A stretch of 64,000 bases of DNA from Leptolyngbya ohadii IS1 (GTDB lineage Bacteria; Cyanobacteriota; Cyanobacteriia; Elainellales; Elainellaceae). Where the stretch lies: NCBI RefSeq assembly GCF_002215035.1, contig NZ_NKFP01000004.1, positions 869,726 to 933,725 on the forward strand, given 5' to 3'. Numbering within the stretch: position 1 is the stretch's first letter; every line of letters starts with the position of its first letter. The position numbers and the translations under genes are program-made. Below the pieces are notes generated by a model. It did not search any database. It was not told the DNA's origin and saw only the letters and a program-made list of their open reading frames with translations. Shown one piece after another: positions 1-64,000 of the stretch.

Positions 1-81
1 AACCGATCGCCCTCGCTTTGCCAGGTGGTAGGCAGCCGATCCTCCTGCGGGACCTGCGCCGACGATGATGCAGTCATACAT
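1..81 (-). CDS. FAD-dependent oxidoreductase, N-terminal fragment (geranylgeranyl-reductase family)
   Basis: Only the first 27 codons are in the window; the gene runs off the left edge. The minus strand starts at ATG 81-79 and reads MYDCIIVGAGPAGGSAAYHL followed by AKRGRSV. This is the beta-alpha-beta FAD-binding motif (GAGPAGGSAA) seen at the extreme N-terminus of geranylgeranyl-reductase-type flavoproteins, which reduce prenyl chains of chlorophyll or tocopherol precursors. The class is clear from the motif. The exact substrate cannot be told from 27 residues, and other small flavoprotein oxidoreductases remain possible. No strong Shine-Dalgarno sequence is visible upstream. Confidence 0.7.
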   Translation of the reverse strand, partial: MYDCIIVGAGPAGGSAAYHLAKRGRSV

Positions 82-347
82 AAAGCTTTAATCTCACTTC
101 TAAGTACGCCAATTTGCTGTGGAACTGAAAAGGGATGCCCCTCCCAACGAATGACACTACAACCAGTGTCTCTGCTGAAGTCACTCATGGTCAATCCGCA
201 TGGATAAACCCATCACTCCAGAGCAATCGACAATCCTCAGCATGAACTTATTCAGTCTTAGTTCAGACTTCTCCCCAGTGTAAAGTCCGCCTTTATGATT
301 GCTTGTGTTTTTCTAAGTAAGATTGCCCGATCTTTTTTAAAGCTTGC

Positions 348-642
348 TTAAATTGGAAATAGTAAATTTGCTGGGATCGCTTCTGGTTCCTGGGCTGCGG
401 CTTTAAGCCATTCCTGCATCAGGGGAAATGCCCGCAGGGTTTCTGCGTAGGTTTGTGCGCTCATCATGAATCAGGACGGGGACTTTGCCGGAAGGGGAGT
501 ATTGGAAAATGCGATCGTAGAATTCGGGTGTGTCCAGGGGCAGCTTAATTTCGGTGAAGGGCAGATCTGTCTGTTTGAGGGCTAACCAGGCACGAAGCGA
601 CCAGGACAAGTAGCTTTTGTTGCCAATGACGAGGGTAAGCAT
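348..642 (-). pseudogene. glutathione S-transferase pseudogene (internal deletion plus frameshift)
   Basis: From ATG 642 the minus strand encodes a good GST N-terminal thioredoxin-fold segment: MLTLVIGNKSYLSWSLRAW at the start and YSPSGKVPVLIHD at about residues 50-62, which carries the glutathione-site cis-proline. It then shifts frame. In another frame, from about position 455 to the stop at 348, a typical GST C-terminus follows: QTYAETLRAFPLMQEWLKAA and then AQEPEAIP. GSTs of this class are normally about 220 residues. Here roughly 60 N-terminal and 35 C-terminal residues are joined, so more than half of the protein, including most of the helical domain, is missing. The two halves are out of frame at about 450-460. 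No functional product is expected. Confidence 0.8.
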
Positions 643-691
643 AGCTTGTTTATACCGATACGATAGAAGCGATCGAAGGAGGATAAATTCA

Positions 692-1186
692 ATGGGTGGG
701 CAGGCAACACTCCATTTCTTTTGCGGCAAGATGGCGGCAGGTAAGTCTACGCTAGCGAAGGAACTGGCACTGCGAGAAAAAGCAATCTTGTTCAGCGAGG
801 ATGAGCTGTTATCGAAGCTGTTTCCTGAGGAGATTCACGAGATTTCGGACTATATCAAATACTCGACTCGCTTGAAGGAAGCCTTAACCGATCCGATCTG
901 CAATCTGCTCTCGTCTGGTATTTCAGTAGTGCTGGATTTTCCGGGAAACACAACAAGACAGCGTGCCTGGTTCCGCAAACTGTTTGAGCAGGCAAACGTT
1001 CAACACAAGATGCACTTTATCGACGCAACGGACGATCGCTGTAAGCAGCAACTTAAACAGCGCAGCAAAGACCTTCCCCCCGATTCGCCCTTCACCACCG
1101 ATGCCGAATTTGATGCAATTACCGCCTACTTTCAACCTCCCGCTGATGATGAAGGGTTTCACCTGATCAGATACGAGCGGAAATAG
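692..1186 (+). CDS. small P-loop ATPase/kinase (zeta-toxin/AAA_33-like)
   Basis: A 164-residue protein with a Walker A loop GKMAAGKST at about residues 11-19, followed by a compact nucleoside-kinase-like fold. It belongs to the predicted kinases related to zeta toxins and polynucleotide kinase that phosphorylate small molecules or nucleic acids; its substrate is unknown. A second recognisable segment is SVVLDFPGNTTRQRAWF, which probably forms the substrate or lid region. The start at 692 was chosen over the upstream in-frame ATG because AAGGAGGAT lies at 676-684 with good spacing. It diverges from the GST remnant, and no antitoxin-like partner is visible. Confidence 0.7.
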   Translation: MGGQATLHFFCGKMAAGKSTLAKELALREKAILFSEDELLSKLFPEEIHEISDYIKYSTRLKEALTDPICNLLSSGISVVLDFPGNTTRQRAWFRKLFEQANVQHKMHFIDATDDRCKQQLKQRSKDLPPDSPFTTDAEFDAITAYFQPPADDEGFHLIRYERK

Positions 1187-1210
1187 GAATATGGGCGATC
1201 GAGGCAGGTC

Positions 1211-1888
1211 TCATGATTCTGCCCAGGAATCGATCGCAAAATCGTCGTAATAGCTGTCGTAATAAATAATTGCTAGAAATCGAATTGGCAGGGTAATCAG
1301 CTTTTCGGGACCGTGGGGAATGTCGCCTCTAAAGGTGAGGGAATCGCCGGGTTTTAACAGGTAGGTCTGTCGTCCGTGGCGGTATTCCAGTTTGCCTTCC
1401 AGCAGATGAATAAACTCGATGCCGGGATGCTCGAAGGTCGGGAACACCTCGGAAGCGTCGTCCATTGTGATCAGAAACGGTTCAAATCGCTTTGTCGGAC
1501 CCTGATCGTAGGCGAGTAACTGGTAGGTATGTCCCCGCTTCGTGCCGCGCCGCACGACCTCCATGCCTTCCCCATTTTTCACTAACTGCGCTCCGCCTTC
1601 GGGAATGTCGTATTTGCGGAACAGGGTAGACAGGGAAACGCCTAGAGCATTTGCCAGCTTTTCCAGGGTTTCCAGGCTGGTCGAAGTTTGGGCATTCTCG
1701 ATTTTGGACAGCATTCCGCGGGAAATTCCGGCGCGATCGGCAACTTCGGCGATCGTCAGTCCATGCTGCTGGCGCAGTTCCCGAATCGTATTGCCCAGGT
1801 AATGTTCGAGTCCATGTTGCTCTGCTGCCTGGAGGGGAGGATTTGAGGAACCGTTGGAGGAAGCTGGTGAGGAATCGATCTCTGCCAT
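1211..1888 (-). CDS. XRE-family regulator with C-terminal cupin domain
   Basis: A 225-residue transcription factor. An N-terminal helix-turn-helix lies at about residues 33-95 (IRELRQQHGLTIAEVADRAG, then ISRGMLSKIE). A C-terminal cupin barrel spans about residues 145-215 (HPGIEFIHLLEGKLEYRHG, LKPGDSLTF, IPHGPE) and probably senses a small ligand. The ATG at 1888 has AGGAGAT just upstream, which favours it over the ATG at 1936. It is transcribed away from purU-mgd-gmaS-mgs, and XRE-cupin proteins often control adjacent amine-catabolism genes. I infer that it regulates the methylamine operon and possibly itself through sites in the shared intergenic region. The ligand is unknown. Confidence 0.85.
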   Translation of the reverse strand: MAEIDSSPASSNGSSNPPLQAAEQHGLEHYLGNTIRELRQQHGLTIAEVADRAGISRGMLSKIENAQTSTSLETLEKLANALGVSLSTLFRKYDIPEGGAQLVKNGEGMEVVRRGTKRGHTYQLLAYDQGPTKRFEPFLITMDDASEVFPTFEHPGIEFIHLLEGKLEYRHGRQTYLLKPGDSLTFRGDIPHGPEKLITLPIRFLAIIYYDSYYDDFAIDSWAES

Positions 1889-1910
1889 GCGGCAAATCTC
1901 CTGCTTTAGG

Positions 1911-1956
1911 CTGCTATGCATAATAGCAGGAAACAATGTTGACAGTCAGGAAACAA
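1911..1956. promoter_or_regulatory. candidate operator: inverted repeat plus direct repeats between regulator and purU
   Basis: The divergent intergenic region holds a perfect 7-bp inverted repeat, CTGCTAT (1911-1917) and ATAGCAG (1923-1929), separated by 5 bp. It also holds a direct repeat CAGGAAACAAT at 1928-1938 and 1946-1956, exactly 18 bp apart. A TTGACA hexamer lies at 1939-1944. The arrangement suggests a binding site for the neighbouring XRE-cupin protein. This is inferred from position and symmetry only. Confidence 0.4.
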
Positions 1957-2862
1957 TACTGCATGATATTCAACGAAGTTTCCTACTGGGAATTTTGTCC
2001 TGTGTCTTCTGCCCGTCGATATACCCTTAGTTTGTCCTGTCCCGATCGCGTTGGCATTGTTGCGGCGGTGAGTTCCTTTATTGCCAGTCATCAGGGCTGG
2101 ATCGTCGAAGCACAGCACCACGCGGATCAGGATTTTCAGCGGTTTTTTATGCGGCAGGAAATTCTGGCGGATTCGCTCCCCTTTGACCTTGAGGGATTGC
2201 GGAAACGGTTTCAGCCGATCGCCGATGAATTTCAGATGCAGTGGCAGGTCACAGATTCGGCGCAGAAAAAGCGGGTCGTGATTCTCGTCTCCAAGTCGGA
2301 TCACTGTCTGTACGATTTGCTTGCACGGTGGCAGAGCAAAGAACTCGACATCGAGATCCCCTGCGTCATTTCTAACCATGAAATCTTTCGCGGATTAGTC
2401 GAATGGCACGGCATTCCCTACTATCACGTTCCCGTTACCTCAGAGACAAAGGCGATCGCCTACGACAAAATCATGCATCTGTTTGAGTCGGTGAATGGCG
2501 ATGTGATGGTGTTAGCAAGATATATGCAGGTGCTTTCGTCTGAGGTGTGCGATCGCTATCCGGGACGAATTATCAACATTCACCATTCGTTCCTACCGTC
2601 GTTTATCGGCGCGAAGCCCTATCACCAGGCACATCAGCGAGGCGTAAAGCTGATCGGCGCAACCTGCCATTACGTCACCTCTGAACTGGATGCGGGACCC
2701 ATTATCGATCAGGACGTGATTCGGATTGATCACTCGGACGCGGTGGAGGATCTGATTCGCTACGGCAGGGACATCGAGAAAACGGTGCTGGCGCGTGGAC
2801 TCCGGTATCACGTTGAGGATCGGGTGCTGGTGCATGGGAATAAGACGGTGGTGTTTCGATAG
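1936..2862 (+). CDS. purU: formyltetrahydrofolate deformylase
   Basis: Hydrolyses 10-formyl-THF to formate and THF in the cytosol. An N-terminal ACT domain starts at YTLSLSCPDRVGIVA (about residue 29). The formyltransferase-type catalytic domain follows, with IINIHHSFLPSF, GAKPYHQA and SELDAGPIIDQD, which carry the catalytic Asn, His and Asp of the family. Three starts are possible: ATG 1936 (308 aa, AGGA just upstream), ATG 1963 and GTG 2002. GTG 2002 gives 286 aa, closest to the usual PurU length, and would place the direct repeats entirely upstream. It lies 9 bp before mgdA and is therefore in the operon. In that setting it would dispose of C1 units made by methylglutamate oxidation and regenerate THF, rather than serve purine synthesis. 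Confidence 0.88.
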   Translation: MLTVRKQYCMIFNEVSYWEFCPVSSARRYTLSLSCPDRVGIVAAVSSFIASHQGWIVEAQHHADQDFQRFFMRQEILADSLPFDLEGLRKRFQPIADEFQMQWQVTDSAQKKRVVILVSKSDHCLYDLLARWQSKELDIEIPCVISNHEIFRGLVEWHGIPYYHVPVTSETKAIAYDKIMHLFESVNGDVMVLARYMQVLSSEVCDRYPGRIINIHHSFLPSFIGAKPYHQAHQRGVKLIGATCHYVTSELDAGPIIDQDVIRIDHSDAVEDLIRYGRDIEKTVLARGLRYHVEDRVLVHGNKTVVFR

Positions 2863-2871
2863 GTAACAGCT

Positions 2872-4113
2872 ATGCCCCTCAACCTCCTTCGCTTCGCCCT
2901 CGCCAAAGACCACCCCGAACCCCGGATGTTTCGCCAGCCCGATCGCCTCAAACCCACTTACGATGCGGTAATTATTGGCGCGGGGGGGCATGGTTTAGCA
3001 GCAGCGTATTATCTGGCGCGAGACTACGGCATGACCGATGTAGCGGTGCTGGAAAAGAGCTACCTGGGCGGGGGAAATACGGGACGGAATACGACGATTA
3101 TTCGATCGAATTATCTGACTCCCGAAGGCGTGAAGTTTTACGATGAGTCGGTGCATTTGTGGCAGGATTTGTCCCAGGATTTTGACCTGAATTTGTTTTA
3201 CTCCACACGCGGACATTTTACGCTGGCTCACACGGATGCCTCGGTGCGGACGATGCGCTGGCGGGCGGAGGTGAATAAGCATCTGGGCGTTGATAGCGAG
3301 CTAGTCAGTCCCGATGAAATCCAGGAAGCCTGTCCGCAAATGGATATGAGCTGCAACGGACACGCGCCGATTTTGGGGGCGTTGTACCATGCGCCGGGAA
3401 GTATTGCCCGTCATGATGCGGTTGCCTGGGGCTATGGACGCGGGGCGGATCAGCGGGGCGTAGAAATTCATCAGCAGACGGAAGTTTTGGGCATTCGGGT
3501 GAAGGGTGATCGCGTTACAGGCGTGGAAACTTCCAGAGGAACGATCGAAACTTCAAAGGTGCTTTGTGCGGTTGCCGGATCAACGCCGAGACTGCTGAAT
3601 ATGCTGGGAATTCGATCGCCTTTGTATGTCCATCCACTTCAGGCGATGGTGAGCGAACCGATGAAGCCCTGGCTAGACCCAATTATTGTGTCGGGCAGTC
3701 TGCACGTTTATGTCAGTCAGACGGCACGGGGCGAACTGGTGATGGGTGCCTCGCTTGATCCCTATGAACTGCATTCAACGCGATCGACTCTCGACTTCAC
3801 CGAAGGGTTGGCGGCGCACATGCTCGATCTGTTTCCGTTTCTTTCCCACGCAAAGATTGTGCGGCAGTGGGCAGGCATGGCAGATATGACCCCGGACTTC
3901 GCGCCGATTATGGGCAAAACGCCGATCGACGGATTCTATCTGGACTCGGGCTGGGGAACGTGGGGATTCAAAGCCACTCCCGTTTGCGGCAAAACGATGG
4001 CATATACTGTGGCGACCGATCGTCCTCATGAGTTGATCAAGGATTTTTCGATCGATCGATTTGCGAAGTATGAATTGATGGGCGAAAAGGGTGCCGCCTC
4101 GGTTGGGCATTAG
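2872..4113 (+). CDS. mgdA: N-methylglutamate dehydrogenase subunit A (sarcosine oxidase beta-like)
   Basis: A 413-residue flavoprotein of the SoxB/DAO family. The FAD-binding motif AVIIGAGGHGLAAAYYLA lies at about residues 32-49, and the SoxB signature GGNTGRNTTIIRSNYLT at about 67-83. His181 in the segment ARHDAVAWGYG appears to match the histidine that covalently binds FMN in heterotetrameric sarcosine oxidase; I rely on memory for this alignment. The C-terminus has the conserved GWGTWGFKATP. In the N-methylglutamate pathway the heterotetramer oxidises N-methylglutamate to glutamate and passes the methyl carbon to THF. The neighbouring gmaS and mgsABC genes are what distinguish it from a plain sarcosine oxidase. 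Confidence 0.85.
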   Translation: MPLNLLRFALAKDHPEPRMFRQPDRLKPTYDAVIIGAGGHGLAAAYYLARDYGMTDVAVLEKSYLGGGNTGRNTTIIRSNYLTPEGVKFYDESVHLWQDLSQDFDLNLFYSTRGHFTLAHTDASVRTMRWRAEVNKHLGVDSELVSPDEIQEACPQMDMSCNGHAPILGALYHAPGSIARHDAVAWGYGRGADQRGVEIHQQTEVLGIRVKGDRVTGVETSRGTIETSKVLCAVAGSTPRLLNMLGIRSPLYVHPLQAMVSEPMKPWLDPIIVSGSLHVYVSQTARGELVMGASLDPYELHSTRSTLDFTEGLAAHMLDLFPFLSHAKIVRQWAGMADMTPDFAPIMGKTPIDGFYLDSGWGTWGFKATPVCGKTMAYTVATDRPHELIKDFSIDRFAKYELMGEKGAASVGH

Positions 4114-4136
4114 GGAGTGAATTAATAGAAATAACT

Positions 4137-4406
4137 ATGAAGTTAATGACCTGTCCTATCAACGGAACGCGATCGATCAGCGAGTTTGTCTACGGCGGTG
4201 AATATAAAGAGATGCCCGATCCGACCGCTGCTGATGATACGACCTGGGCAGCCTATGTGTTCTATCGAGATAACGTGCCGGGAATCAAGCGGGAATGGTG
4301 GTGTCATGCTCCCAGTAATACCTGGTTTATAGCAGAACGAAATACTTTAACGGACGAAGTGATACAGACCTATTTATACGCAGATTTATACGGAGGCGAA
4401 TCATGA
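4137..4406 (+). CDS. mgdB: N-methylglutamate dehydrogenase subunit B (SoxD-like delta)
   Basis: An 89-residue SoxD-family subunit (MKLMTCPINGTRSISEF at the start, REWWCHAPSNTWFIAER near residues 52-68). It forms the small subunit of the heterotetrameric dehydrogenase. Canonical SoxD binds zinc through CPxC near the N-terminus and a His/Cys pair near residue 60. Here the first pair reads CPIN and the second region CHAPSN, so a complete zinc site is not visible; I believe this is common in the MgdB branch but cannot verify it. The stop overlaps the mgdC start by 4 nt (ATGA), implying translational coupling, and GGAGG precedes mgdC. Confidence 0.83.
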   Translation: MKLMTCPINGTRSISEFVYGGEYKEMPDPTAADDTTWAAYVFYRDNVPGIKREWWCHAPSNTWFIAERNTLTDEVIQTYLYADLYGGES

Positions 4407-7400
4407 GCTATCGTCTACCGACAGTTCCCGGAGAATGGATCGATCGCACTCAGCTAATTCAGTTCTCTTTTGAGGGAAGACAGTTTACCGGATATGCCGG
4501 AGATACGATCGCCTCTGCGCTATGGGCATCCGGTCAGAAAGTTTTGGGACGCAGTTTTAAATATCACCGTCCACGCGGAATCCTCAGCTTTGCAAATCAT
4601 GATGTGAATACGCTGATGCAGTCCGGTGAAAAGCTAAATGTCCGGGCGGATGTGACGGCTATTGAATCCGGGATGGCAGTGGAAGCCGTAAATACCTTTG
4701 GCGGTGTGGAAGGCGATCGAGCGAGTTTCCTCAATTTTCTTTCACCATTTCTTCCCGTTGGTTTCTACTATAAAACGTTCAACAACAAAAAGCTTTTTCC
4801 CTTCTGGGAACGCCTGATTCGCCGCACGACCGGATTGGGACGAGTCGATTTCAAAACTCCCTGGACACGCACCCCTAAGCGATACGACTTTTGCGATGTG
4901 CTGGTAATTGGCGCAGGCACGTCTGGACTTTCCGCCGCCCTCACCGCAGCCGAGTTAGGTGCAGATGTCGTGATTGCCGATGAGAATGCAAAACCCGGCG
5001 GCACAGGACTCTATCAGCTTGGAGACGCTCGCTTGCTTGCCGATGAAACCCTGTCCCTGATCGAAGCAATTACAAATCATCCAAAAATTCGGCTCTATAC
5101 AGGCACGATCGCCGCAGGCTATTACGCAGACTTCTGGATTCCGCTAATCGACGGCAAACGCATGACCAAAATGCGAGCCAAATCCGTCATTGTCGCAAGT
5201 GGCGCTTATGAGCAGCCTGCCGTTTTCCGCAACAACGACTTGCCGGGCGTGATGCTCGCCTCAGCGGCGCAAAGATTGATCTATCGCTATGCGGTCAAAC
5301 CAATGCACAGGGCGATCGTCCTTACGGCAAATCAGGATGGCTACAGGGCGGCTCTCGATCTGCTGGCGCATGGCATAGAGATTGGGGCGATCGTGGATCT
5401 GCGATCGGAGATTCCCGGTTCTCCAGTTGTGCAGACAGTACGCGATCGAGGGATTGCCATCTATCCCGGTCACGCAGTCTACGAGGCAAAGGCAAATCCG
5501 CAGGGCGATGGCGTTTGTGCAGCGGTGATCTGTCCCATTGATTCAAACTATCAACCCCAAATTAATCAGCGGCAGACGATAGCTTGTGACGGCATTCTCA
5601 TGAGTGTGGGCTGGGCTGGTGCGGCGAATCTCCTGTATCAGGCGGGGACGAAGATGCGGTTTGACGATCGCCTTCAGCAGTTTGTCCCGGATTTGCTGCC
5701 GCCCGGAATTTTTGCCTGTGGTCGGGTGAAGGGTGTGTATCAGGTTGAGCATAAGCGACGCGACGGAGAAAGGGCGGGACGATTGGCAATTGCCTACCTG
5801 AGCGGAACTGAAGCCGTCGAAACGGAAATTCCGGCTGAAACCGAATGTCCTTCCCATCCCTGGGCGATCGTTCCCCATCCAAAGGGCAAAAACTTTGTCG
5901 ATTTCGATGAGGATTTACAGTACAAAGACTTTCCGAACGCGATTCAGGAAGGATTTGACAATATCGAATTACTGAAACGGTTTACGACTGTGGGAATGGG
6001 TCCGAGTCAGGGCAAACATTCCAATATGAACGCGCTGCAAATTCTGGCAAAGCTTACTGGCAAAACACCGGGACAGGTCGGAACCACCACCGCCAGACCG
6101 TTCTTCCATCCCGTACCCATGTCCCACCTTGCAGGACGCGGATTTACGCCAGAAAGAAGGACTCCTTTGGACGATCGCCATACCGCCCTCAACGCGAAAT
6201 GGATGCCCGCTGGACAGTGGCGCAGACCGGAATATTATCAGCAGCCTAACCAGAGTCGGGAAACCTGCATCCGACAGGAAGTTCTCGCCGTGCGGCAGCG
6301 GGTCGGACTGATCGATGTGGGCACGCTGGGCAAGCTGGAAATTCGCGGTAAGGATGCAGCCGCCTTTCTGGAGCGAGTCTACACCGGACGCTACGCCAAC
6401 CTGAAAATCGGGATGACCCGCTATGCGCTGATGCTGGACGAGTCGGGTGTGGTGATTGACGATGGCGTAATTGCCCGATTAGGAGAGGATCACTTCTATT
6501 TCACAACCACCACCTCCAACGCTGCCGGAATCTATCGCGAACTGTCTCGCCTGAATACGATGTGGCGAATGGACTGCGGCTTAGTGAATCTGACCGGAGC
6601 GCGATCGGCTGTCAATCTGGCAGGTCCACTTTCTCGCAAGGTGCTGAGTCAGTTAACCGATCTGGATTTGTCGGCGGAGGCGTTTCCCTATTTGGCAGTC
6701 CGACAGGCAAACGTCGCAAACATTCCCGCTCTGCTAATGCGCGTCGGCTTCGTCGGCGAATGGGGCTACGAGATTCACGTTGCGGCACAGGATGCCCCTG
6801 CCCTCTGGGATGCCCTGATCGAAGCAGGTAAACCCTACAATATCCAGCCCTTTGGCGTGGAAGCACAAAGACTACTCCGCCTCGAAAAAGGACACCTGAT
6901 CGTCGGTCAAGACACAGACGGACTCACCACCCCCTACGACGCAAACCTCACCTGGGCAGTCAAGGCTGATAAACCCTTCTTCATCGGACAGCGCAGCCTC
7001 CAGGTTCACGCCCAACGATCGCCCAAACAAGTCCTCGTCGGTTTCACCCTCAACTCCTTCAGCGGCAACCCTCCCCAGGAATGCCATCTGATTATCCACA
7101 ACGGCGACCTCGCTGGACGAATTACGAGTATTGCCTATAGCCCTTCGATCGATTGTCATATTGGACTCGCCTACATCAAATCTGGACTCTCTGAAGTGGG
7201 GACTGAGTTTGAGGTGAAGCGATCGGATGGGTCGATGGTGGGCGCGACAGTCACAAAGACTCCGTTTTACGATCCGGAGAATGCGCGGCAGAAGGTTGAA
7301 GTTTCAGAAGCAGAAGATTCCGTCCCGAACCGCCCTCCTAGCCCCCCAATTCTGGGGGAAACCGAGCCGATGCAGGAATATTATTTGCAGAAAGCTGTTT

Positions 7401-8029
7401 TAACGACTCAAAGTCCCCCACTTGTGGGGGATTTAGGGGGCAATGCAGGATCTCACCTCACCCAACCCGTTACCCTCACCGATGTCTCCCTCCTCGCCCG
7501 CTTCGGCGTAAAAGGCGCAGGTGCAGCCGTATGGCTTCAAACCCACGGACTTCCCATTCCCGATCGTCCTAATTCCTGGCTTCCCCTCGAAAACGACGGA
7601 CGAATCGCCCGACTCGGACTCACCGAATTTCTAATTGAAGGCGAGATCGTCACCCAACTTCAATCCGATCTCAATCTTCCACCCCAGGTTTATCCCGTAC
7701 TGCGTCAAGATCTGGCGATCGTCCTTACAGGCGAATCTATCTACGATTTGTTTGCTCAAACTTGCAATGTGAATATGCGGTCGTTTAACCCTGGCGATCG
7801 TCCGGTCATTTTGACCTCAATGATTGGTGTGTCTGTGACTGTGGCGATCGAAGATACCCCAATTCCGCAGTCCCGCCTGTGGTGTGACAGCACTTACCGC
7901 AACTACGTTTTGCATACCCTGAGCGAAATTGTTTCCGAGTTAGACAGTCTCACAAACCGCCCTCCCGATCCCCCAATTCTGGGGGAAACCGAACCCACGC
8001 AGAAAGTCCTTCTGCAACAGAAAAGCTAA
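4403..8029 (+). CDS. mgdC: N-methylglutamate dehydrogenase, fused subunits C (alpha) and D (gamma)
   Basis: A 1208-residue fusion. SoxA-like alpha subunit: ferredoxin-like segment at about residues 15-95 (KYHRPRGILSFANHD), NAD/FAD domain from about 165 (VLVIGAGTSGLSAA), and a second nucleotide-binding part with FACGRVKGVYQ near 437. A GcvT-like THF-binding domain covers about 600-965 (LRLEKGHLIVGQDTDG). After about 975 comes a low-complexity linker encoded by a dispersed repeat (PPSPPILGETEP and [13 protein letters not shown]). A SoxG-like gamma domain follows at about 1018-1180 (LLARFGVKGAGAAVWL). Family members usually encode alpha (about 1000 aa) and gamma (about 180-200 aa) separately, so the repeat seems to have bridged two genes. 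The last residues are again encoded by a repeat copy, so the native stop is also lost. Confidence 0.88.
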   Translation: MSYRLPTVPGEWIDRTQLIQFSFEGRQFTGYAGDTIASALWASGQKVLGRSFKYHRPRGILSFANHDVNTLMQSGEKLNVRADVTAIESGMAVEAVNTFGGVEGDRASFLNFLSPFLPVGFYYKTFNNKKLFPFWERLIRRTTGLGRVDFKTPWTRTPKRYDFCDVLVIGAGTSGLSAALTAAELGADVVIADENAKPGGTGLYQLGDARLLADETLSLIEAITNHPKIRLYTGTIAAGYYADFWIPLIDGKRMTKMRAKSVIVASGAYEQPAVFRNNDLPGVMLASAAQRLIYRYAVKPMHRAIVLTANQDGYRAALDLLAHGIEIGAIVDLRSEIPGSPVVQTVRDRGIAIYPGHAVYEAKANPQGDGVCAAVICPIDSNYQPQINQRQTIACDGILMSVGWAGAANLLYQAGTKMRFDDRLQQFVPDLLPPGIFACGRVKGVYQVEHKRRDGERAGRLAIAYLSGTEAVETEIPAETECPSHPWAIVPHPKGKNFVDFDEDLQYKDFPNAIQEGFDNIELLKRFTTVGMGPSQGKHSNMNALQILAKLTGKTPGQVGTTTARPFFHPVPMSHLAGRGFTPERRTPLDDRHTALNAKWMPAGQWRRPEYYQQPNQSRETCIRQEVLAVRQRVGLIDVGTLGKLEIRGKDAAAFLERVYTGRYANLKIGMTRYALMLDESGVVIDDGVIARLGEDHFYFTTTTSNAAGIYRELSRLNTMWRMDCGLVNLTGARSAVNLAGPLSRKVLSQLTDLDLSAEAFPYLAVRQANVANIPALLMRVGFVGEWGYEIHVAAQDAPALWDALIEAGKPYNIQPFGVEAQRLLRLEKGHLIVGQDTDGLTTPYDANLTWAVKADKPFFIGQRSLQVHAQRSPKQVLVGFTLNSFSGNPPQECHLIIHNGDLAGRITSIAYSPSIDCHIGLAYIKSGLSEVGTEFEVKRSDGSMVGATVTKTPFYDPENARQKVEVSEAEDSVPNRPPSPPILGETEPMQEYYLQKAVLTTQSPPLVGDLGGNAGSHLTQPVTLTDVSLLARFGVKGAGAAVWLQTHGLPIPDRPNSWLPLENDGRIARLGLTEFLIEGEIVTQLQSDLNLPPQVYPVLRQDLAIVLTGESIYDLFAQTCNVNMRSFNPGDRPVILTSMIGVSVTVAIEDTPIPQSRLWCDSTYRNYVLHTLSEIVSELDSLTNRPPDPPILGETEPTQKVLLQQKS
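7328..7449 (+). repeat. composite dispersed repeat, copy 1, translated as MgdC-MgdD linker
   Basis: About 122 bp made of two palindromic modules: one with CCCCCCAATTCTGGGGG (7341-7357), and AAAGTCCCCCACTTGTGGGG followed by GATTTAGGGGGC near 7410-7441. It is read in frame without stops inside mgdC. The second copy lies at exactly +627 bp. The palindromic half recurs elsewhere in the window in intergenic DNA. Confidence 0.9.
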
Positions 8030-8076
8030 ACAATTCAAAGTCCCCCACTTGTGGGGGATTTAGGGGGCAATGCAGG
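7955..8076 (+). repeat. composite dispersed repeat, copy 2, spanning the mgdC-mgdD stop
   Basis: Same module order and same internal spacing as the copy at 7328-7449. The first half (CCCCCAATTCTGGGGG, 7969-7984) encodes the last residues of the fused dehydrogenase, which stops at 8029. The second half (CCCCCACTTGTGGGGG with GATTTAGGGGGC) is intergenic. With copy 1 it brackets the gamma-subunit domain as direct repeats 627 bp apart, a multiple of three. Confidence 0.88.
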
Positions 8077-8140
8077 CACTACAACACTCATTAAGTGTCC
8101 CTTCCCCTACTCCCTACTCCCTACTCCCCCAAAAGAACCC

Positions 8141-9469
8141 ATGAACCTAACAGAAGCCCAACACTTCCTCGGAGCCAATCGCGTCAAATTCATCCTCGCC
8201 CAATTTGTCGATATCCACGGAGTCGCCAAAACCAAAGCCGTCCCTGCTTCCCACCTGGAAGACATCCTCGATCCCGGAGCCGGATTTGCCGGATTTGCCG
8301 TCTGGGGACTCGGCATGGAACCCAATAGCCCAGACTATCTCGCAGTCGGCGATCTGGACACCCTCACGCTGGTTCCCTGGATGCCCGGATTTGCCCGGAT
8401 CGTCTGCGTCGGTCACGTTAAAGGCAAACCCTATCCCTACGATGCCCGCTACGTCCTGATGCAGCAGATCGATCGCCTCAAAGAACGGGGCTGGACACTC
8501 AACACCGGAGTCGAGCCGGAATTCATGCTGCTGAAGAAAGACGATCGCGGCAAAATTGCTCCCTTCGATGCCACCGATACCCTCGACAAACCCTGCTACG
8601 ACTACAAAGGACTTTCCCGCAGCGTCGCATACATTGAAAAACTGGTGGATAACCTGCAACAGGTTGGCTTCGATGTCTATCAGGTCGATCACGAAGACGC
8701 CAACGGACAGTTTGAAATCAACTACACCTACACCGACTGCCTCACCACTGCCGATCGCTATATCTTCTTCAAGATGGCAGCCTCCGAGATTGCCCGCGAG
8801 ATGGGGCTAATTTGCTCCTTCATGCCCAAACCCTTCTCCAACCGCACCGGAACCGGGATGCACATCCACTGTTCGATCGCCCAGGATGGCGTGAATCTGT
8901 TTGAGGACAAAAACGATCCGCGTCAGCTTGACCTGTCTCCCCTGGCATACCACTTCCTCGGCGGACTCCTCGCCCATGCCCCAGCCCTGACTGCCCTTTG
9001 TGCCCCCTCGATCAATTCCTATAAGCGATTAGTAGTCGGACGATCGCTCAGCGGCGCAACCTGGGCACCCGCATACATCAGCTACGGCGACAACAACCGA
9101 TCGAGCATGGTGCGCGTTCCGGGCGGACGACTCGAACTCCGTTTAGCCGACGGCTCCTGTAACCCTTATCTAGCAACCGCTGCGGTGATTGCGGCAGGAT
9201 TGGACGGCATCGATCGCCAGCTCGACCCCGGCGAACCTTTCAACGGCAACCTCTACGACCTCACCCCCGAACAGCTCCAGGAAAAAGGCATTACAACCCT
9301 GCCCCAGAATTTGAGTGATGCGATCGACGCCTTCGCAGCCGACTCGGTTCTCCAGGATGCCCTCGGACCCCTCGCCCCCGAATTCATTAACCTAAAACGC
9401 ATGGAATGGGTCGAATACCTGCGCCATGTCTCCGATTGGGAAGTCGATCGCTACCTCGAATTCTTCTAG
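8141..9469 (+). CDS. gmaS: gamma-glutamylmethylamide synthetase (glutamine synthetase-like)
   Basis: 442 residues. ATP-dependently joins methylamine to glutamate, giving gamma-glutamylmethylamide, the entry step of the pathway. Glutamine-synthetase fold: N-terminal beta-grasp ([20 protein letters not shown]), metal/ATP-site glutamates in GVEPEFMLL and [12 protein letters not shown], the GMAS-typical [30 protein letters not shown], and a C-terminal [12 protein letters not shown] with [10 protein letters not shown]. The ATG at 8141 was chosen because upstream codons derive from repeat DNA. No Shine-Dalgarno is seen; the leader is a pyrimidine-rich CTACTCC tandem. A type III-like glutamine synthetase (GlnT) is the alternative, but flanking mgd and mgs genes argue for GMAS. 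Confidence 0.85.
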
Positions 9470-9477
9470 CCCCCCTC

Positions 9478-9516
9478 TACTCATCCACCCATCCACCCAT
9501 CCACCCCTATCCCCCT
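9478..9516 (+). repeat. short tandem CATCCACC repeat in the gmaS-mgsA spacer
   Basis: Three CATCCACC octamers at about 9482-9505 and further CCCCTAT sequence run directly up to the mgsA ATG. This belongs to the class of short tandemly repeated sequences common between cyanobacterial genes. No ribosome-binding site is visible within it. Confidence 0.75.
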
Positions 9517-10407
9517 ATGTGCGGCATCGTCGGACTCTTAATCAAAACCGAACCCCTTCGCGACTCCCTCGGTGAACTGCTCGTCCCCATGCTGGTGGGT
9601 ATGAGCGATCGCGGACCAGACTCCGCTGGATTAGCAGTGTTTACAGCGACTCTGCCTGATTCCTATCGCAAATACAGTCTCTACGCAGGTAATTATTCGA
9701 TCGACTGGACAGATCTCACCCAATCCTTCAATCAACTGGGTAAAGCGACGATCGATCCCCACGGCAATCAGGCGGTTTTGATGACCGACCAGCCCCCAGA
9801 AACGGTGAAATCCTGGCTGAAGGAAACCTATCCCCAGCTTCACCTGCTCTCCGCCGGACGCACGATCGACTTATATAAGGACACGGGCAAACCCAGCGCA
9901 GTTGCAGACCGCTACGGATTTCGATCGCTGAAAGGCTCCCACGCCGTCGGACATACCCGCATGGCAACCGAATCTGCCGTGACTCCGGCACACGCCCACC
10001 CCTTCACCGCAGGCGAGGATTTCTGTCTGGTTCACAATGGCTCCCTGTCCAATCCAAACGAGATCCGGCGCAAGCTCGAACCACGCGGCATCCACTTCGA
10101 GACGGACAACGACACTGAAGCCGCCTGTCGCTTCCTGGAATACCGAATGCGCGAAGGCGATGACCTGGAAACCGCCATCCAAAAGGGCTTTGAGGAACTA
10201 GACGGCTTTTACACCTTCCTCATGGGCACCGCAGACAAACTCGCCCTCGTCCGCGATCCCTTTGCCTGCAAACCCGCGATCGTTGCTGAAACCGATGATT
10301 ATGTAGCGATCGCCTCCGAGTTTCGCTCCCTTGCCCATTTGCCGAACGTCAATCAGGCGAACATTTACGAACCCGCTCCAGAGGAGATGTATGTATGGAC
10401 AGTCTAA
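9517..10407 (+). CDS. mgsA: N-methylglutamate synthase subunit A (class II amidotransferase-like)
   Basis: 296 residues beginning MCGIVGLLIK. After Met removal Cys2 would be the Ntn nucleophile of a class II glutamine amidotransferase, and this fixes the start at 9517 rather than at the longer upstream frame. Other family motifs are SDRGPDSAGLAVF, GHTRMATES, HAHPF and LVHNGSLSN. With MgsB and MgsC it makes N-methylglutamate from gamma-glutamylmethylamide and 2-oxoglutarate, with this subunit releasing the methylamine group. It overlaps mgsB by 13 nt, so the two are translationally linked. GltB-domain or Glx-type naming is the usual automated alternative. Confidence 0.87.
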   Translation: MCGIVGLLIKTEPLRDSLGELLVPMLVGMSDRGPDSAGLAVFTATLPDSYRKYSLYAGNYSIDWTDLTQSFNQLGKATIDPHGNQAVLMTDQPPETVKSWLKETYPQLHLLSAGRTIDLYKDTGKPSAVADRYGFRSLKGSHAVGHTRMATESAVTPAHAHPFTAGEDFCLVHNGSLSNPNEIRRKLEPRGIHFETDNDTEAACRFLEYRMREGDDLETAIQKGFEELDGFYTFLMGTADKLALVRDPFACKPAIVAETDDYVAIASEFRSLAHLPNVNQANIYEPAPEEMYVWTV

Positions 10408-11111
10408 CCATTGCTCCTTCCACCGAAACCCTCACCTTCGATCTCAGCCAGACTACCCTGCGCGAAGTCAATTCCTTCCTGCATCATGACCCCCTGAACA
10501 ACGGCGGCAAGAAAGTGGCGATCGCCCATCCCGACGGCGCACATAATCTAGCGGTTGGCATTGATGCCCCGATCGAAGTCGAAATCCACGGACATACGGG
10601 CTACTACACCGCAGGCATGAACAAGCAGGCAACTGTTACCCTGCACGGGAATGCCGGAACAGGAGTCGCCGAAAACATGATGTCCGGCAAAGTTCACGTT
10701 AAAGGATTTGCCTCCGTCTCCGCAGGAGCCTCTGCCCACGGTGGCTTACTCGTAATTGATGGCGATGCAGGCTTGCGCTGCGGCATTTCCCTCAAAGGAG
10801 CCGATATCGTGGTGGGCGGCAGCGTCGGCAGCTTCTCAGGCTTTATGGCACAGGCAGGCAGAATGGTCATCTGCGGCAACGCCGGAGACGCACTGGGCGA
10901 TTCCCTCTACGAAGCCGTCATCTACGTCCGGGGCAACATCAAATCCCTGGGAGCCGATGCCCAACTTGAACCGATGAACGATGAGGACTATGCGATCGTC
11001 CAATCCCTCCTCACCCAGGCAGGACTTCCTCACAATCCCCAGGACTTCAAACGAGTCGCCTCCGCCCGCCAGCTTTATCACTGGAACGCCGACGTGAATC
11101 AGGAGTATTAA
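10395..11111 (+). CDS. mgsB: N-methylglutamate synthase subunit B (GXGXG domain)
   Basis: 238 residues matching the C-terminal right-handed beta-helix (GXGXG) domain of glutamate synthase. Repeated Gly-containing turns are visible (HGHTGYYTAGM, LHGNAGTGVAENM, IDGDAGLRCGISLKGADIVV, VICGNAGDALGDS). In glutamate synthase this domain is structural, linking the amidotransferase and FMN domains; here it is a free-standing subunit between MgsA and MgsC. The start ATG 10395 lies inside the end of mgsA. No catalytic residue is expected in this subunit. Confidence 0.87.
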   Translation: MDSLTIAPSTETLTFDLSQTTLREVNSFLHHDPLNNGGKKVAIAHPDGAHNLAVGIDAPIEVEIHGHTGYYTAGMNKQATVTLHGNAGTGVAENMMSGKVHVKGFASVSAGASAHGGLLVIDGDAGLRCGISLKGADIVVGGSVGSFSGFMAQAGRMVICGNAGDALGDSLYEAVIYVRGNIKSLGADAQLEPMNDEDYAIVQSLLTQAGLPHNPQDFKRVASARQLYHWNADVNQEY

Positions 11112-11134
11112 AGATGTTTGAGAAGTTGCCTAGA

Positions 11135-11178
11135 TCCTGCATTGCCCCCTAAATCCCCCACAAGTGAGGGACTTTGAG
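11135..11178 (-). repeat. dispersed palindromic repeat (TCCCCC/GGGGGATTTAGGGGGC family)
   Basis: In reverse orientation, CCTGCATTGCCCCCTAAATC followed by CCCCACAAGTGAGGGACTTT. Same family as the second half of the mgdC repeats, including the flanking CCTGCATT (CAATGCAGG in the other strand). It lies in the mgsB-mgsC spacer. Confidence 0.85.
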
Positions 11179-11220
11179 AAATAAGACTTGCGCTTCCAAA
11201 AGAAATACTGGCAAGCACCC

Positions 11221-11303
11221 AATCTCCCCCTCTCCCTGCTCCCCTGCTCCCCCTCTTACTCATCCACCCATCCACTCATCCACTCATCCACGCCTCTCCC
11301 CCA
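11221..11303 (+). repeat. pyrimidine-rich tandem repeats before mgsC
   Basis: A run of CTCCC-type units followed by CATCCACC/CATCCACT octamers ends just before the mgsC ATG. It resembles the spacers before gmaS and mgsA. No Shine-Dalgarno sequence is visible, so translation of mgsC may depend on an unstructured C-rich leader or on read-through coupling. Confidence 0.7.
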
Positions 11304-12647
11304 ATGAACAACCTCTACCGCGAAGAGTCCGCCGGATACGATCGCCGCATCCTCCACTACATCCAGAACGCTGCCGCCCACGGACTTTACGAAATTCGTG
11401 GACTGGGGGCGAAACGTAGCCTGCCTCACTTCGACGATCTGGTTTTCCTGGGAGCCTCGCTGACTCGCTATCCGCTGGAAGGCTATCGGGAAAAATGCGT
11501 CACCAAAACTGTTCTAGGAACCCGCTACGCCAGCAAACCGATCGAATTAGACATCCCAATTACGATCGCCGGAATGAGCTTTGGTTCCCTCTCTGCCAAC
11601 GTTAAAGAAGCCCTCGGACTCGCGGCAACCGAGATGGGCACCTCGACCACCACAGGCGACGGCGGCATGACCCAGGAAGAACGACAGTCCTCAAAAACGC
11701 TGGTCTATCAGTGTCTTCCGTCTCGCTACGGCTTCAATCCCGATGATGTGCGAAAGGCAAATGCGATCGAAGTCGTAATTGGTCAGGGGGCGAAACCGGG
11801 TGGCGGCGGAATGCTACTGGGTCAGAAAATTAATCCTCGCGTGGCGGCAATGCGAACCCTCCCCGAAGGCGTGGATCAGCGATCGGCTTGTCGTCACCCC
11901 GACTGGACAGGACCCGATGACTTGACAATCAAAATTCAGGAGCTACGCGAACTCACCGACTGGGAAAAGCCCATCTACGTGAAAGTGGGAGCCTCCCGCA
12001 CCTACAACGATGTCAAGTTAGCAGTTCACGCTGGAGCAGATGTAATCGTGGTGGATGGAATGCAGGGCGGCACGGCGGCAACGCAAACCGTCTTCATCGA
12101 AAATGTCGGCATACCCACGCTGGCGGCGCTGCGTCAGGCAGTCGAAGCACTGGAAGACATGGACATGAAGGGCAAAGTGCAGCTCATCATTTCCGGCGGA
12201 ATTCGCACCGGGGCAGACGTCGCAAAAGCCCTGGCAATGGGGGCAGATGCCGTCTCGATCGGTCAGGCGGTTCTAATGGCGTTAGGCTGCAACAGCGAAA
12301 GCTATATCCAGGATGGGGAGCATCATTCGGCGATCGACGATTACCTGGAACTGGGTACGGCTCCTGGCTACTGCCATCACTGCCACACCGGAAAATGTCC
12401 TGTCGGTGTCACCACCCAAGATCCCATGCTCGAAAAGCGGCTAGAACCGGAAGTCGGCGCAAAACGGCTCAAGAATTATCTGAAAACCCTCAATATGGAA
12501 TTGACGACGATCGCCCGCGCCTGTGGCAAACAAAACGTCCATCACTTAGAACGGGAAGATCTGGTCGCCCTCACCGTAGAAGCCGCAGCAATGGCAAAAC
12601 TCCCCCTCGCCGGAACCAGTTGGATTCCCGGTGTCCAGGGCTACTAG
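11304..12647 (+). CDS. mgsC: N-methylglutamate synthase subunit C (FMN glutamate synthase-like)
   Basis: 447 residues with the FMN-binding TIM barrel of the glutamate synthase central domain: TIAGMSFGSLSANVKEALG, GQGAKPGGGGMLLG, VKVGASRTYNDV, DVIVVDGMQGGTAATQ, IISGGIRTGADVAKALAMGA. An iron-sulfur Cys cluster follows (CHHCHTGKCPVGVTTQDP; Cys spaced 2 and 4). It transfers the methylamine moiety to 2-oxoglutarate with reduction, giving N-methylglutamate. It is the last gene of the operon and is followed by a repeat-filled spacer. An FMN-dependent GltS-like annotation would miss the pathway, which is defined by neighbours gmaS and mgdABCD. Confidence 0.87.
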   Translation: MNNLYREESAGYDRRILHYIQNAAAHGLYEIRGLGAKRSLPHFDDLVFLGASLTRYPLEGYREKCVTKTVLGTRYASKPIELDIPITIAGMSFGSLSANVKEALGLAATEMGTSTTTGDGGMTQEERQSSKTLVYQCLPSRYGFNPDDVRKANAIEVVIGQGAKPGGGGMLLGQKINPRVAAMRTLPEGVDQRSACRHPDWTGPDDLTIKIQELRELTDWEKPIYVKVGASRTYNDVKLAVHAGADVIVVDGMQGGTAATQTVFIENVGIPTLAALRQAVEALEDMDMKGKVQLIISGGIRTGADVAKALAMGADAVSIGQAVLMALGCNSESYIQDGEHHSAIDDYLELGTAPGYCHHCHTGKCPVGVTTQDPMLEKRLEPEVGAKRLKNYLKTLNMELTTIARACGKQNVHHLEREDLVALTVEAAAMAKLPLAGTSWIPGVQGY

Positions 12648-12679
12648 CTATCACTTCCTTGAGGAGCGCTAAACACCCT

Positions 12680-12730
12680 CTCGTTCCAATGCGCTGCGTT
12701 GGAATGCTTTGTGGAGGCTCTGCCTCTCCG
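12680..12730 (+). repeat. dispersed repeat, GTTCCAATGC...GCGTTGGAATGC family, copy 1
   Basis: CTCGTTCCAATGC, GCGTTGGAATGC and GGAGGCTCTGCCTC form two adjacent hairpins. A close second copy is at 18097-18147. Repeats of this type are scattered between genes in large cyanobacterial genomes. Confidence 0.85.
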
Positions 12731-12867
12731 TGATAATAATCAGCACCACGCATCTAGACTCTATCTAGCCGGAGACCCGTACACCAAATTCTAATAGACC
12801 CTTAGCAACCAATCGCCCTACAATCCAACAGTAAAAAACATCCTGTCACTAAAAAACTCTCCTAATA

Positions 12868-12910
12868 CTCAAAGTCCCCCAGAATTGGGGGATTTAGGGG
12901 GCGAAAAATC
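12868..12910 (+). repeat. dispersed palindromic repeat
   Basis: CAAAGTCCCCCAGAATTGGG followed by GGATTTAGGGGGCG. A close match to the copy at 36671-36706. It lies in the 413-bp spacer after mgsC, which otherwise shows no gene. Confidence 0.9.
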
Positions 12911-12952
12911 AACCAATAGAAAATCCTGCGCCAATAAAAATTTCCCCAAGCA

Positions 12953-13016
12953 CTCAAAGCCCCCCTCGCGCCTATGGAGTAGCAACGAACAAGGGGGGAT
13001 TTAGGGGGCGAAAAAT
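12953..13016 (+). repeat. dispersed palindromic repeat with enlarged loop
   Basis: Ends match the previous copy (CTCAAAGCCCCCC and GGGGGGATTTAGGGGGCG), but about 26 bp of unrelated sequence (from TCGCGCCTATGG) occupy the loop. It sits 45 bp after the preceding copy, so the spacer carries two in tandem orientation. Confidence 0.8.
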
Positions 13017-13060
13017 TTCAACTCATCAGAACTATCTGATTCCTCGAAATCCAAATCAGA

Positions 13061-13258
13061 CTAATACGCCAACGTCTCCAGCGTTTCCCGCAGATACCGA
13101 CTCACCAACTGATCGAGCGTCTGATCATCCTGATGAAACGTCATCGATCGCTCTGCCTGCCACCGCTGAAAACCGGAACTCGCGGAAATGGCTTGCTTAA
13201 GGCTGTCCCAGATGGCGGCATCGGAGAAAGAATCTTGTGCGGGAGAGGTTGGAGTCAT
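13061..13258 (-). CDS. small conserved hypothetical protein
   Basis: 65 residues starting MTPTSPAQDSF at 13258, with AGGT upstream. The upstream-extended frame (to 13348) adds residues that look non-coding. It is a small, mostly helical soluble protein with SDAAIWDSLKQAI and DQLVSRYLRETLETLAY. I do not recognise a named family; the composition and ending look like a real small cyanobacterial protein. It is divergent from deoC, 240 bp away. Confidence 0.55.
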   Translation of the reverse strand: MTPTSPAQDSFSDAAIWDSLKQAISASSGFQRWQAERSMTFHQDDQTLDQLVSRYLRETLETLAY

Positions 13259-13498
13259 AGCTACCTGCAAAACTGCTGTGAGTGGGAAAGACGCGAACGT
13301 CAAGCGAACTATTAGCGAATACTTCGTGTAATCACCTAATCCCAGCATAGCGTGACCTCACGGATTGGCTGTGCTGTAGGACACGGATCTCACTCCAATG
13401 GGGGGTTTCTCCACCAAAGTTCGATCGGATCAAGCCTGAGAAATACAAACTTCTGTATCTTGGTTGATAGAAGTAATAAGGGAATTCAAAGGTCGTTT

Positions 13499-14167
13499 AT
13501 GGCTGCTCCGCTTGCGGAAATCGATCTGGCTGGCTTTATCGATCATGCCTTGCTCAACCCCACGGCAACGCCGGAGGATGTGTCCCGCTGCTGTGGCGAA
13601 GCCGATCGCTATAAATTTGCCACAGTCTGCGTCTATCCCTTCCATGTCAAGCAGGCGGTCGAAATTTTGCTGAACAAAGCTCCCAAAGTCTGCACAGTGA
13701 TCGGATTTCCGGCAGGGGCAACTACCTCAGCAGTCAAAATCTATGAGGCGCAGGAAGCCGTCGAAAACGGAGCGGACGAACTGGACGTGGTCATTAACCT
13801 GGGCTTACTTAAGGTCGGCAAAACCAACGAACTGCATCGCGAGTTAGCCGAAATCTGCGAACTGGGTCAGCCCGTCAAGGCAATCCTGGAAATGGCACTG
13901 CTGACCGACGATGAGAAAAAAATGGCGGCGGATGCTTGTATGGATGCAGGCGTGGCTTACCTGAAAACGAGTACGGGCTGGTTTGGCGGCGCAACCGTGG
14001 AGGATGTCAAGCTGCTGAAGCAGTTTACAAAGGATCGGGTGGGTATCAAGGCATCGGGGGGAATCCGTACCCTGGAGCAGGCGATCGATCTAATCGTGGC
14101 AGGAGCAACCCGTTTGGGTACGTCTCGCGGTGTTGATCTCATGCGTCAACGCGATACCCTGGAGTAG
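13499..14167 (+). CDS. deoC: deoxyribose-phosphate aldolase
   Basis: 222 residues, class I aldolase that reversibly splits 2-deoxyribose-5-phosphate into acetaldehyde and glyceraldehyde-3-phosphate. Family landmarks: [15 protein letters not shown] near the N-terminus, [22 protein letters not shown], the Schiff-base lysine in AYLKTSTGW and the phosphate-binding [10 protein letters not shown]. The start [10 protein letters not shown] at 13499 has AAGG upstream and gives the normal family length; the longer frame from 13352 has a non-protein-like N-terminus. recO follows 20 bp downstream, a familiar cyanobacterial pairing. Confidence 0.95.
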
Positions 14168-14187
14168 GGGAGGCGAGCTGCGGAACT

Positions 14188-15096
14188 ATGAGCGGAACTT
14201 ACAAGGCGATCGGCATTAATCTCAAAAGTACGCCCCTGGGCGAATCCGATCGGCTGCTGACGATTCTGACGGAGGAGTTTGGGCTGCTGAGAGCAGTTGC
14301 CCCCGGTTCGCGCAAGCACAAGTCGAGCCTGGGAGGACGAAGCGGCTTATTTGTCGTCAATAATCTTCTGATCGTTAGCGGCAAGAATTTAGATAAGGTC
14401 ATCCAGGCAGAAACCGTAGAATCGTTTCCCGGATTGAGTCAGGATCTCAAGAAGCTCACCGCAGCGCAGTATTTAGCCGAGATCGCCTTATATCAAGCAC
14501 TCAGCGAGCAGTCCCAGGCGGATCTGTTTAACCTGCTGCGGGAGCATCTGACGCGCCTGGAAAACTTACCCTCGATCGTCACCCTGCCCTGTCTGGCTCA
14601 TGCGGTCTTCCATTTGCTGGCACTCGCCGGAATTGCGCCCCAGGTGTTTCGCTGCTGCATCACCAAGCAGGAAATCACCCCCGACTTTTCCGATCCGGAT
14701 TGGCGTGCCGGGTTTAGTAGTGTGGCAGGGGGCGTGGTGCTGCTGTCCGAATTAGATAATCTGCGATCGGAGACGGTTGCTTTGCGTAAAGCTGCCTCTG
14801 GTTCTACTAAAATCCTTTCAGACCGCGCTTCCCCCTCAATTCAGGCTCCCCCAGAGCTACACACGCAGATTACGGCGATCGAGCTATACCTGCTCCAGCA
14901 GTTGACCAAACCGGATCTCCTGGAAACCCTGATGCAGGCAGACCCTCCCGCCTTTGCGTCCAATCAGGTGTGGCTCCCGATCGAGCGAATTCTGCGAAAC
15001 TATGCCCAGTACCATTTCGATCGACCCATCCGGTCTTCCACCCTGATCGATTCCTGTTTTTCCCCCGCCAGTGCCCTTTCACTCCAGAACCTATGA
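14188..15096 (+). CDS. recO: DNA repair protein RecO
   Basis: 302 residues. Promotes RecA loading and strand annealing in the RecF pathway. The N-terminal OB fold starts MSGTYKAIGINLKSTPLGES and continues with RLLTILTEEFGLLRAVAPGS; the helical C-terminal domain follows. Cys-type zinc positions are only partly present (FRCCITKQEITPDF near 155-170). The gene is co-directional with deoC and overlaps the following MFS gene by 4 nt (ATGA), which suggests one transcript. Confidence 0.93.
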   Translation: MSGTYKAIGINLKSTPLGESDRLLTILTEEFGLLRAVAPGSRKHKSSLGGRSGLFVVNNLLIVSGKNLDKVIQAETVESFPGLSQDLKKLTAAQYLAEIALYQALSEQSQADLFNLLREHLTRLENLPSIVTLPCLAHAVFHLLALAGIAPQVFRCCITKQEITPDFSDPDWRAGFSSVAGGVVLLSELDNLRSETVALRKAASGSTKILSDRASPSIQAPPELHTQITAIELYLLQQLTKPDLLETLMQADPPAFASNQVWLPIERILRNYAQYHFDRPIRSSTLIDSCFSPASALSLQNL

Positions 15097-16796
15097 TGCG
15101 ATCGTTTGACAACACCCATTCATCTGCAATCTCCCGGTCAAATCCGCTGGATTCGGGAATTAAAAAGGGGTATGGCAATACAGCACCCGGTTCAGTTCAG
15201 CCCAACGGACAGGTCAACGGATATCCCGCTGGCAACTATCCTTCCTCCCGTTTACCGGACTATGTGTACTGTGCAGAGGGTGACGATCGCTTTAATGCGG
15301 ACTTGGAAACGATGTCGCGATCGGCTGATTCTGAGGAAACCTGGGCACGTCAGGCAAAGCTAGATACGGACAGTAAAGAGGCTGTCACTGAAAACGGCTT
15401 GAACGGCAACGGGAATGGCTCAAACGGCAACGGGAATGGCTCAAACGGCTCGAACGGCAGTAGCGCGATCGCAGATCCTCAAGCAGATCCTCAGAACTTA
15501 GAAGAACTTGAACCGGGACTCGTGCCTGTCCTGAAGAATCGCGCTTTTCTCACCCTCTGGGGCGGACAGGTCTTCTCCCAGATTGCCGATAAAGTTTACC
15601 TCGTCCTGATGATCGCCCTGATCGAGAATCGCTTTCAGGCAGCGGATCAGAGTATTAGTGGCTGGGTGTCCTCTCTGATGATCGCGTTTACGATTCCGGC
15701 AGTGCTGTTTGGCTCGATCGCCGGAGTGTTTGTCGATCACTGGCGCAAACGGGCAGTTCTGGTATCTACGAACCTCCTGCGGGGCGTACTGGTGCTGGCT
15801 GTGCCCTTCCTCCTCTGGATTTCCCAGGGCTGGAGCGCGTTGGCTGGCTTGCCCGTGGGGTTTCTCATGGTGCTGGGCATAACCTTCCTGGTGTCTACCC
15901 TCACCCAATTCTTTGCCCCGGCAGAACAGGCAGTGATTCCGCTAATCGTTGATCGCCGCAATCTGCTCTCGGCAAATTCCCTCTACACCATGACCATGAT
16001 GGCATCGGTGATTGTCGGCTTTGCCCTGGGTGAACCCCTGCTGGCTTTGGCAGACATGATCGCAGCCCCGATCGTCGCTCAGTTCCATCTTCCCTCGGCA
16101 ATTGGTAAGGAAGTCCTGGTAGGCGGCAGCTACATAATCGCGGGACTGATGCTCACCCTGCTGCGAACCAACGAAAAGACGATCGACTCCGACGAATCCC
16201 TGCCCGATGTCTGGAACAACATTCGCGACGGACTGCGCTACCTGAAAGAGAAAAGCCATGTTCGGGCGGCGCTGATCCAGCTGGTAATTCTGTTCTCGAT
16301 TTTTGCGGCGCTGGCGGTGCTGGCGGTACGGCTGGCGGAAGTGATGCCGGAAATTAAATCTTCCCAGTTTGGCTTCCTGCTGGCGGCAGGCGGTGTGGGA
16401 ATGGCGATCGGCGCTGTGGTCGTTGGGCAGTTTGGACAGCGGTTCACGCGCAGTCAGCTGAGCCTGTATGGGTCGATCGGCATGGGGATTGCCCTGGCAC
16501 TGGTGGCACTGACTTCCCATCATCTGGTTGTGGTGCTGCCGCTGCTGGTGCTGCTCGGTTCTTGTGCTGCGGTTGCCGGAATTCCAATGCAGACTGCCAT
16601 TCAGGAAGAAACGCCGGAGGAAATGCGCGGCAAGGTGTTTGGGCTGCAAAATAACGCCATCAACATTGCCCTCAGTTTGCCCCTGGCATTGGCAGGCGTA
16701 GCAGAAACCTTCTTTGGGCTGCGAGTGGTTTTCCTGGTGCTGGCGGTGCTGGCAGTGCTGGGCGGAATGCTCACTTGGTCAATCTCTCGTAAGTAA
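15093..16796 (+). CDS. MFS transporter with Asn/Gly-rich N-terminal extension
   Basis: 567 residues from ATG 15093, which overlaps the recO stop. The first about 145 residues are soluble and low complexity, ending in an Asn-Gly-Ser tandem (codons at about 15400-15460). Multiple hydrophobic helices then begin at FLTLWGGQVFSQIADKVYLV, typical of MFS members with two groups of helices and a cytoplasmic loop. GSIAGVFVDHWRKRAVLV is the MFS motif A region. Similar proteins are annotated as macrolide-efflux-like MFS transporters; the substrate is unknown. A later internal start is conceivable because the N-terminal extension is not transporter-like. Confidence 0.85.
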   Translation: MMRSFDNTHSSAISRSNPLDSGIKKGYGNTAPGSVQPNGQVNGYPAGNYPSSRLPDYVYCAEGDDRFNADLETMSRSADSEETWARQAKLDTDSKEAVTENGLNGNGNGSNGNGNGSNGSNGSSAIADPQADPQNLEELEPGLVPVLKNRAFLTLWGGQVFSQIADKVYLVLMIALIENRFQAADQSISGWVSSLMIAFTIPAVLFGSIAGVFVDHWRKRAVLVSTNLLRGVLVLAVPFLLWISQGWSALAGLPVGFLMVLGITFLVSTLTQFFAPAEQAVIPLIVDRRNLLSANSLYTMTMMASVIVGFALGEPLLALADMIAAPIVAQFHLPSAIGKEVLVGGSYIIAGLMLTLLRTNEKTIDSDESLPDVWNNIRDGLRYLKEKSHVRAALIQLVILFSIFAALAVLAVRLAEVMPEIKSSQFGFLLAAGGVGMAIGAVVVGQFGQRFTRSQLSLYGSIGMGIALALVALTSHHLVVVLPLLVLLGSCAAVAGIPMQTAIQEETPEEMRGKVFGLQNNAINIALSLPLALAGVAETFFGLRVVFLVLAVLAVLGGMLTWSISRK

Positions 16797-16883
16797 TTAC
16801 AACCAGAATGTCGCAGAAGGGACATGACCCACTAAAATCCTTAATACAAGATTTAATGATCCTGATTAAGCGAACCCTTCTGA

Positions 16884-18035
16884 ATGCACATTGCCTGGAT
16901 AGGAAAGAAATCTCCGTTTTGTGGCAACGTCACCTACGGTCGAGAAGTCACTAATGCCCTTTTAGACCGAGGCTACCGCGTCAGTTTTATTCATTTCGCC
17001 CAGGAAGAAACGGGCGTAGAGGATGGCTGGGGAGACTGCCAGGAAGTCTCAATTCCCTTTTTATATAAATCCCAGATTTATACCATCCCCTCCCCGAAGT
17101 CGAGCCGCGTCCTTACGGATGCCCTGCGGCAGCTTAAGCCCGATCTGGTTCACGCCTCGCTGACCCTATCGCCGCTGGATTTTCTACTGCCCGAAATCTG
17201 CCAGGAACTCAATCTGCCCCTGGTTGCCACCTTCCACCCTGCCTTTGCCCGGAAAGCCAGAAATTTCACCTCCAGCACCCAGCACCTCGCCTACCAGCTT
17301 TACGCCCCCTCCCTGGCAAACTACGATCGCACGATCGTCTTCTCGAAGCTTCAGCGGGATCTGCTGATTCGCTTGGGTGTCCCCAAAAAGCGCCTTGCCG
17401 TAATCCCCAACGGAGTCGATGCGGACAAGTATTCGCCCGGTTTATCCAAGCTCAAAACCGACTTAAAGGCACAGCGCATTTTTGTCTACCAGGGCAGAAT
17501 CTCCGTCGAGAAAAACGTCGAAGCAATGCTGCGAGCCTGGAAGCAATCGGCAATACACCGCCACAGCAAACTGGTGATTGTGGGAAATGGTCCGCTTGCC
17601 CCGTCGCTCATGAGTACCTACGGCGAGGAGCAGGGCGTAATCTGGTTGGGTTTCATCGCCGATGAGCAGGATCGCATCCAAATTCTGCGCGGTTCGGATG
17701 TCTTTATTTTGCCCTCTCTAGTAGAAGGACTCTCCCTGTCGCTGCTGGAGGCAATGAGCTGCGGTGTAGCCTGCCTTGCCACCGATGCAGGCGCGGATGG
17801 CGAAGTCCTGGAAAAAGGCGCAGGGGTTGTCCTCAGTACCCAGCGAGTTGCTGCCGAACTCCGAACCCTCTTCCCCCTCTTTCAAGATCATCCGGAACTG
17901 ACTACCCTCCTGGGACGCAAAGCCCGTGAGCGAGTCCTCGATCGCTATACCCTCAGCCAAAACATCACCCAACTCGAAGTCCTATACCATCAAGTACTCC
18001 AGGATCAGCGGGTTTACTACAGCAGTTCAATCTAG
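16884..18035 (+). CDS. GT-B glycosyltransferase (family 4; DgdA-like candidate)
   Basis: 383 residues starting MHIAWIGKKSPFCGNVTYGR. GT4 features: N-terminal Rossmann-like acceptor domain, VIPNGVDADKYSPG at about residue 174, RIFVYQGRISVEKNVE and the donor-site segment SLVEGLSLSLLEAMSCGVA with its E-x7-E pattern. The N-terminal sequence resembles, from memory, the cyanobacterial digalactosyldiacylglycerol synthase DgdA, which adds galactose to MGDG in thylakoid membranes. This identity is plausible but unproven. A short leader separates it from the MFS gene. Confidence 0.8.
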   Translation: MHIAWIGKKSPFCGNVTYGREVTNALLDRGYRVSFIHFAQEETGVEDGWGDCQEVSIPFLYKSQIYTIPSPKSSRVLTDALRQLKPDLVHASLTLSPLDFLLPEICQELNLPLVATFHPAFARKARNFTSSTQHLAYQLYAPSLANYDRTIVFSKLQRDLLIRLGVPKKRLAVIPNGVDADKYSPGLSKLKTDLKAQRIFVYQGRISVEKNVEAMLRAWKQSAIHRHSKLVIVGNGPLAPSLMSTYGEEQGVIWLGFIADEQDRIQILRGSDVFILPSLVEGLSLSLLEAMSCGVACLATDAGADGEVLEKGAGVVLSTQRVAAELRTLFPLFQDHPELTTLLGRKARERVLDRYTLSQNITQLEVLYHQVLQDQRVYYSSSI

Positions 18036-18096
18036 GCGCGTGAGTTGGGGCGACAAGTTAAGATACCCCCTCCCCCCGTTCCAGTTCCTCTCGTTC

Positions 18097-18147
18097 TCTC
18101 GTTCCAATGCTCCGCGTTGGAATACCTTCTGGAGGCTCTGCCTCCCC
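18097..18147 (+). repeat. dispersed repeat, GTTCCAATGC...GCGTTGGAATAC family, copy 2
   Basis: CTCGTTCCAATGC, CGCGTTGGAATACC and GGAGGCTCTGCCTCC match the copy at 12680-12730 with few differences. Both lie shortly after the 3' end of a gene. Confidence 0.85.
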
Positions 18148-18381
18148 TTTTTCATTTGCACCAGAGCCGCCCTGGAAAGAATTCTTGTAGCGATGCTTGC
18201 CTCTGCTCCCCCACCGATCGGCAAAACCCGCCCTTACGCAAGCAGTTGCACATAGGTTGATTATTACGATCGAGAATTCATGTCCTAGATTGCTCATCTC
18301 CCTGCATCTTACCTATCCTTACTAAGGCTCCGGCAGATCACAAGCCTGCTGTTTGTATAACCGTTGCTTGACCTAAAGGAA

Positions 18382-18417
18382 TCAAAGTCCCCCTGAATTG
18401 GGGGATTTAGGGGGCGG
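18382..18417 (+). repeat. dispersed palindromic repeat
   Basis: TCAAAGTCCCCCTGAATTGG followed by GGGATTTAGGGGGCGG. Same family as the copies at 12868 and 36671. Confidence 0.9.
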
Positions 18418-18932
18418 CAAAACCTGAAACTCAGACTGATTCTACGGGTGTATATCAAAGCCCAGAATGGGGAAATAGGAGGGCAATTTAGACCGTAGGA
18501 GCATTCAGAGAGCTTAAGTTGCCCTATCCGAAGACAAAGTCATCTATCCGATGGATAACCCAGGAAAGGCTGCTACAAATTTCTGCAAATTTCTCCCTAC
18601 ACACAGATATAGAAGCACTTCCATCAAACTGCACAGGGCGAATCTCCTTCTCGCATCCACAATGAAAAGGAAAAACGCTCGCTCAAGCTTCGGCTTCAAA
18701 ATTTACCGCTGTTTTGATTTCTAGAACTGATGGTAAATTGCACCGGAATCAGCCGATCGACAGATGATTTTTGAATATTCAGGATCGTGCAATGGCAGGC
18801 TCCCCGGCAATTCCAGGCTTTTATTGCGTAATGTAACAATAATGCCGTCATGACAGCATTCTGTCTTGACAGCCCCTAAATTGCCGTTTATCGTGTCATA
18901 CATACCCGGGTATTCAATAAGTAGTCGTCGTT

Positions 18933-19271
18933 ATGCAAGACAAGCAAAAAGTTACGCTATACCTTCCTCCAGACCTGCACCGCCAGCTCAAAATTCGCTC
19001 CGCCGTTGAATTAGAGCCGATGTCCACAATCGCAGAGCGTGCAATTGATTTCTATCTCACACACTCGGAAGTAGTTGACGAGGTAGAAGCAGCTCACGGG
19101 CAAACTCACCGGGTATACAGTTGCCCTGAATGTGCAAGTTCGCTCGTTCTACGAGAGGGAGAAATGGCGTCTCTGAGCGGTCAAGTCGGAGTTTTGTTAG
19201 AGGACAGTTCGGTGGAGCGGATCTCTGGATCTCCGGATCAGCGAGGCGAGGGCGAATTGGTTCCTTGCTAA
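18933..19271 (+). CDS. ribbon-helix-helix domain protein upstream of ycf46
   Basis: 112 residues. The N-terminus KVTLYLPPDLHRQLKIRSAV followed by ELEPMSTIAERAIDFYL is a typical ribbon-helix-helix fold (beta strand then two helices), so DNA binding as a dimer is likely. The C-terminal half has one CPEC pair and an acidic tail and shows no known domain. It sits 106 bp before ycf46 on the same strand, so it may regulate or act with it. No toxin partner is visible, so a classical toxin-antitoxin role is not supported. Confidence 0.65.
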   Translation: MQDKQKVTLYLPPDLHRQLKIRSAVELEPMSTIAERAIDFYLTHSEVVDEVEAAHGQTHRVYSCPECASSLVLREGEMASLSGQVGVLLEDSSVERISGSPDQRGEGELVPC

Positions 19272-19377
19272 GTGCAGCTCAAGCGTCCTGACTAGCGGCT
19301 CTGATCGGTATCAAATTTATATTGTCCAGTCTGGCAGTTGTCTGCCTTCTGACATCTGCACCGTCTCTTATTAGGTC

Positions 19378-20931
19378 ATGGTTATGAAAGAAGAGCTTAA
19401 TATTCTAGTTCAGGCTCAATATCCTCTGATCTACCTCGTCACGTCTGAGGAGGAGCGGGCAGAGCAAACGATTTCCTCGCTGGCGCAAACCAAGCCGCCC
19501 CGCAGGATCTTCATCTGGACTGTGACCCACGGAATTGTTGAGTACGGTCAGCCCCGCAACGTCACCCAGCACAATACCCTGGCTCCAGAAGCTGCGATCG
19601 AGTGGGTGGTGCGTCAACGGGAACCCGGTATCTATGTCTTTAAGGATCTGCATCCCTTTATTGATTCTCCGGGCGTAACTCGCTGGTTGCGAGACGCGAT
19701 CGCCAGCTTCAAGGATGCTCAGAAAACTATCGTTCTGATGTCTCCGGTGCAGACAGTACCGATCGAGCTAGAGAAAGAGGTGGTGGTCGTGGACTATGCC
19801 CTGCCTTCTCTGGAAGAACTCAACGGTGTTCTGACTCAGCAGTTGGATCAAATTCAGCGAGAGCAGCGGGAACGCGGTCGTTTAGGTCGTCCTGACCCGA
19901 CGCGGATTACCACGGAAGCTCGCGAGAAACTGCTGAAGGCAACGTTAGGTCTGACCCGCGACGAAGCAGAAAAAGTCTACCGCAAGGCTCATGTGATGTC
20001 TGGTCGGTTGACGGAAACTGAAGTAGATATCGTCCTCTCTGAGAAGAAGCAGCTCATTCGCCGCAACGGGATTCTGGAGTTCATCGAAGAGGATGAAACC
20101 CTGGATGCAGTGGGCGGACTGGAGGAGCTAAAGCACTGGCTTCGTCAGCGATCGAATGCTTTTACCGAGCGGGCACGGGAGTACGGTCTGCCCCAGCCGA
20201 AAGGAATGCTAATTCTGGGCGTTCCGGGCTGCGGTAAGTCTCTCATCGCCAAAACGACCTCCCGCCTCTGGGGTCTGCCGCTGCTGCGGTTGGATATGGG
20301 TCGGGTTTACGACGGCTCGATGGTGGGTCGATCGGAAGCTAACTTGAGAAATGCATTGAAAACAGCTGAATCTATCTCACCTGCGATTCTGTTCATTGAT
20401 GAGATTGACAAAGCGTTTGCAGGCAGTGCCGGATCGGCGGATTCCGATGGTGGAACTTCCAGCCGGATCTTCGGTTCTTTCCTGACCTGGATGCAGGAAA
20501 AGTCGTCGCCCGTCTTCGTGATGGCAACGGCAAACCGGGTAGAGCGATTGCCCGGAGAATTCCTCAGAAAAGGACGATTCGACGAAATCTTCTTTGTCGA
20601 TCTGCCGAATGATGAGGAGCGCAAAGAGATTTTCAATATTCACCTTTCCAAGCGTCGGCGCGATATCAGCCGCTTTGACCTGGATCAACTGGTGAAAGTC
20701 TGTGAAGGTTTTTCGGGTGCGGAGATTGAGCAGGCGCTCGTCGCAGCAATGTACGAAGCATTTGCCCAGGAGCGGGAATTCACCCAACTGGACATTATTG
20801 CGGCAATTCGAGCCACCATGCCTCTCTCCAAGACCATGAGCGAGCAGGTAACTGCCCTGAGAGATTGGGCAGGACAGCGAGCCAGACCTGCCGCTGCTTC
20901 CACTGCTGAATATCAGCGGATGGAGTTCTAA
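19378..20931 (+). CDS. ycf46: Ycf46-like AAA+ ATPase
   Basis: 517 residues. The N-terminal about 230 residues are a degenerate P-loop-like domain (YPLIYLVTSEEERAEQ). The C-terminal AAA+ module has Walker A GVPGCGKSL at about 281-289, Walker B AILFIDEIDKAF at about 337-348 and the arginine-finger region RLPGEFLRKGRFDEIFF. It matches the Ycf46 family encoded in red-lineage plastids and cyanobacteria, linked in the literature to photosynthesis and CO2 acclimation, without a settled biochemical function. It starts ATG GTT ATG; either ATG (19378 or 19384) may be used, with AGG close upstream. It is followed by ycf35 on the same strand. Confidence 0.9.
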   Translation: MVMKEELNILVQAQYPLIYLVTSEEERAEQTISSLAQTKPPRRIFIWTVTHGIVEYGQPRNVTQHNTLAPEAAIEWVVRQREPGIYVFKDLHPFIDSPGVTRWLRDAIASFKDAQKTIVLMSPVQTVPIELEKEVVVVDYALPSLEELNGVLTQQLDQIQREQRERGRLGRPDPTRITTEAREKLLKATLGLTRDEAEKVYRKAHVMSGRLTETEVDIVLSEKKQLIRRNGILEFIEEDETLDAVGGLEELKHWLRQRSNAFTERAREYGLPQPKGMLILGVPGCGKSLIAKTTSRLWGLPLLRLDMGRVYDGSMVGRSEANLRNALKTAESISPAILFIDEIDKAFAGSAGSADSDGGTSSRIFGSFLTWMQEKSSPVFVMATANRVERLPGEFLRKGRFDEIFFVDLPNDEERKEIFNIHLSKRRRDISRFDLDQLVKVCEGFSGAEIEQALVAAMYEAFAQEREFTQLDIIAAIRATMPLSKTMSEQVTALRDWAGQRARPAAASTAEYQRMEF

Positions 20932-21094
20932 CAAGCTTTCTCTCCTGGTTTCCCAACAGGAGGGTAAAGGCTAGCCCCGGCTAGCAGCCTAGTCCCAGAA
21001 GCCGCATCCGTTGGCATTCCAACCGCTAAACGATCGGCATAAACACTTCCTAACGTTTGTCGTTTCTCTCAACTTCTCTACAGGAGGAAATCCA

Positions 21095-21445
21095 ATGTCT
21101 CACTTTAGCACTCTGCGTACCAAGATCACCGAAGCTGAAATCCTGAAGTCCTCGCTGCGGGATCTGGGTATCTCCGTGAAGACGGAAGCTGATGTACGTG
21201 GCTACAACGGTCAGCGCGTTCGTGCAGACATCGTTGCTGTTCTGGATGGCGAGTATGATCTGGGCTGGTCCCGCAATGCGGATGGTTCTTTCGACCTGAT
21301 CGCTGACCTGTGGGGTGTTGCCAAGAAGCACAACCAGACCGAACTGATCAACTCGATCAACCAGAAGTATGCTGTGAACAAGACGCTGGCTGAAGTTAAG
21401 CGTCCTGGTCTGCAAAACGCTAACGTGAAGCTGGTTGTTCAGTAA
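21095..21445 (+). CDS. ycf35: DUF1257 protein (Ycf35-like)
   Basis: 116 residues, starting MSHFSTLRTKITEAEILKSS, with a perfect AGGAGGAAAT leader that selects ATG 21095 over the upstream frame. It belongs to the conserved cyanobacterial/plastid Ycf35 (DUF1257) family, whose function is not established. Codon use looks highly biased (CTG, AAG, GTT), as expected for strong expression, and a strong terminator follows. It lies 163 bp after ycf46, a recurring neighbourhood. Confidence 0.88.
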   Translation: MSHFSTLRTKITEAEILKSSLRDLGISVKTEADVRGYNGQRVRADIVAVLDGEYDLGWSRNADGSFDLIADLWGVAKKHNQTELINSINQKYAVNKTLAEVKRPGLQNANVKLVVQ

Positions 21446-21482
21446 GTTTTATCAGCGTTCCCAAATCGGCGGGTTAATCCTT

Positions 21483-21503
21483 AAACGGGTTAGCCCGTTT
21501 TTT
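21483..21503 (+). terminator. Rho-independent terminator after ycf35
   Basis: AAACGGG and CCCGTTT form a 7-bp stem with a 4-nt loop, followed by a run of T. It lies 38 bp after the ycf35 stop. Confidence 0.85.
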
Positions 21504-21579
21504 ATGCGTGAACAATTTTTGAGAAATTGATTAATCGCGCCCCTACGCGATCGCATTAAACCTCAATCCAACTATCAGC

Positions 21580-22125
21580 CTAAAAGAGGCGGAATCCTTC
21601 GAGGAATCGCTGCACCCCTCCTTGAATATCGCTCAATAAATTTGCTGCCTCCACAATTCGATCGCCTTCCACGACGACCGCTCCGGTGGGATAATTCTGC
21701 ACAATTTCAATCAGGCTAACTCGATCGTCCTCCTGGGCAGAAAGCACAAGAGCTGACCGCATTGCCTGAATGTCTGCCGTGCGGGAAGGCGTGTGAATAT
21801 AGTCGCTGAGCTGCTCCAGGGCAATTTCGCCGAGGGGGTTGTTGAGGAAGCGATCGAGGGTGGTTTGACTAATCGCAAACTCGCGATTCAGGATGTCCTG
21901 AACCTCTTTAGGGTCTTGACCCGATCGCTTCATCAGTCGATCCAGCGTTGGCGAAACTTCCCCCCGCTCTGCCAAAGCCGTCAACTCCTCCACAGGAACC
22001 GTGCCGCGAAAGATTTTGTACTTCCACATCACCTGTCCCGCTGCCAGAGAAGCCGTTGCAGTCAAAGGGACGATCGCACAGGCGAGTCCGGCAATCAGCG
22101 ACAGTCGGAGTTGGCGTTTTGGCAT
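21580..22125 (-). CDS. exported protein, DUF1400-like
   Basis: 181 residues with a signal peptide (RLSLIAGLACAIVPLTATAS, cleavage near ASLAAG). The mature part resembles the DUF1400 segment found at the N-terminus of some cyanobacterial alpha/beta hydrolases (VMWKYKIFRGTVPVEELTAL; LDRFLNNPLGEIALEQLSDY). The hydrolase domain itself is absent, so this is either a stand-alone DUF1400 protein or a shortened one. It lies 57 bp after the Ig-like gene and is probably co-transcribed with it and mtnP. Confidence 0.7.
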   Translation of the reverse strand: MPKRQLRLSLIAGLACAIVPLTATASLAAGQVMWKYKIFRGTVPVEELTALAERGEVSPTLDRLMKRSGQDPKEVQDILNREFAISQTTLDRFLNNPLGEIALEQLSDYIHTPSRTADIQAMRSALVLSAQEDDRVSLIEIVQNYPTGAVVVEGDRIVEAANLLSDIQGGVQRFLEGFRLF

Positions 22126-22182
22126 GGGTTAGTTTTCCTGTGGGGGCAAAGATGACATCAACACTCAGGCTAAAGCTCCAGT

Positions 22183-23277
22183 CTAGCGATCGATCTGCTG
22201 ACGGAGAATAATTTCCGTCGTGGGGCTGACCTGGTTGCCCTCGATCGCAGCGGCTCGGATTCGATAACGCAGTCCTGGAACCGCAACGCGAGGCGGCGGA
22301 ACCTGAACCTCAAATCGTCCATTGGCATCGGCGGTAAATTCGCGATCGACAATCACTTCGCCTCCTACAGGCACGCCCAGCACCGTTGCACTGCCCAGGA
22401 TATTTACCTGAACTCTGGCATTGGGTCGAGTCTGACCATTCAGCGTGAAGCCGTTTCTGCCCACCCGTCCACCGTCCTGGTAGTTGGTGAAGCGGGGCTG
22501 AAGTTCAGCGGTATTGCCGCCTGTGTTTCCGCCCGTATTGCCGCCCGTATTGCCGCCCGTATTTCCTCCTGTGTTGCCTCCGGGAGGGGTTCCGATCGAA
22601 GTATTAAAGGCGATCGGCTGAGCCACGACAGAGTAGACGGATTGGGTTTGACGGCGCAAGCGTCCTACCACAGCGACATCACCGGAGCGATCGCCGGACT
22701 GGACGGTGTAGTTGACTCGGTACACGCCGGACGAAGTTTCCGTAGCAGGCAATTCGCGCACGTTGCGTCCGTCCTGGATCAGCAGCACCGAGGCTTGCAG
22801 TCCGGGCGTGCCGTTGAGCGTGACGGTCAGGGTAGAACCTGTGTTCAGGGAAGCAACGCCTGCGTTCGTTGTAACCGAGGTGAGCTGAATCGGCTGTCCC
22901 TGCACGGAGAAAGACCAGCCGAGTGTACGCTGTTCCCCGTTGTTTGTACGATATTCCACCCGCACCTGGTTCACTCCGGGCGGTAGATTTTGCGTCGGGC
23001 GGTAGGTAAAGAAATTGGACGTGATCGAACTCTGGCTGGTCACATCCTGATTGTTGACAAAGATGCGAACCGAGTTCGTCTCGATATTGCCTGCATTGTC
23101 AAACTGTCCGGAGATGAAAGCCGTTGGCGAAACGTTGGTGCTGTTGCTGGGGGGTGTCACCTCAACGACGCGCTGGGCAATGGCAGGTTGAACCATTCCC
23201 GGAACTGCGAGCAGCATGGGTGACGTGGTCAGCAGCACCCCAATAGCAGATAGACCCAGAAGGTAGGAGCGATTCAT
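22183..23277 (-). CDS. secreted protein with Ig-like repeats and Gly-Gly-Asn-Thr linker
   Basis: 364 residues with a signal peptide ([19 protein letters not shown], likely cleavage after AIAQ). Two or three beta-rich Ig-like modules are visible: [20 protein letters not shown] with [20 protein letters not shown], then [20 protein letters not shown], then the C-terminal [18 protein letters not shown] tandem GGNT linker is encoded at about 22515-22580. Probably an extracytoplasmic structural or adhesion protein; no enzymatic motif was seen. The start overlaps the mtnP stop by 4 nt, implying co-transcription with that gene. Confidence 0.75.
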
Positions 23278-24146
23278 AGATACTTTTGTAGCAGTAGATG
23301 GAGTTTGTCTTTGGTTTCGGCGGGTGCTTTATCGAGGGGCGTAATGACAGCGTACTTCAGAGCGGAGTGAGCGTCGGAAACGAATGGGTTTTCGCTGAGG
23401 CGGCGCACCGTTTCCCGAATCACTCGCTGGGCGTTCACGGCATTTTTAGTCAGGTTGGCAATCACCAGATCGACAGTGACGCTATCGTGGTCGGGATGCC
23501 AGCAGTCGTAGTCTGTCACCAGGGCAAGGGTGGCATAGGCAATTTCTGCTTCTCGTGCCAGCTTCGCTTCCGGCAGGTTGGTCATGCCGATAATCGTTGC
23601 GCCCCAGCTTCGATACAGATTTGATTCTGCCTTCGTGGAGAAAGCTGGACCTTCCATACAAACGTAGGTTCCGCCCCGATGCAGCGTGACTTCTGGTAAA
23701 TCCAGGCTTTCGATCGCCTCCGATAATACGCCCGCCAGCTTGTGACAGACCGGATCGCCAAAGGCAATATGCGCCACAATGCCTTCCCCAAAGAAAGTGG
23801 AAGCGCGATTCTTGGTGCGATCGATGAACTGATCGGGAATCACCATATCGAGGGGTTTTGCCTCTTCCCGCAGTGAACCGACTGCCGACGCTGAAATCAA
23901 ATATTCCACGCCGAGCTTCTTCATAGCATAGACGTTTGCCCGAAACGGAAGTTCCGAAGGGGTGAGGGTATGGTTGCGATTGTGCCGTGCCAGAAATGCG
24001 ACTCGCGTTCCGTCCAGCGTTCCCACAATCAGGGCATCGGAGGGTTTGCCAAAGGGCGTATCGACTTCAACTTCCTCTACGTCCTTCAGTGCCTCCATTT
24101 TGTAGAGTCCGCTGCCGCCGATAATGCCAATCTTAATCGGTTCCAT
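23274..24146 (-). CDS. mtnP: S-methyl-5'-thioadenosine phosphorylase
   Basis: 290 residues, trimeric purine phosphorylase family. Splits methylthioadenosine to adenine and methylthioribose-1-phosphate, the first step of methionine salvage and of polyamine by-product removal. Motifs: [15 protein letters not shown] (phosphate-binding N-terminus), [39 protein letters not shown] and [16 protein letters not shown], with the base-binding D-x-D region [13 protein letters not shown]. Adenine released here could be salvaged by apt, encoded at 60.3 kb. It is the first gene of a three-gene minus-strand unit. Confidence 0.94.
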
Positions 24147-24236
24147 GTTGTTCTCCGGTATTCTCTGGGTGTTCTCTGGATGTTCCGTAGCGCAATGCCA
24201 GAGTATTTTACGAGAAATCCGGGGTAGGGAAGGATT

Positions 24237-25991
24237 TTAATTCGCTTTTGCAGGCGCTATCGGCATCTGAATCGTAAAGCAGGTTCCCTGTCCTTCCTGG
24301 GATTCGCAGCTCAGGGTGCCACCATGCTTTTCGGTGATGATCTGGTAGCTGATCGAAAGTCCAAGTCCCGTCCCCTTGCCGATCGCCTTTGTGGTGAAGA
24401 ACGGATCGAAAATGCGGTTTCGAGTGGCTTCCGGAATCCCGGTGCCGTTGTCCGCGATCGTGATTGTGACTAGATTATCGTCGGGAACTTGGGTTGAAAT
24501 GGTGATGCAGGGAGATTGGGCAGGGTTCGAGGCGGTTAGGTTCGAGGCGGCTAGGTTTGAAGCAGCTAGGTTTAAGCGACTGGTAAACCACTGATCTTCC
24601 AGAGCATCGATCGCATTTGCCAGCAAATTCATAAACACCTGATTTAGTTGCCCTGCATAGCACTCTACCAGGGGCAGGTTGCCGTACTGCTTAATGATCT
24701 TAATTTCAGGGCGATCGGAGCTGGCTTTGATCCGATGCTGCAAAATCATCAGCGTGCTGTCGATGCCGTCGTGAATGCAGACAGGTTTAAGTTCAGCTTC
24801 ATCCATGCGGGCAAAGGTGCGAAGCGACTGCACAATTTCCCGAATTCGATTAGTGCCGACCTTCATCGAAGCCAGCATTTTAGGCAAATCCTCAGCCATG
24901 AAGTCCAGATCGACCTCGGCGATCGCGGCTTTGAGGGCAGGACTTTGCTTGGAAGATTCCTGCTGATACAGCGTAATCAGGCTGAGTAGATCCGTTACAT
25001 ATTCATTCAGGTAAGTCACATTGCCGTGGATAAAGTTGACCGGATTGTTAATTTCGTGTGCCACGCCCGCTACCAGATGTCCCAGGCTAGACATTTTCTC
25101 CGTCTGGACGAGCTGTGCCTGAGTTTGGGTGAGGGACTGAAGGGCAGTTTTCAGTTCTTGGGTACGCTCCTCAACCCGGCATTCCAGCGTATCGCGGGCT
25201 TCCTCCAGGTCATGCAGCATTTTCTGAATATTTTTGTCGATCGGTCGAGCGATCGCCCGGCTGAGTAAGCCTGCCAGAACCAGGGATGCCCCCAGTCCCG
25301 TTGCGGTGAGGAGCAAGCCCTGAATTTGATTTTGCTGGACGGCTTGCTGGCTCGAAACCTGAATTTGGGCAGCAACGCGCTGATTGTTGTTCAGAAGTTC
25401 GGTGAGGGTTGCATTTACCCGCTCACTGTAGGTTTCCTTGATGTTTCGGACATCCTCTAATTGCTGATAGAGCATCAGGGCAGCCGCAATTTGCTTGGGG
25501 TCACGCCCAGGCAGCCGACCCTTGTTTCGCTGAGCTTCCCGCAACTGATAGATTGAAATATGCAGCTGATAGCACTCCTGTTCCAGAGCTAAAAAATCCT
25601 CGTGTGCCCGCTGCCAAACGTCCCAGTCTATATTTAACTGCTTGAGCAACTGCTCCTCTGTGGGGCTGTAGGCTGGAGTCTGGAATGCCTGCCGCATCCC
25701 GGTATCAATCTGTTGCCATGCCTTACTAATGCGCTCCAGTGCCGCCTGCCGCTGAACAATGGTGAGTGTAGGGCTGAGCAACAGACGTTCGGACGATTCA
25801 ATCTGCGTCTGTCCCTGGCTAATTCTCCATAAACCGTCCAGGCTCGAAATGTTGTTATCGCTGAGCAGGGTGATGTAGTGGGACAGCTTGGCGACACTGA
25901 AGGACGATCCGGCACTCACCAGCAAAACGATCGCCCCAATGATGCCAAAGGAGCTGAACAGTTTTCCCTGCAAATTTATCTTTGAAAGCAT
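24237..25991 (-). CDS. membrane sensor histidine kinase
   Basis: 584 residues. TM1 at about 13-35, periplasmic four-helix-type sensor region of about 190 residues, TM2 at about 224-246, then a coiled coil to about 300. HisKA contains the phospho-accepting H312 in GVAHEINNP. The HATPase_c domain shows N-box [12 protein letters not shown]1 DNGTGIPE and G2 [12 protein letters not shown] tandem [10 protein letters not shown] repeat at about 475-495 (24519-24575) is inserted between the N-box region and the G1 box. No response regulator is adjacent, so its output is unknown. No PAS or HAMP domain is obvious. Confidence 0.9.
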
Positions 25992-26104
25992 AGAAGCCTA
26001 CCGAGGGGCTGTAAGGTCAGGATCACCTTCGTTTAAAGTTCCCCAGGATGAGAGGCTAACCTCATAGGAGGTTTAAAGATATCGTGATGCCGCTGTGATG
26101 CAGG

Positions 26105-27106
26105 CTAAATAGTGCCGTAGGTGACGCCAAGCTGTTTGAGCCATTTGCGATAGGCAAGCGAGCCGCGATCGCAGGGCAGATGAAACTCAAGTTCTGGAGA
26201 GTAAAGCGGCAGCTTTTGGGGAAAGTGAGACTCTAAATTTTCACTGTCCTGGGCAAAAACCGTCTCCTGAAATGTTTGGGCAGCGGCTTCGTCCATTGCG
26301 TCTCGAAAGTTGAACGTCAGCGCCATCCAGCCCACAAACTCCTCTTCGCTCGTAGGCGTGACGAAATAAAGAATATTGAGCAAATGTCCGTTGGGCATCT
26401 TCTTTCGCAGCGCAGCCACCAGTGGACGCAGTGCCCAGTAATCGTAATGCACATAGGCTCCCTGTCCGGTGCCGTCGGGGTCGGGCTGCCAGTATCGCAC
26501 ATCGTGAAGCCACACGCCCGATGGATCGATCGTCACCTGATAGTCTTCCACTTCTGGCTTTTCCCGACTGCCCAGAATGCCCTCATGCACAAAGGAAAAA
26601 TGCGCCACGTCCAGGAAATTCTCGATCGCCCGATAGCCGTTTGCTTTACAGGGGTGAGGTCCAGTCATAAAGCGCCCGTAGTCGGGATCGTCCCATTCGG
26701 CAAAGTCAGGAATTTCCTGCTGCGGTTCACCCAGGCAAACGAAGACTAGCCCATATTTCTCCTGCACCGCATAGACACGAACGCAGGCTTGCTTGGGCGG
26801 TTTGTAATCGGGATGGGCAGGCACCGAAACACAGCGACCATCTGGAGCATAGGCTAACCCGTGATAGCTGCAAACCACTGTCTCATCCACAATTTTGCCC
26901 TGTGAAAGCTTGACGCTGCGATGGGGACAGCGATCGTCCCAGGCACAAATTTCGCCAGCTTCCGTTTTCCATAGCACCAGAGGGCGATCGAGCAGACGCA
27001 CAGGGATCAGTTTTCCGGGCTGAAGGTCGGCAGAGCGAGCTACGACATACCAGTCGTTCCAGATCACAGAATCGGCGATCGGTGAGTTTTCAAGGGTTTG
27101 CGGCAT
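26105..27106 (-). CDS. Rieske non-heme iron oxygenase
   Basis: 333 residues from ATG 27106. The Rieske [2Fe-2S] ligands are C60, H62, C79 and H82 (RCPHRS and CSYHG). The mononuclear iron site is in IENFLDVAHFSFVHEG (Asp166, His169, His174). The architecture is the short alpha-subunit type used by O- and N-demethylases and related monooxygenases. Its start is 17 bp after the stop of an ABC permease gene, so it is the last gene of the BMP importer operon and may oxidise the imported compound. The substrate cannot be read from sequence. No dedicated reductase is nearby; photosynthetic ferredoxin could supply electrons. Confidence 0.87.
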   Translation of the reverse strand: MPQTLENSPIADSVIWNDWYVVARSADLQPGKLIPVRLLDRPLVLWKTEAGEICAWDDRCPHRSVKLSQGKIVDETVVCSYHGLAYAPDGRCVSVPAHPDYKPPKQACVRVYAVQEKYGLVFVCLGEPQQEIPDFAEWDDPDYGRFMTGPHPCKANGYRAIENFLDVAHFSFVHEGILGSREKPEVEDYQVTIDPSGVWLHDVRYWQPDPDGTGQGAYVHYDYWALRPLVAALRKKMPNGHLLNILYFVTPTSEEEFVGWMALTFNFRDAMDEAAAQTFQETVFAQDSENLESHFPQKLPLYSPELEFHLPCDRGSLAYRKWLKQLGVTYGTI

Positions 27107-27123
27107 AGGTGAAGTATTACAGA

Positions 27124-28116
27124 TTAATCCTGCTGAAAGACTCGCCCTAAAGAAGCGGGCGGCGTGCTGTTCACAAGCTGTCCGATCGATCGACTGACGG
27201 CTGGGGGAAGGCGTTTGAGCAGACGATCGAGCCATTCGCTTGAAGTTAGGACTAGAAAGACAATCATCAGCACAAAGGGAGCGACCGTCAACACCTGGGT
27301 TGGCACATTAGGTAAGGCACTCTGGGCAACGCTCGCCAGGGATTGGAGGATGCCAAACAGATAGCAGCCAAACGCAGCCCGCAGCGGATTCCAGCCGCCA
27401 AAAATGACGATCGCCAGCGCAATCCACCCGTAGCCTGCCGTATGGCGATGACTCCAGCCCGCCTTGAAATCCAGCGAGAAAGCGGCTCCTGCAATGCCCA
27501 TCAGCGCACCACCTAACAGCGTGTACAGGTAGCGCATTCGCACCACATTGGTTCCGCGCACAAACGCCGCCGCAGGCTGTTCCCCGATCGCCCTCAGCAT
27601 CAGTCCGGGTCGAGTGCGATAGAAAAAGAAAGCCGTGCCGAGAATCAGCAAATAGCTGCAATAGACGAGCAAATCGCTCTGAAACAGCAGCGGTCCCAGC
27701 ACCGGAATATTTTGCAGCAGCGGCAGCTTAAAACTGGGCACCACCGGACCCGGAATTCGCACAAACGGATTGCCCAGAAAGGACGACAAATCCGCGCAGA
27801 GCAATGCCAGCACAAAGCCGATCGCCACCTGGGACTGCTGAAGCGTCAATGCTCCAAATGCCACGATCAGCGCGATCGCTGCCCCCGTGAGAGCCGCTGC
27901 TCCAAATCCGAGCAGTAAGCAGGGCGTAGTTCCCAGTCCTTCCGTAGTTTTGGCAACCGCAAAGCCTACCATTGCTGAAAGTAGGATAGTGCCTTCGGCG
28001 GAGAGGTTAATGACTCCCGCTCGTTCAGTAATGGTTTCCCCAACGGCGGCAAAAATCAGAGGGGTTGAAGTGGCGATCGCAACGGCGAGGATGGCGATGA
28101 TTTGGGCAGCGGACAT
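27124..28116 (-). CDS. BMP-type ABC transporter permease 2 (nucleoside/purine family)
   Basis: 330 residues, about 8-9 hydrophobic helices, BPD_transp_2-type fold: GETITERAGVINLSAEGTIL near the N-terminus, GQQ-like turn GEQPAAAFVRG, and AGYGWIALAIVIFGGWNPL near the end. This is the second permease of transporters that pair with BMP lipoproteins for uptake of nucleosides, purines or similar heterocycles. The ATG at 28116 starts the conserved part; the in-frame extension upstream reaches into the palindrome and is not trusted. Codons 28117-28173 (FALLGRGFSHRK) may in fact be the tail of permease 1. Confidence 0.88.
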   Translation of the reverse strand: MSAAQIIAILAVAIATSTPLIFAAVGETITERAGVINLSAEGTILLSAMVGFAVAKTTEGLGTTPCLLLGFGAAALTGAAIALIVAFGALTLQQSQVAIGFVLALLCADLSSFLGNPFVRIPGPVVPSFKLPLLQNIPVLGPLLFQSDLLVYCSYLLILGTAFFFYRTRPGLMLRAIGEQPAAAFVRGTNVVRMRYLYTLLGGALMGIAGAAFSLDFKAGWSHRHTAGYGWIALAIVIFGGWNPLRAAFGCYLFGILQSLASVAQSALPNVPTQVLTVAPFVLMIVFLVLTSSEWLDRLLKRLPPAVSRSIGQLVNSTPPASLGRVFQQD

Positions 28117-28173
28117 AGGGGGGAGGGTGGACTGTTTGCGGTGGCTGAAGCCGCGTCCCAGGAGGGCGAATAG

Positions 28174-28711
28174 GACGATCGTGGTCATGCGCGGCACCTA
28201 CTTCGGACTCAAGCTGAAAGCCGTAGGACAAAACCTCAGAGCCTCCTACGTCCTGGGCATTCCCTCCGTGCGGCAGTTACTTAGCGCCTTTGCCATTTGC
28301 GGAGCCTGTGCCGGACTTGCGGGAGCCTTGCAGGTGCTTGCCGTCTTCCATCGCCTGATTCCTACCGTATCCAGCAATCTGGGCTACCTGTCCCTGCTGA
28401 TCGCCATGCTCATCGGCTCCAATGCCTGGCTGATTTTGCCGATCGGCAAAATCAGCCAGGCATTGGAGCCGATGAGCATGGCGATCAGCAGGGACAGGTA
28501 GCCCAGATTGCTGGATACGGTAGGAATCAGGCGATGGAAGACGGCAAGCACCTGCAAGGCTCCCGCAAGTCCGGCACAGGCTCCGCAAATGGCAAAGGCG
28601 CTAAGTAACTGCCGCACGGAGGGAATGCCCAGGACGTAGGAGGCTCTGAGGTTTTGTCCTACGGCTTTCAGCTTGAGTCCGAAGTAGGTGCCGCGCATGA
28701 CCACGATCGTC
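28174..28711. repeat. perfect spacerless inverted duplication (538-bp palindrome)
   Basis: Arm 28174-28442 is the exact reverse complement of 28443-28711, 269 bp each, with the axis inside GCCGATCGGC. Proof visible in translation: identical 103-residue frames lie at mirror positions on both strands, and the last about 100 residues of permease 1 are repeated on the opposite strand. It replaces the true 3' end of permease 1. A palindrome of this size with no spacer is expected to be very unstable in cells. Confidence 0.97.
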
Positions 28712-29319
28712 GCTGCCAACACCAGCAATGCCAGGATCAGGGCGATCGGGCTGGCTTGGGTGTTGCCAAAGGTGGGGAGCCAGAGGGATTCGTTAAACTG
28801 CTCCGTGCCGCTCATGGAGGCAACGCCCGATCGCTTCCAGGGACCGAAGATCAGGTAAATTGCCAGTCCGTCGGCGACAAAGTTTAGCCCCAGCCCGGCA
28901 AAGATTTCGTTGATGCGTCCATAGACGTTCAGCACGCCTGCAAATAAGCCCCACAGTGCCCCGCCCAGTATGCCCGCCAGAATTGCCAGCACAATCACCA
29001 CAAATGGCGGCAGCGTATTCTCAAACAGACGGATTGGGATCATGGAGGCGATCGCCCCGGCGGAGATCTGTCCCTCAATCCCCAGGTTGTAGAGTCCGGC
29101 AGTGAAGGTAAACAGCAGTCCGCAGGTGCAGAGAATTAGCGGCACCAGGGTCATCACGACTCGCGCCATCTGATCGGGCGTGCCAAATGCCCCGGAACTC
29201 ATGTTGGTCAAGACTTCGATCGGGGAACCGCCCACCAGCAGAATTACGATCGCGATAAACACCAGCGATAGGGCGATCGCGCCAGTTTGATAGACGGTGG
29301 ATTGGGAAAGTTTGGGCAT
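28384..29319 (-). CDS. BMP-type ABC transporter permease 1, 3' end disrupted by palindrome
   Basis: Starts MPKLSQSTVYQTGAIALSLV at 29319. The conserved permease sequence (LYNLGIEGQISAGAIASMIP, NVYGRINEIFAGLGLNFVAD, GTYFGLKLKAVGQNLRASYV) runs to the palindrome axis at 28443. The last 20 residues (GKISQALEPMSMAISRDR) come from the mirrored strand, so the authentic C-terminus, probably 50-70 residues with the last helices, is missing. Without this artefact or mutation the protein would be a normal partner of permease 2. It lies 55 bp after the ATPase gene in the same operon. Confidence 0.85.
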   Translation of the reverse strand: MPKLSQSTVYQTGAIALSLVFIAIVILLVGGSPIEVLTNMSSGAFGTPDQMARVVMTLVPLILCTCGLLFTFTAGLYNLGIEGQISAGAIASMIPIRLFENTLPPFVVIVLAILAGILGGALWGLFAGVLNVYGRINEIFAGLGLNFVADGLAIYLIFGPWKRSGVASMSGTEQFNESLWLPTFGNTQASPIALILALLVLAATIVVMRGTYFGLKLKAVGQNLRASYVLGIPSVRQLLSAFAICGACAGLAGALQVLAVFHRLIPTVSSNLGYLSLLIAMLIGSNAWLILPIGKISQALEPMSMAISRDR

Positions 29320-29374
29320 AGGGAAGGACAACAGGGAAGAGGAATGACCCGACGAGCAGTTTTTGTTTATCCGA

Positions 29375-30898
29375 TCACATTTTGTTTGGAACAATTTGCT
29401 CCAGCCGATCGGGCAAACCCTCTGAATCGATCGCCTCATCAAACCGTCCACCAATCATTTGTCCCAGGCGATCGACGGTTAGTTTCGAGGCATCAATGGG
29501 CTGGGAAATTTGTCCGCTGCTAAACACAATCACCCGATCGCTGTACTGCATGATCTCATCCAGGTCAGGTGAGGTAAACAGAATCGTCGTGCCACCTTCG
29601 CAGCGAGCAATCAACTGCTGCCAGACCCATAGGGTTGATTCGATGTCCAGTCCGCGGGTGGGTTGCTCCATCAGCAAAAGATTCAGCGGGACGGGCAGAA
29701 GGGAAAGCTGAGTGCGCTGCTGATTGCCGCCGGACAGCCGTTCAACCTTGCTATTCGGTCTGCCTCGAATGTTAAACAGGGCGATCGCTCTTTGAGTCTT
29801 CTCTAAAATGTCTTTCCAGTCGATAAACCAGCTTTTTGCGGGGGTTCGCAGGGCAACGTGTTCCTGAATCGTCAGACCGGGAATCAGCCCCTCCCGGAGT
29901 CGATCGGCGGGGGAGTAGCCAATGCCTGCGTTCAGGTATGCCGGATAGGGCTGCCGCGTTATGTCCTGCCCGTCCACCTGAATTTTGCCCGTCGGGGATG
30001 AAAGGAGTCCGGCGCAAAGCTGAAGCAAGAGCTGCTGTCCGCTGCCTTCCAGTCCGGCTAAGCCAATGACTTCCCCCTGGCAGACGGTCAGGTGCTTAAT
30101 GCGGATATTCAGCCGATCGCTCACCAGCGTCACATTTTCGAGTTCCAGGGCGATCGCTTCTCTGCGGGTGGGGGGCTTGACTGGGGGAGCCAGTTCGTGT
30201 CCAAAGATCAGATTAATTAGCTCAGATTCCGAGCAGGGCACGGGCAGATCTCCGACCACCTGACCCTGGCGCATCACCGTGAGACGATCGCAGAGCTGAT
30301 TCACGTCCTCCAGCTTGTGGGACACAAAAATCACCGATTTGCCCTGGTTTGCCAGTTTTCGAGCAGCGGCAAACAGAGCATCCTTCTGAGCGGCAGAAAT
30401 GCCCGTCGTGGGTTCGTCCAGAATCAGCGTATTTACCCCTAGAGAAAGGAGCCGCAGGATTTCGAGCTGCTGCCGTTCGCCGACGGTTAAATTACCGACC
30501 TTTGCGTAAATATTCAGATCAAAATTAAACTGCGATGCCAATTCGCTGAACTGCCGCACCACCTGCGATCGATCCATCAGCAAACTGCCGGACTTGCCCA
30601 CCATAAAATTCTCCAGCACCGTGAGCGGCGGAAAGTCCAGGGGATCTTGGTGCAGCATCCCGATTCCCAACCGCATCGCATCGGCGGGAGTCCGAATCTC
30701 GGTTTCCTTGCCGTCCAGCAACAGCCGCCCCGAATCTTTGGTAATAAAGCCGCTGAGGATCTTGACCAGCGTACTTTTTCCCGCCCCATTTTCACCCAGA
30801 AGCCCGTGAATGCTGCCCGCTTCTACCGTGAGCGAAATGCGATCGTTCGCCTGAACTGTGCCAAATCGCTTGCTGATGTCCTGAAGTTCAACTTTCAT
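29375..30898 (-). CDS. BMP-type ABC transporter ATPase with two ATP-binding domains
   Basis: 507 residues. NBD1 has a full Walker A (LLGENGAGKST), signature LTVGERQQLEIL and Walker B LILDEPT. NBD2 is degenerate at Walker A (GLEGSGQQ, no GKT) but keeps the signature LSGGNQQRTQLS and the Walker B-like LLMEQPTRGLD. This asymmetric tandem is typical of sugar/nucleoside importers (RbsA/YufO class). It lies upstream of both permeases and downstream of the BMP lipoprotein, so the four form one importer for a nucleoside- or purine-like compound. Confidence 0.93.
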   Translation of the reverse strand: MKVELQDISKRFGTVQANDRISLTVEAGSIHGLLGENGAGKSTLVKILSGFITKDSGRLLLDGKETEIRTPADAMRLGIGMLHQDPLDFPPLTVLENFMVGKSGSLLMDRSQVVRQFSELASQFNFDLNIYAKVGNLTVGERQQLEILRLLSLGVNTLILDEPTTGISAAQKDALFAAARKLANQGKSVIFVSHKLEDVNQLCDRLTVMRQGQVVGDLPVPCSESELINLIFGHELAPPVKPPTRREAIALELENVTLVSDRLNIRIKHLTVCQGEVIGLAGLEGSGQQLLLQLCAGLLSSPTGKIQVDGQDITRQPYPAYLNAGIGYSPADRLREGLIPGLTIQEHVALRTPAKSWFIDWKDILEKTQRAIALFNIRGRPNSKVERLSGGNQQRTQLSLLPVPLNLLLMEQPTRGLDIESTLWVWQQLIARCEGGTTILFTSPDLDEIMQYSDRVIVFSSGQISQPIDASKLTVDRLGQMIGGRFDEAIDSEGLPDRLEQIVPNKM

Positions 30899-30939
30899 TG
30901 CAAACCCATTGCAAAAGCCTGAAGAGAATCCTGAAAAGC

Positions 30940-30976
30940 GTTCCCTAAAATTGGGGGGTTAAGGAGGCGGTTCGGA
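30940..30976 (+). repeat. degenerate copy of the dispersed palindromic repeat
   Basis: TTCCCTAAAATTGGGGGGTT followed by AAGGAGGCGGTTCGG resembles the CCCCCAGAATTGGGGG family with several changes. It sits between the BMP lipoprotein gene and the ATPase gene, within the presumed operon. Confidence 0.6.
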
Positions 30977-31073
30977 TGGGAGGAATATTGTTTCAAACAA
31001 ATCAAACAAATTCTTAGAAAACAGCAAAGGGATCAGTATATGGCTGACCCCCTGCTTTCATGATGAACCGGAC

Positions 31074-32363
31074 TTACTTGCTGGCTCCGTCCATGCCTTC
31101 AAGCAACTGCGGCAGATACCAGATTTCCTGATCTGTTGCCGTCTTGCCTTCTGCCACAAAAGTCGTGCCGTCCTGGAACTTAATCGGACCCTGGTAGGGG
31201 TTAACGCTGCCGTCGCCCAACCCCTGGATGAACTTATCGAGATTGGCTTTCTGGTCGCCCAGGGCATTGCCGGGGAGGAACCCGATCATTGAGGTAGGAG
31301 CGTTGATATCTTTCCATTCGGGACCGAGCCAGAGGAATTCGTTCGGCATCTGACCGTCCATTGTCTTTTTAATCGCCGTTTCGTAGGGAATTCCCCAGTT
31401 GTAGTAGGGCACGCCCAGACAGATATCCGGTGCCAGGTCGCAGCCGCCCTTAAAGTCGTAGTGGACATACTTCACGGCTTTGCCCGCGTCCGCTGCTTTC
31501 TTTGCCTGCGCCGAAACTTCGGGGGTATCAATTCCGGACATCACGACATCGTAGCCGCCGTTGTAGAAGTCGTCTGCTACTTTGGTTGGGTCTAGCGTTT
31601 TACCCGGAATGTTGAACCAGAAGCCAATCCAGGTCACTTTAAAGTCCAGATTATCCGCAGGCTGATTCTTGACGTTCTCCCAGCAGTGCTTCGCGCCCAG
31701 GTAAGCTGCCGACACATAGCGACGGGTTTCATCATTGATCAGGGCGCCCACATAGCCGATCTTGCCTGTATCTGAACCCAGTGCGGCTGCACAGCCCGCC
31801 ATCATCTTGCCGTACTCCATGCGACCCATGATGTTGCCCAGGTTTGGCTGGTTCTTAAAATTCTTGCCGTCCTTCCAGGCATAGTCGCCGGATGCGTGGA
31901 TCACTGCTACGTCCGAATGCTTTTTCGCCGTTTCCAGGGCATCGTCCTTGAAGTCATCCGAGTTAAAGATGACCATCTTCGCGCCTTTAGAAATCAGATC
32001 ATCTGCAACCTGTGCGCCTGTGACGTTGGGACGATCGGCAGGGTTGACCTTATCCACATACTCAAACTTGAGGTCGGGCATTCTCTGCAAAACTTCCTGC
32101 ATCCCGTCGTAGTGTGCCTGGTTCCAGCCAGAGTCGTTTCGGGGACCCACCAGCACCATACCCACCGTAAAGGGATCGCTGCCCCCAGCCGCCGGACTTT
32201 CTGCCGAGGGACTGGACGTGGTTGCGGTCGGAGTATTGGATGTGCCACAGCCCACAATCAACCCGATCGTCGCAGAGAAAAGGACAAAGCTGCGCCAAAA
32301 TCCGCGCAGGCGAAACCGTACCGGAGAAACTATTTGCTCTAGCAAGGGAGTTATCTTCTTCAT
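31074..32363 (-). CDS. BMP-family substrate-binding lipoprotein
   Basis: About 429 residues. An N-terminal basic region and hydrophobic helix end in a lipobox (IGLIVGC), followed by a Thr/Ser/Pro-rich linker (TPTATTSSPSAESPA). The PnrA/BMP-type periplasmic fold follows: FTVGMVLVGPRNDSGWNQAH, then KMVIFNSDDF, VIHASGDYAW, GRMEYGKMMAGCAAAL, YDVVMSGIDTPE. It captures a nucleoside-, purine- or related ligand for the ABC importer. ATG 32363 gives a typical signal sequence; ATG 32372 or 32399 are possible. No clear Shine-Dalgarno is seen for any of them. First gene of the operon. Confidence 0.9.
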   Translation of the reverse strand: MKKITPLLEQIVSPVRFRLRGFWRSFVLFSATIGLIVGCGTSNTPTATTSSPSAESPAAGGSDPFTVGMVLVGPRNDSGWNQAHYDGMQEVLQRMPDLKFEYVDKVNPADRPNVTGAQVADDLISKGAKMVIFNSDDFKDDALETAKKHSDVAVIHASGDYAWKDGKNFKNQPNLGNIMGRMEYGKMMAGCAAALGSDTGKIGYVGALINDETRRYVSAAYLGAKHCWENVKNQPADNLDFKVTWIGFWFNIPGKTLDPTKVADDFYNGGYDVVMSGIDTPEVSAQAKKAADAGKAVKYVHYDFKGGCDLAPDICLGVPYYNWGIPYETAIKKTMDGQMPNEFLWLGPEWKDINAPTSMIGFLPGNALGDQKANLDKFIQGLGDGSVNPYQGPIKFQDGTTFVAEGKTATDQEIWYLPQLLEGMDGASK

Positions 32364-33115
32364 TGAATTCATGCGAGACACAAAAACTGACGAATGCAAC
32401 AGTTAAATAAAGAATTCGGGTAAAGAATTCGGGCAAAAACCAGAAATCAAGCAACCAATCAGAACTCAATCACATCAGAACTTAATCACAAAAGTCCTAA
32501 GATATCACGCAAAACTTCCAGCCGCAGTGCAGCAGGATTAGAAATCTTTGAGAATGGCTTAAGAGAATTTTGAGCAAGCTCAGGGGGTGAACTAGCACAC
32601 TCGATCGTTGGACTGAATTTGAAAGTGCGGTTGAACGTGCGGAGAGAAACTTGGTTGGTGTAATCACACCCTCACACGCCGATCATAGGCGAAAAACGAG
32701 AAATCTGACGGCGAAGCAGCGGTTAACCGATTAGCTGTAGCCGCTACACCTGTCAGCGAATGCCGAGAAAGCCGAAACTTTGAGATTTATTGAGATTGCT
32801 TCACCTGCCCCACCTCAAGAACGGTAGTGATCGTAACAAGTTGACCCATTATGATCTCTGACCTGGCGAGAAATTGTAGTTCAAGTTACAGAGGTCTATG
32901 GGAGCAATAATCTCTTAAGGTTGTTGAGATAGGCTTCCACAGAAATACCGAAAAAATACCAAAAAAAAGCCGCCCGACTTTTTCGTCAAAGCGGCTATTT
33001 CTCTGAGGAATGCATCAAGCGATCGCTATATCAGAATGTCACTTCAGTCAGGATGTCGCTTAAGACCGATCGCCTATGAATTAAGGGAATTACAGAATGC
33101 AGGGTTGAGCAGGCG
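32364..33115. other. 752-bp intergenic region upstream of the BMP operon
   Basis: No gene seen. It contains two pairs of adjacent direct repeats in the likely promoter zone of the BMP operon: TAAAGAATTCGGG twice at 32408-32433, and ATCAGAACTCAATCAC then ATCAGAACTTAATCAC at 32458-32489. It also carries the dps terminator near 32961-32996. The repeats might be regulator sites; this is inference. Confidence 0.6.
32961..32996 (-). terminator. Rho-independent terminator downstream of dps
   Basis: On the minus strand AGCCGC and GCGGCT pair around a 17-nt loop and are followed by eight T residues. It lies about 120 bp past the dps stop. Confidence 0.8.
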
Positions 33116-33670
33116 CTAGTTAGCATTTGCCATCGTAAAGGCTGGCGTTAAACTATCCTGTGCCAGGAAATGATCCAGATGGAAGGCGCGGTCTTCCGTT
33201 TGCATTAAAATTTGCTCGTAAAGCAATCTGGTGGCGCGATCGCCCAAGCTTTCTGCTTGAGCTGCCTGCTGTCGGATGACGCGAATAATTGCCTGCTCTG
33301 CTTCCAGATCATGCCGCACCATATCGCGACAGGAGAAAATCCCGTCTGGCTCTGGGGTAAAGCAGCAGAGTTCTGCCAGTTTGGTAAAGCTTGCTGCCGG
33401 GACGCCGCCTAAACCATTCAGCCGCTCTCCGATATCGTGAACATAGCCCTGCACGGCACCATAAGACTCATCAAAGAATTTGTGAACAGAATAAAACTCT
33501 GCCCCTTCCACCACAAAATGATGCTTTTGATACTGCAAATAGAGTGCCTGGAAGCTTGCTAAAACAATATTAAGTCCTTCGCAAATGGCTGCGGTAACGT
33601 TCTTTTCCAGCAGCACCGGATTATCGCGCACTTCGCTAAAGGGCTGAACTACTGATGCGATAGTTACCAT
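33116..33670 (-). CDS. dps: Dps-family ferritin (DNA-protecting, iron-storage)
   Basis: 184 residues. Conserved Dps signature [20 protein letters not shown] at about residues 47-66, then [19 protein letters not shown]51, H63 and D67 with the D/E pair near 79-82 correspond to the inter-subunit ferroxidase site. Dps dodecamers oxidise ferrous iron with peroxide and protect DNA under oxidative or starvation stress. No C-terminal extension beyond the usual fold is seen. Four 13-bp tandem repeats lie 46 bp upstream of the start and may take part in control. Confidence 0.92.
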
Positions 33671-33715
33671 AGGGTTTCCTCTTGATGAAATTGGGACTGT
33701 TGGCTCTCTAGTAAC

Positions 33716-33767
33716 TCAGAAACTTGAGTCAGAAACTTGAGTCAGAAGCTTGAATCAGAAACTTGAG
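33716..33767. repeat. four tandem 13-bp repeats upstream of dps
   Basis: TCAGAAACTTGAG occurs at 33716-33728, 33729-33741 and 33755-33767, with one variant TCAGAAGCTTGAA at 33742-33754. The array is in the presumed dps promoter/leader (gene on the minus strand starting at 33670). It could be a regulator array or a neutral microsatellite. Confidence 0.9.
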
Positions 33768-34182
33768 TGAATAAGCTGACTCCAAAGAAATCTGCCTCAA
33801 AAAAATCTGCACCCATCGCCTGTTGAATCCACTGATCAATCGATCGCTGTTCTCGTTAACGATCGCTGATTAACAATCAATATTTTCCAGAAATTTCAGG
33901 ATCGACGGTTTCGCAATTGCTTTCAATTTATGGGAAAACTTGTCAACTCGTCAACTCCTAAAAAATACTTTGCAATCGTCTATTAAAAATTATTTGCATT
34001 ACTATTTGCAATTATTCGCAAAAGCCATTTCTTGCCTCGTAAATCAACGCTAGTTGCTATGTTTGATACCGTTTGGCTCTCAATTGATATTTTTAATACA
34101 GCTCAACTCGGTATCACAAATACGCCTCTTTCTTTTGGCTTAAATATTGCTAAAGCATTGCCAAAGCATGATGTTTATGACC
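33768..34182. other. AT-rich intergenic region between dps and the bestrophin gene
   Basis: 415 bp with no convincing gene. It is richer in A and T than its surroundings (for example 33950-34030) and contains CGATCG cores near 33840-33870. It lies downstream of the bestrophin gene and upstream of dps, both on the minus strand. Confidence 0.5.
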
Positions 34183-35130
34183 CTAGCTTTGCTCTATTCC
34201 CGCTTTGCTCACATAATAATTGCCCTGCCGCCGCAGGTTACTGTTTGGTTCCAGCAGCATGAGTTCCTGAATATTTTGCTGAATTGCGGCACAGATCGTA
34301 TCCAGGGGCAAATCGTTCGGGTCGTGCCCAAAGGGATTCTCGATCTCGATGCCAATTTCCTCAATCCCAAACATGATAAAGCTGATGAGAATGACGATCG
34401 CCACCGTCCAGCCATGCAGTTCCGCCACAAACTGAAACGGCAGCGTCAGCCCGTAAATCAGCAAAACCTGCTTGAGGTGAATCGCGTAAGCCAGCGGCAT
34501 CGGTGTTTTGAGAATGCGTTCGCAGCCGCCCAAACAGTCCACCATTGCGTTGAGCGATCGCTCCATCTGAGAAAACTGATAGATATTCAGGCAATCTCGC
34601 TGATATTGGTGCTGTAAATAGTCTTGAATCCAGAAAGCAATTTCCAGCGGCGGATTATGCAGAGTTTTGAGCGTGGCGTATTCGGCATGGGGCATAAGTT
34701 TCTCCAGCTCCTCATTGACCGATTCCTGCCGCAAATGCCGCTTCATTGCTACAGAAAATGCCGCCAGCAATGACAAAATAATTTCCTTGTGCTGCCGATC
34801 TTGCAGATCTTTTTCAATAACCGAAACCCAAATTTGCCGTGCCAGATTTCGGGTGGCGTTCACCAGATTGCCCCACAGCTTCCGCCCCTCCCAGAACCGC
34901 TCGTATGCTGTATTTGTCCGAAACACCAGCATCAGTCCCAGCACCACATTTGGAATCACCCCTGCCAGCACAGGCAATGAAACGGGGTAGCCCAGATGAT
35001 CCAGCAGCACAACCGCGATCGAAAATGCTCCACAGACTAACGTGCGCGGCAAAACCGCCGGAATCACTGACCCTTTAAGCCGTAAAGCAAGGTGAAACCA
35101 GGTCTGCTGAGATTGCTGAACTTTACCCAT
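34183..35130 (-). CDS. bestrophin-family anion channel
   Basis: 315 residues. Conserved UPF0187/bestrophin features: LGLMLVFRTNTAYERFWEGR near 63-82, and the C-terminal EEIGIEIENPFGHDPNDLPL with the acidic ion-binding cluster. Several hydrophobic segments are present (TLVCGAFSIAVVLLDHLGY; VAIVILISFIMFGIEEI). Bacterial and thylakoid bestrophins form pentameric channels for chloride or bicarbonate. In a cyanobacterium a role in thylakoid or plasma-membrane anion balance is likely, but localisation is unknown. Confidence 0.9.
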   Translation of the reverse strand: MGKVQQSQQTWFHLALRLKGSVIPAVLPRTLVCGAFSIAVVLLDHLGYPVSLPVLAGVIPNVVLGLMLVFRTNTAYERFWEGRKLWGNLVNATRNLARQIWVSVIEKDLQDRQHKEIILSLLAAFSVAMKRHLRQESVNEELEKLMPHAEYATLKTLHNPPLEIAFWIQDYLQHQYQRDCLNIYQFSQMERSLNAMVDCLGGCERILKTPMPLAYAIHLKQVLLIYGLTLPFQFVAELHGWTVAIVILISFIMFGIEEIGIEIENPFGHDPNDLPLDTICAAIQQNIQELMLLEPNSNLRRQGNYYVSKAGIEQS

Positions 35131-35299
35131 AATTCAGAGAGGACGAGCGGAATGAAAGTCTCCTCTATCCTGACACTTCAAGCAAATTGGAATTCCGGAA
35201 TTTTGGTCAAGGATCGATCGCTTGTCGGCAGACTGACGGGTAAGGACGAATTGCGATCCGCCCCTACCAGGTATTGAGCTGGGTATCAGGTTCAGGGCA

Positions 35300-36466
35300 T
35301 TACACCTGCTGGGGGGAACTGGTCTGACGGTGTTCGCGCATCGACTGCACAAATCGATCGAACAAGTAGTCCGCGTCATGGGGTCCAGGGCTGGCTTCCG
35401 GGTGATACTGCACCGAGAACAGGGGCAGGGACTTATGGCGCAGTCCGGCAACCGTGCGATCGTTCAAATTCAGGTGGGTGATCTCCACGTCTGCGTTGGG
35501 CAGGGAATCGGCGTCGATCGCAAATCCGTGGTTCTGGCTGGTAATTTCAACTCGCTGCTGCAAACCGCAGGGCTGATTCAAGCCGCGATGTCCAAACTTG
35601 AGCTTAAAGGTCTCGCCGCCCAGGGATAAACCGAGAATCTGGTGTCCCATACAGATGCCAAACATGGGCTTCTGTGCTTCCAGCAACGCCTTTGCCGTCT
35701 CAATACCTTCCGTCACTGCCGAGGGATCGCCGGGTCCGTTAGACAGGAAAATGCCGTCTGGGTTAAGCTTCAGAATCTCCTCTGGTGGCGTATTTGCCGG
35801 AACGACAACGACCCGACAGCCGTAGCTTGCCAGCCGCCGCAGAATATTGCGCTTGATGCCAAAGTCGATCGCCACAACAGTTAGCTGTTCTCCCGTCGCA
35901 CTATCCAGGGTCAGGCGATACTCCCAGGAGGATTCGGTGGGGTCTGCCCATTCGTAGACCTTTTGTGTGGTCACTTCCCGCACCAGATTTAAGCCCGCCA
36001 TGCTGGGAGCTTCCTGTACCTGAAGCAGCAGATCCGCCGGATCGAGAACTTCCGTGGAGATTGCGCCGTTCATGGCTCCGGTCGATCGAATTTTGCGCGT
36101 CAGGGCACGGGTATCAATGCCGTAGATGCCAATCAGATGATTTCGCTTCATGTAGTCCGGCAGGGATTCGGTCGATCGCCAGTTGCTCGGACGGTAGCAG
36201 ATATTTTTGGCAATCACGCCGCGCACGTGGGGACGGGTCGATTCTTCGTCGTCGGGATTCACACCCGTATTGCCTAGCTCTGGATAGGTAAAGGTGACAA
36301 TCTGCCCCTCGTAGCTGGGGTCGGTCAGCACTTCCTGATATCCGGTCATGCCCGTGTTGAAGACGACTTCGCCGATCGTCGTTCCGGTCGCCCCAAACGA
36401 CCATCCCTGAAAGCTGGTGCCATCGGCAAGGACGAGGAGGGCAGGTTTGGCATCTGAAAAGAGCAT
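35300..36466 (-). CDS. carA: carbamoyl-phosphate synthase small subunit
   Basis: 388 residues. The glutaminase subunit supplies ammonia to CarB for arginine and pyrimidine synthesis. The N-terminal domain has [20 protein letters not shown]. The class I amidotransferase domain has the Cys nucleophile in [16 protein letters not shown] and the His/Glu pair in [12 protein letters not shown]. Full length and intact. carB is not in the window. The spacer upstream (36467-36762) contains G-rich tandem repeats and a dispersed palindrome. Confidence 0.96.
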
Positions 36467-36553
36467 AGGTTCCCGTGGAAAGTCAGCGTTTCTTATATTA
36501 GGACGGGATCGATCGGAGTGAGCGAGGGGTTTGTCATGATTACAGGATTTGTT

Positions 36554-36644
36554 TGGGAGTGGGGAGGGGGGAGTGGGGAGGGGAGGGGAGAGGGGGATGA
36601 GTAGAGGGAGAGCAGGGGAGCAGGGAGCAGGGGAGAGGGGGAGC
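36554..36644 (+). repeat. G-rich short tandem repeats (GGGGAGT/GGGGAGA type)
   Basis: Repeated heptamer-like units GGGAGTGGGGAG, GGGGAGAGG and GGGGAGCAGGGA run for about 90 bp upstream of carA. The same sequence type is found at 57779-57817 near psbD and, on the other strand, before gmaS. Confidence 0.85.
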
Positions 36645-36670
36645 GACGAAGATTAAGGTTTCCCTTAAAG

Positions 36671-36706
36671 TCAAAGTCCCCCAGAATTGGGGGATTTAGG
36701 GGGCGA
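36671..36706 (+). repeat. dispersed palindromic repeat
   Basis: TCAAAGTCCCCCAGAATTGG followed by GGGATTTAGGGGGCGA. Intergenic, between carA and the exported hypothetical protein; close match to the copy at 12868. Confidence 0.92.
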
Positions 36707-36762
36707 TAGGGTTTTTAATGCCAATCCCAGAACTAAGTATTACAGGACATTTTCAGCAAGAT

Positions 36763-37263
36763 TTATAGCCTGAAAGGAAGACGATAAGCCACTGCTTCAT
36801 TCCATACCCATCCTTTGCTTCCATCCCTATAGGAAATGACAAAGATGAAGTCTTTGGTGGATTCTCCATCGTTCCATTGCCTGACGATCGGCTGTCCATC
36901 TTTGAGCTGTACCTGTACTATTTCCCCATTATCTAAACAGCGAATTTCCTGTTGAATCTGTCCTTCAAAACGCAACCTGGTACAAGAATTGTTGGCGTTT
37001 GCAATTCTTCCATCAACTGCGCCAGGGATGGGGCTGGGAGACGAATTAGGTACAGGCTTAATATGTTTGTATCCAGACCAATCGAGGCAACCTGCAAGGG
37101 CACTTAGCGCTGCTTCACTACTGTTCTGGGCGAGAAGCGTTTCCTGATTGTTTTGTGTTCTTGCTGCTGTTTCTCTCACTGGACTGGCAACGACGGGAAG
37201 GATACTGGCGATCGCTAAACCCGCGCAAAAGACAAGGAAATATCTTAGAAATCTTTTTGGCAT
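36763..37263 (-). CDS. exported hypothetical protein
   Basis: 166 residues with an N-terminal membrane/signal segment (YFLVFCAGLAIASILPVVAS). The mature region has two Cys near LAGCLDWSGYKH and NNSCTRLRFEG, plus ending residues DGSKGWVWNEAVAYRLPFRL, suggesting a small SH3-like or beta-rich periplasmic domain. I do not recognise the family. No operon partner is present: carA ends further downstream on the same strand. Confidence 0.6.
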   Translation of the reverse strand: MPKRFLRYFLVFCAGLAIASILPVVASPVRETAARTQNNQETLLAQNSSEAALSALAGCLDWSGYKHIKPVPNSSPSPIPGAVDGRIANANNSCTRLRFEGQIQQEIRCLDNGEIVQVQLKDGQPIVRQWNDGESTKDFIFVISYRDGSKGWVWNEAVAYRLPFRL

Positions 37264-37939
37264 AACCTATTCCTCAAAACCTTCAATAGTCCGGCATGAG
37301 GATGAATTTACCAGAGGATAAAAAACTGCTGAATCGATTTTTCTATCAGTATGAAATAAAAATGGCTCTATAGATTGAAAATTTCTAGTGTGAGAACTTT
37401 TACTGAGTTCTACAAATAGCGTTTTAAACCTATTTCGTGATCGCTGTCACAATTTTGCCTGATTAAATTCACAGGCGATCGGAGAAAAAACTTCGAGGGT
37501 CTGTTCGCCGATCGCCCTACTAATCGCTCATCTGATCGAGAGCGTTCACCTATTGCTGCCTCGACGTTCGGTTTCAAACCCAAGTTGACCGCTATTCGCT
37601 TAGAGATCGAGGGGGAGATACCTCTTGAGGAAGAGAAGCTGAACCTTAAGAGATACAAAGCAAGTTTTTATTAGTTCAAAAGATTAATTTCAAGTTCGAT
37701 CGACCTACCCCCAGACAGACTAAACAGTGAAGTCTTTTGATGGATGGCAGCGAGTCGATCGCTCCAGTAGATTTTTATCACAGCGTTAAAAGTCTGGGCG
37801 TTTCCTGAGCGTGAAAAACCTCTGAAGAAAGTTAAGAGGAGTTTGGCATCAGTGAATGCTGCAAGCGATGTTTTGCTGCGCGTTTTGCTGGGATTTATCC
37901 CGTTAGTTCTTATTATTTTGACTTCGATAAAATAAGCCA
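37264..37939. other. 676-bp intergenic region before the alpha-amylase gene
   Basis: No convincing gene. Two minus-strand open frames (37410-37658 and 37671-37940) lack ribosome-binding sites and recognisable motifs and are not called. The region contains several CGATCG cores and must include the amylase promoter. Confidence 0.55.
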
Positions 37940-39424
37940 ATGTCTGAACCCAACGGTGTTATGATGCAATACTTCCACTGGTACGTGCCGAGCGACGGCA
38001 GCCTGTGGAAAGAGCTGGAGAAGAATTCAGCGGATCTGGCAAATGCGGGAATTACATCTCTCTGGTTGCCGCCAGCTTATAAGGGTCATGCAGGCGTCGA
38101 AGATCCGGGATACGGCGCGTATGATTTATTCGACTTAGGCGAATTTGATCAGAAGGGAACGGTTCGGACAAAATACGGCACGAAAGATGAATACTTAAAG
38201 GCGATTAAAGCGGCTCAAAAATCCGGGCTGCGGGTCTATGCTGATGTGGTGTTTAACCACAAAATGGGTGCGGATAAGCAGGAAGAAGTTGAAGCAACCC
38301 CCTTCCATCCCGAAGATCGCTATGCACCGATCGGGGACTATCAAAAAATTAAAGCCTGGACACACTTCACCTTCCCAGGACGACGCGACAAATATTCCAG
38401 CATGAAGTGGCACTGGTGGCATTTTGATGCGATCGACTACAACTCCTGGAACGCGCATGAGCAGGCAATTTATTTGCTTCAGGGCAAACAGTTTGACGAT
38501 AACGTAGACCTGGAAAAGGGAACCTACGACTATCTGATGGGCTGTGACCTGGATATGGAACACCCGGAAGTTCGCGGCGAACTCAAATATTGGGGCGAGT
38601 GGCTGATGGATCTGACGGACGTGGACGGATTCCGCTTCGATGCCGTCAAGCACGTCTCCGCCGAGTTCTTCCATGAGTGGTTTGAGCATATGCGCCACTA
38701 TGCCCAGCGGGATTTGTTTGCGGTGGGCGAGTACTGGTCTTACGAAGTCGAGGCACTGCACTACTTCATTTCCCTGACTCAGGGCAAAGTTGCGCTGTTC
38801 GATGCGCCGCTGCACTACAACTTTCATGCGGCAAGTCGATCGGGCGAACACTACGATATGCGCCAAATTTTCGACAATACGCTGGTGCAGCAGCAGCCCA
38901 GTCTTGCCGTCACCCTGGTAGACAATCACGACTCCCAGCCGCTTCAGTCCCTCGAATCCGTGGTGGAGTCCTGGTTTAAGCCTCTGGCATACTCGCTGAT
39001 TTTGCTGCGGCGGGAGGGCTATCCCTGCCTTTTCTACGCAGACTACTACGGGGCACACTATCGCGACCACGGCAACGACGGCAATGAACACGAAATCTGG
39101 CTCGACTGTCACCGCTGGATCATCGATAAGTTCCTCTGGGCGCGGCGCAATTTTTCCTATGGGGATCAATACGACTACTTCGATCATCCCAACGTCATCG
39201 GCTGGACGCGCTTGGGCAACGAGGATCATCCGGGCGGAATGGCAGTCGTCCTCAGCAACGGTGCAGGCGGCAGCAAATGGATGGAAGTGGGACAACCCAA
39301 CCGCACCTACATCGACATTACTGAACACATTCAGGAACCCATCACAACAGATGAGCATGGCTGGGGTGAGTTTCGCTGCAATGGCGGATCGGTTTCCGTC
39401 TGGGTGCCAGCGGATGCACTCTAG
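37940..39424 (+). CDS. cytoplasmic alpha-amylase (GH13_5 type)
   Basis: 494 residues with no signal peptide, so probably an intracellular enzyme of glycogen or maltodextrin breakdown. (beta/alpha)8 barrel motifs: VYADVVFNHKMGAD (region I), GFRFDAVKH with the nucleophile Asp near residue 234, GEYWS with the acid/base Glu near 264, VDNHDSQP with the third catalytic Asp near 329. ITSLWLPPAYKG and DLGEFDQKG are typical of bacterial liquefying/cytoplasmic amylases (AmyS subfamily). The 3' end overlaps the convergent glycosyltransferase gene by 4 nt. Confidence 0.93.
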   Translation: MSEPNGVMMQYFHWYVPSDGSLWKELEKNSADLANAGITSLWLPPAYKGHAGVEDPGYGAYDLFDLGEFDQKGTVRTKYGTKDEYLKAIKAAQKSGLRVYADVVFNHKMGADKQEEVEATPFHPEDRYAPIGDYQKIKAWTHFTFPGRRDKYSSMKWHWWHFDAIDYNSWNAHEQAIYLLQGKQFDDNVDLEKGTYDYLMGCDLDMEHPEVRGELKYWGEWLMDLTDVDGFRFDAVKHVSAEFFHEWFEHMRHYAQRDLFAVGEYWSYEVEALHYFISLTQGKVALFDAPLHYNFHAASRSGEHYDMRQIFDNTLVQQQPSLAVTLVDNHDSQPLQSLESVVESWFKPLAYSLILLRREGYPCLFYADYYGAHYRDHGNDGNEHEIWLDCHRWIIDKFLWARRNFSYGDQYDYFDHPNVIGWTRLGNEDHPGGMAVVLSNGAGGSKWMEVGQPNRTYIDITEHIQEPITTDEHGWGEFRCNGGSVSVWVPADAL

Positions 39425-41250
39425 GGGCGCTTAATTCTGCCTCGACAGCGGTACATTCGGTAGCGATATCCATCCACGGATTCCGAATCGGTCTGTGCGG
39501 CACAGCGCTGTTGCCTCAGGATAGCCTCTAGTGGCTGCGGGTCAACCTCATGGAAATTGATCAGCCAGAGATCGACTCCCCCATCGGGGGAACTGCTTTG
39601 CCTCGGCTTGGTGAGTTCGTTCAGGGCGTTGTTCAGCGTTTCCTCGATCGGCTCCGAACTGCGCTGGGTATCTTGTGCCAGCAGAAATTTTATGTCCAGC
39701 ATGGGCACATCCGACCCCCGATCGCGGAAAGAGTCAAGGATGCGTTCCAGTTCCAGTGCAATGCCCATCATTCGACCCGTTTGACCGTGGGTGCGGTGGG
39801 GAATGGCAATCAGAATCCTTTCAGAGGACTGCGCGAGAATCTCCCTGGCAACGACATCCGGGCGATGCACTTTCTGATAGCCCAGATTCGAGACCACGGT
39901 CAGCCCCCCCAGGAGGCTCAGCAGTCCAATCAGCAAAATCGTTCTGCGTCCGCTGACGCGCATCAGCTTCAATAGGGCGATCGGCACCTGATCCGCCGGA
40001 CTCCAGGCAATTCGACGGATAACATTCCAGCCTGCTCCCAGTCCCGCCGCCAGCAGCACGATCACCCCCGGAAAATAGGCGAAGTTATAGCGAAATGCCC
40101 CTGTCAGATCGGCACCGAAGAAATAGCTGACGCTGAAAAAGACCAGAATGGCACTGCCTACAAAACTGCCCAACACCATGACAGCCAGCCGAGGATCGCG
40201 GTTCATCCACTGCACCTTTAGCCCCCAAAACAGTTTGGGCAGCGTCCAGAGGGTCAACAGCACCAGACCAATCCCGGACAGCAGGGCGATCGCCTCAGAA
40301 TCCGCTTGAATGGGCAGCAGATAGATCATGGAAATCCAGCCTGCCACTGCCTGAAGGATCGGATCAAGCCAGGAAATTCCGTCTCGTCCACCTCGATAGA
40401 TCCAGCGGGTCAGCTCACTATCCTGCGTATTGAGCAGTACCGGAAACCAGACCAATCCCGCAACCGCAGTACCAGCTGCCACGGCCCAGATCCGCAGCCA
40501 GTGAGTCGAAGAATGCCAAATTCCCCTTTCGCGCCAGCTTTGGATCAGCCCCAGACAGGCAACAACCACCGCTTCCGCCGCCAGTGTGAAGGCAAAAAAG
40601 TAGTGGGTTGCAATGCCCAGCCCGTTCACCAGTATCCAGACCCAGCAGATCCAGCCTGGTAAAGGAGTCCGATCGCGAATGGTACGAGCCGCCACCATCA
40701 GACAGCAAAGCGAGGCAATAATCCAGAGAATCGGTAAGGTGTAGTGTCGCGCTTCCTGGGATAAATAGATCGCAAACGGCGAAACCGCCATCAGTCCAGC
40801 GGCTAAATGGGAAACCGCCCGCGATCGAAACGCCAGCCACCCCAGACAGTAGCTTAACGGAATTGCTGCTACGCCAAACAGTACCGCCAGCGATCGTGCC
40901 GCCCAGGCAGAAACGACACCCAGAGAATTGGGGGGAAACAGCTTTAGCCAAAAATGGCTCAGCATGAAATAGAGGGGCGGATGATTGCTTTCGGAGAACA
41001 GCGATTGCACCACTTGATCGATCCCCACCCCCGCACGGGGACGCAGCGGCTCTAAAAGCTGATTGGCATTAATCACCTGATCGATCGGCACGGTTAAAAA
41101 ACTGTTGCCCAGGCTGAAAACAATGGTAGAAAATTCGTCCGTCCACAACGGCTTGTCGGCAAGTCCAATCAGGCGTAAAACCAGCCCCAGGGCGGTCACA
41201 CCCATCAGAAGCCAGAGATGCTGCCAACCATGCTCAAATGCCGCTTTCAC
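39421..41250 (-). CDS. multi-spanning GT39-type (PMT-like) glycosyltransferase
   Basis: 609 residues with about 11-13 hydrophobic helices. The N-terminal catalytic loop has the Asp/Glu pair KPLWTDEFSTIVF, and the second loop SNHPPLYFMLSHFWLKLF is typical of the ArnT/PMT/ELFV superfamily, which uses lipid-linked sugars. The soluble C-terminal domain (about residues 470-605) has no recognised motif. Substrate unknown; the class is reasonably certain from the loops. It is convergent with the amylase gene. Confidence 0.8.
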   Translation of the reverse strand: MKAAFEHGWQHLWLLMGVTALGLVLRLIGLADKPLWTDEFSTIVFSLGNSFLTVPIDQVINANQLLEPLRPRAGVGIDQVVQSLFSESNHPPLYFMLSHFWLKLFPPNSLGVVSAWAARSLAVLFGVAAIPLSYCLGWLAFRSRAVSHLAAGLMAVSPFAIYLSQEARHYTLPILWIIASLCCLMVAARTIRDRTPLPGWICWVWILVNGLGIATHYFFAFTLAAEAVVVACLGLIQSWRERGIWHSSTHWLRIWAVAAGTAVAGLVWFPVLLNTQDSELTRWIYRGGRDGISWLDPILQAVAGWISMIYLLPIQADSEAIALLSGIGLVLLTLWTLPKLFWGLKVQWMNRDPRLAVMVLGSFVGSAILVFFSVSYFFGADLTGAFRYNFAYFPGVIVLLAAGLGAGWNVIRRIAWSPADQVPIALLKLMRVSGRRTILLIGLLSLLGGLTVVSNLGYQKVHRPDVVAREILAQSSERILIAIPHRTHGQTGRMMGIALELERILDSFRDRGSDVPMLDIKFLLAQDTQRSSEPIEETLNNALNELTKPRQSSSPDGGVDLWLINFHEVDPQPLEAILRQQRCAAQTDSESVDGYRYRMYRCRGRIKRP

Positions 41251-41295
41251 GCGATACGGACTCCTTTCATCAAAGCGATGTTTTGCTCCTCTAAG

Positions 41296-42600
41296 TCAAT
41301 TCTCTAAGTCAATTCCCTGAGCCAACTGGACGGAGGATCGGTTAGCTTCTGCTAGCAGGGTCAGCAACGCCTCAGCCAGACGATGGTAGTCCGCCAGACT
41401 GTTGTAAAGCTGTGCCGAAATCCGAACCAGCCGATCGCCATACTGAGATTTGTTCTGACCAGAATAGGTCTGCCAGGGAATCAGCGGTACCTCAATCCCA
41501 AAGCGATCGAAGAGCTGCCGCTGTAGCTCCGGTGCAAAGCCCTTGGGTAGGGGAATCGAAGCCATCGAACCCAGCAGAGATTCCGGGCAGGGAGACGACA
41601 CCCGCAGCGCATCACAGAGGATTTGACGTGCCTGGATCACCATCTGATGATTGTGAGCCATTACGCCATTCCAGCCTTGTGGTACAAGGGAATTGAAAAA
41701 CTCGATCGCGTCTGCTACGCAGCAATAGGGCGTTGGATCGGCAGTCCCCGTCCAGTCAAATTCCAAATGAAAGCGCGATCGGTCTGTCCGAACTGAATTG
41801 GCACCATGACTGATGACGAGCGGACGAATGAGAGACTGCTTTTCTGCACGGACGTAGAGGAAGGCAGCACCCTTAGGAGCACATAGCCACTTATGACAAT
41901 TCCCTGTGTAGTATGTTACCCCTAATTCCTTCAGGTTTAGTGGCACCATGCCCGGTGCGTGTGCCCCATCTACCAGCAAATCAATTCCCAAAGCGCGAAG
42001 CTGCTGAGCCAGCGATCGAATCGGGAAAATCAATCCGGTTTGACTCGTCACATGATCCACCAGGACGAGCCGCGTTCTTTCTGTGAGGCGTGCCATCACC
42101 GCTGCCGTCATTTGCTCAGAGATCTGTTGGGTCATCTGCTCAGCCGAAGATGCACCAAACGATTCATCGCTATCCAGCGGAAAGGGAATCTCCGCCACCA
42201 CCACCTTTGCCCCCCAGGTCGCCGCCACAAAATCCAGCGCATTACGGCAGGCATTATATTCATGATTCGTGGTTAAAAGCTCATCCCCTGCTCGAAAGGA
42301 AAGCGATCGCAGCACCGTATTAATGCCCGTTGTCGCATTAGAAACAAAGGCTAATTCCTCCGGCGATGCCCCAATTCGCTTTGAGAGCGCCAGGCGCGAT
42401 CGATCGAGCAACGGCTCGTAGGCATCCTCAAAAAAGCGCAATGGCTCTGCCTCTAGCTGCTGCCGCACAATCTGCTGCTGTTTTAGAACGGCGATCGGGC
42501 AGGCTCCAAAGGAACCGTGATTGAGAAACGTAATTTGGGGGTCAAGCGACCAGAGATCCCGCCAGGGCGAATCGTTTACGGGAGGAAAGTCTGCCGTCAT
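41296..42600 (-). CDS. class V PLP-dependent aminotransferase (isopenicillin-N-epimerase-like)
   Basis: 434 residues. Fold-type I features: TFLNHGSFGACP at the N-terminus, NATTGINTVLRSL, LLVDGAHAPGMVPL with the PLP-binding Asp, and YYTGNCHKWLCAPKGAAFLY with the Schiff-base Lys. The C-terminal YNSLADYHRLAEALL is typical. Proteins of this group act as epimerases, ergothioneine-type lyases or cysteine desulfurase relatives; the substrate is not evident. A 25-bp piece of this gene (42285-42309) recurs at 42884-42908 at a rearrangement junction. Confidence 0.85.
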   Translation of the reverse strand: MTADFPPVNDSPWRDLWSLDPQITFLNHGSFGACPIAVLKQQQIVRQQLEAEPLRFFEDAYEPLLDRSRLALSKRIGASPEELAFVSNATTGINTVLRSLSFRAGDELLTTNHEYNACRNALDFVAATWGAKVVVAEIPFPLDSDESFGASSAEQMTQQISEQMTAAVMARLTERTRLVLVDHVTSQTGLIFPIRSLAQQLRALGIDLLVDGAHAPGMVPLNLKELGVTYYTGNCHKWLCAPKGAAFLYVRAEKQSLIRPLVISHGANSVRTDRSRFHLEFDWTGTADPTPYCCVADAIEFFNSLVPQGWNGVMAHNHQMVIQARQILCDALRVSSPCPESLLGSMASIPLPKGFAPELQRQLFDRFGIEVPLIPWQTYSGQNKSQYGDRLVRISAQLYNSLADYHRLAEALLTLLAEANRSSVQLAQGIDLEN

Positions 42601-42897
42601 GTAGCTGCCATTGGAGGGGCAATTGTCCAGTTGTCAACCTACCACTCATCCGCCCCCAAGCCCAACTTTTAGGAGCCAGACAGACAAAATCTATGAGAGC
42701 GATCGACTAAAAAACACCGCAGGCGAAATCCTGAAGAAGTCTGCCAGTTTCTCGATAGGCTCCACCGTTCATTTGAGCTGCCTATTCAAAACCGCTATAC
42801 CTGTCGATCGCCCCACCCCTACCCAGTCACCCTCCTACCAAACAAGTACAATAAAAACCTATCCAGCAATCTTCTACTACCCTCCCCTGCTCGAAAG

Positions 42898-43393
42898 GAA
42901 AGCGATCGATTCCCTGGTTTTGCTTCACTGCCCCCACGATGCCCATTGGAATTGCGATCGTCCAAGTGATGAACAGAGAGGCAAGCGACAGCAGCAGAGT
43001 CGCCGGAATCCGCTCCCACAGGATCTCCGTTACCGGACGCTGGGCATAGGCAAAGCTAACGCCAAAATCGAGCCGCGTAACCACCTGCCGCAGCCACAGG
43101 AAATACTGCTGCACCACTGGCTTATCCAGCCCAAACTGCTGCTGAAACTGCTTCAGGGTTTCCTCTGAAATTTGGGGATTTTGCCGCAGGTTGTCCAGAA
43201 AGTTACCCGGCGAAAGCTGAATCACAAAGAAACTCAGCGCCGAAGCCAGCAGCAGCAGTTTGGGCTGGATAAGCCAGTGGTGCAGCAGTATTTCCTGTGG
43301 CTGCGGCAGGTGGTTACGCGGCTCGATTTTGGCGTTAGCTTTGCCTATGCCCAGCGTCCGGTAACGGAGATCCTGTGGGAGCGGATTCCGGCG
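42898..43393. repeat. fold-back duplication at the 5' end of the permease gene
   Basis: Segment 42898-43256 is the reverse complement of 43402-43760 (359 bp). It is followed by 43250-43393, a direct copy of 43514-43657 (144 bp). The two pieces share CAGCAGC at the junction. A further match of 25 bp to 42285-42309 overlaps the left end. The original start of the permease gene is replaced by this block. Confidence 0.95.
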
Positions 43394-44341
43394 TTGCTGA
43401 CGCTGCTGCTGGCTTCGGCGCTGAGTTTCTTTGTGATTCAGCTTTCGCCGGGTAACTTTCTGGACAACCTGCGGCAAAATCCCCAAATTTCAGAGGAAAC
43501 CCTGAAGCAGTTTCAGCAGCAGTTTGGGCTGGATAAGCCAGTGGTGCAGCAGTATTTCCTGTGGCTGCGGCAGGTGGTTACGCGGCTCGATTTTGGCGTT
43601 AGCTTTGCCTATGCCCAGCGTCCGGTAACGGAGATCCTGTGGGAGCGGATTCCGGCGACTCTGCTGCTGTCGCTTGCCTCTCTGTTCATCACTTGGACGA
43701 TCGCAATTCCAATGGGCATCGTGGGGGCAGTGAAGCAAAACCAGGGAATCGATCGCTTTCTGCGGGTGATTAGCTATCTGGGGCAGGGACTTCCGACGCT
43801 GATTACAGGACTGCTGCTGCTGTACTTCGCGCAGATTACGTCGCCGCTGTTTCCGGTGGGGGGAATGACCAGTATTGACCATGCGGATCTAACGCCGATC
43901 GGCAAAATTCTCGATATCGCGTGGCATATGATTCTGCCCACCCTGGCACTCAGTATTACCAGCTTTGCCGGACTTCAGCGCATTATGCGAGGTGAACTGC
44001 TGGACGTGCTGCGGCAGGATTACATTCAGACGGCACGGGCGAAGGGTCTGCCGGAAAATCGCGTCATTTATGTCCATGCGCTGCGGAATGCCGTCAACCC
44101 TCTGATCACGCTGCTTGGCTTTGAGTTTGCAGGACTGCTCGGCGGTGCGTTTATTACTGAAAACTACTTCAACTGGCCCGGTCTGGGTAAGCTGATCCTG
44201 CAAGCGGTACAGGCAAAGGATCTCTATCTAGTCATGGCAAGCCTGATGATGGGTGCATTTCTGCTCATCCTAGGCAATTTACTCGCCGATCTGCTGTTGA
44301 AGGTCGTCGATCCGCGCATTAAGCTGACGGAGATGAATTAA
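43172..44341 (+). CDS. DppB/OppB-type ABC permease, chimeric 5' end
   Basis: An open frame of 389 codons, but only 43394-44341 is authentic: LLTLLLASALSFFVIQLSPG marks the first normal helix and about 316 residues follow. The earlier codons are antisense or duplicated sequence; for example QFGLDKPVVQQYFLWLRQVV occurs twice. The native start, roughly 10 residues, is lost. The remainder is a typical di/oligopeptide-type permease with LDVLRQDYIQTARAKGLPEN (EAA loop) and a normal C-terminus. No DppC, ATPase or binding protein follows, so the transporter partners are elsewhere. Confidence 0.82.
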   Translation: MGILPQVVQKVTRRKLNHKETQRRSQQQQFGLDKPVVQQYFLWLRQVVTRLDFGVSFAYAQRPVTEILWERIPALLTLLLASALSFFVIQLSPGNFLDNLRQNPQISEETLKQFQQQFGLDKPVVQQYFLWLRQVVTRLDFGVSFAYAQRPVTEILWERIPATLLLSLASLFITWTIAIPMGIVGAVKQNQGIDRFLRVISYLGQGLPTLITGLLLLYFAQITSPLFPVGGMTSIDHADLTPIGKILDIAWHMILPTLALSITSFAGLQRIMRGELLDVLRQDYIQTARAKGLPENRVIYVHALRNAVNPLITLLGFEFAGLLGGAFITENYFNWPGLGKLILQAVQAKDLYLVMASLMMGAFLLILGNLLADLLLKVVDPRIKLTEMN

Positions 44342-44482
44342 CAGTTAGGAAATAACAGTTAGATAGTGAAGGGTTGGATCGTGAGCAGTTGATTGTAAAC
44401 AGTTAGTCGTGAACAGGGACAGATTGTAGTGAATAAAACCCCTGATGGTTGCCTGTCCTCTGAATTGGTTCGCTGATTGGGT

Positions 44483-44779
44483 CTAGCTGCTGTACCTTGC
44501 CCAACGGATAAATGCCGTAACCACATACAGCACGATCGCCGAACCCACGATCGCCGGAATAATCAAAACGCCCTGAATCTGCCAGTAGAGAAACTGAAAA
44601 TCGATCCCAAATTCTCGTCGCAGCAGCGCAAAGCCCTGTTCACCGATCCAGACACCCGTTAGCCCAATCAAAATTAAACCTGCTAAACCACCGGGAATCC
44701 GTCGGGGAATCAGAACATCTGCTGCTGCTGCACAGCCGATCGCAATCACCAGCCTGATGAGCAAATGCAAAATATCCAT
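44483..44779 (-). CDS. GlsB/YeaQ/YmgE-family membrane stress protein
   Basis: 98 residues, about three transmembrane segments (LLIRLVIAIGCAAAADVLIP, GGLAGLILIGLTGVWIGEQG, GVLIIPAIVGSAIVLYVVTA). This is the transglycosylase-associated small membrane protein family, whose biochemical role is unknown. ATG 44779 is preceded by AGAAAGAG; the longer frame to 44815 has no better signal. It stands alone between the permease and proC. Confidence 0.8.
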   Translation of the reverse strand: MDILHLLIRLVIAIGCAAAADVLIPRRIPGGLAGLILIGLTGVWIGEQGFALLRREFGIDFQFLYWQIQGVLIIPAIVGSAIVLYVVTAFIRWARYSS

Positions 44780-44974
44780 CTCTTTCTCTGCATCAACAGT
44801 ATTTGCGCGAAACACATCTAAAAGATAAAGGGAAGGCTGACCATCCGGCGGATGACCTCGCTACTTTCTTTTTCGCTGATACCACAGCTGTTGTACAGAG
44901 GGCGATCGATAAAATTACACGAAGAAGCAGATTCGGTGAATTTTCAGTTTCTTCAAAGCCTGACCTCGAACCCT

Positions 44975-45775
44975 TTACTGTCCAAGTTCCTGCGATCGCC
45001 GACAGGCAGCCCTGACCGCTTCAATCAGCGCAGAGCGAATGCCCGCCTGTTCTAGTTGAGCGATTCCCGCAATGGTTGTGCCCCCCGGACTGGTGACGCG
45101 ATCCTTCAGTTCAGCAGGATGCATCCCCGTGTTTTGCAGCAGTTCCGCAGTTCCACGCACGGTTTGAATTGCAAGCTGAGTCGCGATCGATCGCGGTAAT
45201 CCGACTGCCACGCCGCCATCGATCAGGGCTTCGATCATTACTGCGACATAGCCTGGACCCGATCCAGATAGTCCCGTAACGGCATCCATCAGCGATTCTG
45301 GGACTTCTGCTACTTCCCCGACCGCCGCAAAAATTTCCTTTGCCTGCTGTAGATGGTTGGGCTGGGTATGCTGTCCCCCTACGAGCGCCGTCACTCCTGC
45401 CCCCACTGTAGCAGGTGTATTGGGCATGGCACGAATCACAGGCTGCCCCGGAAAGGCAGCTTCCAAGCGCGATATCGGAACCCCCGCCAGAATCGACAGA
45501 ATCACCTGCGGCTGGGACGACTGCTGCAAACCCGCTGTCACTGCATCGAAGACCTGCGGCTTGATCGCCAGCAAAACTGTGGGAGCTGCATTTACGATCG
45601 CCTGATTATCCCCCGTTACGCTTACCCCGTATTGAGCCTGGAGAAACTCCCGACGCTGAGGTTGCGGTTCACTCACCAGCACTGCGGAGGGCTGATAGAG
45701 TCCTTTCACCAAAAGACGGGATAACAAGGCTTCCCCCATTACCCCGCCGCCAATAATGCCAAATTGAACAGACAA
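44975..45775 (-). CDS. proC: pyrroline-5-carboxylate reductase
   Basis: 266 residues. Last step of proline synthesis, NAD(P)H reduction of pyrroline-5-carboxylate. The N-terminal Rossmann motif is FGIIGGGVMGEALLSRL. Further on come LLAIKPQVFDAV, RAMPNTPATVGAGVTALVG and the C-terminal VTGLSGSGPGYVAVMIEALI plus KDRVTSPGGTTIAGIAQLEQ. Complete. It follows sepF on the same strand, part of the pipX-pipY-sepF-proC neighbourhood common in cyanobacteria. Confidence 0.96.
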   Translation of the reverse strand: MSVQFGIIGGGVMGEALLSRLLVKGLYQPSAVLVSEPQPQRREFLQAQYGVSVTGDNQAIVNAAPTVLLAIKPQVFDAVTAGLQQSSQPQVILSILAGVPISRLEAAFPGQPVIRAMPNTPATVGAGVTALVGGQHTQPNHLQQAKEIFAAVGEVAEVPESLMDAVTGLSGSGPGYVAVMIEALIDGGVAVGLPRSIATQLAIQTVRGTAELLQNTGMHPAELKDRVTSPGGTTIAGIAQLEQAGIRSALIEAVRAACRRSQELGQ

Positions 45776-45862
45776 TTGAATGCCTCTAGATTCTTGAGAT
45801 AGGGTCAGGAAAATATCCTACCCTATGCTGGCTTCCGTACTGTTAGCTTTACGCTGCTCGCT

Positions 45863-46441
45863 CTACGCCATCCGAACTTGCTCGGTCGTCCAGGCAGGCG
45901 TGGGAGCCATCGGACGGGAAACGCGAGGCTGAGGCATACCGCCCGTCAGGTCGTTGGTACCGCCAACCTGGGTGCTAACCTGAACACAGTTCGGAGTGAA
46001 CAGAAAAATGCTTTCTCCAATCCGCTCTTGATGACCGTCGATCGCATAGGTGCCGCCTGCAACGAAATCGACTGCCCGCTGTGCCTGATCGGGGTCCATG
46101 ATCGCCAGATTCAAAACCACCGACTTGCGCTCACGAAGCGCCCGAATTGCCTGAGGCATCTCTTCAAAGGTGCGCGGTTCCATGACCACCACTTCAGACA
46201 TTCCGTTTGCTGCACCGGGCATTCCAATCACGTTACTCATAGCAGATCCTACTCCTTCATTAGATAGTCGTTCACGAATGCGTCGCCGTCTCGGCTCTTC
46301 TTCCTGCACGGGCTGGGGATGCTCTTCCTGATAGAGGTTGCGATACTCGTCGCCCTCCTCCTCTCTATATTCGTAATCGTACTCATCAACAGGTTCGTTC
46401 AGCCCAACAAAATCCTTCAGCTTTGCAAAGATGCTATTCAC
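45863..46441 (-). CDS. sepF: cell division protein SepF
   Basis: 192 residues. The N-terminus [20 protein letters not shown] is the predicted membrane-binding amphipathic helix, followed by an acidic, Arg-rich linker. The SepF core has [40 protein letters not shown] and [20 protein letters not shown]. It tethers FtsZ to the membrane and is the main FtsZ anchor in cyanobacteria (also called Cdv2). A Pro-rich C-terminal tail is present. The usual upstream neighbour pipY is separated here by about 1.4 kb. Confidence 0.94.
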
Positions 46442-47827
46442 TGTCCACGCTCCATCACAACTAGAGTTTAGATTAAAAAAACCAAAAACTGAGGAGATAA
46501 AACTTGAAGTGGCTCTGCCAGCACTTCAGCGATCGAACAACCCAACTCCACCTAATATTGACATCTAGCCGACATCCAGAGAGATATGAATGTCAAATCA
46601 AAATAAGAATAAGTGACGGTAAAAATCCAAATAAAAACTTTCTAATTTATAAGCTTATCTGGACCTTACTAATTCGCTTAGTTGAGCAATTCTCGATTGT
46701 ATTCCGTCACTCTTCACCTAATTTGGATTAACAGTATACCTCAATTCCTAAGATTCTGATATCAGATCTCTATGTAGTTTGAAATCCAATTCAGCGCTGC
46801 CTTTACCCTTGTAAGTTCGCTGGACATAATTAACCATACGCTTCAGCAGAAGTCAATAGATTTTTGTTCCTAGCGATCTACCTTTTACGGAATGCCCTGG
46901 CGAAGAAGAAATGACGCCGAAGAGAAGGAGAAACACACTGATCAACAAAGCTCAACGAATACAGTTGCCAACTTAATTGAGATTACGAACTAAATTCGAT
47001 AAAACACAATTGAAATAGGGCATGAATTCGTTATAGAAACCTTACAGCCGCGAACAGAAGAATTAATCAATCCTAAGACGATCGCTGGAATAGGTTTTAG
47101 TCTACCCTCGATCGCTGCTCAGCAAAGCTAAATATAGAGTATCTGACCATCAAAACAAATCCTTAAAAACCGAAGGAATCCTTAAGAAATTTCAGGAGTT
47201 TGGATAAACAAGCCAGAAGATCAAAGATTATCTTACCCAACCATAAAGAACCAGCAGCAAATAATTTAGTAGCAAAGTCAGAATACGATGTCAGATGATG
47301 ACATCAAATCGACTGCACTGCTAGCTGTACCTGATCACACCGACCGTTGAACTTTCACCGAAACCTTTGCTCTGACACGTACCAAAATTCAGATACATAC
47401 CAGCCAAAGGTAAACCCAAGACAACATTACAGGATTTCCCTACCGCATCATCCAGGACTTCACTTGTCCGGGATTGGTATCCAGGGATAGCGTGTACCCC
47501 CGTACTCAAGACCAGGTAGAACTCTAATGGTAGAGTTTAACCCATTATGGCTCGGACGAACACCTGATTGAGGATATTTATGCAGATTTACTCAGCGAGC
47601 CTGTTCCTCCAGGAAGCCGAATGTCTTAATTTCTGACATTCCTCCTAGCGTAAACCCAAATTACGCCCAAACAGAAATTAAATAATACTCTGTTTCATCT
47701 CCGGGGTCGTACACGCCCGAAAAATCTTAAAGGAGTTTAAAGTAAAACTCTCTTTTGGACAGGCAGGCTGATGCACACTCCAACGGGCAGGAAGGTCGGC
47801 TCCGAGGAAAACTCTGATGCTGCAAAC
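46442..47827. other. 1.4-kb AT-rich gene-poor interval inside the pipX-pipY-sepF-proC cluster
   Basis: Clearly richer in A and T than flanking genes and poor in CGATCG motifs. Open frames at 46504-46731 (plus) and 47321-47509 (minus) show no motif or ribosome-binding site. Only a C-terminal-like remnant at 47534-47629 looks protein-coding. The region may be degenerated foreign DNA. Confidence 0.6.
47534..47629 (+). pseudogene. possible C-terminal remnant of an unidentified gene
   Basis: A short frame ending in a stop reads HYGSDEHLIEDIYADL followed by LSEPVPPGSRMS. It is preceded by a stop in the same frame and has no start. Its composition looks protein-like rather than random, but I do not recognise the family. 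Low confidence. Confidence 0.3.
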
Positions 47828-48502
47828 CTAGGCTGTGGGAGGGCGATCGCCAAATAAGGTGCGTCCCAATCGGATCATGGTTGATCCCGCCCCTACTGCT
47901 AAAGGGTAGTCGTCCGACATCCCCATCGATAGTTCCTTCATTTGCAGATGGGACCAGCCCTGCTGTTGAATCTCCTGTGCAAGCTCACGGGCACGATCGA
48001 ACACTGCTTTTGTCTCTGCGGCAGGCAATCCGTAGGGTGGGATCACCATTAGACCCTTGATGTCGAGATTTCGGCATTGATCTAGCAGCGGCAGATCGGC
48101 AAAGAGTTCATCCGTCGTCCAACCAAATTTGCTGGGATCAGGTACCAGCTTTACTTGTAGGCAAACCTGAGGCTTAACCTTCTGGTCTGCTGCAAGCTGA
48201 TCGAGCCGCTGCGCCAGCTTTAAACTGTCGATCGAATGAATCCACTGAAACTGCTGTAAAGCCTTTGCTGCTTTGTTGCTCTGGAGGTGGCCAATGAGAT
48301 GCCAGGTAATATCCGGTAAATCTTGCAGGCTCTCCTGTTTGGTTGCCGCTTCCTGAATTTTACTTTCACCAAAATCTCGTACCCCGGCTTCGTAGGCGAG
48401 CCGCATGGCAGCGATCGGTACCTGCTTTGTGACAGCAATGAGCCTGACCTCCGCAGGAAGAGCTGAACGAATTTCATTAAGACGGGCTGCAATAGGATTC
48501 AC
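47828..48502 (-). CDS. pipY: PLP homeostasis protein PipY (YggS family)
   Basis: 224 residues. Alanine-racemase-like barrel without the second domain. PLP-binding Lys26 in LIAVTKQVPIAAM, then HLIGHLQSNKAAKALQQF, WIHSIDSLKLAQRL, KGLMVIPPYG and LSMGMSDDYPLAVGAGSTMI. The family keeps PLP and vitamin B6 vitamers balanced. In cyanobacteria this gene follows pipX and its product is called PipY. The start MNPIAARLNE is 75 bp after the pipX stop. Confidence 0.93.
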   Translation of the reverse strand: MNPIAARLNEIRSALPAEVRLIAVTKQVPIAAMRLAYEAGVRDFGESKIQEAATKQESLQDLPDITWHLIGHLQSNKAAKALQQFQWIHSIDSLKLAQRLDQLAADQKVKPQVCLQVKLVPDPSKFGWTTDELFADLPLLDQCRNLDIKGLMVIPPYGLPAAETKAVFDRARELAQEIQQQGWSHLQMKELSMGMSDDYPLAVGAGSTMIRLGRTLFGDRPPTA

Positions 48503-48577
48503 AGAGGAAAGCCATTAAAAGAGACAGCAACCAGAATAGAGAAGCAAAATCACACAGCACTCTACTACTAAACCGCA

Positions 48578-48847
48578 CTATTGAAACGTTTGCTGATGAA
48601 CAGTCTGTAGCTTGCCATGTTCGCCGTACTGCCCGGTTCGCCGCAGCTCGCGCAGGCGTCCTTCAACCAAAATGCGAGAATCGCTCCGACCGATCGGCTC
48701 AAACTGAATTCCCTGCCCCGTCGTTGTAACTACAAAAAATAGGCGTTGAGCATAGAGCGTTGCAAACAGTTCTCGGCTGTCATCAACCACGCAGACACGG
48801 TACAGTAGTCCGAACGTTGGATGATTCAAGTAGGTTTCGCTGCTCAT
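48578..48847 (-). CDS. pipX: nitrogen regulatory coactivator PipX
   Basis: 89 residues from ATG 48847, the length I remember for the Synechococcus protein. MSSETYLNHPTFGLLYRVC and ELFATLYAQRLFFVV mark the Tudor-like domain that binds either PII (GlnB) or NtcA, and RLRELRRTGQ begins the C-terminal helices. PipX boosts NtcA activity when 2-oxoglutarate is high. An upstream ATG at 48895 adds a Ser-rich extension of 16 residues; neither start has a clear Shine-Dalgarno. An NtcA-like site lies upstream. Confidence 0.93.
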   Translation of the reverse strand: MSSETYLNHPTFGLLYRVCVVDDSRELFATLYAQRLFFVVTTTGQGIQFEPIGRSDSRILVEGRLRELRRTGQYGEHGKLQTVHQQTFQ

Positions 48848-48995
48848 CCGGCTTTCGGAGGATTGAGTAGATTGAGAACTGGCGGAATCAGGCATTGCTG
48901 GCTAGGCTCTGGCGAGTAAACAGGGACACGAAGAAAACAAGGAAAACAAGCCGAAATCAGTCTACAAACAACCATAAAATTGGGTGAAATGGACT

Positions 48996-49009
48996 GTACC
49001 CTTAATTAC
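48996..49009 (-). promoter_or_regulatory. NtcA consensus site upstream of pipX
   Basis: GTACCCTTAATTAC is an exact GTA-N8-TAC palindrome. On the minus strand a TATGGT element fitting TAN3T follows 19 bp later, slightly closer than the usual 22-23 bp. The site is 100-150 bp from the pipX start. One exact match could be chance, but the position fits an NtcA-activated promoter. Confidence 0.5.
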
Positions 49010-49108
49010 AAAGGGCTATCCACATTTATTCACTAACTTTATGTGAAAATGTGCTTTCGTGCTACAACTTTTAACACCTTTTTCTGGATGGTGCTTCGGT
49101 AGAAATCA

Positions 49109-50050
49109 CTAACCGCCGATCGCAAATCGCGCAATCCAGAACACAGCAATACCGCCCAGTGCAACCCAATCTAGCGTGCCTAATTTAAGCTGATGCCACT
49201 GCACTTGATGGCGATCGGGGGAGGTAAATCCCCGTACCTGCATAGCGCTAGCAATCTGCTCGGCTCGAACCAGCAGGTTGTCCACCAGCTTTTCGGCAAC
49301 GGCTGACCAGACCTGAGTTGAACCTCGAAAGCCAATTTTCTTCCAGTTAATGGCTCGCGTCCGCACCGATCTCACCAGGTTTTGCACTTCCTCCAGCACC
49401 AGGGGAATAAACCGCAGCGAAAGAGTCAGCGTCAGGACAATCTCGGTGACGGGGACATTAAAGCGGCGCAGCGGCTGCATCAGATCTTCCAGTCCCGCCG
49501 TAATTTCTTCTGGAGCAGTGGTAAGTAAATAGAGGTTGGTGCTGTAGATTAGCACAAACATAAAGGTGCCCACCCGCACTGCCAACTCAACTGATCGTCG
49601 GGTGACGCGAATATTGCCTCGCTCAAACAGCACGTAGCGATAGTTTGTCGGCTGGGGCAAGGAATTAATTTGCGGAGAGTTTTGTGCCGAACTGGAGCCA
49701 TTTGCCGCAGGCGGACTGCCCTGGGGCTGCACGAATTCGTCGGCAGGCAGACGAGACTGATTCGGTACGGTAAGCCCATCCGGCGCGAAGAGCGTTACTG
49801 TAAACAGCAGCAGGCTAAAAAATAGCACCAGCCCCATTTGCTTTTTCCAGACGCGAAACGGCAGCCGGGTTGCCAGGGTAAACAGCAGCAGCCAGCCGAC
49901 CAGGGAAAGTCTCCACCAGGGGTTTGCCGAGATGGGCGTCAGCATCAGGGTGAGCAGCCAGCCTAATTTAACTCTGGCATCAATGCGGTGAAGCCAGGTG
50001 ATCGGCTGTTCCAGATACAGACCAATCGGCAGCGATCGTAATAAGTCCAT
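49109..50050 (-). CDS. ecfT: ECF transporter T component (CbiQ/EcfT family)
   Basis: 313 residues with about five transmembrane helices. The conserved N-terminal segment WLHRIDARVKLGWLLTLMLT and the coupling-helix region VRSVRTRAINWKKI with RAEQIASAMQVRG (Ala-Arg-Gly-type motif) contact ATPase subunits. A hydrophilic insert rich in Ser, Pro and Asn (about residues 95-135) is unusual. The ATPase partner may be the ECF-like gene at 58.3 kb. No substrate-binding S component is in the window. It lies directly downstream of der, an arrangement I recall from other cyanobacteria. Confidence 0.88.
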   Translation of the reverse strand: MDLLRSLPIGLYLEQPITWLHRIDARVKLGWLLTLMLTPISANPWWRLSLVGWLLLFTLATRLPFRVWKKQMGLVLFFSLLLFTVTLFAPDGLTVPNQSRLPADEFVQPQGSPPAANGSSSAQNSPQINSLPQPTNYRYVLFERGNIRVTRRSVELAVRVGTFMFVLIYSTNLYLLTTAPEEITAGLEDLMQPLRRFNVPVTEIVLTLTLSLRFIPLVLEEVQNLVRSVRTRAINWKKIGFRGSTQVWSAVAEKLVDNLLVRAEQIASAMQVRGFTSPDRHQVQWHQLKLGTLDWVALGGIAVFWIARFAIGG

Positions 50051-50095
50051 AGCTTCAGCTTCGCACGAATTAGCCCCGCGGTTGTCAGGTGAATT

Positions 50096-51457
<1,362 letters not shown>

Positions 51458-51546
51458 GGCAAGGGCGGGTAGTGAACCCGAAAAGATCCAAAACTCTATT
51501 GTAACGAGGGGAAAGATATATCGCGAGGAAGAGTTCCCCGACCTGC

Positions 51547-52260
51547 TCAGCGAGTCACTTCTTTAATTGCTGCCTGTGCCTCGCGCTTTAAGCCTTTTGC
51601 AATCCGAAAAAGTTCCTGCCCAGTATGTAAATAATGATCGTCGTAGCTGGTAACAAATCGCTCTAGCTCATCTAGACCGTCGCTTACCTGATTCAAACAG
51701 TAGTAAAGATGGGCTGCCACCCCTGCCACACTGGGCGGATTCGGGAGGGAGCGAAACGATCGCTGTGCCTGCTGCAAGTCCGATCGGCAGTCCTCCAGAT
51801 ACGCCTGAAACTCCTCCAGCAATTCATCATCAAAGGGATCAGCCGCCAGTGCATTGATCTGCTCCCGCAGGGAACCCAAAATGCGATTCAGCATTCGGTT
51901 GACGGGCTGGTAGACCTTCTTCAGCCAGAGCTGTAATTCAATGTCGTTATCCTGTCCGGTTTGCCGTTTCTGGTGCTGGCGTTGGGCTGCGGCGGCACGC
52001 TGGCTTCGCTGAGTCTCGGCGCGGGGGTCAAAGCGCTCAGTCTGACCATAGGACATCTGGCGATCGTAGGACTGTCGCTGCCGGGGATCGCCCAGTACTT
52101 CGTAGGCGGCGTTGATTTGCGCGATGCGATCGTGTCCTGCGGCTTCAGGATTTACATCGGGATGAAATTGTTTTGCGAGACGCCGATAGGCTTGCTTAAT
52201 TTCTGCCTGGCTCGCCGAGGGGCTAAGCTCCAGCGTGTCATAGTGATTAACCTTTGCCAT
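51547..52260 (-). CDS. J-domain (DnaJ-like) protein
   Basis: 237 residues. The N-terminal J domain has the HPD motif ([15 protein letters not shown]) and helix IV up to about residue 70. A basic Gln/Arg linker follows, then a helical C-terminal part ([40 protein letters not shown]) found in cyanobacterial J proteins of unknown client. No Gly/Phe or zinc-finger region, so it is not DnaJ itself. Probably a DnaK co-chaperone with a specialised target. Confidence 0.88.
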
Positions 52261-52388
52261 GCCCCTATTTTATCGATTCGCTGCCTGCCATCAATGCGAC
52301 AGTCGAGCGATTGCGAGCTTCAAACGGAGGATAGATGTCTTAGATGCTCTACCTGGGCAGGCTACAGCAGACGTTCTGCCTGGGCAAC

Positions 52389-53351
52389 CTATCCAGCGCT
52401 TCCCGCCGAAACCAGTTCCGGATCTTGGAAGAGCGGCGTGCTGAGATAGCGTTCGCCAAAGCTGGGCTGCACCATCACAATCAGCTTGCCTGTATTCTCT
52501 GGACGAGAGCCAATCTGAATCGCCGCTGCCAGTGCCGCACCGCTGGAGATTCCCGATAGCAGCCCTTCTTCCCGTGCCATCCGTCGTCCGTAGGCGATCG
52601 CCTCTTCGTCGCTAATCGTCACAACTTCGTCAATTAAATCTGTTTGAAGAACCTGGGGGATAAATCCTGCCCCAATGCCCTGAATTTTATGTGGTCCAGG
52701 TCTACCTCCGGAAAGGACAGGGCTGTTTTTGGGCTCCACGGCGATCGTTCGGAAGGTCGGCTTTTTTTGCTTTAGCACTTCCGAAACTCCTGTGATCGTT
52801 CCGCCTGTTCCGACGCCAGCAACTAGAAAATCGACCTTGCCGTCCGTATCTTCCCAAATTTCGAGGGCAGTCGTATTGCGGTGAATCTCCGGGTTAGCGG
52901 GATTACTGAACTGCTGAAGCATATAAGCATCGGACGTGGAGTTCACGATTTGCTGTGCCCGCTGGATGCAGCCTGCCATTCCCTCAATGCCGGGGGTTAG
53001 CTCCAGTTCGGCTCCATATGCCCGAAGCATTGCTCGCCGCTCCGAACTCATCGTCTCCGGCATGGTCAGAATCAGGCGATATCCCTTGGCTGCCGCTGCC
53101 ATTGCCAGCGCAATTCCTGTATTGCCGGAGGTCGGTTCCACGAGAACCGTTTTTCCGGGGGTAATTAATCCTTCACGCTCCGCCGCTTCGATCATGCTAA
53201 TCCCAATCCGATCTTTGACTGAGGCAGAAGGATTCATGCCTTCCAGCTTCACAACGATCTGGGCAACGCAACCTTCCGCCTGGGGAATTCGATTAAGCTG
53301 AACCAGCGGAGTCCGACCAATCAGTTCTGTAATGTTTTTAGCGATACGCAT
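52389..53351 (-). CDS. cysK: cysteine synthase (O-acetylserine sulfhydrylase)
   Basis: 320 residues from [23 protein letters not shown] Lys in [20 protein letters not shown], substrate loop [13 protein letters not shown], phosphate cup [12 protein letters not shown] and the C-terminal [12 protein letters not shown]. It makes cysteine from O-acetylserine and sulfide. The first codons from 53414 look non-coding; ATG 53357 is the close alternative. The Rrf2 regulator gene is transcribed toward it, 98 bp upstream, a common association in cyanobacterial sulfur or iron-sulfur control. Confidence 0.96.
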
Positions 53352-53449
53352 AGACATGATGGGATAGCGATATGGGACAGCAATGCAGCAGCGGACGAAA
53401 CCGCAAAGACTCAATCCGGCTAGGTTGATCTGAATTAAATCTATCTGAA

Positions 53450-53896
53450 CTAGATGTAATACATAAAATCAAGCTGCCGTCTGGAATCGCGCTTGTCGGC
53501 GATATCTTGCAGAGTGTACTTTTGGAGGACGGCATAGGCTGCATGACCTGCTTCCTGCCAGACTTCCCGAATAACCATTCCTTCCACGGATTTTGCTTCG
53601 CGAGTTAGCTCAACGGGATGGGATTCAATACCTTCTATGCAGTTAACGACTTCCAGTAAAGTAATCTTCCAAGGCTCACGCGCCAGCAGATATCCTCCTC
53701 TGGCACCCCGCTGGCTCCGAATTAAATTCGCCCGCCTCAGAATCGCTAGGAGCTGTTCCAGGTAGCGATCGGGAATGTTTTGCTCAGCCGCAATCTGTCG
53801 AATTTGAAGCGGCTCACCGCTGCTGTAGTGGGCTGCCAGCTCTAAGAGTGCGAGAAGGGCGTATTCGCTTTTACAAGAGAGTTCCACGGCAAACAT
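53450..53896 (-). CDS. Rrf2-family transcriptional regulator
   Basis: 148 residues. Winged-helix domain starting [20 protein letters not shown], with wing [14 protein letters not shown] and recognition region [20 protein letters not shown]. The three closely spaced cysteines that bind Fe-S in IscR are absent (the central region has [12 protein letters not shown]), so it is more like CymR-type regulators. Location before cysK suggests control of cysteine synthesis. A -10-like region may lie between 53900 and 53960. Confidence 0.9.
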
Positions 53897-54026
53897 TGAA
53901 AGGTGTTCTTTCTCAGTATATCCCGGTTCTCCAGTCGGGTTTGTACCATTAATAGACGGTACTCCAGTTAAAACTGGTTAGGACGGCTTAATTTGACAGC
54001 AGAATGCCCCTAAAGCGGATTTATAC

Positions 54027-54057
54027 AAAAAGACCCAAGCCGATAAAAGCTTGAGCC
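54027..54057 (-). terminator. Rho-independent terminator of the porin gene
   Basis: On the minus strand GGCTCAAGC pairs with GCTTGGGTC (two G-T pairs), 8-nt loop, then TTTTT. It lies about 65 bp after the stop. Confidence 0.8.
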
Positions 54058-54119
54058 AATTTGTCTATTTTGTTAGGAGAGCAGGAAGAACCGAAATTCC
54101 CCTGCTCCACAACCACTAA

Positions 54120-55874
54120 TTAGAACGTGAAGGTGGTTCTAACAACACCTGCCAGCGAGTCGCTGTTGCCATCATCGTTACCGGGGTTGGTCAGCCAAAC
54201 TAGACCGGGGGTAATCGAGATGTTGCTGTTTACACGGAAGCGGTAGAAGCCTTCCACTGCAAACGGAGTGTCTTGGCTGCGAACATCAGACAGACCTGCC
54301 AGGAAGGTACCATCGCCGAAGCCACCAGCATACAGCGGCGAACCAAACAGGATGCCCAGCAGGTTACCGCGACCGCCCAGGTCACGAACCGCCAGAGTTC
54401 CCTGATAGCTCCATACATCGTAGTCACCACGGTTGATGGCGCGGATCGGAGCGTAGGCAACACCACCGCCCAGCTCAAGCGCACCAAACTTGAAGTTAAC
54501 CTGACCACCATAGACGTTTGCTACTTCCGGACGGTCTTCGTTCAGGAAACCGAAACCACCACCTAAGTAGGTGTTGGCATACATCAGACCCACATCCACG
54601 AAGTCACTCAGGAAGGTGAGCTGACCCAGGAAGGAGCCGTCGCCGTTGAACAGACCTGCACCAGAGGAAGCAATCGGACCCTCAGGGGTTGCGTAGCTCA
54701 GATCCAGGCTGATGTTATCGCTCAGCGCGAAGAACAAGCCAAGACCTGTACCACCCGTCACCAGGTTGTACTGCTGAGGCGCACCAAAGGAGGTTAGCGA
54801 ACCCTGACCGCTGCTGTCAAACGGGCTGATTGTGCTGGTGACATAGTCGGAGTCGCTGGTTGCGTTTGCACCCAACAGAACGGTCAGACGATCGCCCAGC
54901 GGGAAGCGGTAGAACAACTGGTTCAGCGTAACGTTGCTACTGCCGCCGCTCGCAGAGTCACCAAACGACCAGGTCATGCCAGGGGTAGCGGCAAGGGAAT
55001 CGAAGCTCTGGAAGTTACGAGCTTGCAGACGAGTCCGCAGCAAATCTTCGCCGGTGAAGCTGGTATCGAAGTTCAGACGAACCCGGTAGCCTCCGATCGC
55101 CTGATCATCGAACGCATCGTCGTCATAGTCGATCGGAGCTGCTGCTGCGATGATGACCTCACCGTTCAGTTTGGTGGTCGTCGAGAACTGGTTTGCTTCC
55201 AGCTCAGAGGTGCGTGCTTCCAGGGCATCAACGCGACCGCGCAGGGTAGACAGCTCAGCCTGGAATTCTTCTTGCAGACGACGGAGAGTTTCCAGGTCTT
55301 CTTTGGTTGCCAGGTCAGCAGTGCTGGAGGCAATCAGTTCGCTGATCCGATCCAAGCAGGCGTTCAAACCAGCTGCAAACTCATAACGAGTCAGGGCGCG
55401 ATTACCACGATAGGTACCATCGGGATAACCTGCGATACAGCCGTAGCGCTCAATCAGCTGGCGGAGTGCCTGAAATGCCCAGCTGTTAGGATCAACGTCG
55501 GAGAGCTGATCGATCGAAGTAACCTGAGCCTGGGTTGTAGAAACTTCGTTCCCATACTGAACGATGTCATCCAGGGAAGCAACGCTGGTCGGAGCAGTCG
55601 CAGCCTGTGCAATCTGAACCGGAGCAGCAGGTGCAGCAGGTGCAACTTCTGCAACGGTGGCTTCCGCAGCGATGGTCTCAGTAGCGGGAGCGATCGGCGC
55701 AATTGCCGCTGCATCAATTTGCAGAGTTTCGCTAGCAGCAGGGGTCGTATTCAGAAGTGCATCAGCACCTTTCTGAGCTTCCGCTGCATAGGCAGAAGAA
55801 GACATTAAAATAGCCGCGCCCAAAAAAGCAGGCGTAGCAACAAGAGAGTTCAGTTTCAGAACTTTGGATAGCAT
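54120..55874 (-). CDS. iron-uptake-type porin with SLH domain (OprB-like)
   Basis: 584 residues from ATG 55874 (GAGGAC upstream). Signal peptide (NSLVATPAFLGAAILMSSSA, cleavage near AYA). An Ala/Pro/Thr-rich mature start is followed by an SLH domain (DPNSWAFQALRQLIERYGCI and ALTRYEFAAGLNACLDRISE) that binds the peptidoglycan-linked polymer, then a coiled coil (LQEEFQAELSTLRGRVDALE). A long beta-barrel ends in VRTTFTF with a C-terminal aromatic residue. Typical cyanobacterial outer-membrane channel with a role in iron or nutrient uptake. Highly biased codons imply strong expression. Confidence 0.92.
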   Translation of the reverse strand: MLSKVLKLNSLVATPAFLGAAILMSSSAYAAEAQKGADALLNTTPAASETLQIDAAAIAPIAPATETIAAEATVAEVAPAAPAAPVQIAQAATAPTSVASLDDIVQYGNEVSTTQAQVTSIDQLSDVDPNSWAFQALRQLIERYGCIAGYPDGTYRGNRALTRYEFAAGLNACLDRISELIASSTADLATKEDLETLRRLQEEFQAELSTLRGRVDALEARTSELEANQFSTTTKLNGEVIIAAAAPIDYDDDAFDDQAIGGYRVRLNFDTSFTGEDLLRTRLQARNFQSFDSLAATPGMTWSFGDSASGGSSNVTLNQLFYRFPLGDRLTVLLGANATSDSDYVTSTISPFDSSGQGSLTSFGAPQQYNLVTGGTGLGLFFALSDNISLDLSYATPEGPIASSGAGLFNGDGSFLGQLTFLSDFVDVGLMYANTYLGGGFGFLNEDRPEVANVYGGQVNFKFGALELGGGVAYAPIRAINRGDYDVWSYQGTLAVRDLGGRGNLLGILFGSPLYAGGFGDGTFLAGLSDVRSQDTPFAVEGFYRFRVNSNISITPGLVWLTNPGNDDGNSDSLAGVVRTTFTF

Positions 55875-56476
55875 TGTTTGAGTCCTCACACCTAAACCTA
55901 AAGTGACTTTAGATTCCACACCTAGCATTCTAAGCTTGAGACACCCAGCGATCAAGCAGGGTTTATAAAAATCTCAGACCTATTCTGCTTTATCTAATCA
56001 AATTACTCGACATCCGGAAAGAATGGGAGAGTCTTGTGACAGTTCGAGCGATCGTCTTATTTCGCTCAATACTAATTTACTCAACAAGGGAGTATCCGTC
56101 AGAAAAGACCCCTAAAAAACTATCCGCTCTCACCGGGCAGCAGATTGAAATTTCCTCACGGATTTCTCTAACGCTGAAAGTGAGAGCGGTGTAGCGGGTC
56201 ATCAGTTAAAGCGGACTGCCGGAAGGAACTCCATCAGTGTACCGCTCTTAAAACTAAGTTTCAGGAGAGTCCTGATTCCTAGAGAACAGCCCCGGCGCAC
56301 AGCCAGCTTTGCTTAACCTGATGACCCAAGCATTTACTACTATCTTGCATGGGCATCACCTCCTTGTTCCCTAAACGGTTGTTTCTGAGAATTGGGAGCT
56401 TTCGCTCGGTGTTTACCACCTGTCCCTACATTAGCACAGGAAAATCGATCGTGTGGCAAGTTGGGTGGGTAATTCT
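55875..56476. other. 602-bp intergenic region between porin and psbD
   Basis: Contains the porin promoter and long leader and the far 3' side of psbD. No gene is seen. The stretch 56100-56330 includes GAGAGCGG and AAGCGGACTG-like sequence without a clear fold. No riboswitch is recognised. Confidence 0.5.
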
Positions 56477-56505
56477 AAAAAAGCTCCCACCCAAAGGTAG
56501 GAGCC
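56477..56505 (-). terminator. Rho-independent terminator of psbD
   Basis: On the minus strand GGCTCCTACC pairs with GGTGGGAGC around a short loop, followed by TTTTTTAG. It lies 35 bp after the psbD stop. It shows that psbC does not follow in the same transcript. Confidence 0.85.
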
Positions 56506-56539
56506 AGATAAAGAGGCTCTGAAAAATTTCTAGAAGAAT

Positions 56540-57598
56540 TTAGAGAGCGTTACCGCGAGGCAGTACCTCTTCGGGGAATGTAAATTGTTCGTGAGGCTGA
56601 TCCTGAGGAGCCATCCAAGCACGGATACCCTCGTTCAGCAGAATGTTCTTCGTGTAGAACGTCTCAAATTCGGGGTCTTCTGCTGCCCGAATCTCCTGCG
56701 ATACGAAGTCGTACGCCCGCAGGTTCAGCGCCAGTCCTACCACGCCAACCGCACTCATCCACAAGCCCGTCACCGGCACAAACAGCATGAAGAAGTGCAG
56801 CCACCGCTTGTTAGAGAAGGCAATCCCGAAAATCTGAGACCAGAATCGGTTTGCCGTCACCATCGAGTAGGTCTCTTCAGACTGCGTCGGGTTGAACGCG
56901 CGGAACGTGTTGGAACCATCGCCATCTTCAAACAGCGTGTTCTCCACCGTCGCACCGTGAATCGCGCACAGCAGAGCACCACCCAGGATGCCCGCCACGC
57001 CCATCATGTGGAACGGGTTCAACGTCCAGTTGTGGAACCCCTGGAAGAACAGCAAGAAGCGGAAGATTGCTGCTACGCCAAACGAAGGCGCAAAAAACCA
57101 CGAAGACTGTCCCAAGGGGTACATCAGGAATACGCTGACGAACACCGCGATCGGACCACTGAAAGCGAGAGCGTTGTAGGGACGGATGCCGACCAGACGG
57201 GCAATCTCGAACTGACGCAGCATGAAGCCGATCAGACCGAAGGCACCGTGCAGGGCAACGAACGCCCACAGACCGCCCAGCTGACACCAGCGGGCGAAGT
57301 CCCACTGTGCCTCAGGTCCCCACAGAAACAGCAGGGAGTGACCGAGGGAGTTGGGGGGAGTGGAGACGGCAACAGTAAGGAAGTTGCAGCCTTCGAGATA
57401 AGAAGAAGCGATACCGTGGGTGTACCAGGAGGTCACAAAGGTCGTACCAGTCAGCCAGCCGCCGAGTGCCATGAAGGCACAGGGGAACAGCAGCAGTCCC
57501 GACCAGCCGATGAAAACGAATCTATCGCGCTTGAGCCAGTCATCAAGGACGTCGAACCATCCTCGCTGCGCCTGGGCGCGTCCCATTGCTATGGTCAT
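56540..57598 (-). CDS. psbD: photosystem II D2 protein
   Basis: 352 residues, full length. Key residues match D2 numbering: Tyr160 (redox-active Tyr-D, in FLMYPLGQ), His197 (P680 chlorophyll ligand, NPFHMMG), His214 (non-heme iron/quinone region, [10 protein letters not shown]) and His268 (RWLHFF). Five transmembrane helices are evident. GGAG is upstream of the start. The gene is followed by its own terminator and not by an overlapping psbC, so this is the monocistronic copy (psbD2-like) rather than the psbDC operon copy. The protein sequence gives no sign of a rogue D2. Confidence 0.98.
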
Positions 57599-57778
57599 TG
57601 CACAAGCTCCAAGGGATTATTTGATAGAGATAAGGTCACCTATTTCACAGTTGCCCCGTCTTCTGACACGAGGGAGCAGAAAGTGCGAGGAAATGTGAAT
57701 AGAGTTTACGTTTCTTTACTAAGCACTCATTATACAGACAGTCCCCTGGATTTTTCATCCCCTTGTTTGAATTTAGTA

Positions 57779-57817
57779 AGGAGTGGGGAGTGGGGAGTGG
57801 GGAGCAGGGGGAGGGGA
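57779..57817 (+). repeat. short tandem GGGGAGT repeats
   Basis: Consecutive GAGTGGG and GGGAGCA-type heptamers upstream of UPF0367 and on the psbD promoter side. Same type as 36554-36644. Confidence 0.85.
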
Positions 57818-57883
57818 CACTTACTGGGCTTAACGAGAGATACTAGAAGGGTAAGTTCTCAGTTCAAGAGTGAAATTAGCCCC

Positions 57884-58153
57884 ATGTTTATTGTTGATGT
57901 GGCTCTAAAGAATAATCCTGCTCCGGTTTCGGTGCAGCGTAAGTCGGAAGATGATGCCAAAGCTCTGTATCAGCAGATTGTTGGAGCAATTCAGTCTGGC
58001 AATCCGGCAACGGTTGAACTCTCCTGTGAACAGCAGGCGGGCAAGACGGTTTGCGTTCTGGTGAGCGAAATTGCGGCGGTGCAGATGGCAGAAAAATCAG
58101 GCAGTGCAACTTCGTCGGGCAGACCGCCTGGCTTTTTTGCGCTGGCTGAGTAA
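57884..58153 (+). CDS. UPF0367 family protein
   Basis: 89 residues starting MFIVDVALKNNPAPVSVQRK at ATG 57884. Ends with GSATSSGRPPGFFALAE. The beginning and end match my memory of the cyanobacterial UPF0367 family. No function is known. It is divergent from psbD (285 bp apart, sharing an intergenic region with short tandem repeats), so the two could share control. A long antisense-type frame covering psbD continues into it but is not protein. Confidence 0.88.
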   Translation: MFIVDVALKNNPAPVSVQRKSEDDAKALYQQIVGAIQSGNPATVELSCEQQAGKTVCVLVSEIAAVQMAEKSGSATSSGRPPGFFALAE

Positions 58154-58335
58154 AGAAGCGATCGCTTAACGAATCACGAATGGTTTGGAGGCGATGCGAA
58201 GTTGCCCCCCTGTTGATCGCCGGTACTAGGCGAATCGGGGGAGGTCAGTTCCCTCAAAGGGTAAATGGCTTTGCGTCGCTGTCCTATTTTTAAAACTCAA
58301 GTTTTTCCGACTCAAGCTAAGCATTAAGCCGAATC

Positions 58336-59010
58336 ATGGGTAAACCCTCAATCCTGGTTCAGGATGTTTCATTTCAATGGCTGAAAGAAGCCCCTGTTCT
58401 TCAATCCTGTTCGCTGGAAGTGCCGCAGGGGGAGTTCTGGATGCTGCTGGGCACAAATGGTAGCGGTAAATCGACGCTGCTGAAGCTGCTCACAGGGCTT
58501 TTGCAGCCCCAGACCGGGAAAGTTGAAGTGCAGCCTCCGGTGGGATTTGTGTTTCAGAATCCGGATCATCAGCTGGTGATGCCGACGGTGGGGGCGGACG
58601 TAGCGTTTGGTCTGGTGGAGGAGAAACTGCCTTTTGTCCAGATGCGGCAGCGCGTAGAAGAGGCTTTAAATGCGGTCAATCTTCTGCCGCTTCAGCGTCG
58701 TCCGATTTATGCCCTGAGCGGTGGACAGAAACAGCGAATTGCCATTGCAGGTGCGATCGCTCGTCACTGTGAGGTTTTGCTGCTCGACGAGCCAACTGCC
58801 CTACTTGATCCAGACAGCCAAATTGATTTGGTGAAACAGGTGCAGGGATTGGTGCGAAGCCGAGGGATTACAGCCCTCTGGGTCACTCATCGTTTAGAGG
58901 AACTGGACTATTGCGATGGTGCTTTCTTGCTCGAAGCGGGCAAAGTTGTGGACCAGGGAGATCCGGCACGCTTAAAGCAAAGGATGATGCAGACCAGCGT
59001 TTCAGATTAA
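58336..59010 (+). CDS. ECF-type energy-coupling ATPase
   Basis: 224 residues, one ABC nucleotide-binding domain: Walker A LLGTNGSGKSTLLKLL, Q-loop VGFVFQNPDHQLVMPTVGAD typical of ECF (CbiO/EcfA) ATPases, signature ALSGGQKQRIAIAGAIARHC, Walker B LLLDEPTALLDP and H-loop VTHRLEEL. It powers uptake of vitamins or metal ions together with EcfT and a substrate protein. The EcfT of this window is encoded 8 kb away. The C-terminal extension of EcfA proteins is short here. Confidence 0.9.
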   Translation: MGKPSILVQDVSFQWLKEAPVLQSCSLEVPQGEFWMLLGTNGSGKSTLLKLLTGLLQPQTGKVEVQPPVGFVFQNPDHQLVMPTVGADVAFGLVEEKLPFVQMRQRVEEALNAVNLLPLQRRPIYALSGGQKQRIAIAGAIARHCEVLLLDEPTALLDPDSQIDLVKQVQGLVRSRGITALWVTHRLEELDYCDGAFLLEAGKVVDQGDPARLKQRMMQTSVSD

Positions 59011-59281
59011 GTTTAAGGTAGTCGGTTTTAATTTAGCGGTGAGAGGCGATCGTTGCTGTAGAGGATTTGTAATCTACGGCTTTTTATCTTTTTATGCTTG
59101 GTTCGATATCTATTTGATGTCCAGTTTGATGTCTCAATTTATGTCTAAAGAGGGAGCTTGGCTGGAACTTCCTGAGCGCTGCTGAAAAAAGCCGTAATTT
59201 TGAGGTTTACACTTTGCAATCCTGGGCAGCAATGTATAAGAATATGAAATAACTCTTGCCTCTTATCTCCCGATGTGAATT

Positions 59282-59854
59282 ATGGCTGCCTCCCCTCCCC
59301 AAGCCCTGCTCCTGGTTGATGGCTACAACGTCATTGGTGCCTGGTCAGATTTGAAGCAGATCCGCGATCGTCACGGACTGGAGGAAGCGCGGCGGGAATT
59401 AATGAACAGCCTGATGGACTACAGCTCTTATCACAACTTCGATACCCACGTGGTGTTTGATGCCCAGTACCAGGACACGCCCGGCAGCCGCGAGGTGATT
59501 ACGAGCTATCTCTGCATCTGCTACACCGACTATCGGCAAACGGCAGACTCCTATATCGAGAAAACCTGTGCCCTGTTTCGGAACGATCAGCGGAAGTTCA
59601 GCCAAAGGCTAATTGTGGCAACCTCCGATCGCGCCCAGCAGTTGACGGTCGTAGGCTATGGAGCAGAGTGGATGTCGTCGCAGAAGCTCCAGGCGGAAGT
59701 TGAGCTGACTTTTTCTAGAGTCAGACGGCAGCATCGGACAAACCACAAGCAGCAGCATCGATCGAGTGGTCGGTTTCTTGCCAGTGGGTTAGATCCGGCC
59801 GCCCAGCAGCGGTTGACCGAGATGCGGTTTGGGAAACCCCGTAAGAAGGGGTAG
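59282..59854 (+). CDS. NYN-domain RNase (YacP/Rae1-like)
   Basis: 190 residues. The PIN-like NYN fold starts LLVDGYNVIGAW (first catalytic Asp) and continues with ELMNSLMDYSSYHNFDTHVV, VVFDAQYQDT (second Asp) and IVATSDRAQQLTV (third). This group cleaves mRNA or rRNA, associated with ribosomes in Bacillus. The C-terminal about 50 residues are basic (RTNHKQQHRSSGRFLASG) and likely bind RNA. A purine-rich spacer follows, then tRNA-Asn. Confidence 0.88.
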   Translation: MAASPPQALLLVDGYNVIGAWSDLKQIRDRHGLEEARRELMNSLMDYSSYHNFDTHVVFDAQYQDTPGSREVITSYLCICYTDYRQTADSYIEKTCALFRNDQRKFSQRLIVATSDRAQQLTVVGYGAEWMSSQKLQAEVELTFSRVRRQHRTNHKQQHRSSGRFLASGLDPAAQQRLTEMRFGKPRKKG

Positions 59855-59968
59855 TTTGGGCAGTTGCAGAAACGTTCTGGAGGGAACTCAGAAAAAAACA
59901 AAAAAAGTTTGAAAAGGGAGTTGCAATTTCTAGGTATTTTTGGTTATTATTAGTTTCGCAGTGAGCAT

Positions 59969-60040
59969 TCCTCAGTAGCTCAGTGGTAGAGCGGTCGGCT
60001 GTTAACCGATTGGTCGCTGGTTCGAATCCAGCCTGGGGAG
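59969..60040 (+). tRNA. tRNA-Asn (GTT anticodon)
   Basis: 72 nt. Acceptor stem TCCTCAG (59969-59975) with CTGGGGA (60033-60039) and discriminator G. D-arm GTGGTAGAG, anticodon GTT in CTGTTAACC, T-arm GGTTCGAATCC. CCA is not encoded. Confidence 0.97.
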
Positions 60041-60182
60041 TTAAAGATAAATTGATGTTTGATAGTGTTATCGTAAGATTTGATGGTAATGCGGCGAAGA
60101 TTAACTAACTAATTCTTGCAGTCTGCTGCTTCAATAGCTGAAGGTCTCCAGTCTGTGTAGGGATTGCTTGTGTTTCACGTTT

Positions 60183-60221
60183 TCGCCCCCTAAATCCCCC
60201 AATGCTGGGGGACTTTGAGTT
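60183..60221 (-). repeat. dispersed palindromic repeat
   Basis: Reverse orientation: CGCCCCCTAAATCCCCCAAT followed by GCTGGGGGACTTTGAG. Lies between tRNA-Asn and apt. Confidence 0.9.
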
Positions 60222-60270
60222 TCTCTAGTTTTTTGGAATAGAGAATGGATTGGGGAAGTTTTGGAAAGAC

Positions 60271-60783
60271 TTAATATTGAGCCAGTGTCACGATCGGGGC
60301 TTGCGGGAGAGTTTCGCGTCCCTTGAGGGCAGTTAGCTCGATGATGAAGGCATAGGCAGCCAGTTCGCAGCCCGTCTGCTGGATCAGTTGGGCAGTTGCA
60401 GCGGCAGTGCCTCCAGTTGCGATTAAGTCATCCACAATCAGGACTCTTGCGCCGTCGTGCAGGGCATCCTGGTGCATTTCCAGGCGATCGGTGCCGTATT
60501 CCAGGGCGTATTCGATCGAATGGGTAGCGGAGGGAAGTTTGCCGGGTTTACGGACGGGTACAAAACCAACTCCCATCTTGTATGCCAGGGGAGCACCAAA
60601 AATAAAGCCTCTGGATTCCATGCCGACGACATAATCCACAGCAAAATCGGCGCATTTGTCTGCCAGGGTGTCGATCGTATAGCGCAAGCCATCCGGATTT
60701 CGCAGCAGGGTGGTAATGTCCTTGAACAAAATACCGGGTTTGGGAAAGTCGGGGATTTCGCGAATCAGAGACTTCAGATCCAT
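60271..60783 (-). CDS. apt: adenine phosphoribosyltransferase
   Basis: 170 residues from [24 protein letters not shown]-binding motif [16 protein letters not shown] and base-site segment [20 protein letters not shown]. Converts adenine and PRPP to AMP, salvaging for example adenine made by MtnP (23.3 kb). A longer frame to 60834 starts MVGSQSSSQ but looks non-conserved. Neither start has a clear Shine-Dalgarno. Confidence 0.95.
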
Positions 60784-60892
60784 AGGAGTTTCGGGTTCTT
60801 CAAAAGCTTGGCTTGAACTTTGAGATCCTACCATTGCAGGTGGAGCGGACTGGAGCTACGGTCAACAATTCCCAGCAGGATTTTCGGGCAGG

Positions 60893-61942
60893 CTACTCCT
60901 TAATTCCGGAGAAATTCTCGAACCAGCCGCGCCGATAGAAGTAGTAAACGAGAGATCCCGCAATAAGCGCCATTGAGAGAAGACAGGCAGGGTAGCCCCA
61001 ATACCAATTCAGCTCCGGCATATTGAATGGGGACTTTTCTGTGTTGAAGTTCATGCCGTAGACTCCCACGATAAAGGTGAGGGGAATAAAGATCGTGGAA
61101 ATAATCGTCAGCAGCTTCATCACCTCGTTCATCCGGTTGCCCACGGAAGAGACATAGACATCCATTAAGCTAGAGGCAACCTCACGGTAGGTTTCTACCA
61201 TGTCCAGAATTTGCACGGCATGGTCGTAGCAATCCCGCAGGTAAACCCGCACTTCGTCGCCCACCAGATCGCTGCTGTCGCGGATCAGGACGTTAATTGC
61301 GTCTCGCTGGGGCCAGATAGCACGCCGCAGGGCAAGCAGTTCACGCTTAATCTGGTGAATCTTTTCTAAGCTTTGCCGCGTGGGTTTGGCAACAACTTCA
61401 TCCTCCAGGTCTTCTAGCGCCTCACCGTATGCCTCCAGTACCGGAAAGAAGCCATCCATGAGCGCATCCAGCAGGGCATAGGCAAGGTAGTCTGCGCCAT
61501 GTTTGCGAATCGTACCCTTGTTGCCGCGAATTCGCTCCCGCACGGGACCGAAGGAGTCGTAGTCGGGTTCTTCCTGCACTGTCAGCAGATAGTGTTTACC
61601 CAGAATAAAGCTGACCTGTTCGCTGACAAATCCCCGCTCGTCGTCCTTGAGGCAAACCATCCGGGCGATAATCAGCAGCTGATCCTCGTACTCCTCAACT
61701 TTGGGACGTTGGGGTACATTGACCACGTCTTCCAACACCAAAGGATGCAGATCAAAGACCTGCCCCAATCGCCGCAAAATATTCTCGTTGCCTAGCCCCT
61801 GTACATCCACCCAGGAAACGGATTCTGTATCCAGGTAAGGGGTACATTCCTCCGGTGCATCGATTTTGACGCGCGTAGCGTTCTCCTCGTTGTAGTCAAT
61901 TAGAAAGATGATGGGGGGCGAGGCATCTTCTTCGATCGTCAA
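60893..61942 (-). CDS. corA: CorA-type Mg2+/Co2+ transporter, N-terminus truncated
   Basis: 349 codons from a TTG at 61942. The cytoplasmic funnel domain and two C-terminal transmembrane helices are present; the channel motif YGMNF lies in FIVGVYGMNFNTEKSPF, and TFIVGVYG fits TM1. Upstream of TTG the frame continues with DDFYYDEPGSIPGTLTIEED, which looks like the normal cyanobacterial CorA N-terminus, but no ATG is found in it. I infer that the true start was deleted where it joins the HAD gene, so this ORF is probably shortened by roughly 20-40 residues. The TTG overlaps the HAD stop. Confidence 0.85.
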   Translation of the reverse strand: MTIEEDASPPIIFLIDYNEENATRVKIDAPEECTPYLDTESVSWVDVQGLGNENILRRLGQVFDLHPLVLEDVVNVPQRPKVEEYEDQLLIIARMVCLKDDERGFVSEQVSFILGKHYLLTVQEEPDYDSFGPVRERIRGNKGTIRKHGADYLAYALLDALMDGFFPVLEAYGEALEDLEDEVVAKPTRQSLEKIHQIKRELLALRRAIWPQRDAINVLIRDSSDLVGDEVRVYLRDCYDHAVQILDMVETYREVASSLMDVYVSSVGNRMNEVMKLLTIISTIFIPLTFIVGVYGMNFNTEKSPFNMPELNWYWGYPACLLSMALIAGSLVYYFYRRGWFENFSGIKE

Positions 61943-62499
61943 AGTGCCTGGAATGCTGCCCGGCTCGTCGTAGTAAAAATCATCCAGGTTTGGGCGACGG
62001 GCGGCAGTTCTGCGAGAGCGTGACCCATGAGGAGAGTTTTGTCCTGGACATCGTTGGTTTTAGCGTAGTCGTTGCTAAGGCAGTAGCGGCAGTGCGGTGG
62101 AAAGAAGCGTTCCAGATTGTACTGATGCAAAGCGGCATCGAGTTCCTGGACTCGGCGCATAGTCATCACAATCAGTTCAATGTTTGCCTGCTGAATCCGC
62201 TCCAGACTTTCGATCGCTCCTGGAACCAGGACATCGTGAACTAAATAGGGCAGGGTATGAACGGTTTGCTTCCGCAGTCGGGCAAATTCGAGTGCCTGGG
62301 TTTCATCTAAGCCCGATCGTCTGCCAATTTCGCGCTCGGGAATTTGCGATCGTTTGCACTGCCAAAATTCTGCTTTGGTTAACATATCAACCGACTGCTC
62401 TGCCCGCCGGACACTTTCCAGACAGAATTGATAGACCCGGTAGTACCGCTCAGAGACATCCATAATCGGACCATCGAAATCGGTGATGATTCGCAGCAT
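61939..62499 (-). CDS. HAD-type hydrolase, C-terminus truncated
   Basis: 186 residues with the HAD motif I DFDGPIMDV near residues 7-15, motif II MTMRRVQE and a Lys in KTLLMGHALAELPPVAQTWM. Members of this family usually continue WMIGDTEAD (motif IV) and about 40 more residues. Here it reads WMIFTTTSRAAFQAL and stops. Motif IV, which binds the catalytic Mg, is missing, so activity is doubtful. The sequence after WM belongs to the corA coding region in another frame. Possibly a deletion at GATGAT. Confidence 0.8.
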   Translation of the reverse strand: MLRIITDFDGPIMDVSERYYRVYQFCLESVRRAEQSVDMLTKAEFWQCKRSQIPEREIGRRSGLDETQALEFARLRKQTVHTLPYLVHDVLVPGAIESLERIQQANIELIVMTMRRVQELDAALHQYNLERFFPPHCRYCLSNDYAKTNDVQDKTLLMGHALAELPPVAQTWMIFTTTSRAAFQAL

Positions 62500-62679
62500 T
62501 GGGGAGAGGAGTCGCTTCAGTGAGGTTTGCGTTTGGTTTAGCTTTGATTAAAGACGATCGAACAGAAGGACAGCAACTGGACAGAGGTGTACCCTGCCCG
62601 AATCAGGGGGCAAATTATGGAGCAACTTATTTCTAGTTATGCAGTGTTTCCATAAATTCCCGGCTGCGTCTCTTAACCT

Positions 62680-62720
62680 TAAAGCCTCCTAAATCCCGAA
62701 CAGGTGGGGGACTTTGAAAC
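62680..62720 (-). repeat. degenerate dispersed palindromic repeat
   Basis: AAAGCCTCCTAAATCCCGAA followed by CAGGTGGGGGACTTTGAAAC, a diverged reverse copy of the same family. Located in the 421-bp spacer between the HAD gene and the TRIC gene, just before the MITE-like element. Confidence 0.6.
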
Positions 62721-62742
62721 CGATCATTCTGCCAACTAATAG

Positions 62743-62865
62743 GTACACAGCTACAGCAATCCTTTGCAGGATTTGAACGGGGTACAGGGGCTGTGACCCT
62801 GCCTGGGGGCGAAGCCCCCGCACCCCCTTGTTCACAAACAATTTGTGAACGCTGTAGGTACACAG
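62743..62865. mobile_element. MITE-like element with 8-bp target duplication
   Basis: A 107-bp unit (62751-62857) begins CTACAGC and ends GCTGTAG (perfect 7-bp terminal inverted repeats). It is flanked on both sides by the direct repeat GTACACAG (62743-62750 and 62858-62865). The interior has strong hairpins GGGGGCGAAGCCCCC and TTCACAAACAATTTGTGAA. It has no coding capacity, so it would move only with a transposase supplied elsewhere. Confidence 0.7.
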
Positions 62866-62920
62866 TAACTAATTGGGAAACCAATTCTGAGGGGAATTCA
62901 GCAGCCCTTATATTCTGGTA

Positions 62921-63598
62921 ATGGTTCGTCTACGTTTTTCTCAAAAGTTCTCAAAGCGCGTGATTCTCTATCTTTTAGATCTTGTGGGTGTAGCGGTGTT
63001 TGCGATTAGCGGGGCACTGGCAGCCGGACGGAAACGGCTCGATTTACTGGGGGTGATGGTGATTGCGATCGTGACGGCGATCGGGGGGGGGACGCTGCGC
63101 GATGTGCTGCTCGATCGGCATCCGGTGTTCTGGATTCAGAATCCGATTTATCTGACGGTGATTCTGGTATCTGCGGCGCTGACGCTGATCTATGTGCGGC
63201 GAAGGAAATCCCTCCGACAGTCGCGACTGGTGAAAGCGTTGCTGATTGCCGATGCCTTTGGGCTGGCTCTGTTTGCAATTAGCGGTGCCCAAATTGCCGA
63301 GCAGGAAAATCTGCCGGGGATGATTGTGGTGCTAATGGGAACGATTACGGGCGTGGCGGGCGGCGTGGTGCGGGATGTACTCCTGGCAGAGATTCCCCTG
63401 ATTTTGCGGCGCAGCAATATCTACGCGACGGCGGCGATCGTCGGCATTAGCTTCTATCTGGTGTTGAAGTTTATGGGCACTCCAGCGGATTTTGCCACGT
63501 TGGGCGGTATGGCAGCGATCGCGGGGTTACGGCTGGCGGCGATCGTTTGGGATCTGCGGCTGCCTGTGTTTGAGCTATTGGATGAGGATGAGTCCTAA
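62921..63598 (+). CDS. TRIC-type (UPF0126) cation channel family membrane protein
   Basis: 225 residues, seven hydrophobic helices in two homologous halves: [20 protein letters not shown] with [18 protein letters not shown] in the first half, [15 protein letters not shown] with [19 protein letters not shown] in the second. Bacterial TRIC homologues are trimeric K+ channels; older names are YadS/YicG. ATG 62921. The region upstream carries the repeats described, so the promoter lies close to the MITE-like element. Confidence 0.88.
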
Positions 63599-63692
63599 AT
63601 TTTTTGAGTCTTTGAATTGAGGGGATTGGAGGCTTAGAGCTTGAAAGGGCAGGCAAGATGCCCACCCCACAAGAGGTAGAGTTCAGCTTCCA

Positions 63693-64000
63693 CTAGGCAA
63701 CGCTGATCGAGCGGGCGGATTCGCTGGCGGCGAGGACTTCCTGACGTGCCCAGCGATCGGCTTCCAGGATGTCGTCCAGGGTCGGTGTAGAGCGATGGTT
63801 TGCCTGATGGCGATCGCATACCGTCTCGATTAAGCGGGGGATGTCGAGGAAGCGGATTTTTTCGTCCAGGAAGAGGGCGACTGCCTGTTCGTTTGCCGCA
63901 TTCAAGACTGCTGGCATGGTTCCACCCGATCGTCCGGCGGCGTAGGCGAGCTGCATACAGGGATACTTGTCGTGGTCGGGGGCACGGAAGGTGAGACTGC
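63693..64000 (-). CDS. dxr: 1-deoxy-D-xylulose-5-phosphate reductoisomerase, C-terminal part
   Basis: About 100 residues of the C-terminus, cut by the right edge; the frame continues upstream as [40 protein letters not shown] and [13 protein letters not shown] are typical of the DXR helical domain. DXR makes 2-C-methylerythritol-4-phosphate in the MEP isoprenoid pathway used for chlorophyll and carotenoids. The ATG at 63956 is internal, not the start. Confidence 0.92.

What the first reader, a model, noticed from the sequence alone, without database searches (positions are those of the whole stretch)
28174..28711. Perfect 538-bp palindrome without spacer that truncates an ABC permease gene
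The arms are exact mirror images around GCCGATCGGC. Known biology: long spacerless palindromes are cut by SbcCD or lost during replication. The gene's authentic 3' end is missing and the antisense strand repeats its last 100 codons. CGATCG cores lie at the axis and near the outer arm end (28176), suggesting fold-back at HIP1-type sites during amplification or replication. I consider an MDA or assembly chimera most likely.
Basis: partly seen in the sequence, partly recalled or inferred. Interest (0 to 1): 0.75.

Follow-up and report, generated by a model that had tools for sequence, protein, structure and literature searches.

The report
Palindrome made by faulty genome assembly
The 538-base mirror-image sequence really is in the deposited genome, but it looks like an error of sequencing or assembly: the same genome holds many such folded-back patches, some swallow pieces of essential genes, and a related strain has the normal sequence at the same place.

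Summary
The palindrome is exact: 2 x 269 bp, window 28174-28711, axis 28442/28443. The same-genus genome G001 carries the operon collinearly. After a native CCGATCGG at the axis it has 86 nt that our assembly lacks, then ACGATCGT, where our sequence resumes. So a native stretch was replaced by an inverted copy of its right flank, cutting off a permease tail present in 74 of 74 relatives tested. It is not unique: 2.05 Mb of this 7.9 Mb assembly hold 58 close exact inverted repeats in about 22 clusters, with perfect palindromes up to 1020 bp; two relatives, 0.4 Mb each, had none. Other clusters also lose native DNA and re-use both flanks in both orientations. The N-termini of the only dxr and purH found are missing at two of them. 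The genome has SbcC and SbcD homologues, and a 460-bp perfect palindrome kills SbcCD-expressing E. coli (PMC4245961, passages). Verdict: a fold-back chimera frozen into the assembly, probably at a coverage gap. Wet-lab or software origin is unresolved; no reads were seen.

The parts
28443..28711 (-). Right arm: native sequence of the permease gene (BPD_transp_2)
   Evidence: Collinear with G001:C34 up to the axis; Pfam PF02653
28174..28442 (+). Left arm: exact inverted copy of the right arm, in the place of 86 nt of native gene in G001
   Evidence: 269 of 269 complementary; G001 has other sequence here; that stretch has no match in the own assembly
28438..28447 (.). Axis GCCGATCGGC; the core CCGATCGG is native in G001: first switch point
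28174..28183 (.). Outer join GACGATCGTG; 9 nt (CACGATCGT, minus strand) are shared with the G001 sequence at the return point: second switch point
28384..29454 (-). Truncated ABC permease ORF (BPD_transp_2; YufP-like, name recalled), tail replaced by antisense
27124..28116 (-). Second permease (BPD_transp_2; YufQ-like, name recalled); the residual tail of the first permease (28117-28173) runs into it in frame without a stop
29375..30898 (-). ABC ATPase of the same operon (PF00005)
31074..32399 (-). Bmp/PnrA-like substrate-binding protein of the same operon (PF02608)
42898..43760 (.). Second fold-back patch in the window (exact arms of 359 bp, spacer 145, and 144 bp, spacer 105) at the 5' end of a BPD_transp_1 permease ORF

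Best explanation
The palindrome is a chimeric join in the assembly, not a chromosomal structure. A stretch of the native gene (86 nt in G001) was not represented in what was assembled. The right-hand sequence was continued by a strand that folded back at the native short palindrome GCCGATCGGC and ran 269 nt back along its own complement. It was then joined to the left-hand sequence at about 9 nt of shared sequence around ACGATCGT. The same process made about 20 other patches in the quarter of the genome sampled. Shown: exact mirror, missing native stretch, native palindrome at the axis, short shared sequence at the return, recurrence across the assembly, essential genes incomplete. Inferred: that reads or gap filling, not the cell, did it; that the trigger was missing coverage; and that this palindrome belongs to the same class as the others.
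For:: 58 close exact inverted repeats in 2.053 Mb of G000 against 0 in 0.4 Mb of G001 and 0 in 0.4 Mb of G003; 86 nt of G001 replaced and without a match in the whole assembly; at L175 about 325 native bp are missing, replaced by copies of both flanks in both orientations, two direct copies ending at the same G001 position; the only dxr matches PF02670 from position 42 of 129, with an inverted partial copy beside it; purH matches PF02142 from position 29 of 94 and its 5' stretch of G001 is absent. with PMC4245961 (passages): SbcCD homologues present, and a 460-bp perfect palindrome is lethal with SbcCD in E. coli; 96 of 143 differences from G001 over 870 nt are at third codon positions, so the gene shows no decay besides the lesion; a 96-nt stretch joined to the 1020-bp palindrome matches pdxJ at 69 of 96 positions without indels but breaks its protein sequence, as a poor-quality read might.
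Against: No reads, coverage or method record could be seen. The assembly is otherwise good (8 contigs, completeness 100, contamination 0.58). The collinear return at a shared 9-mer is also what in-cell template switching gives. No adapter remnant was found. Not all arms are exact: in a gapped self-comparison 18 of 51 pairs were 100% identical and 33 were lower, 5 of them 80-90%; much of this lies at the outer ends of exact runs, but some could be older, decayed copies. The 28% diverged pdxJ-like stretch could also be a decayed copy. Several patches lie between genes.
Confidence: 0.9

Rival explanations
1. A real, very recent mutation: during replication the nascent strand folded back at GCCGATCGGC, copied 269 nt of itself and returned to its template at ACGATCGT (quasipalindrome-type template switching), inactivating the permease in this strain.
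For: Both switch points lie on short native sequences of the right kind; the return is collinear; the arms are exact and unmutated.
Against: About 22 clusters in a quarter of the genome would need a massive burst; dxr and purH are hit; SbcC and SbcD homologues are present; the two relatives sampled have none.
Confidence: 0.05
2. A mixed or polyploid state: some chromosome copies in the culture carry fold-back lesions while intact copies keep the essential genes, and the assembler chose the damaged copies.
For: Would reconcile the incomplete essential genes with a living strain; polyploidy of many cyanobacteria is recalled, not tested.
Against: The assembly would have to prefer the damaged copy repeatedly; no intact copy of the missing yufP, dxr or purH stretch was found in the assembly.
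Confidence: 0.03
3. A HIP1/CGATCG-directed rearrangement: CGATCG sites act as specific switch or cutting sites.
For: Both switch points here contain CGATCG; PMC4390886 (passages) cites reports linking HIP1 to site-specific and illegitimate recombination.
Against: Only 3 of 12 palindrome axes are centred on CGATCG, against 41% of all palindromic hexamers in the sample; the other nine are ATCGAT, AAATTT, GAATTC, CAGCTG and the like.
Confidence: 0.02

Closest known systems
MDA (phi29) inverted chimeras
   Same: Inverted sequence with an intervening deletion, primed at 2-21 complementary nt, mostly within one molecule (PMC1855051, abstract)
   Different: The junction here returns to the collinear position, and several clusters switch many times; no evidence that this DNA was amplified
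Library-preparation fold-back chimeras (PDSM; sonication or enzymatic fragmentation)
   Same: Chimeric reads built on native inverted repeats and palindromic sequences (PMC10908179, abstract)
   Different: Described for human short reads at low allele frequency; here fixed in a consensus, with palindrome arms up to 510 bp
Palindromic long reads after whole-genome amplification or missed SMRTbell adapters
   Same: Artificial inverted repeats that disturb assembly (PMC6218980, passages)
   Different: Longer arms and few fold-backs per read expected (recalled); no adapter remnant found here
Quasipalindrome-associated template-switch mutation
   Same: Fold-back at a short palindrome, copying, and return at short homology (papers seen as listings and abstract starts only)
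   Different: Arms recalled as far shorter in known bacterial cases; here recurrent and partly gene-breaking across the assembly

Membership tests
Fold-back (inverted) sequencing or assembly chimera | Inverted copy of the adjacent sequence with an intervening native deletion | tested here: met
   86 nt of G001 missing; also L175 (about 325 bp) and L208 (about 730 bp of G001 without a match)
Fold-back (inverted) sequencing or assembly chimera | Short complementary or shared sequence at junctions | tested here: met
   Axis palindrome native in G001 in the 3 of 12 palindromes comparable (8, 12 and 10 nt); return at 9 shared nt at the window site
Fold-back (inverted) sequencing or assembly chimera | Recurs across the assembly without regard to gene function | tested here: met
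   some patches are intergenic, some hit conserved genes
Fold-back (inverted) sequencing or assembly chimera | Not supported by independent native reads | not testable with these tools
   No reads held
Quasipalindrome template-switch mutation | Lesion present in the living chromosome and tolerated | tested here: inconclusive
   Indirect evidence against: dxr and purH incomplete, SbcC/SbcD homologues present
Quasipalindrome template-switch mutation | Pre-existing imperfect inverted repeat at the site in relatives | tested here: inconclusive
   G001 has the 8-nt axis palindrome and ACGATCGT at both outer positions, unequally spaced, but no longer inverted repeat was seen
HIP1-directed rearrangement | Switch points enriched for CGATCG above other short palindromes | tested here: not met
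   3 of 12 axes against a 0.41 share of palindromic hexamers

The most novel reading that the evidence does not exclude
The strain really suffers bursts of large-scale template switching at short native palindromes, leaving some 85 fold-back scars per genome (extrapolated from 22 clusters in 2.05 Mb), and survives through intact sister chromosomes of a polyploid cell despite SbcCD.
Probability: 0.04. Interest if true: 0.9.

Novelty: not a real feature. Interest (0 to 1): 0.12.

Why it matters
As biology, little: the permease is most likely intact in the organism. As a warning it is useful. A genome scored 100% complete in 8 contigs carries fold-back patches about once per 90 kb of the part sampled; some lose coding sequence and create false antisense ORFs, and they would mislead palindrome, inverted-repeat or pseudogene surveys. 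A scan for exact inverted repeats with arms of 25 bp or more within 2 kb shows them at once. If the structure were real, it would challenge the view that long perfect palindromes cannot persist in cells with SbcCD.

Tried and rejected
HIP1 as a special site: disfavoured. Missed sequencing adapters between arms: six recalled adapter sequences searched; chance 13-mers of two (SMRTbell, ONT) in four loci, nothing of 16 nt for the five long enough, no 13-mer of TruSeq. Base composition as a cause of the gaps: the yufP, pdxJ-upstream and purH stretches of G001 have ordinary G+C of 0.57, 0.46 and 0.51. First reading of dxr as losing its C-terminus (note): wrong, because my locus ended there; one search showed an intact C-terminus and that the N-terminus is missing (corrected). 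Age from arm divergence: inconclusive. Exact runs are long, with a 1-nt break on one axis (L200) and a 7-nt break on another (L145; coordinates), but the gapped self-comparison gave 18 of 51 pairs at 100% and 33 lower, and outer ends are often imperfectly similar (12 of 44 repeats examined have 15 or more of 30 positions; 44 of the 58 were examined). That fits imperfect overlap joins as well as imperfect homology in cells.

Dropped before counting the 22 clusters: L193:11941-12519 and L210:19589-19933, and the L177, L179, L191 and L216 pairs. L138, L144, L151, L193 and L213 are kept but weak and may be natural repeats. Not every patch breaks a gene: several lie between genes whose listed domains look complete (for example L144, L150, L193).

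Full report
1. Observation. The window holds an exact 538-bp palindrome without spacer at 28174-28711, axis 28442/28443. It is the only perfect palindrome of 16 nt or more in the 64 kb. CGATCG occurs 280 times in the window, so its presence at the axis and outer ends is not striking by itself.

2. Context. The palindrome interrupts an operon for a Bmp/PnrA-type ABC transporter: binding protein (31074-32399), ATPase (29375-30898) and two BPD_transp_2 permeases (28384-29454 and 27124-28116), all on the minus strand. The window is G000:C4:869726-933725 of an assembly of 7.9 Mb in 8 contigs; its closest hits are cyanobacteria.

3. The native locus. At the axis G001 reads CTCCCGATCGGCTTTTTC. Further on it reads GGGCACGATCGTTCTCTTCGCC, where our sequence resumes as CCACGATCGTCCTATTCGCC. 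The 86 nt of G001 between the two matched parts have no match anywhere in our assembly; only the two arms and the resumed part hit. They encode a conserved tail (FFFSALNIGSLQLPL...). I tested 74 of the 76 loci (L105 and L106 are too partial); the tail is present in all 74 by inspection, most diverged in L099, and 72 end in a stop while L056 and L100 run off the contig. So native sequence was lost and replaced by an inverted copy of the right flank, with the first switch at a native palindrome and the second at 9 nt shared with G001. G001 also has the matching ACGATCGT at the outer end of the right arm.

4. A pattern across the assembly. I sampled 2.053 Mb of G000 (26%; contiguous stretches of C4 and C6 plus the window, not random) and searched for exact inverted repeats with arms of 25 bp or more and spacers up to 2 kb. 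There were 58, against none in 0.4 Mb of G001 and none in 0.4 Mb of G003, a single-contig genome of the same family. Twelve perfect palindromes of 68 bp or more were found: 1020, 538, 434, 332, 316, 266, 248, 236, 178, 100, 78 and 70 bp. The 76 relative loci (0.60 Mb) held no perfect palindrome above 34 bp. I grouped the repeats into 22 clusters. The window itself holds a second cluster at 42898-43760.

5. What the patches do. At L175, about 325 bp of G001 are absent here. In their place lie a second direct copy of the left flank ending at the same G001 position, an inverted copy of the left flank, and an inverted copy of the first 510 bp right of the axis, which is pdxJ sequence. At L208 about 730 bp of G001 have no match. 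Just beyond the window's right end, at the cluster C4:934190-936284, the N-terminus of dxr is missing: the whole genome gives only a 42-129/129 match to PF02670 and an inverted partial copy, while the C-terminus is intact. At C6:304907 a 78-bp palindrome stands where the N-terminus of purH should be. Dxr and PurH are needed for isoprenoid and purine synthesis in cyanobacteria (recalled), so a viable chromosome should not look like this.

6. Mechanism. In the three of twelve palindromes where I held the G001 letters, the axis is a short perfect palindrome already present in G001: CCGATCGG, GTCAATATTGAC and GGGAATTCCC. This is what a 3' end or read end snapping back on itself, or overlapping its own complement, would use. 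The overlaps at joins inside a cluster vary (2, 11 and 32 nt at L129, my reading of the coordinates), which speaks against a single fixed overlap setting of a program. In 12 of 44 repeats examined, similarity continues imperfectly beyond the exact arms (15 or more of 30 positions; 99% of random pairs give 14 or fewer); two of these (L200) are one palindrome interrupted by a single mismatch. A 96-nt stretch next to the 1020-bp palindrome resembles pdxJ at 69 of 96 positions without indels. Such features fit joins made through poor or chimeric reads, but imperfect homology used in a cell could look alike. CGATCG plays no special role (3 of 12 axes against a 41% share of palindromic hexamers).

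7. Could it be real? A 460-bp perfect palindrome in the E. coli chromosome kills recombination-proficient cells when SbcCD is expressed (PMC4245961, passages). This genome has a match above the curated cut-off to SbcD (242.5 bits) and to SbcC (498.2 against 478.5 bits when its two neighbouring stretches in one frame are taken together). Their activity is untested, and they lie at different places. The permease is otherwise under normal constraint: differences from G001 are 37, 10 and 96 at codon positions 1, 2 and 3 over 870 nt. A real event would have to be very recent.

8. Against my reading. I saw no reads. The assembly is contiguous and complete by its scores. Template switching in cells would leave the same kind of junction as MDA or library chimeras. 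Several patches lie between genes. In a gapped self-comparison 33 of 51 inverted pairs were below 100% identity, so a spread of ages is not excluded for all of them. The sample was not random and the controls are smaller than the sample. The stop codon and spacer between the two permeases are also missing in our genome next to the palindrome, whereas 72 of 74 relatives end the first permease with a stop; I cannot say whether that is part of the same error.

9. Verdict. Whether whole-genome amplification, library preparation or gap filling made the fold-backs cannot be decided here. Papers: PMC1855051 and PMC10908179 seen as abstracts with section lists; PMC4245961, PMC6218980 and PMC4390886 as passages; other papers only as search listings with the starts of abstracts.

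Noticed in passing
window 42898-43760: A second patch of exact inverted repeats (359-bp and 144-bp arms) with a direct 144-bp repeat, at the 5' end of a BPD_transp_1 permease; it gives the ORF a duplicated N-terminal stretch.
   Followed up: partly
window 28117-28173: The residual tail of the first permease runs in frame into the second without a stop codon or spacer; 72 of 74 relatives tested have a stop there, two run off the contig.
   Followed up: partly
L204:465-2559 (C4:934190-936284), just beyond the window's right end: Fold-back patch between dxr (N-terminus missing) and a selenophosphate-synthase-like ORF (Pyr_redox_2 plus AIRS) whose C-terminal domain was not detected.
   Followed up: partly
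L175:9582-9677: 96-nt pdxJ-like stretch with 27 substitutions and no indels next to the 1020-bp palindrome; noise or a decayed copy.
   Followed up: partly
L120:618-1725 (start of contig C4): Scattered single N bases, suggesting low consensus quality at the contig end; L160 has one run of 361 N, and L188 and L189 a few single Ns.
   Followed up: no
whole G000 sample: CGATCG makes up 41% of all palindromic hexamers (9728 of 23567 in 2.05 Mb); in the window the octamer GCGATCGC accounts for only 31 of 280 CGATCG.
   Followed up: partly
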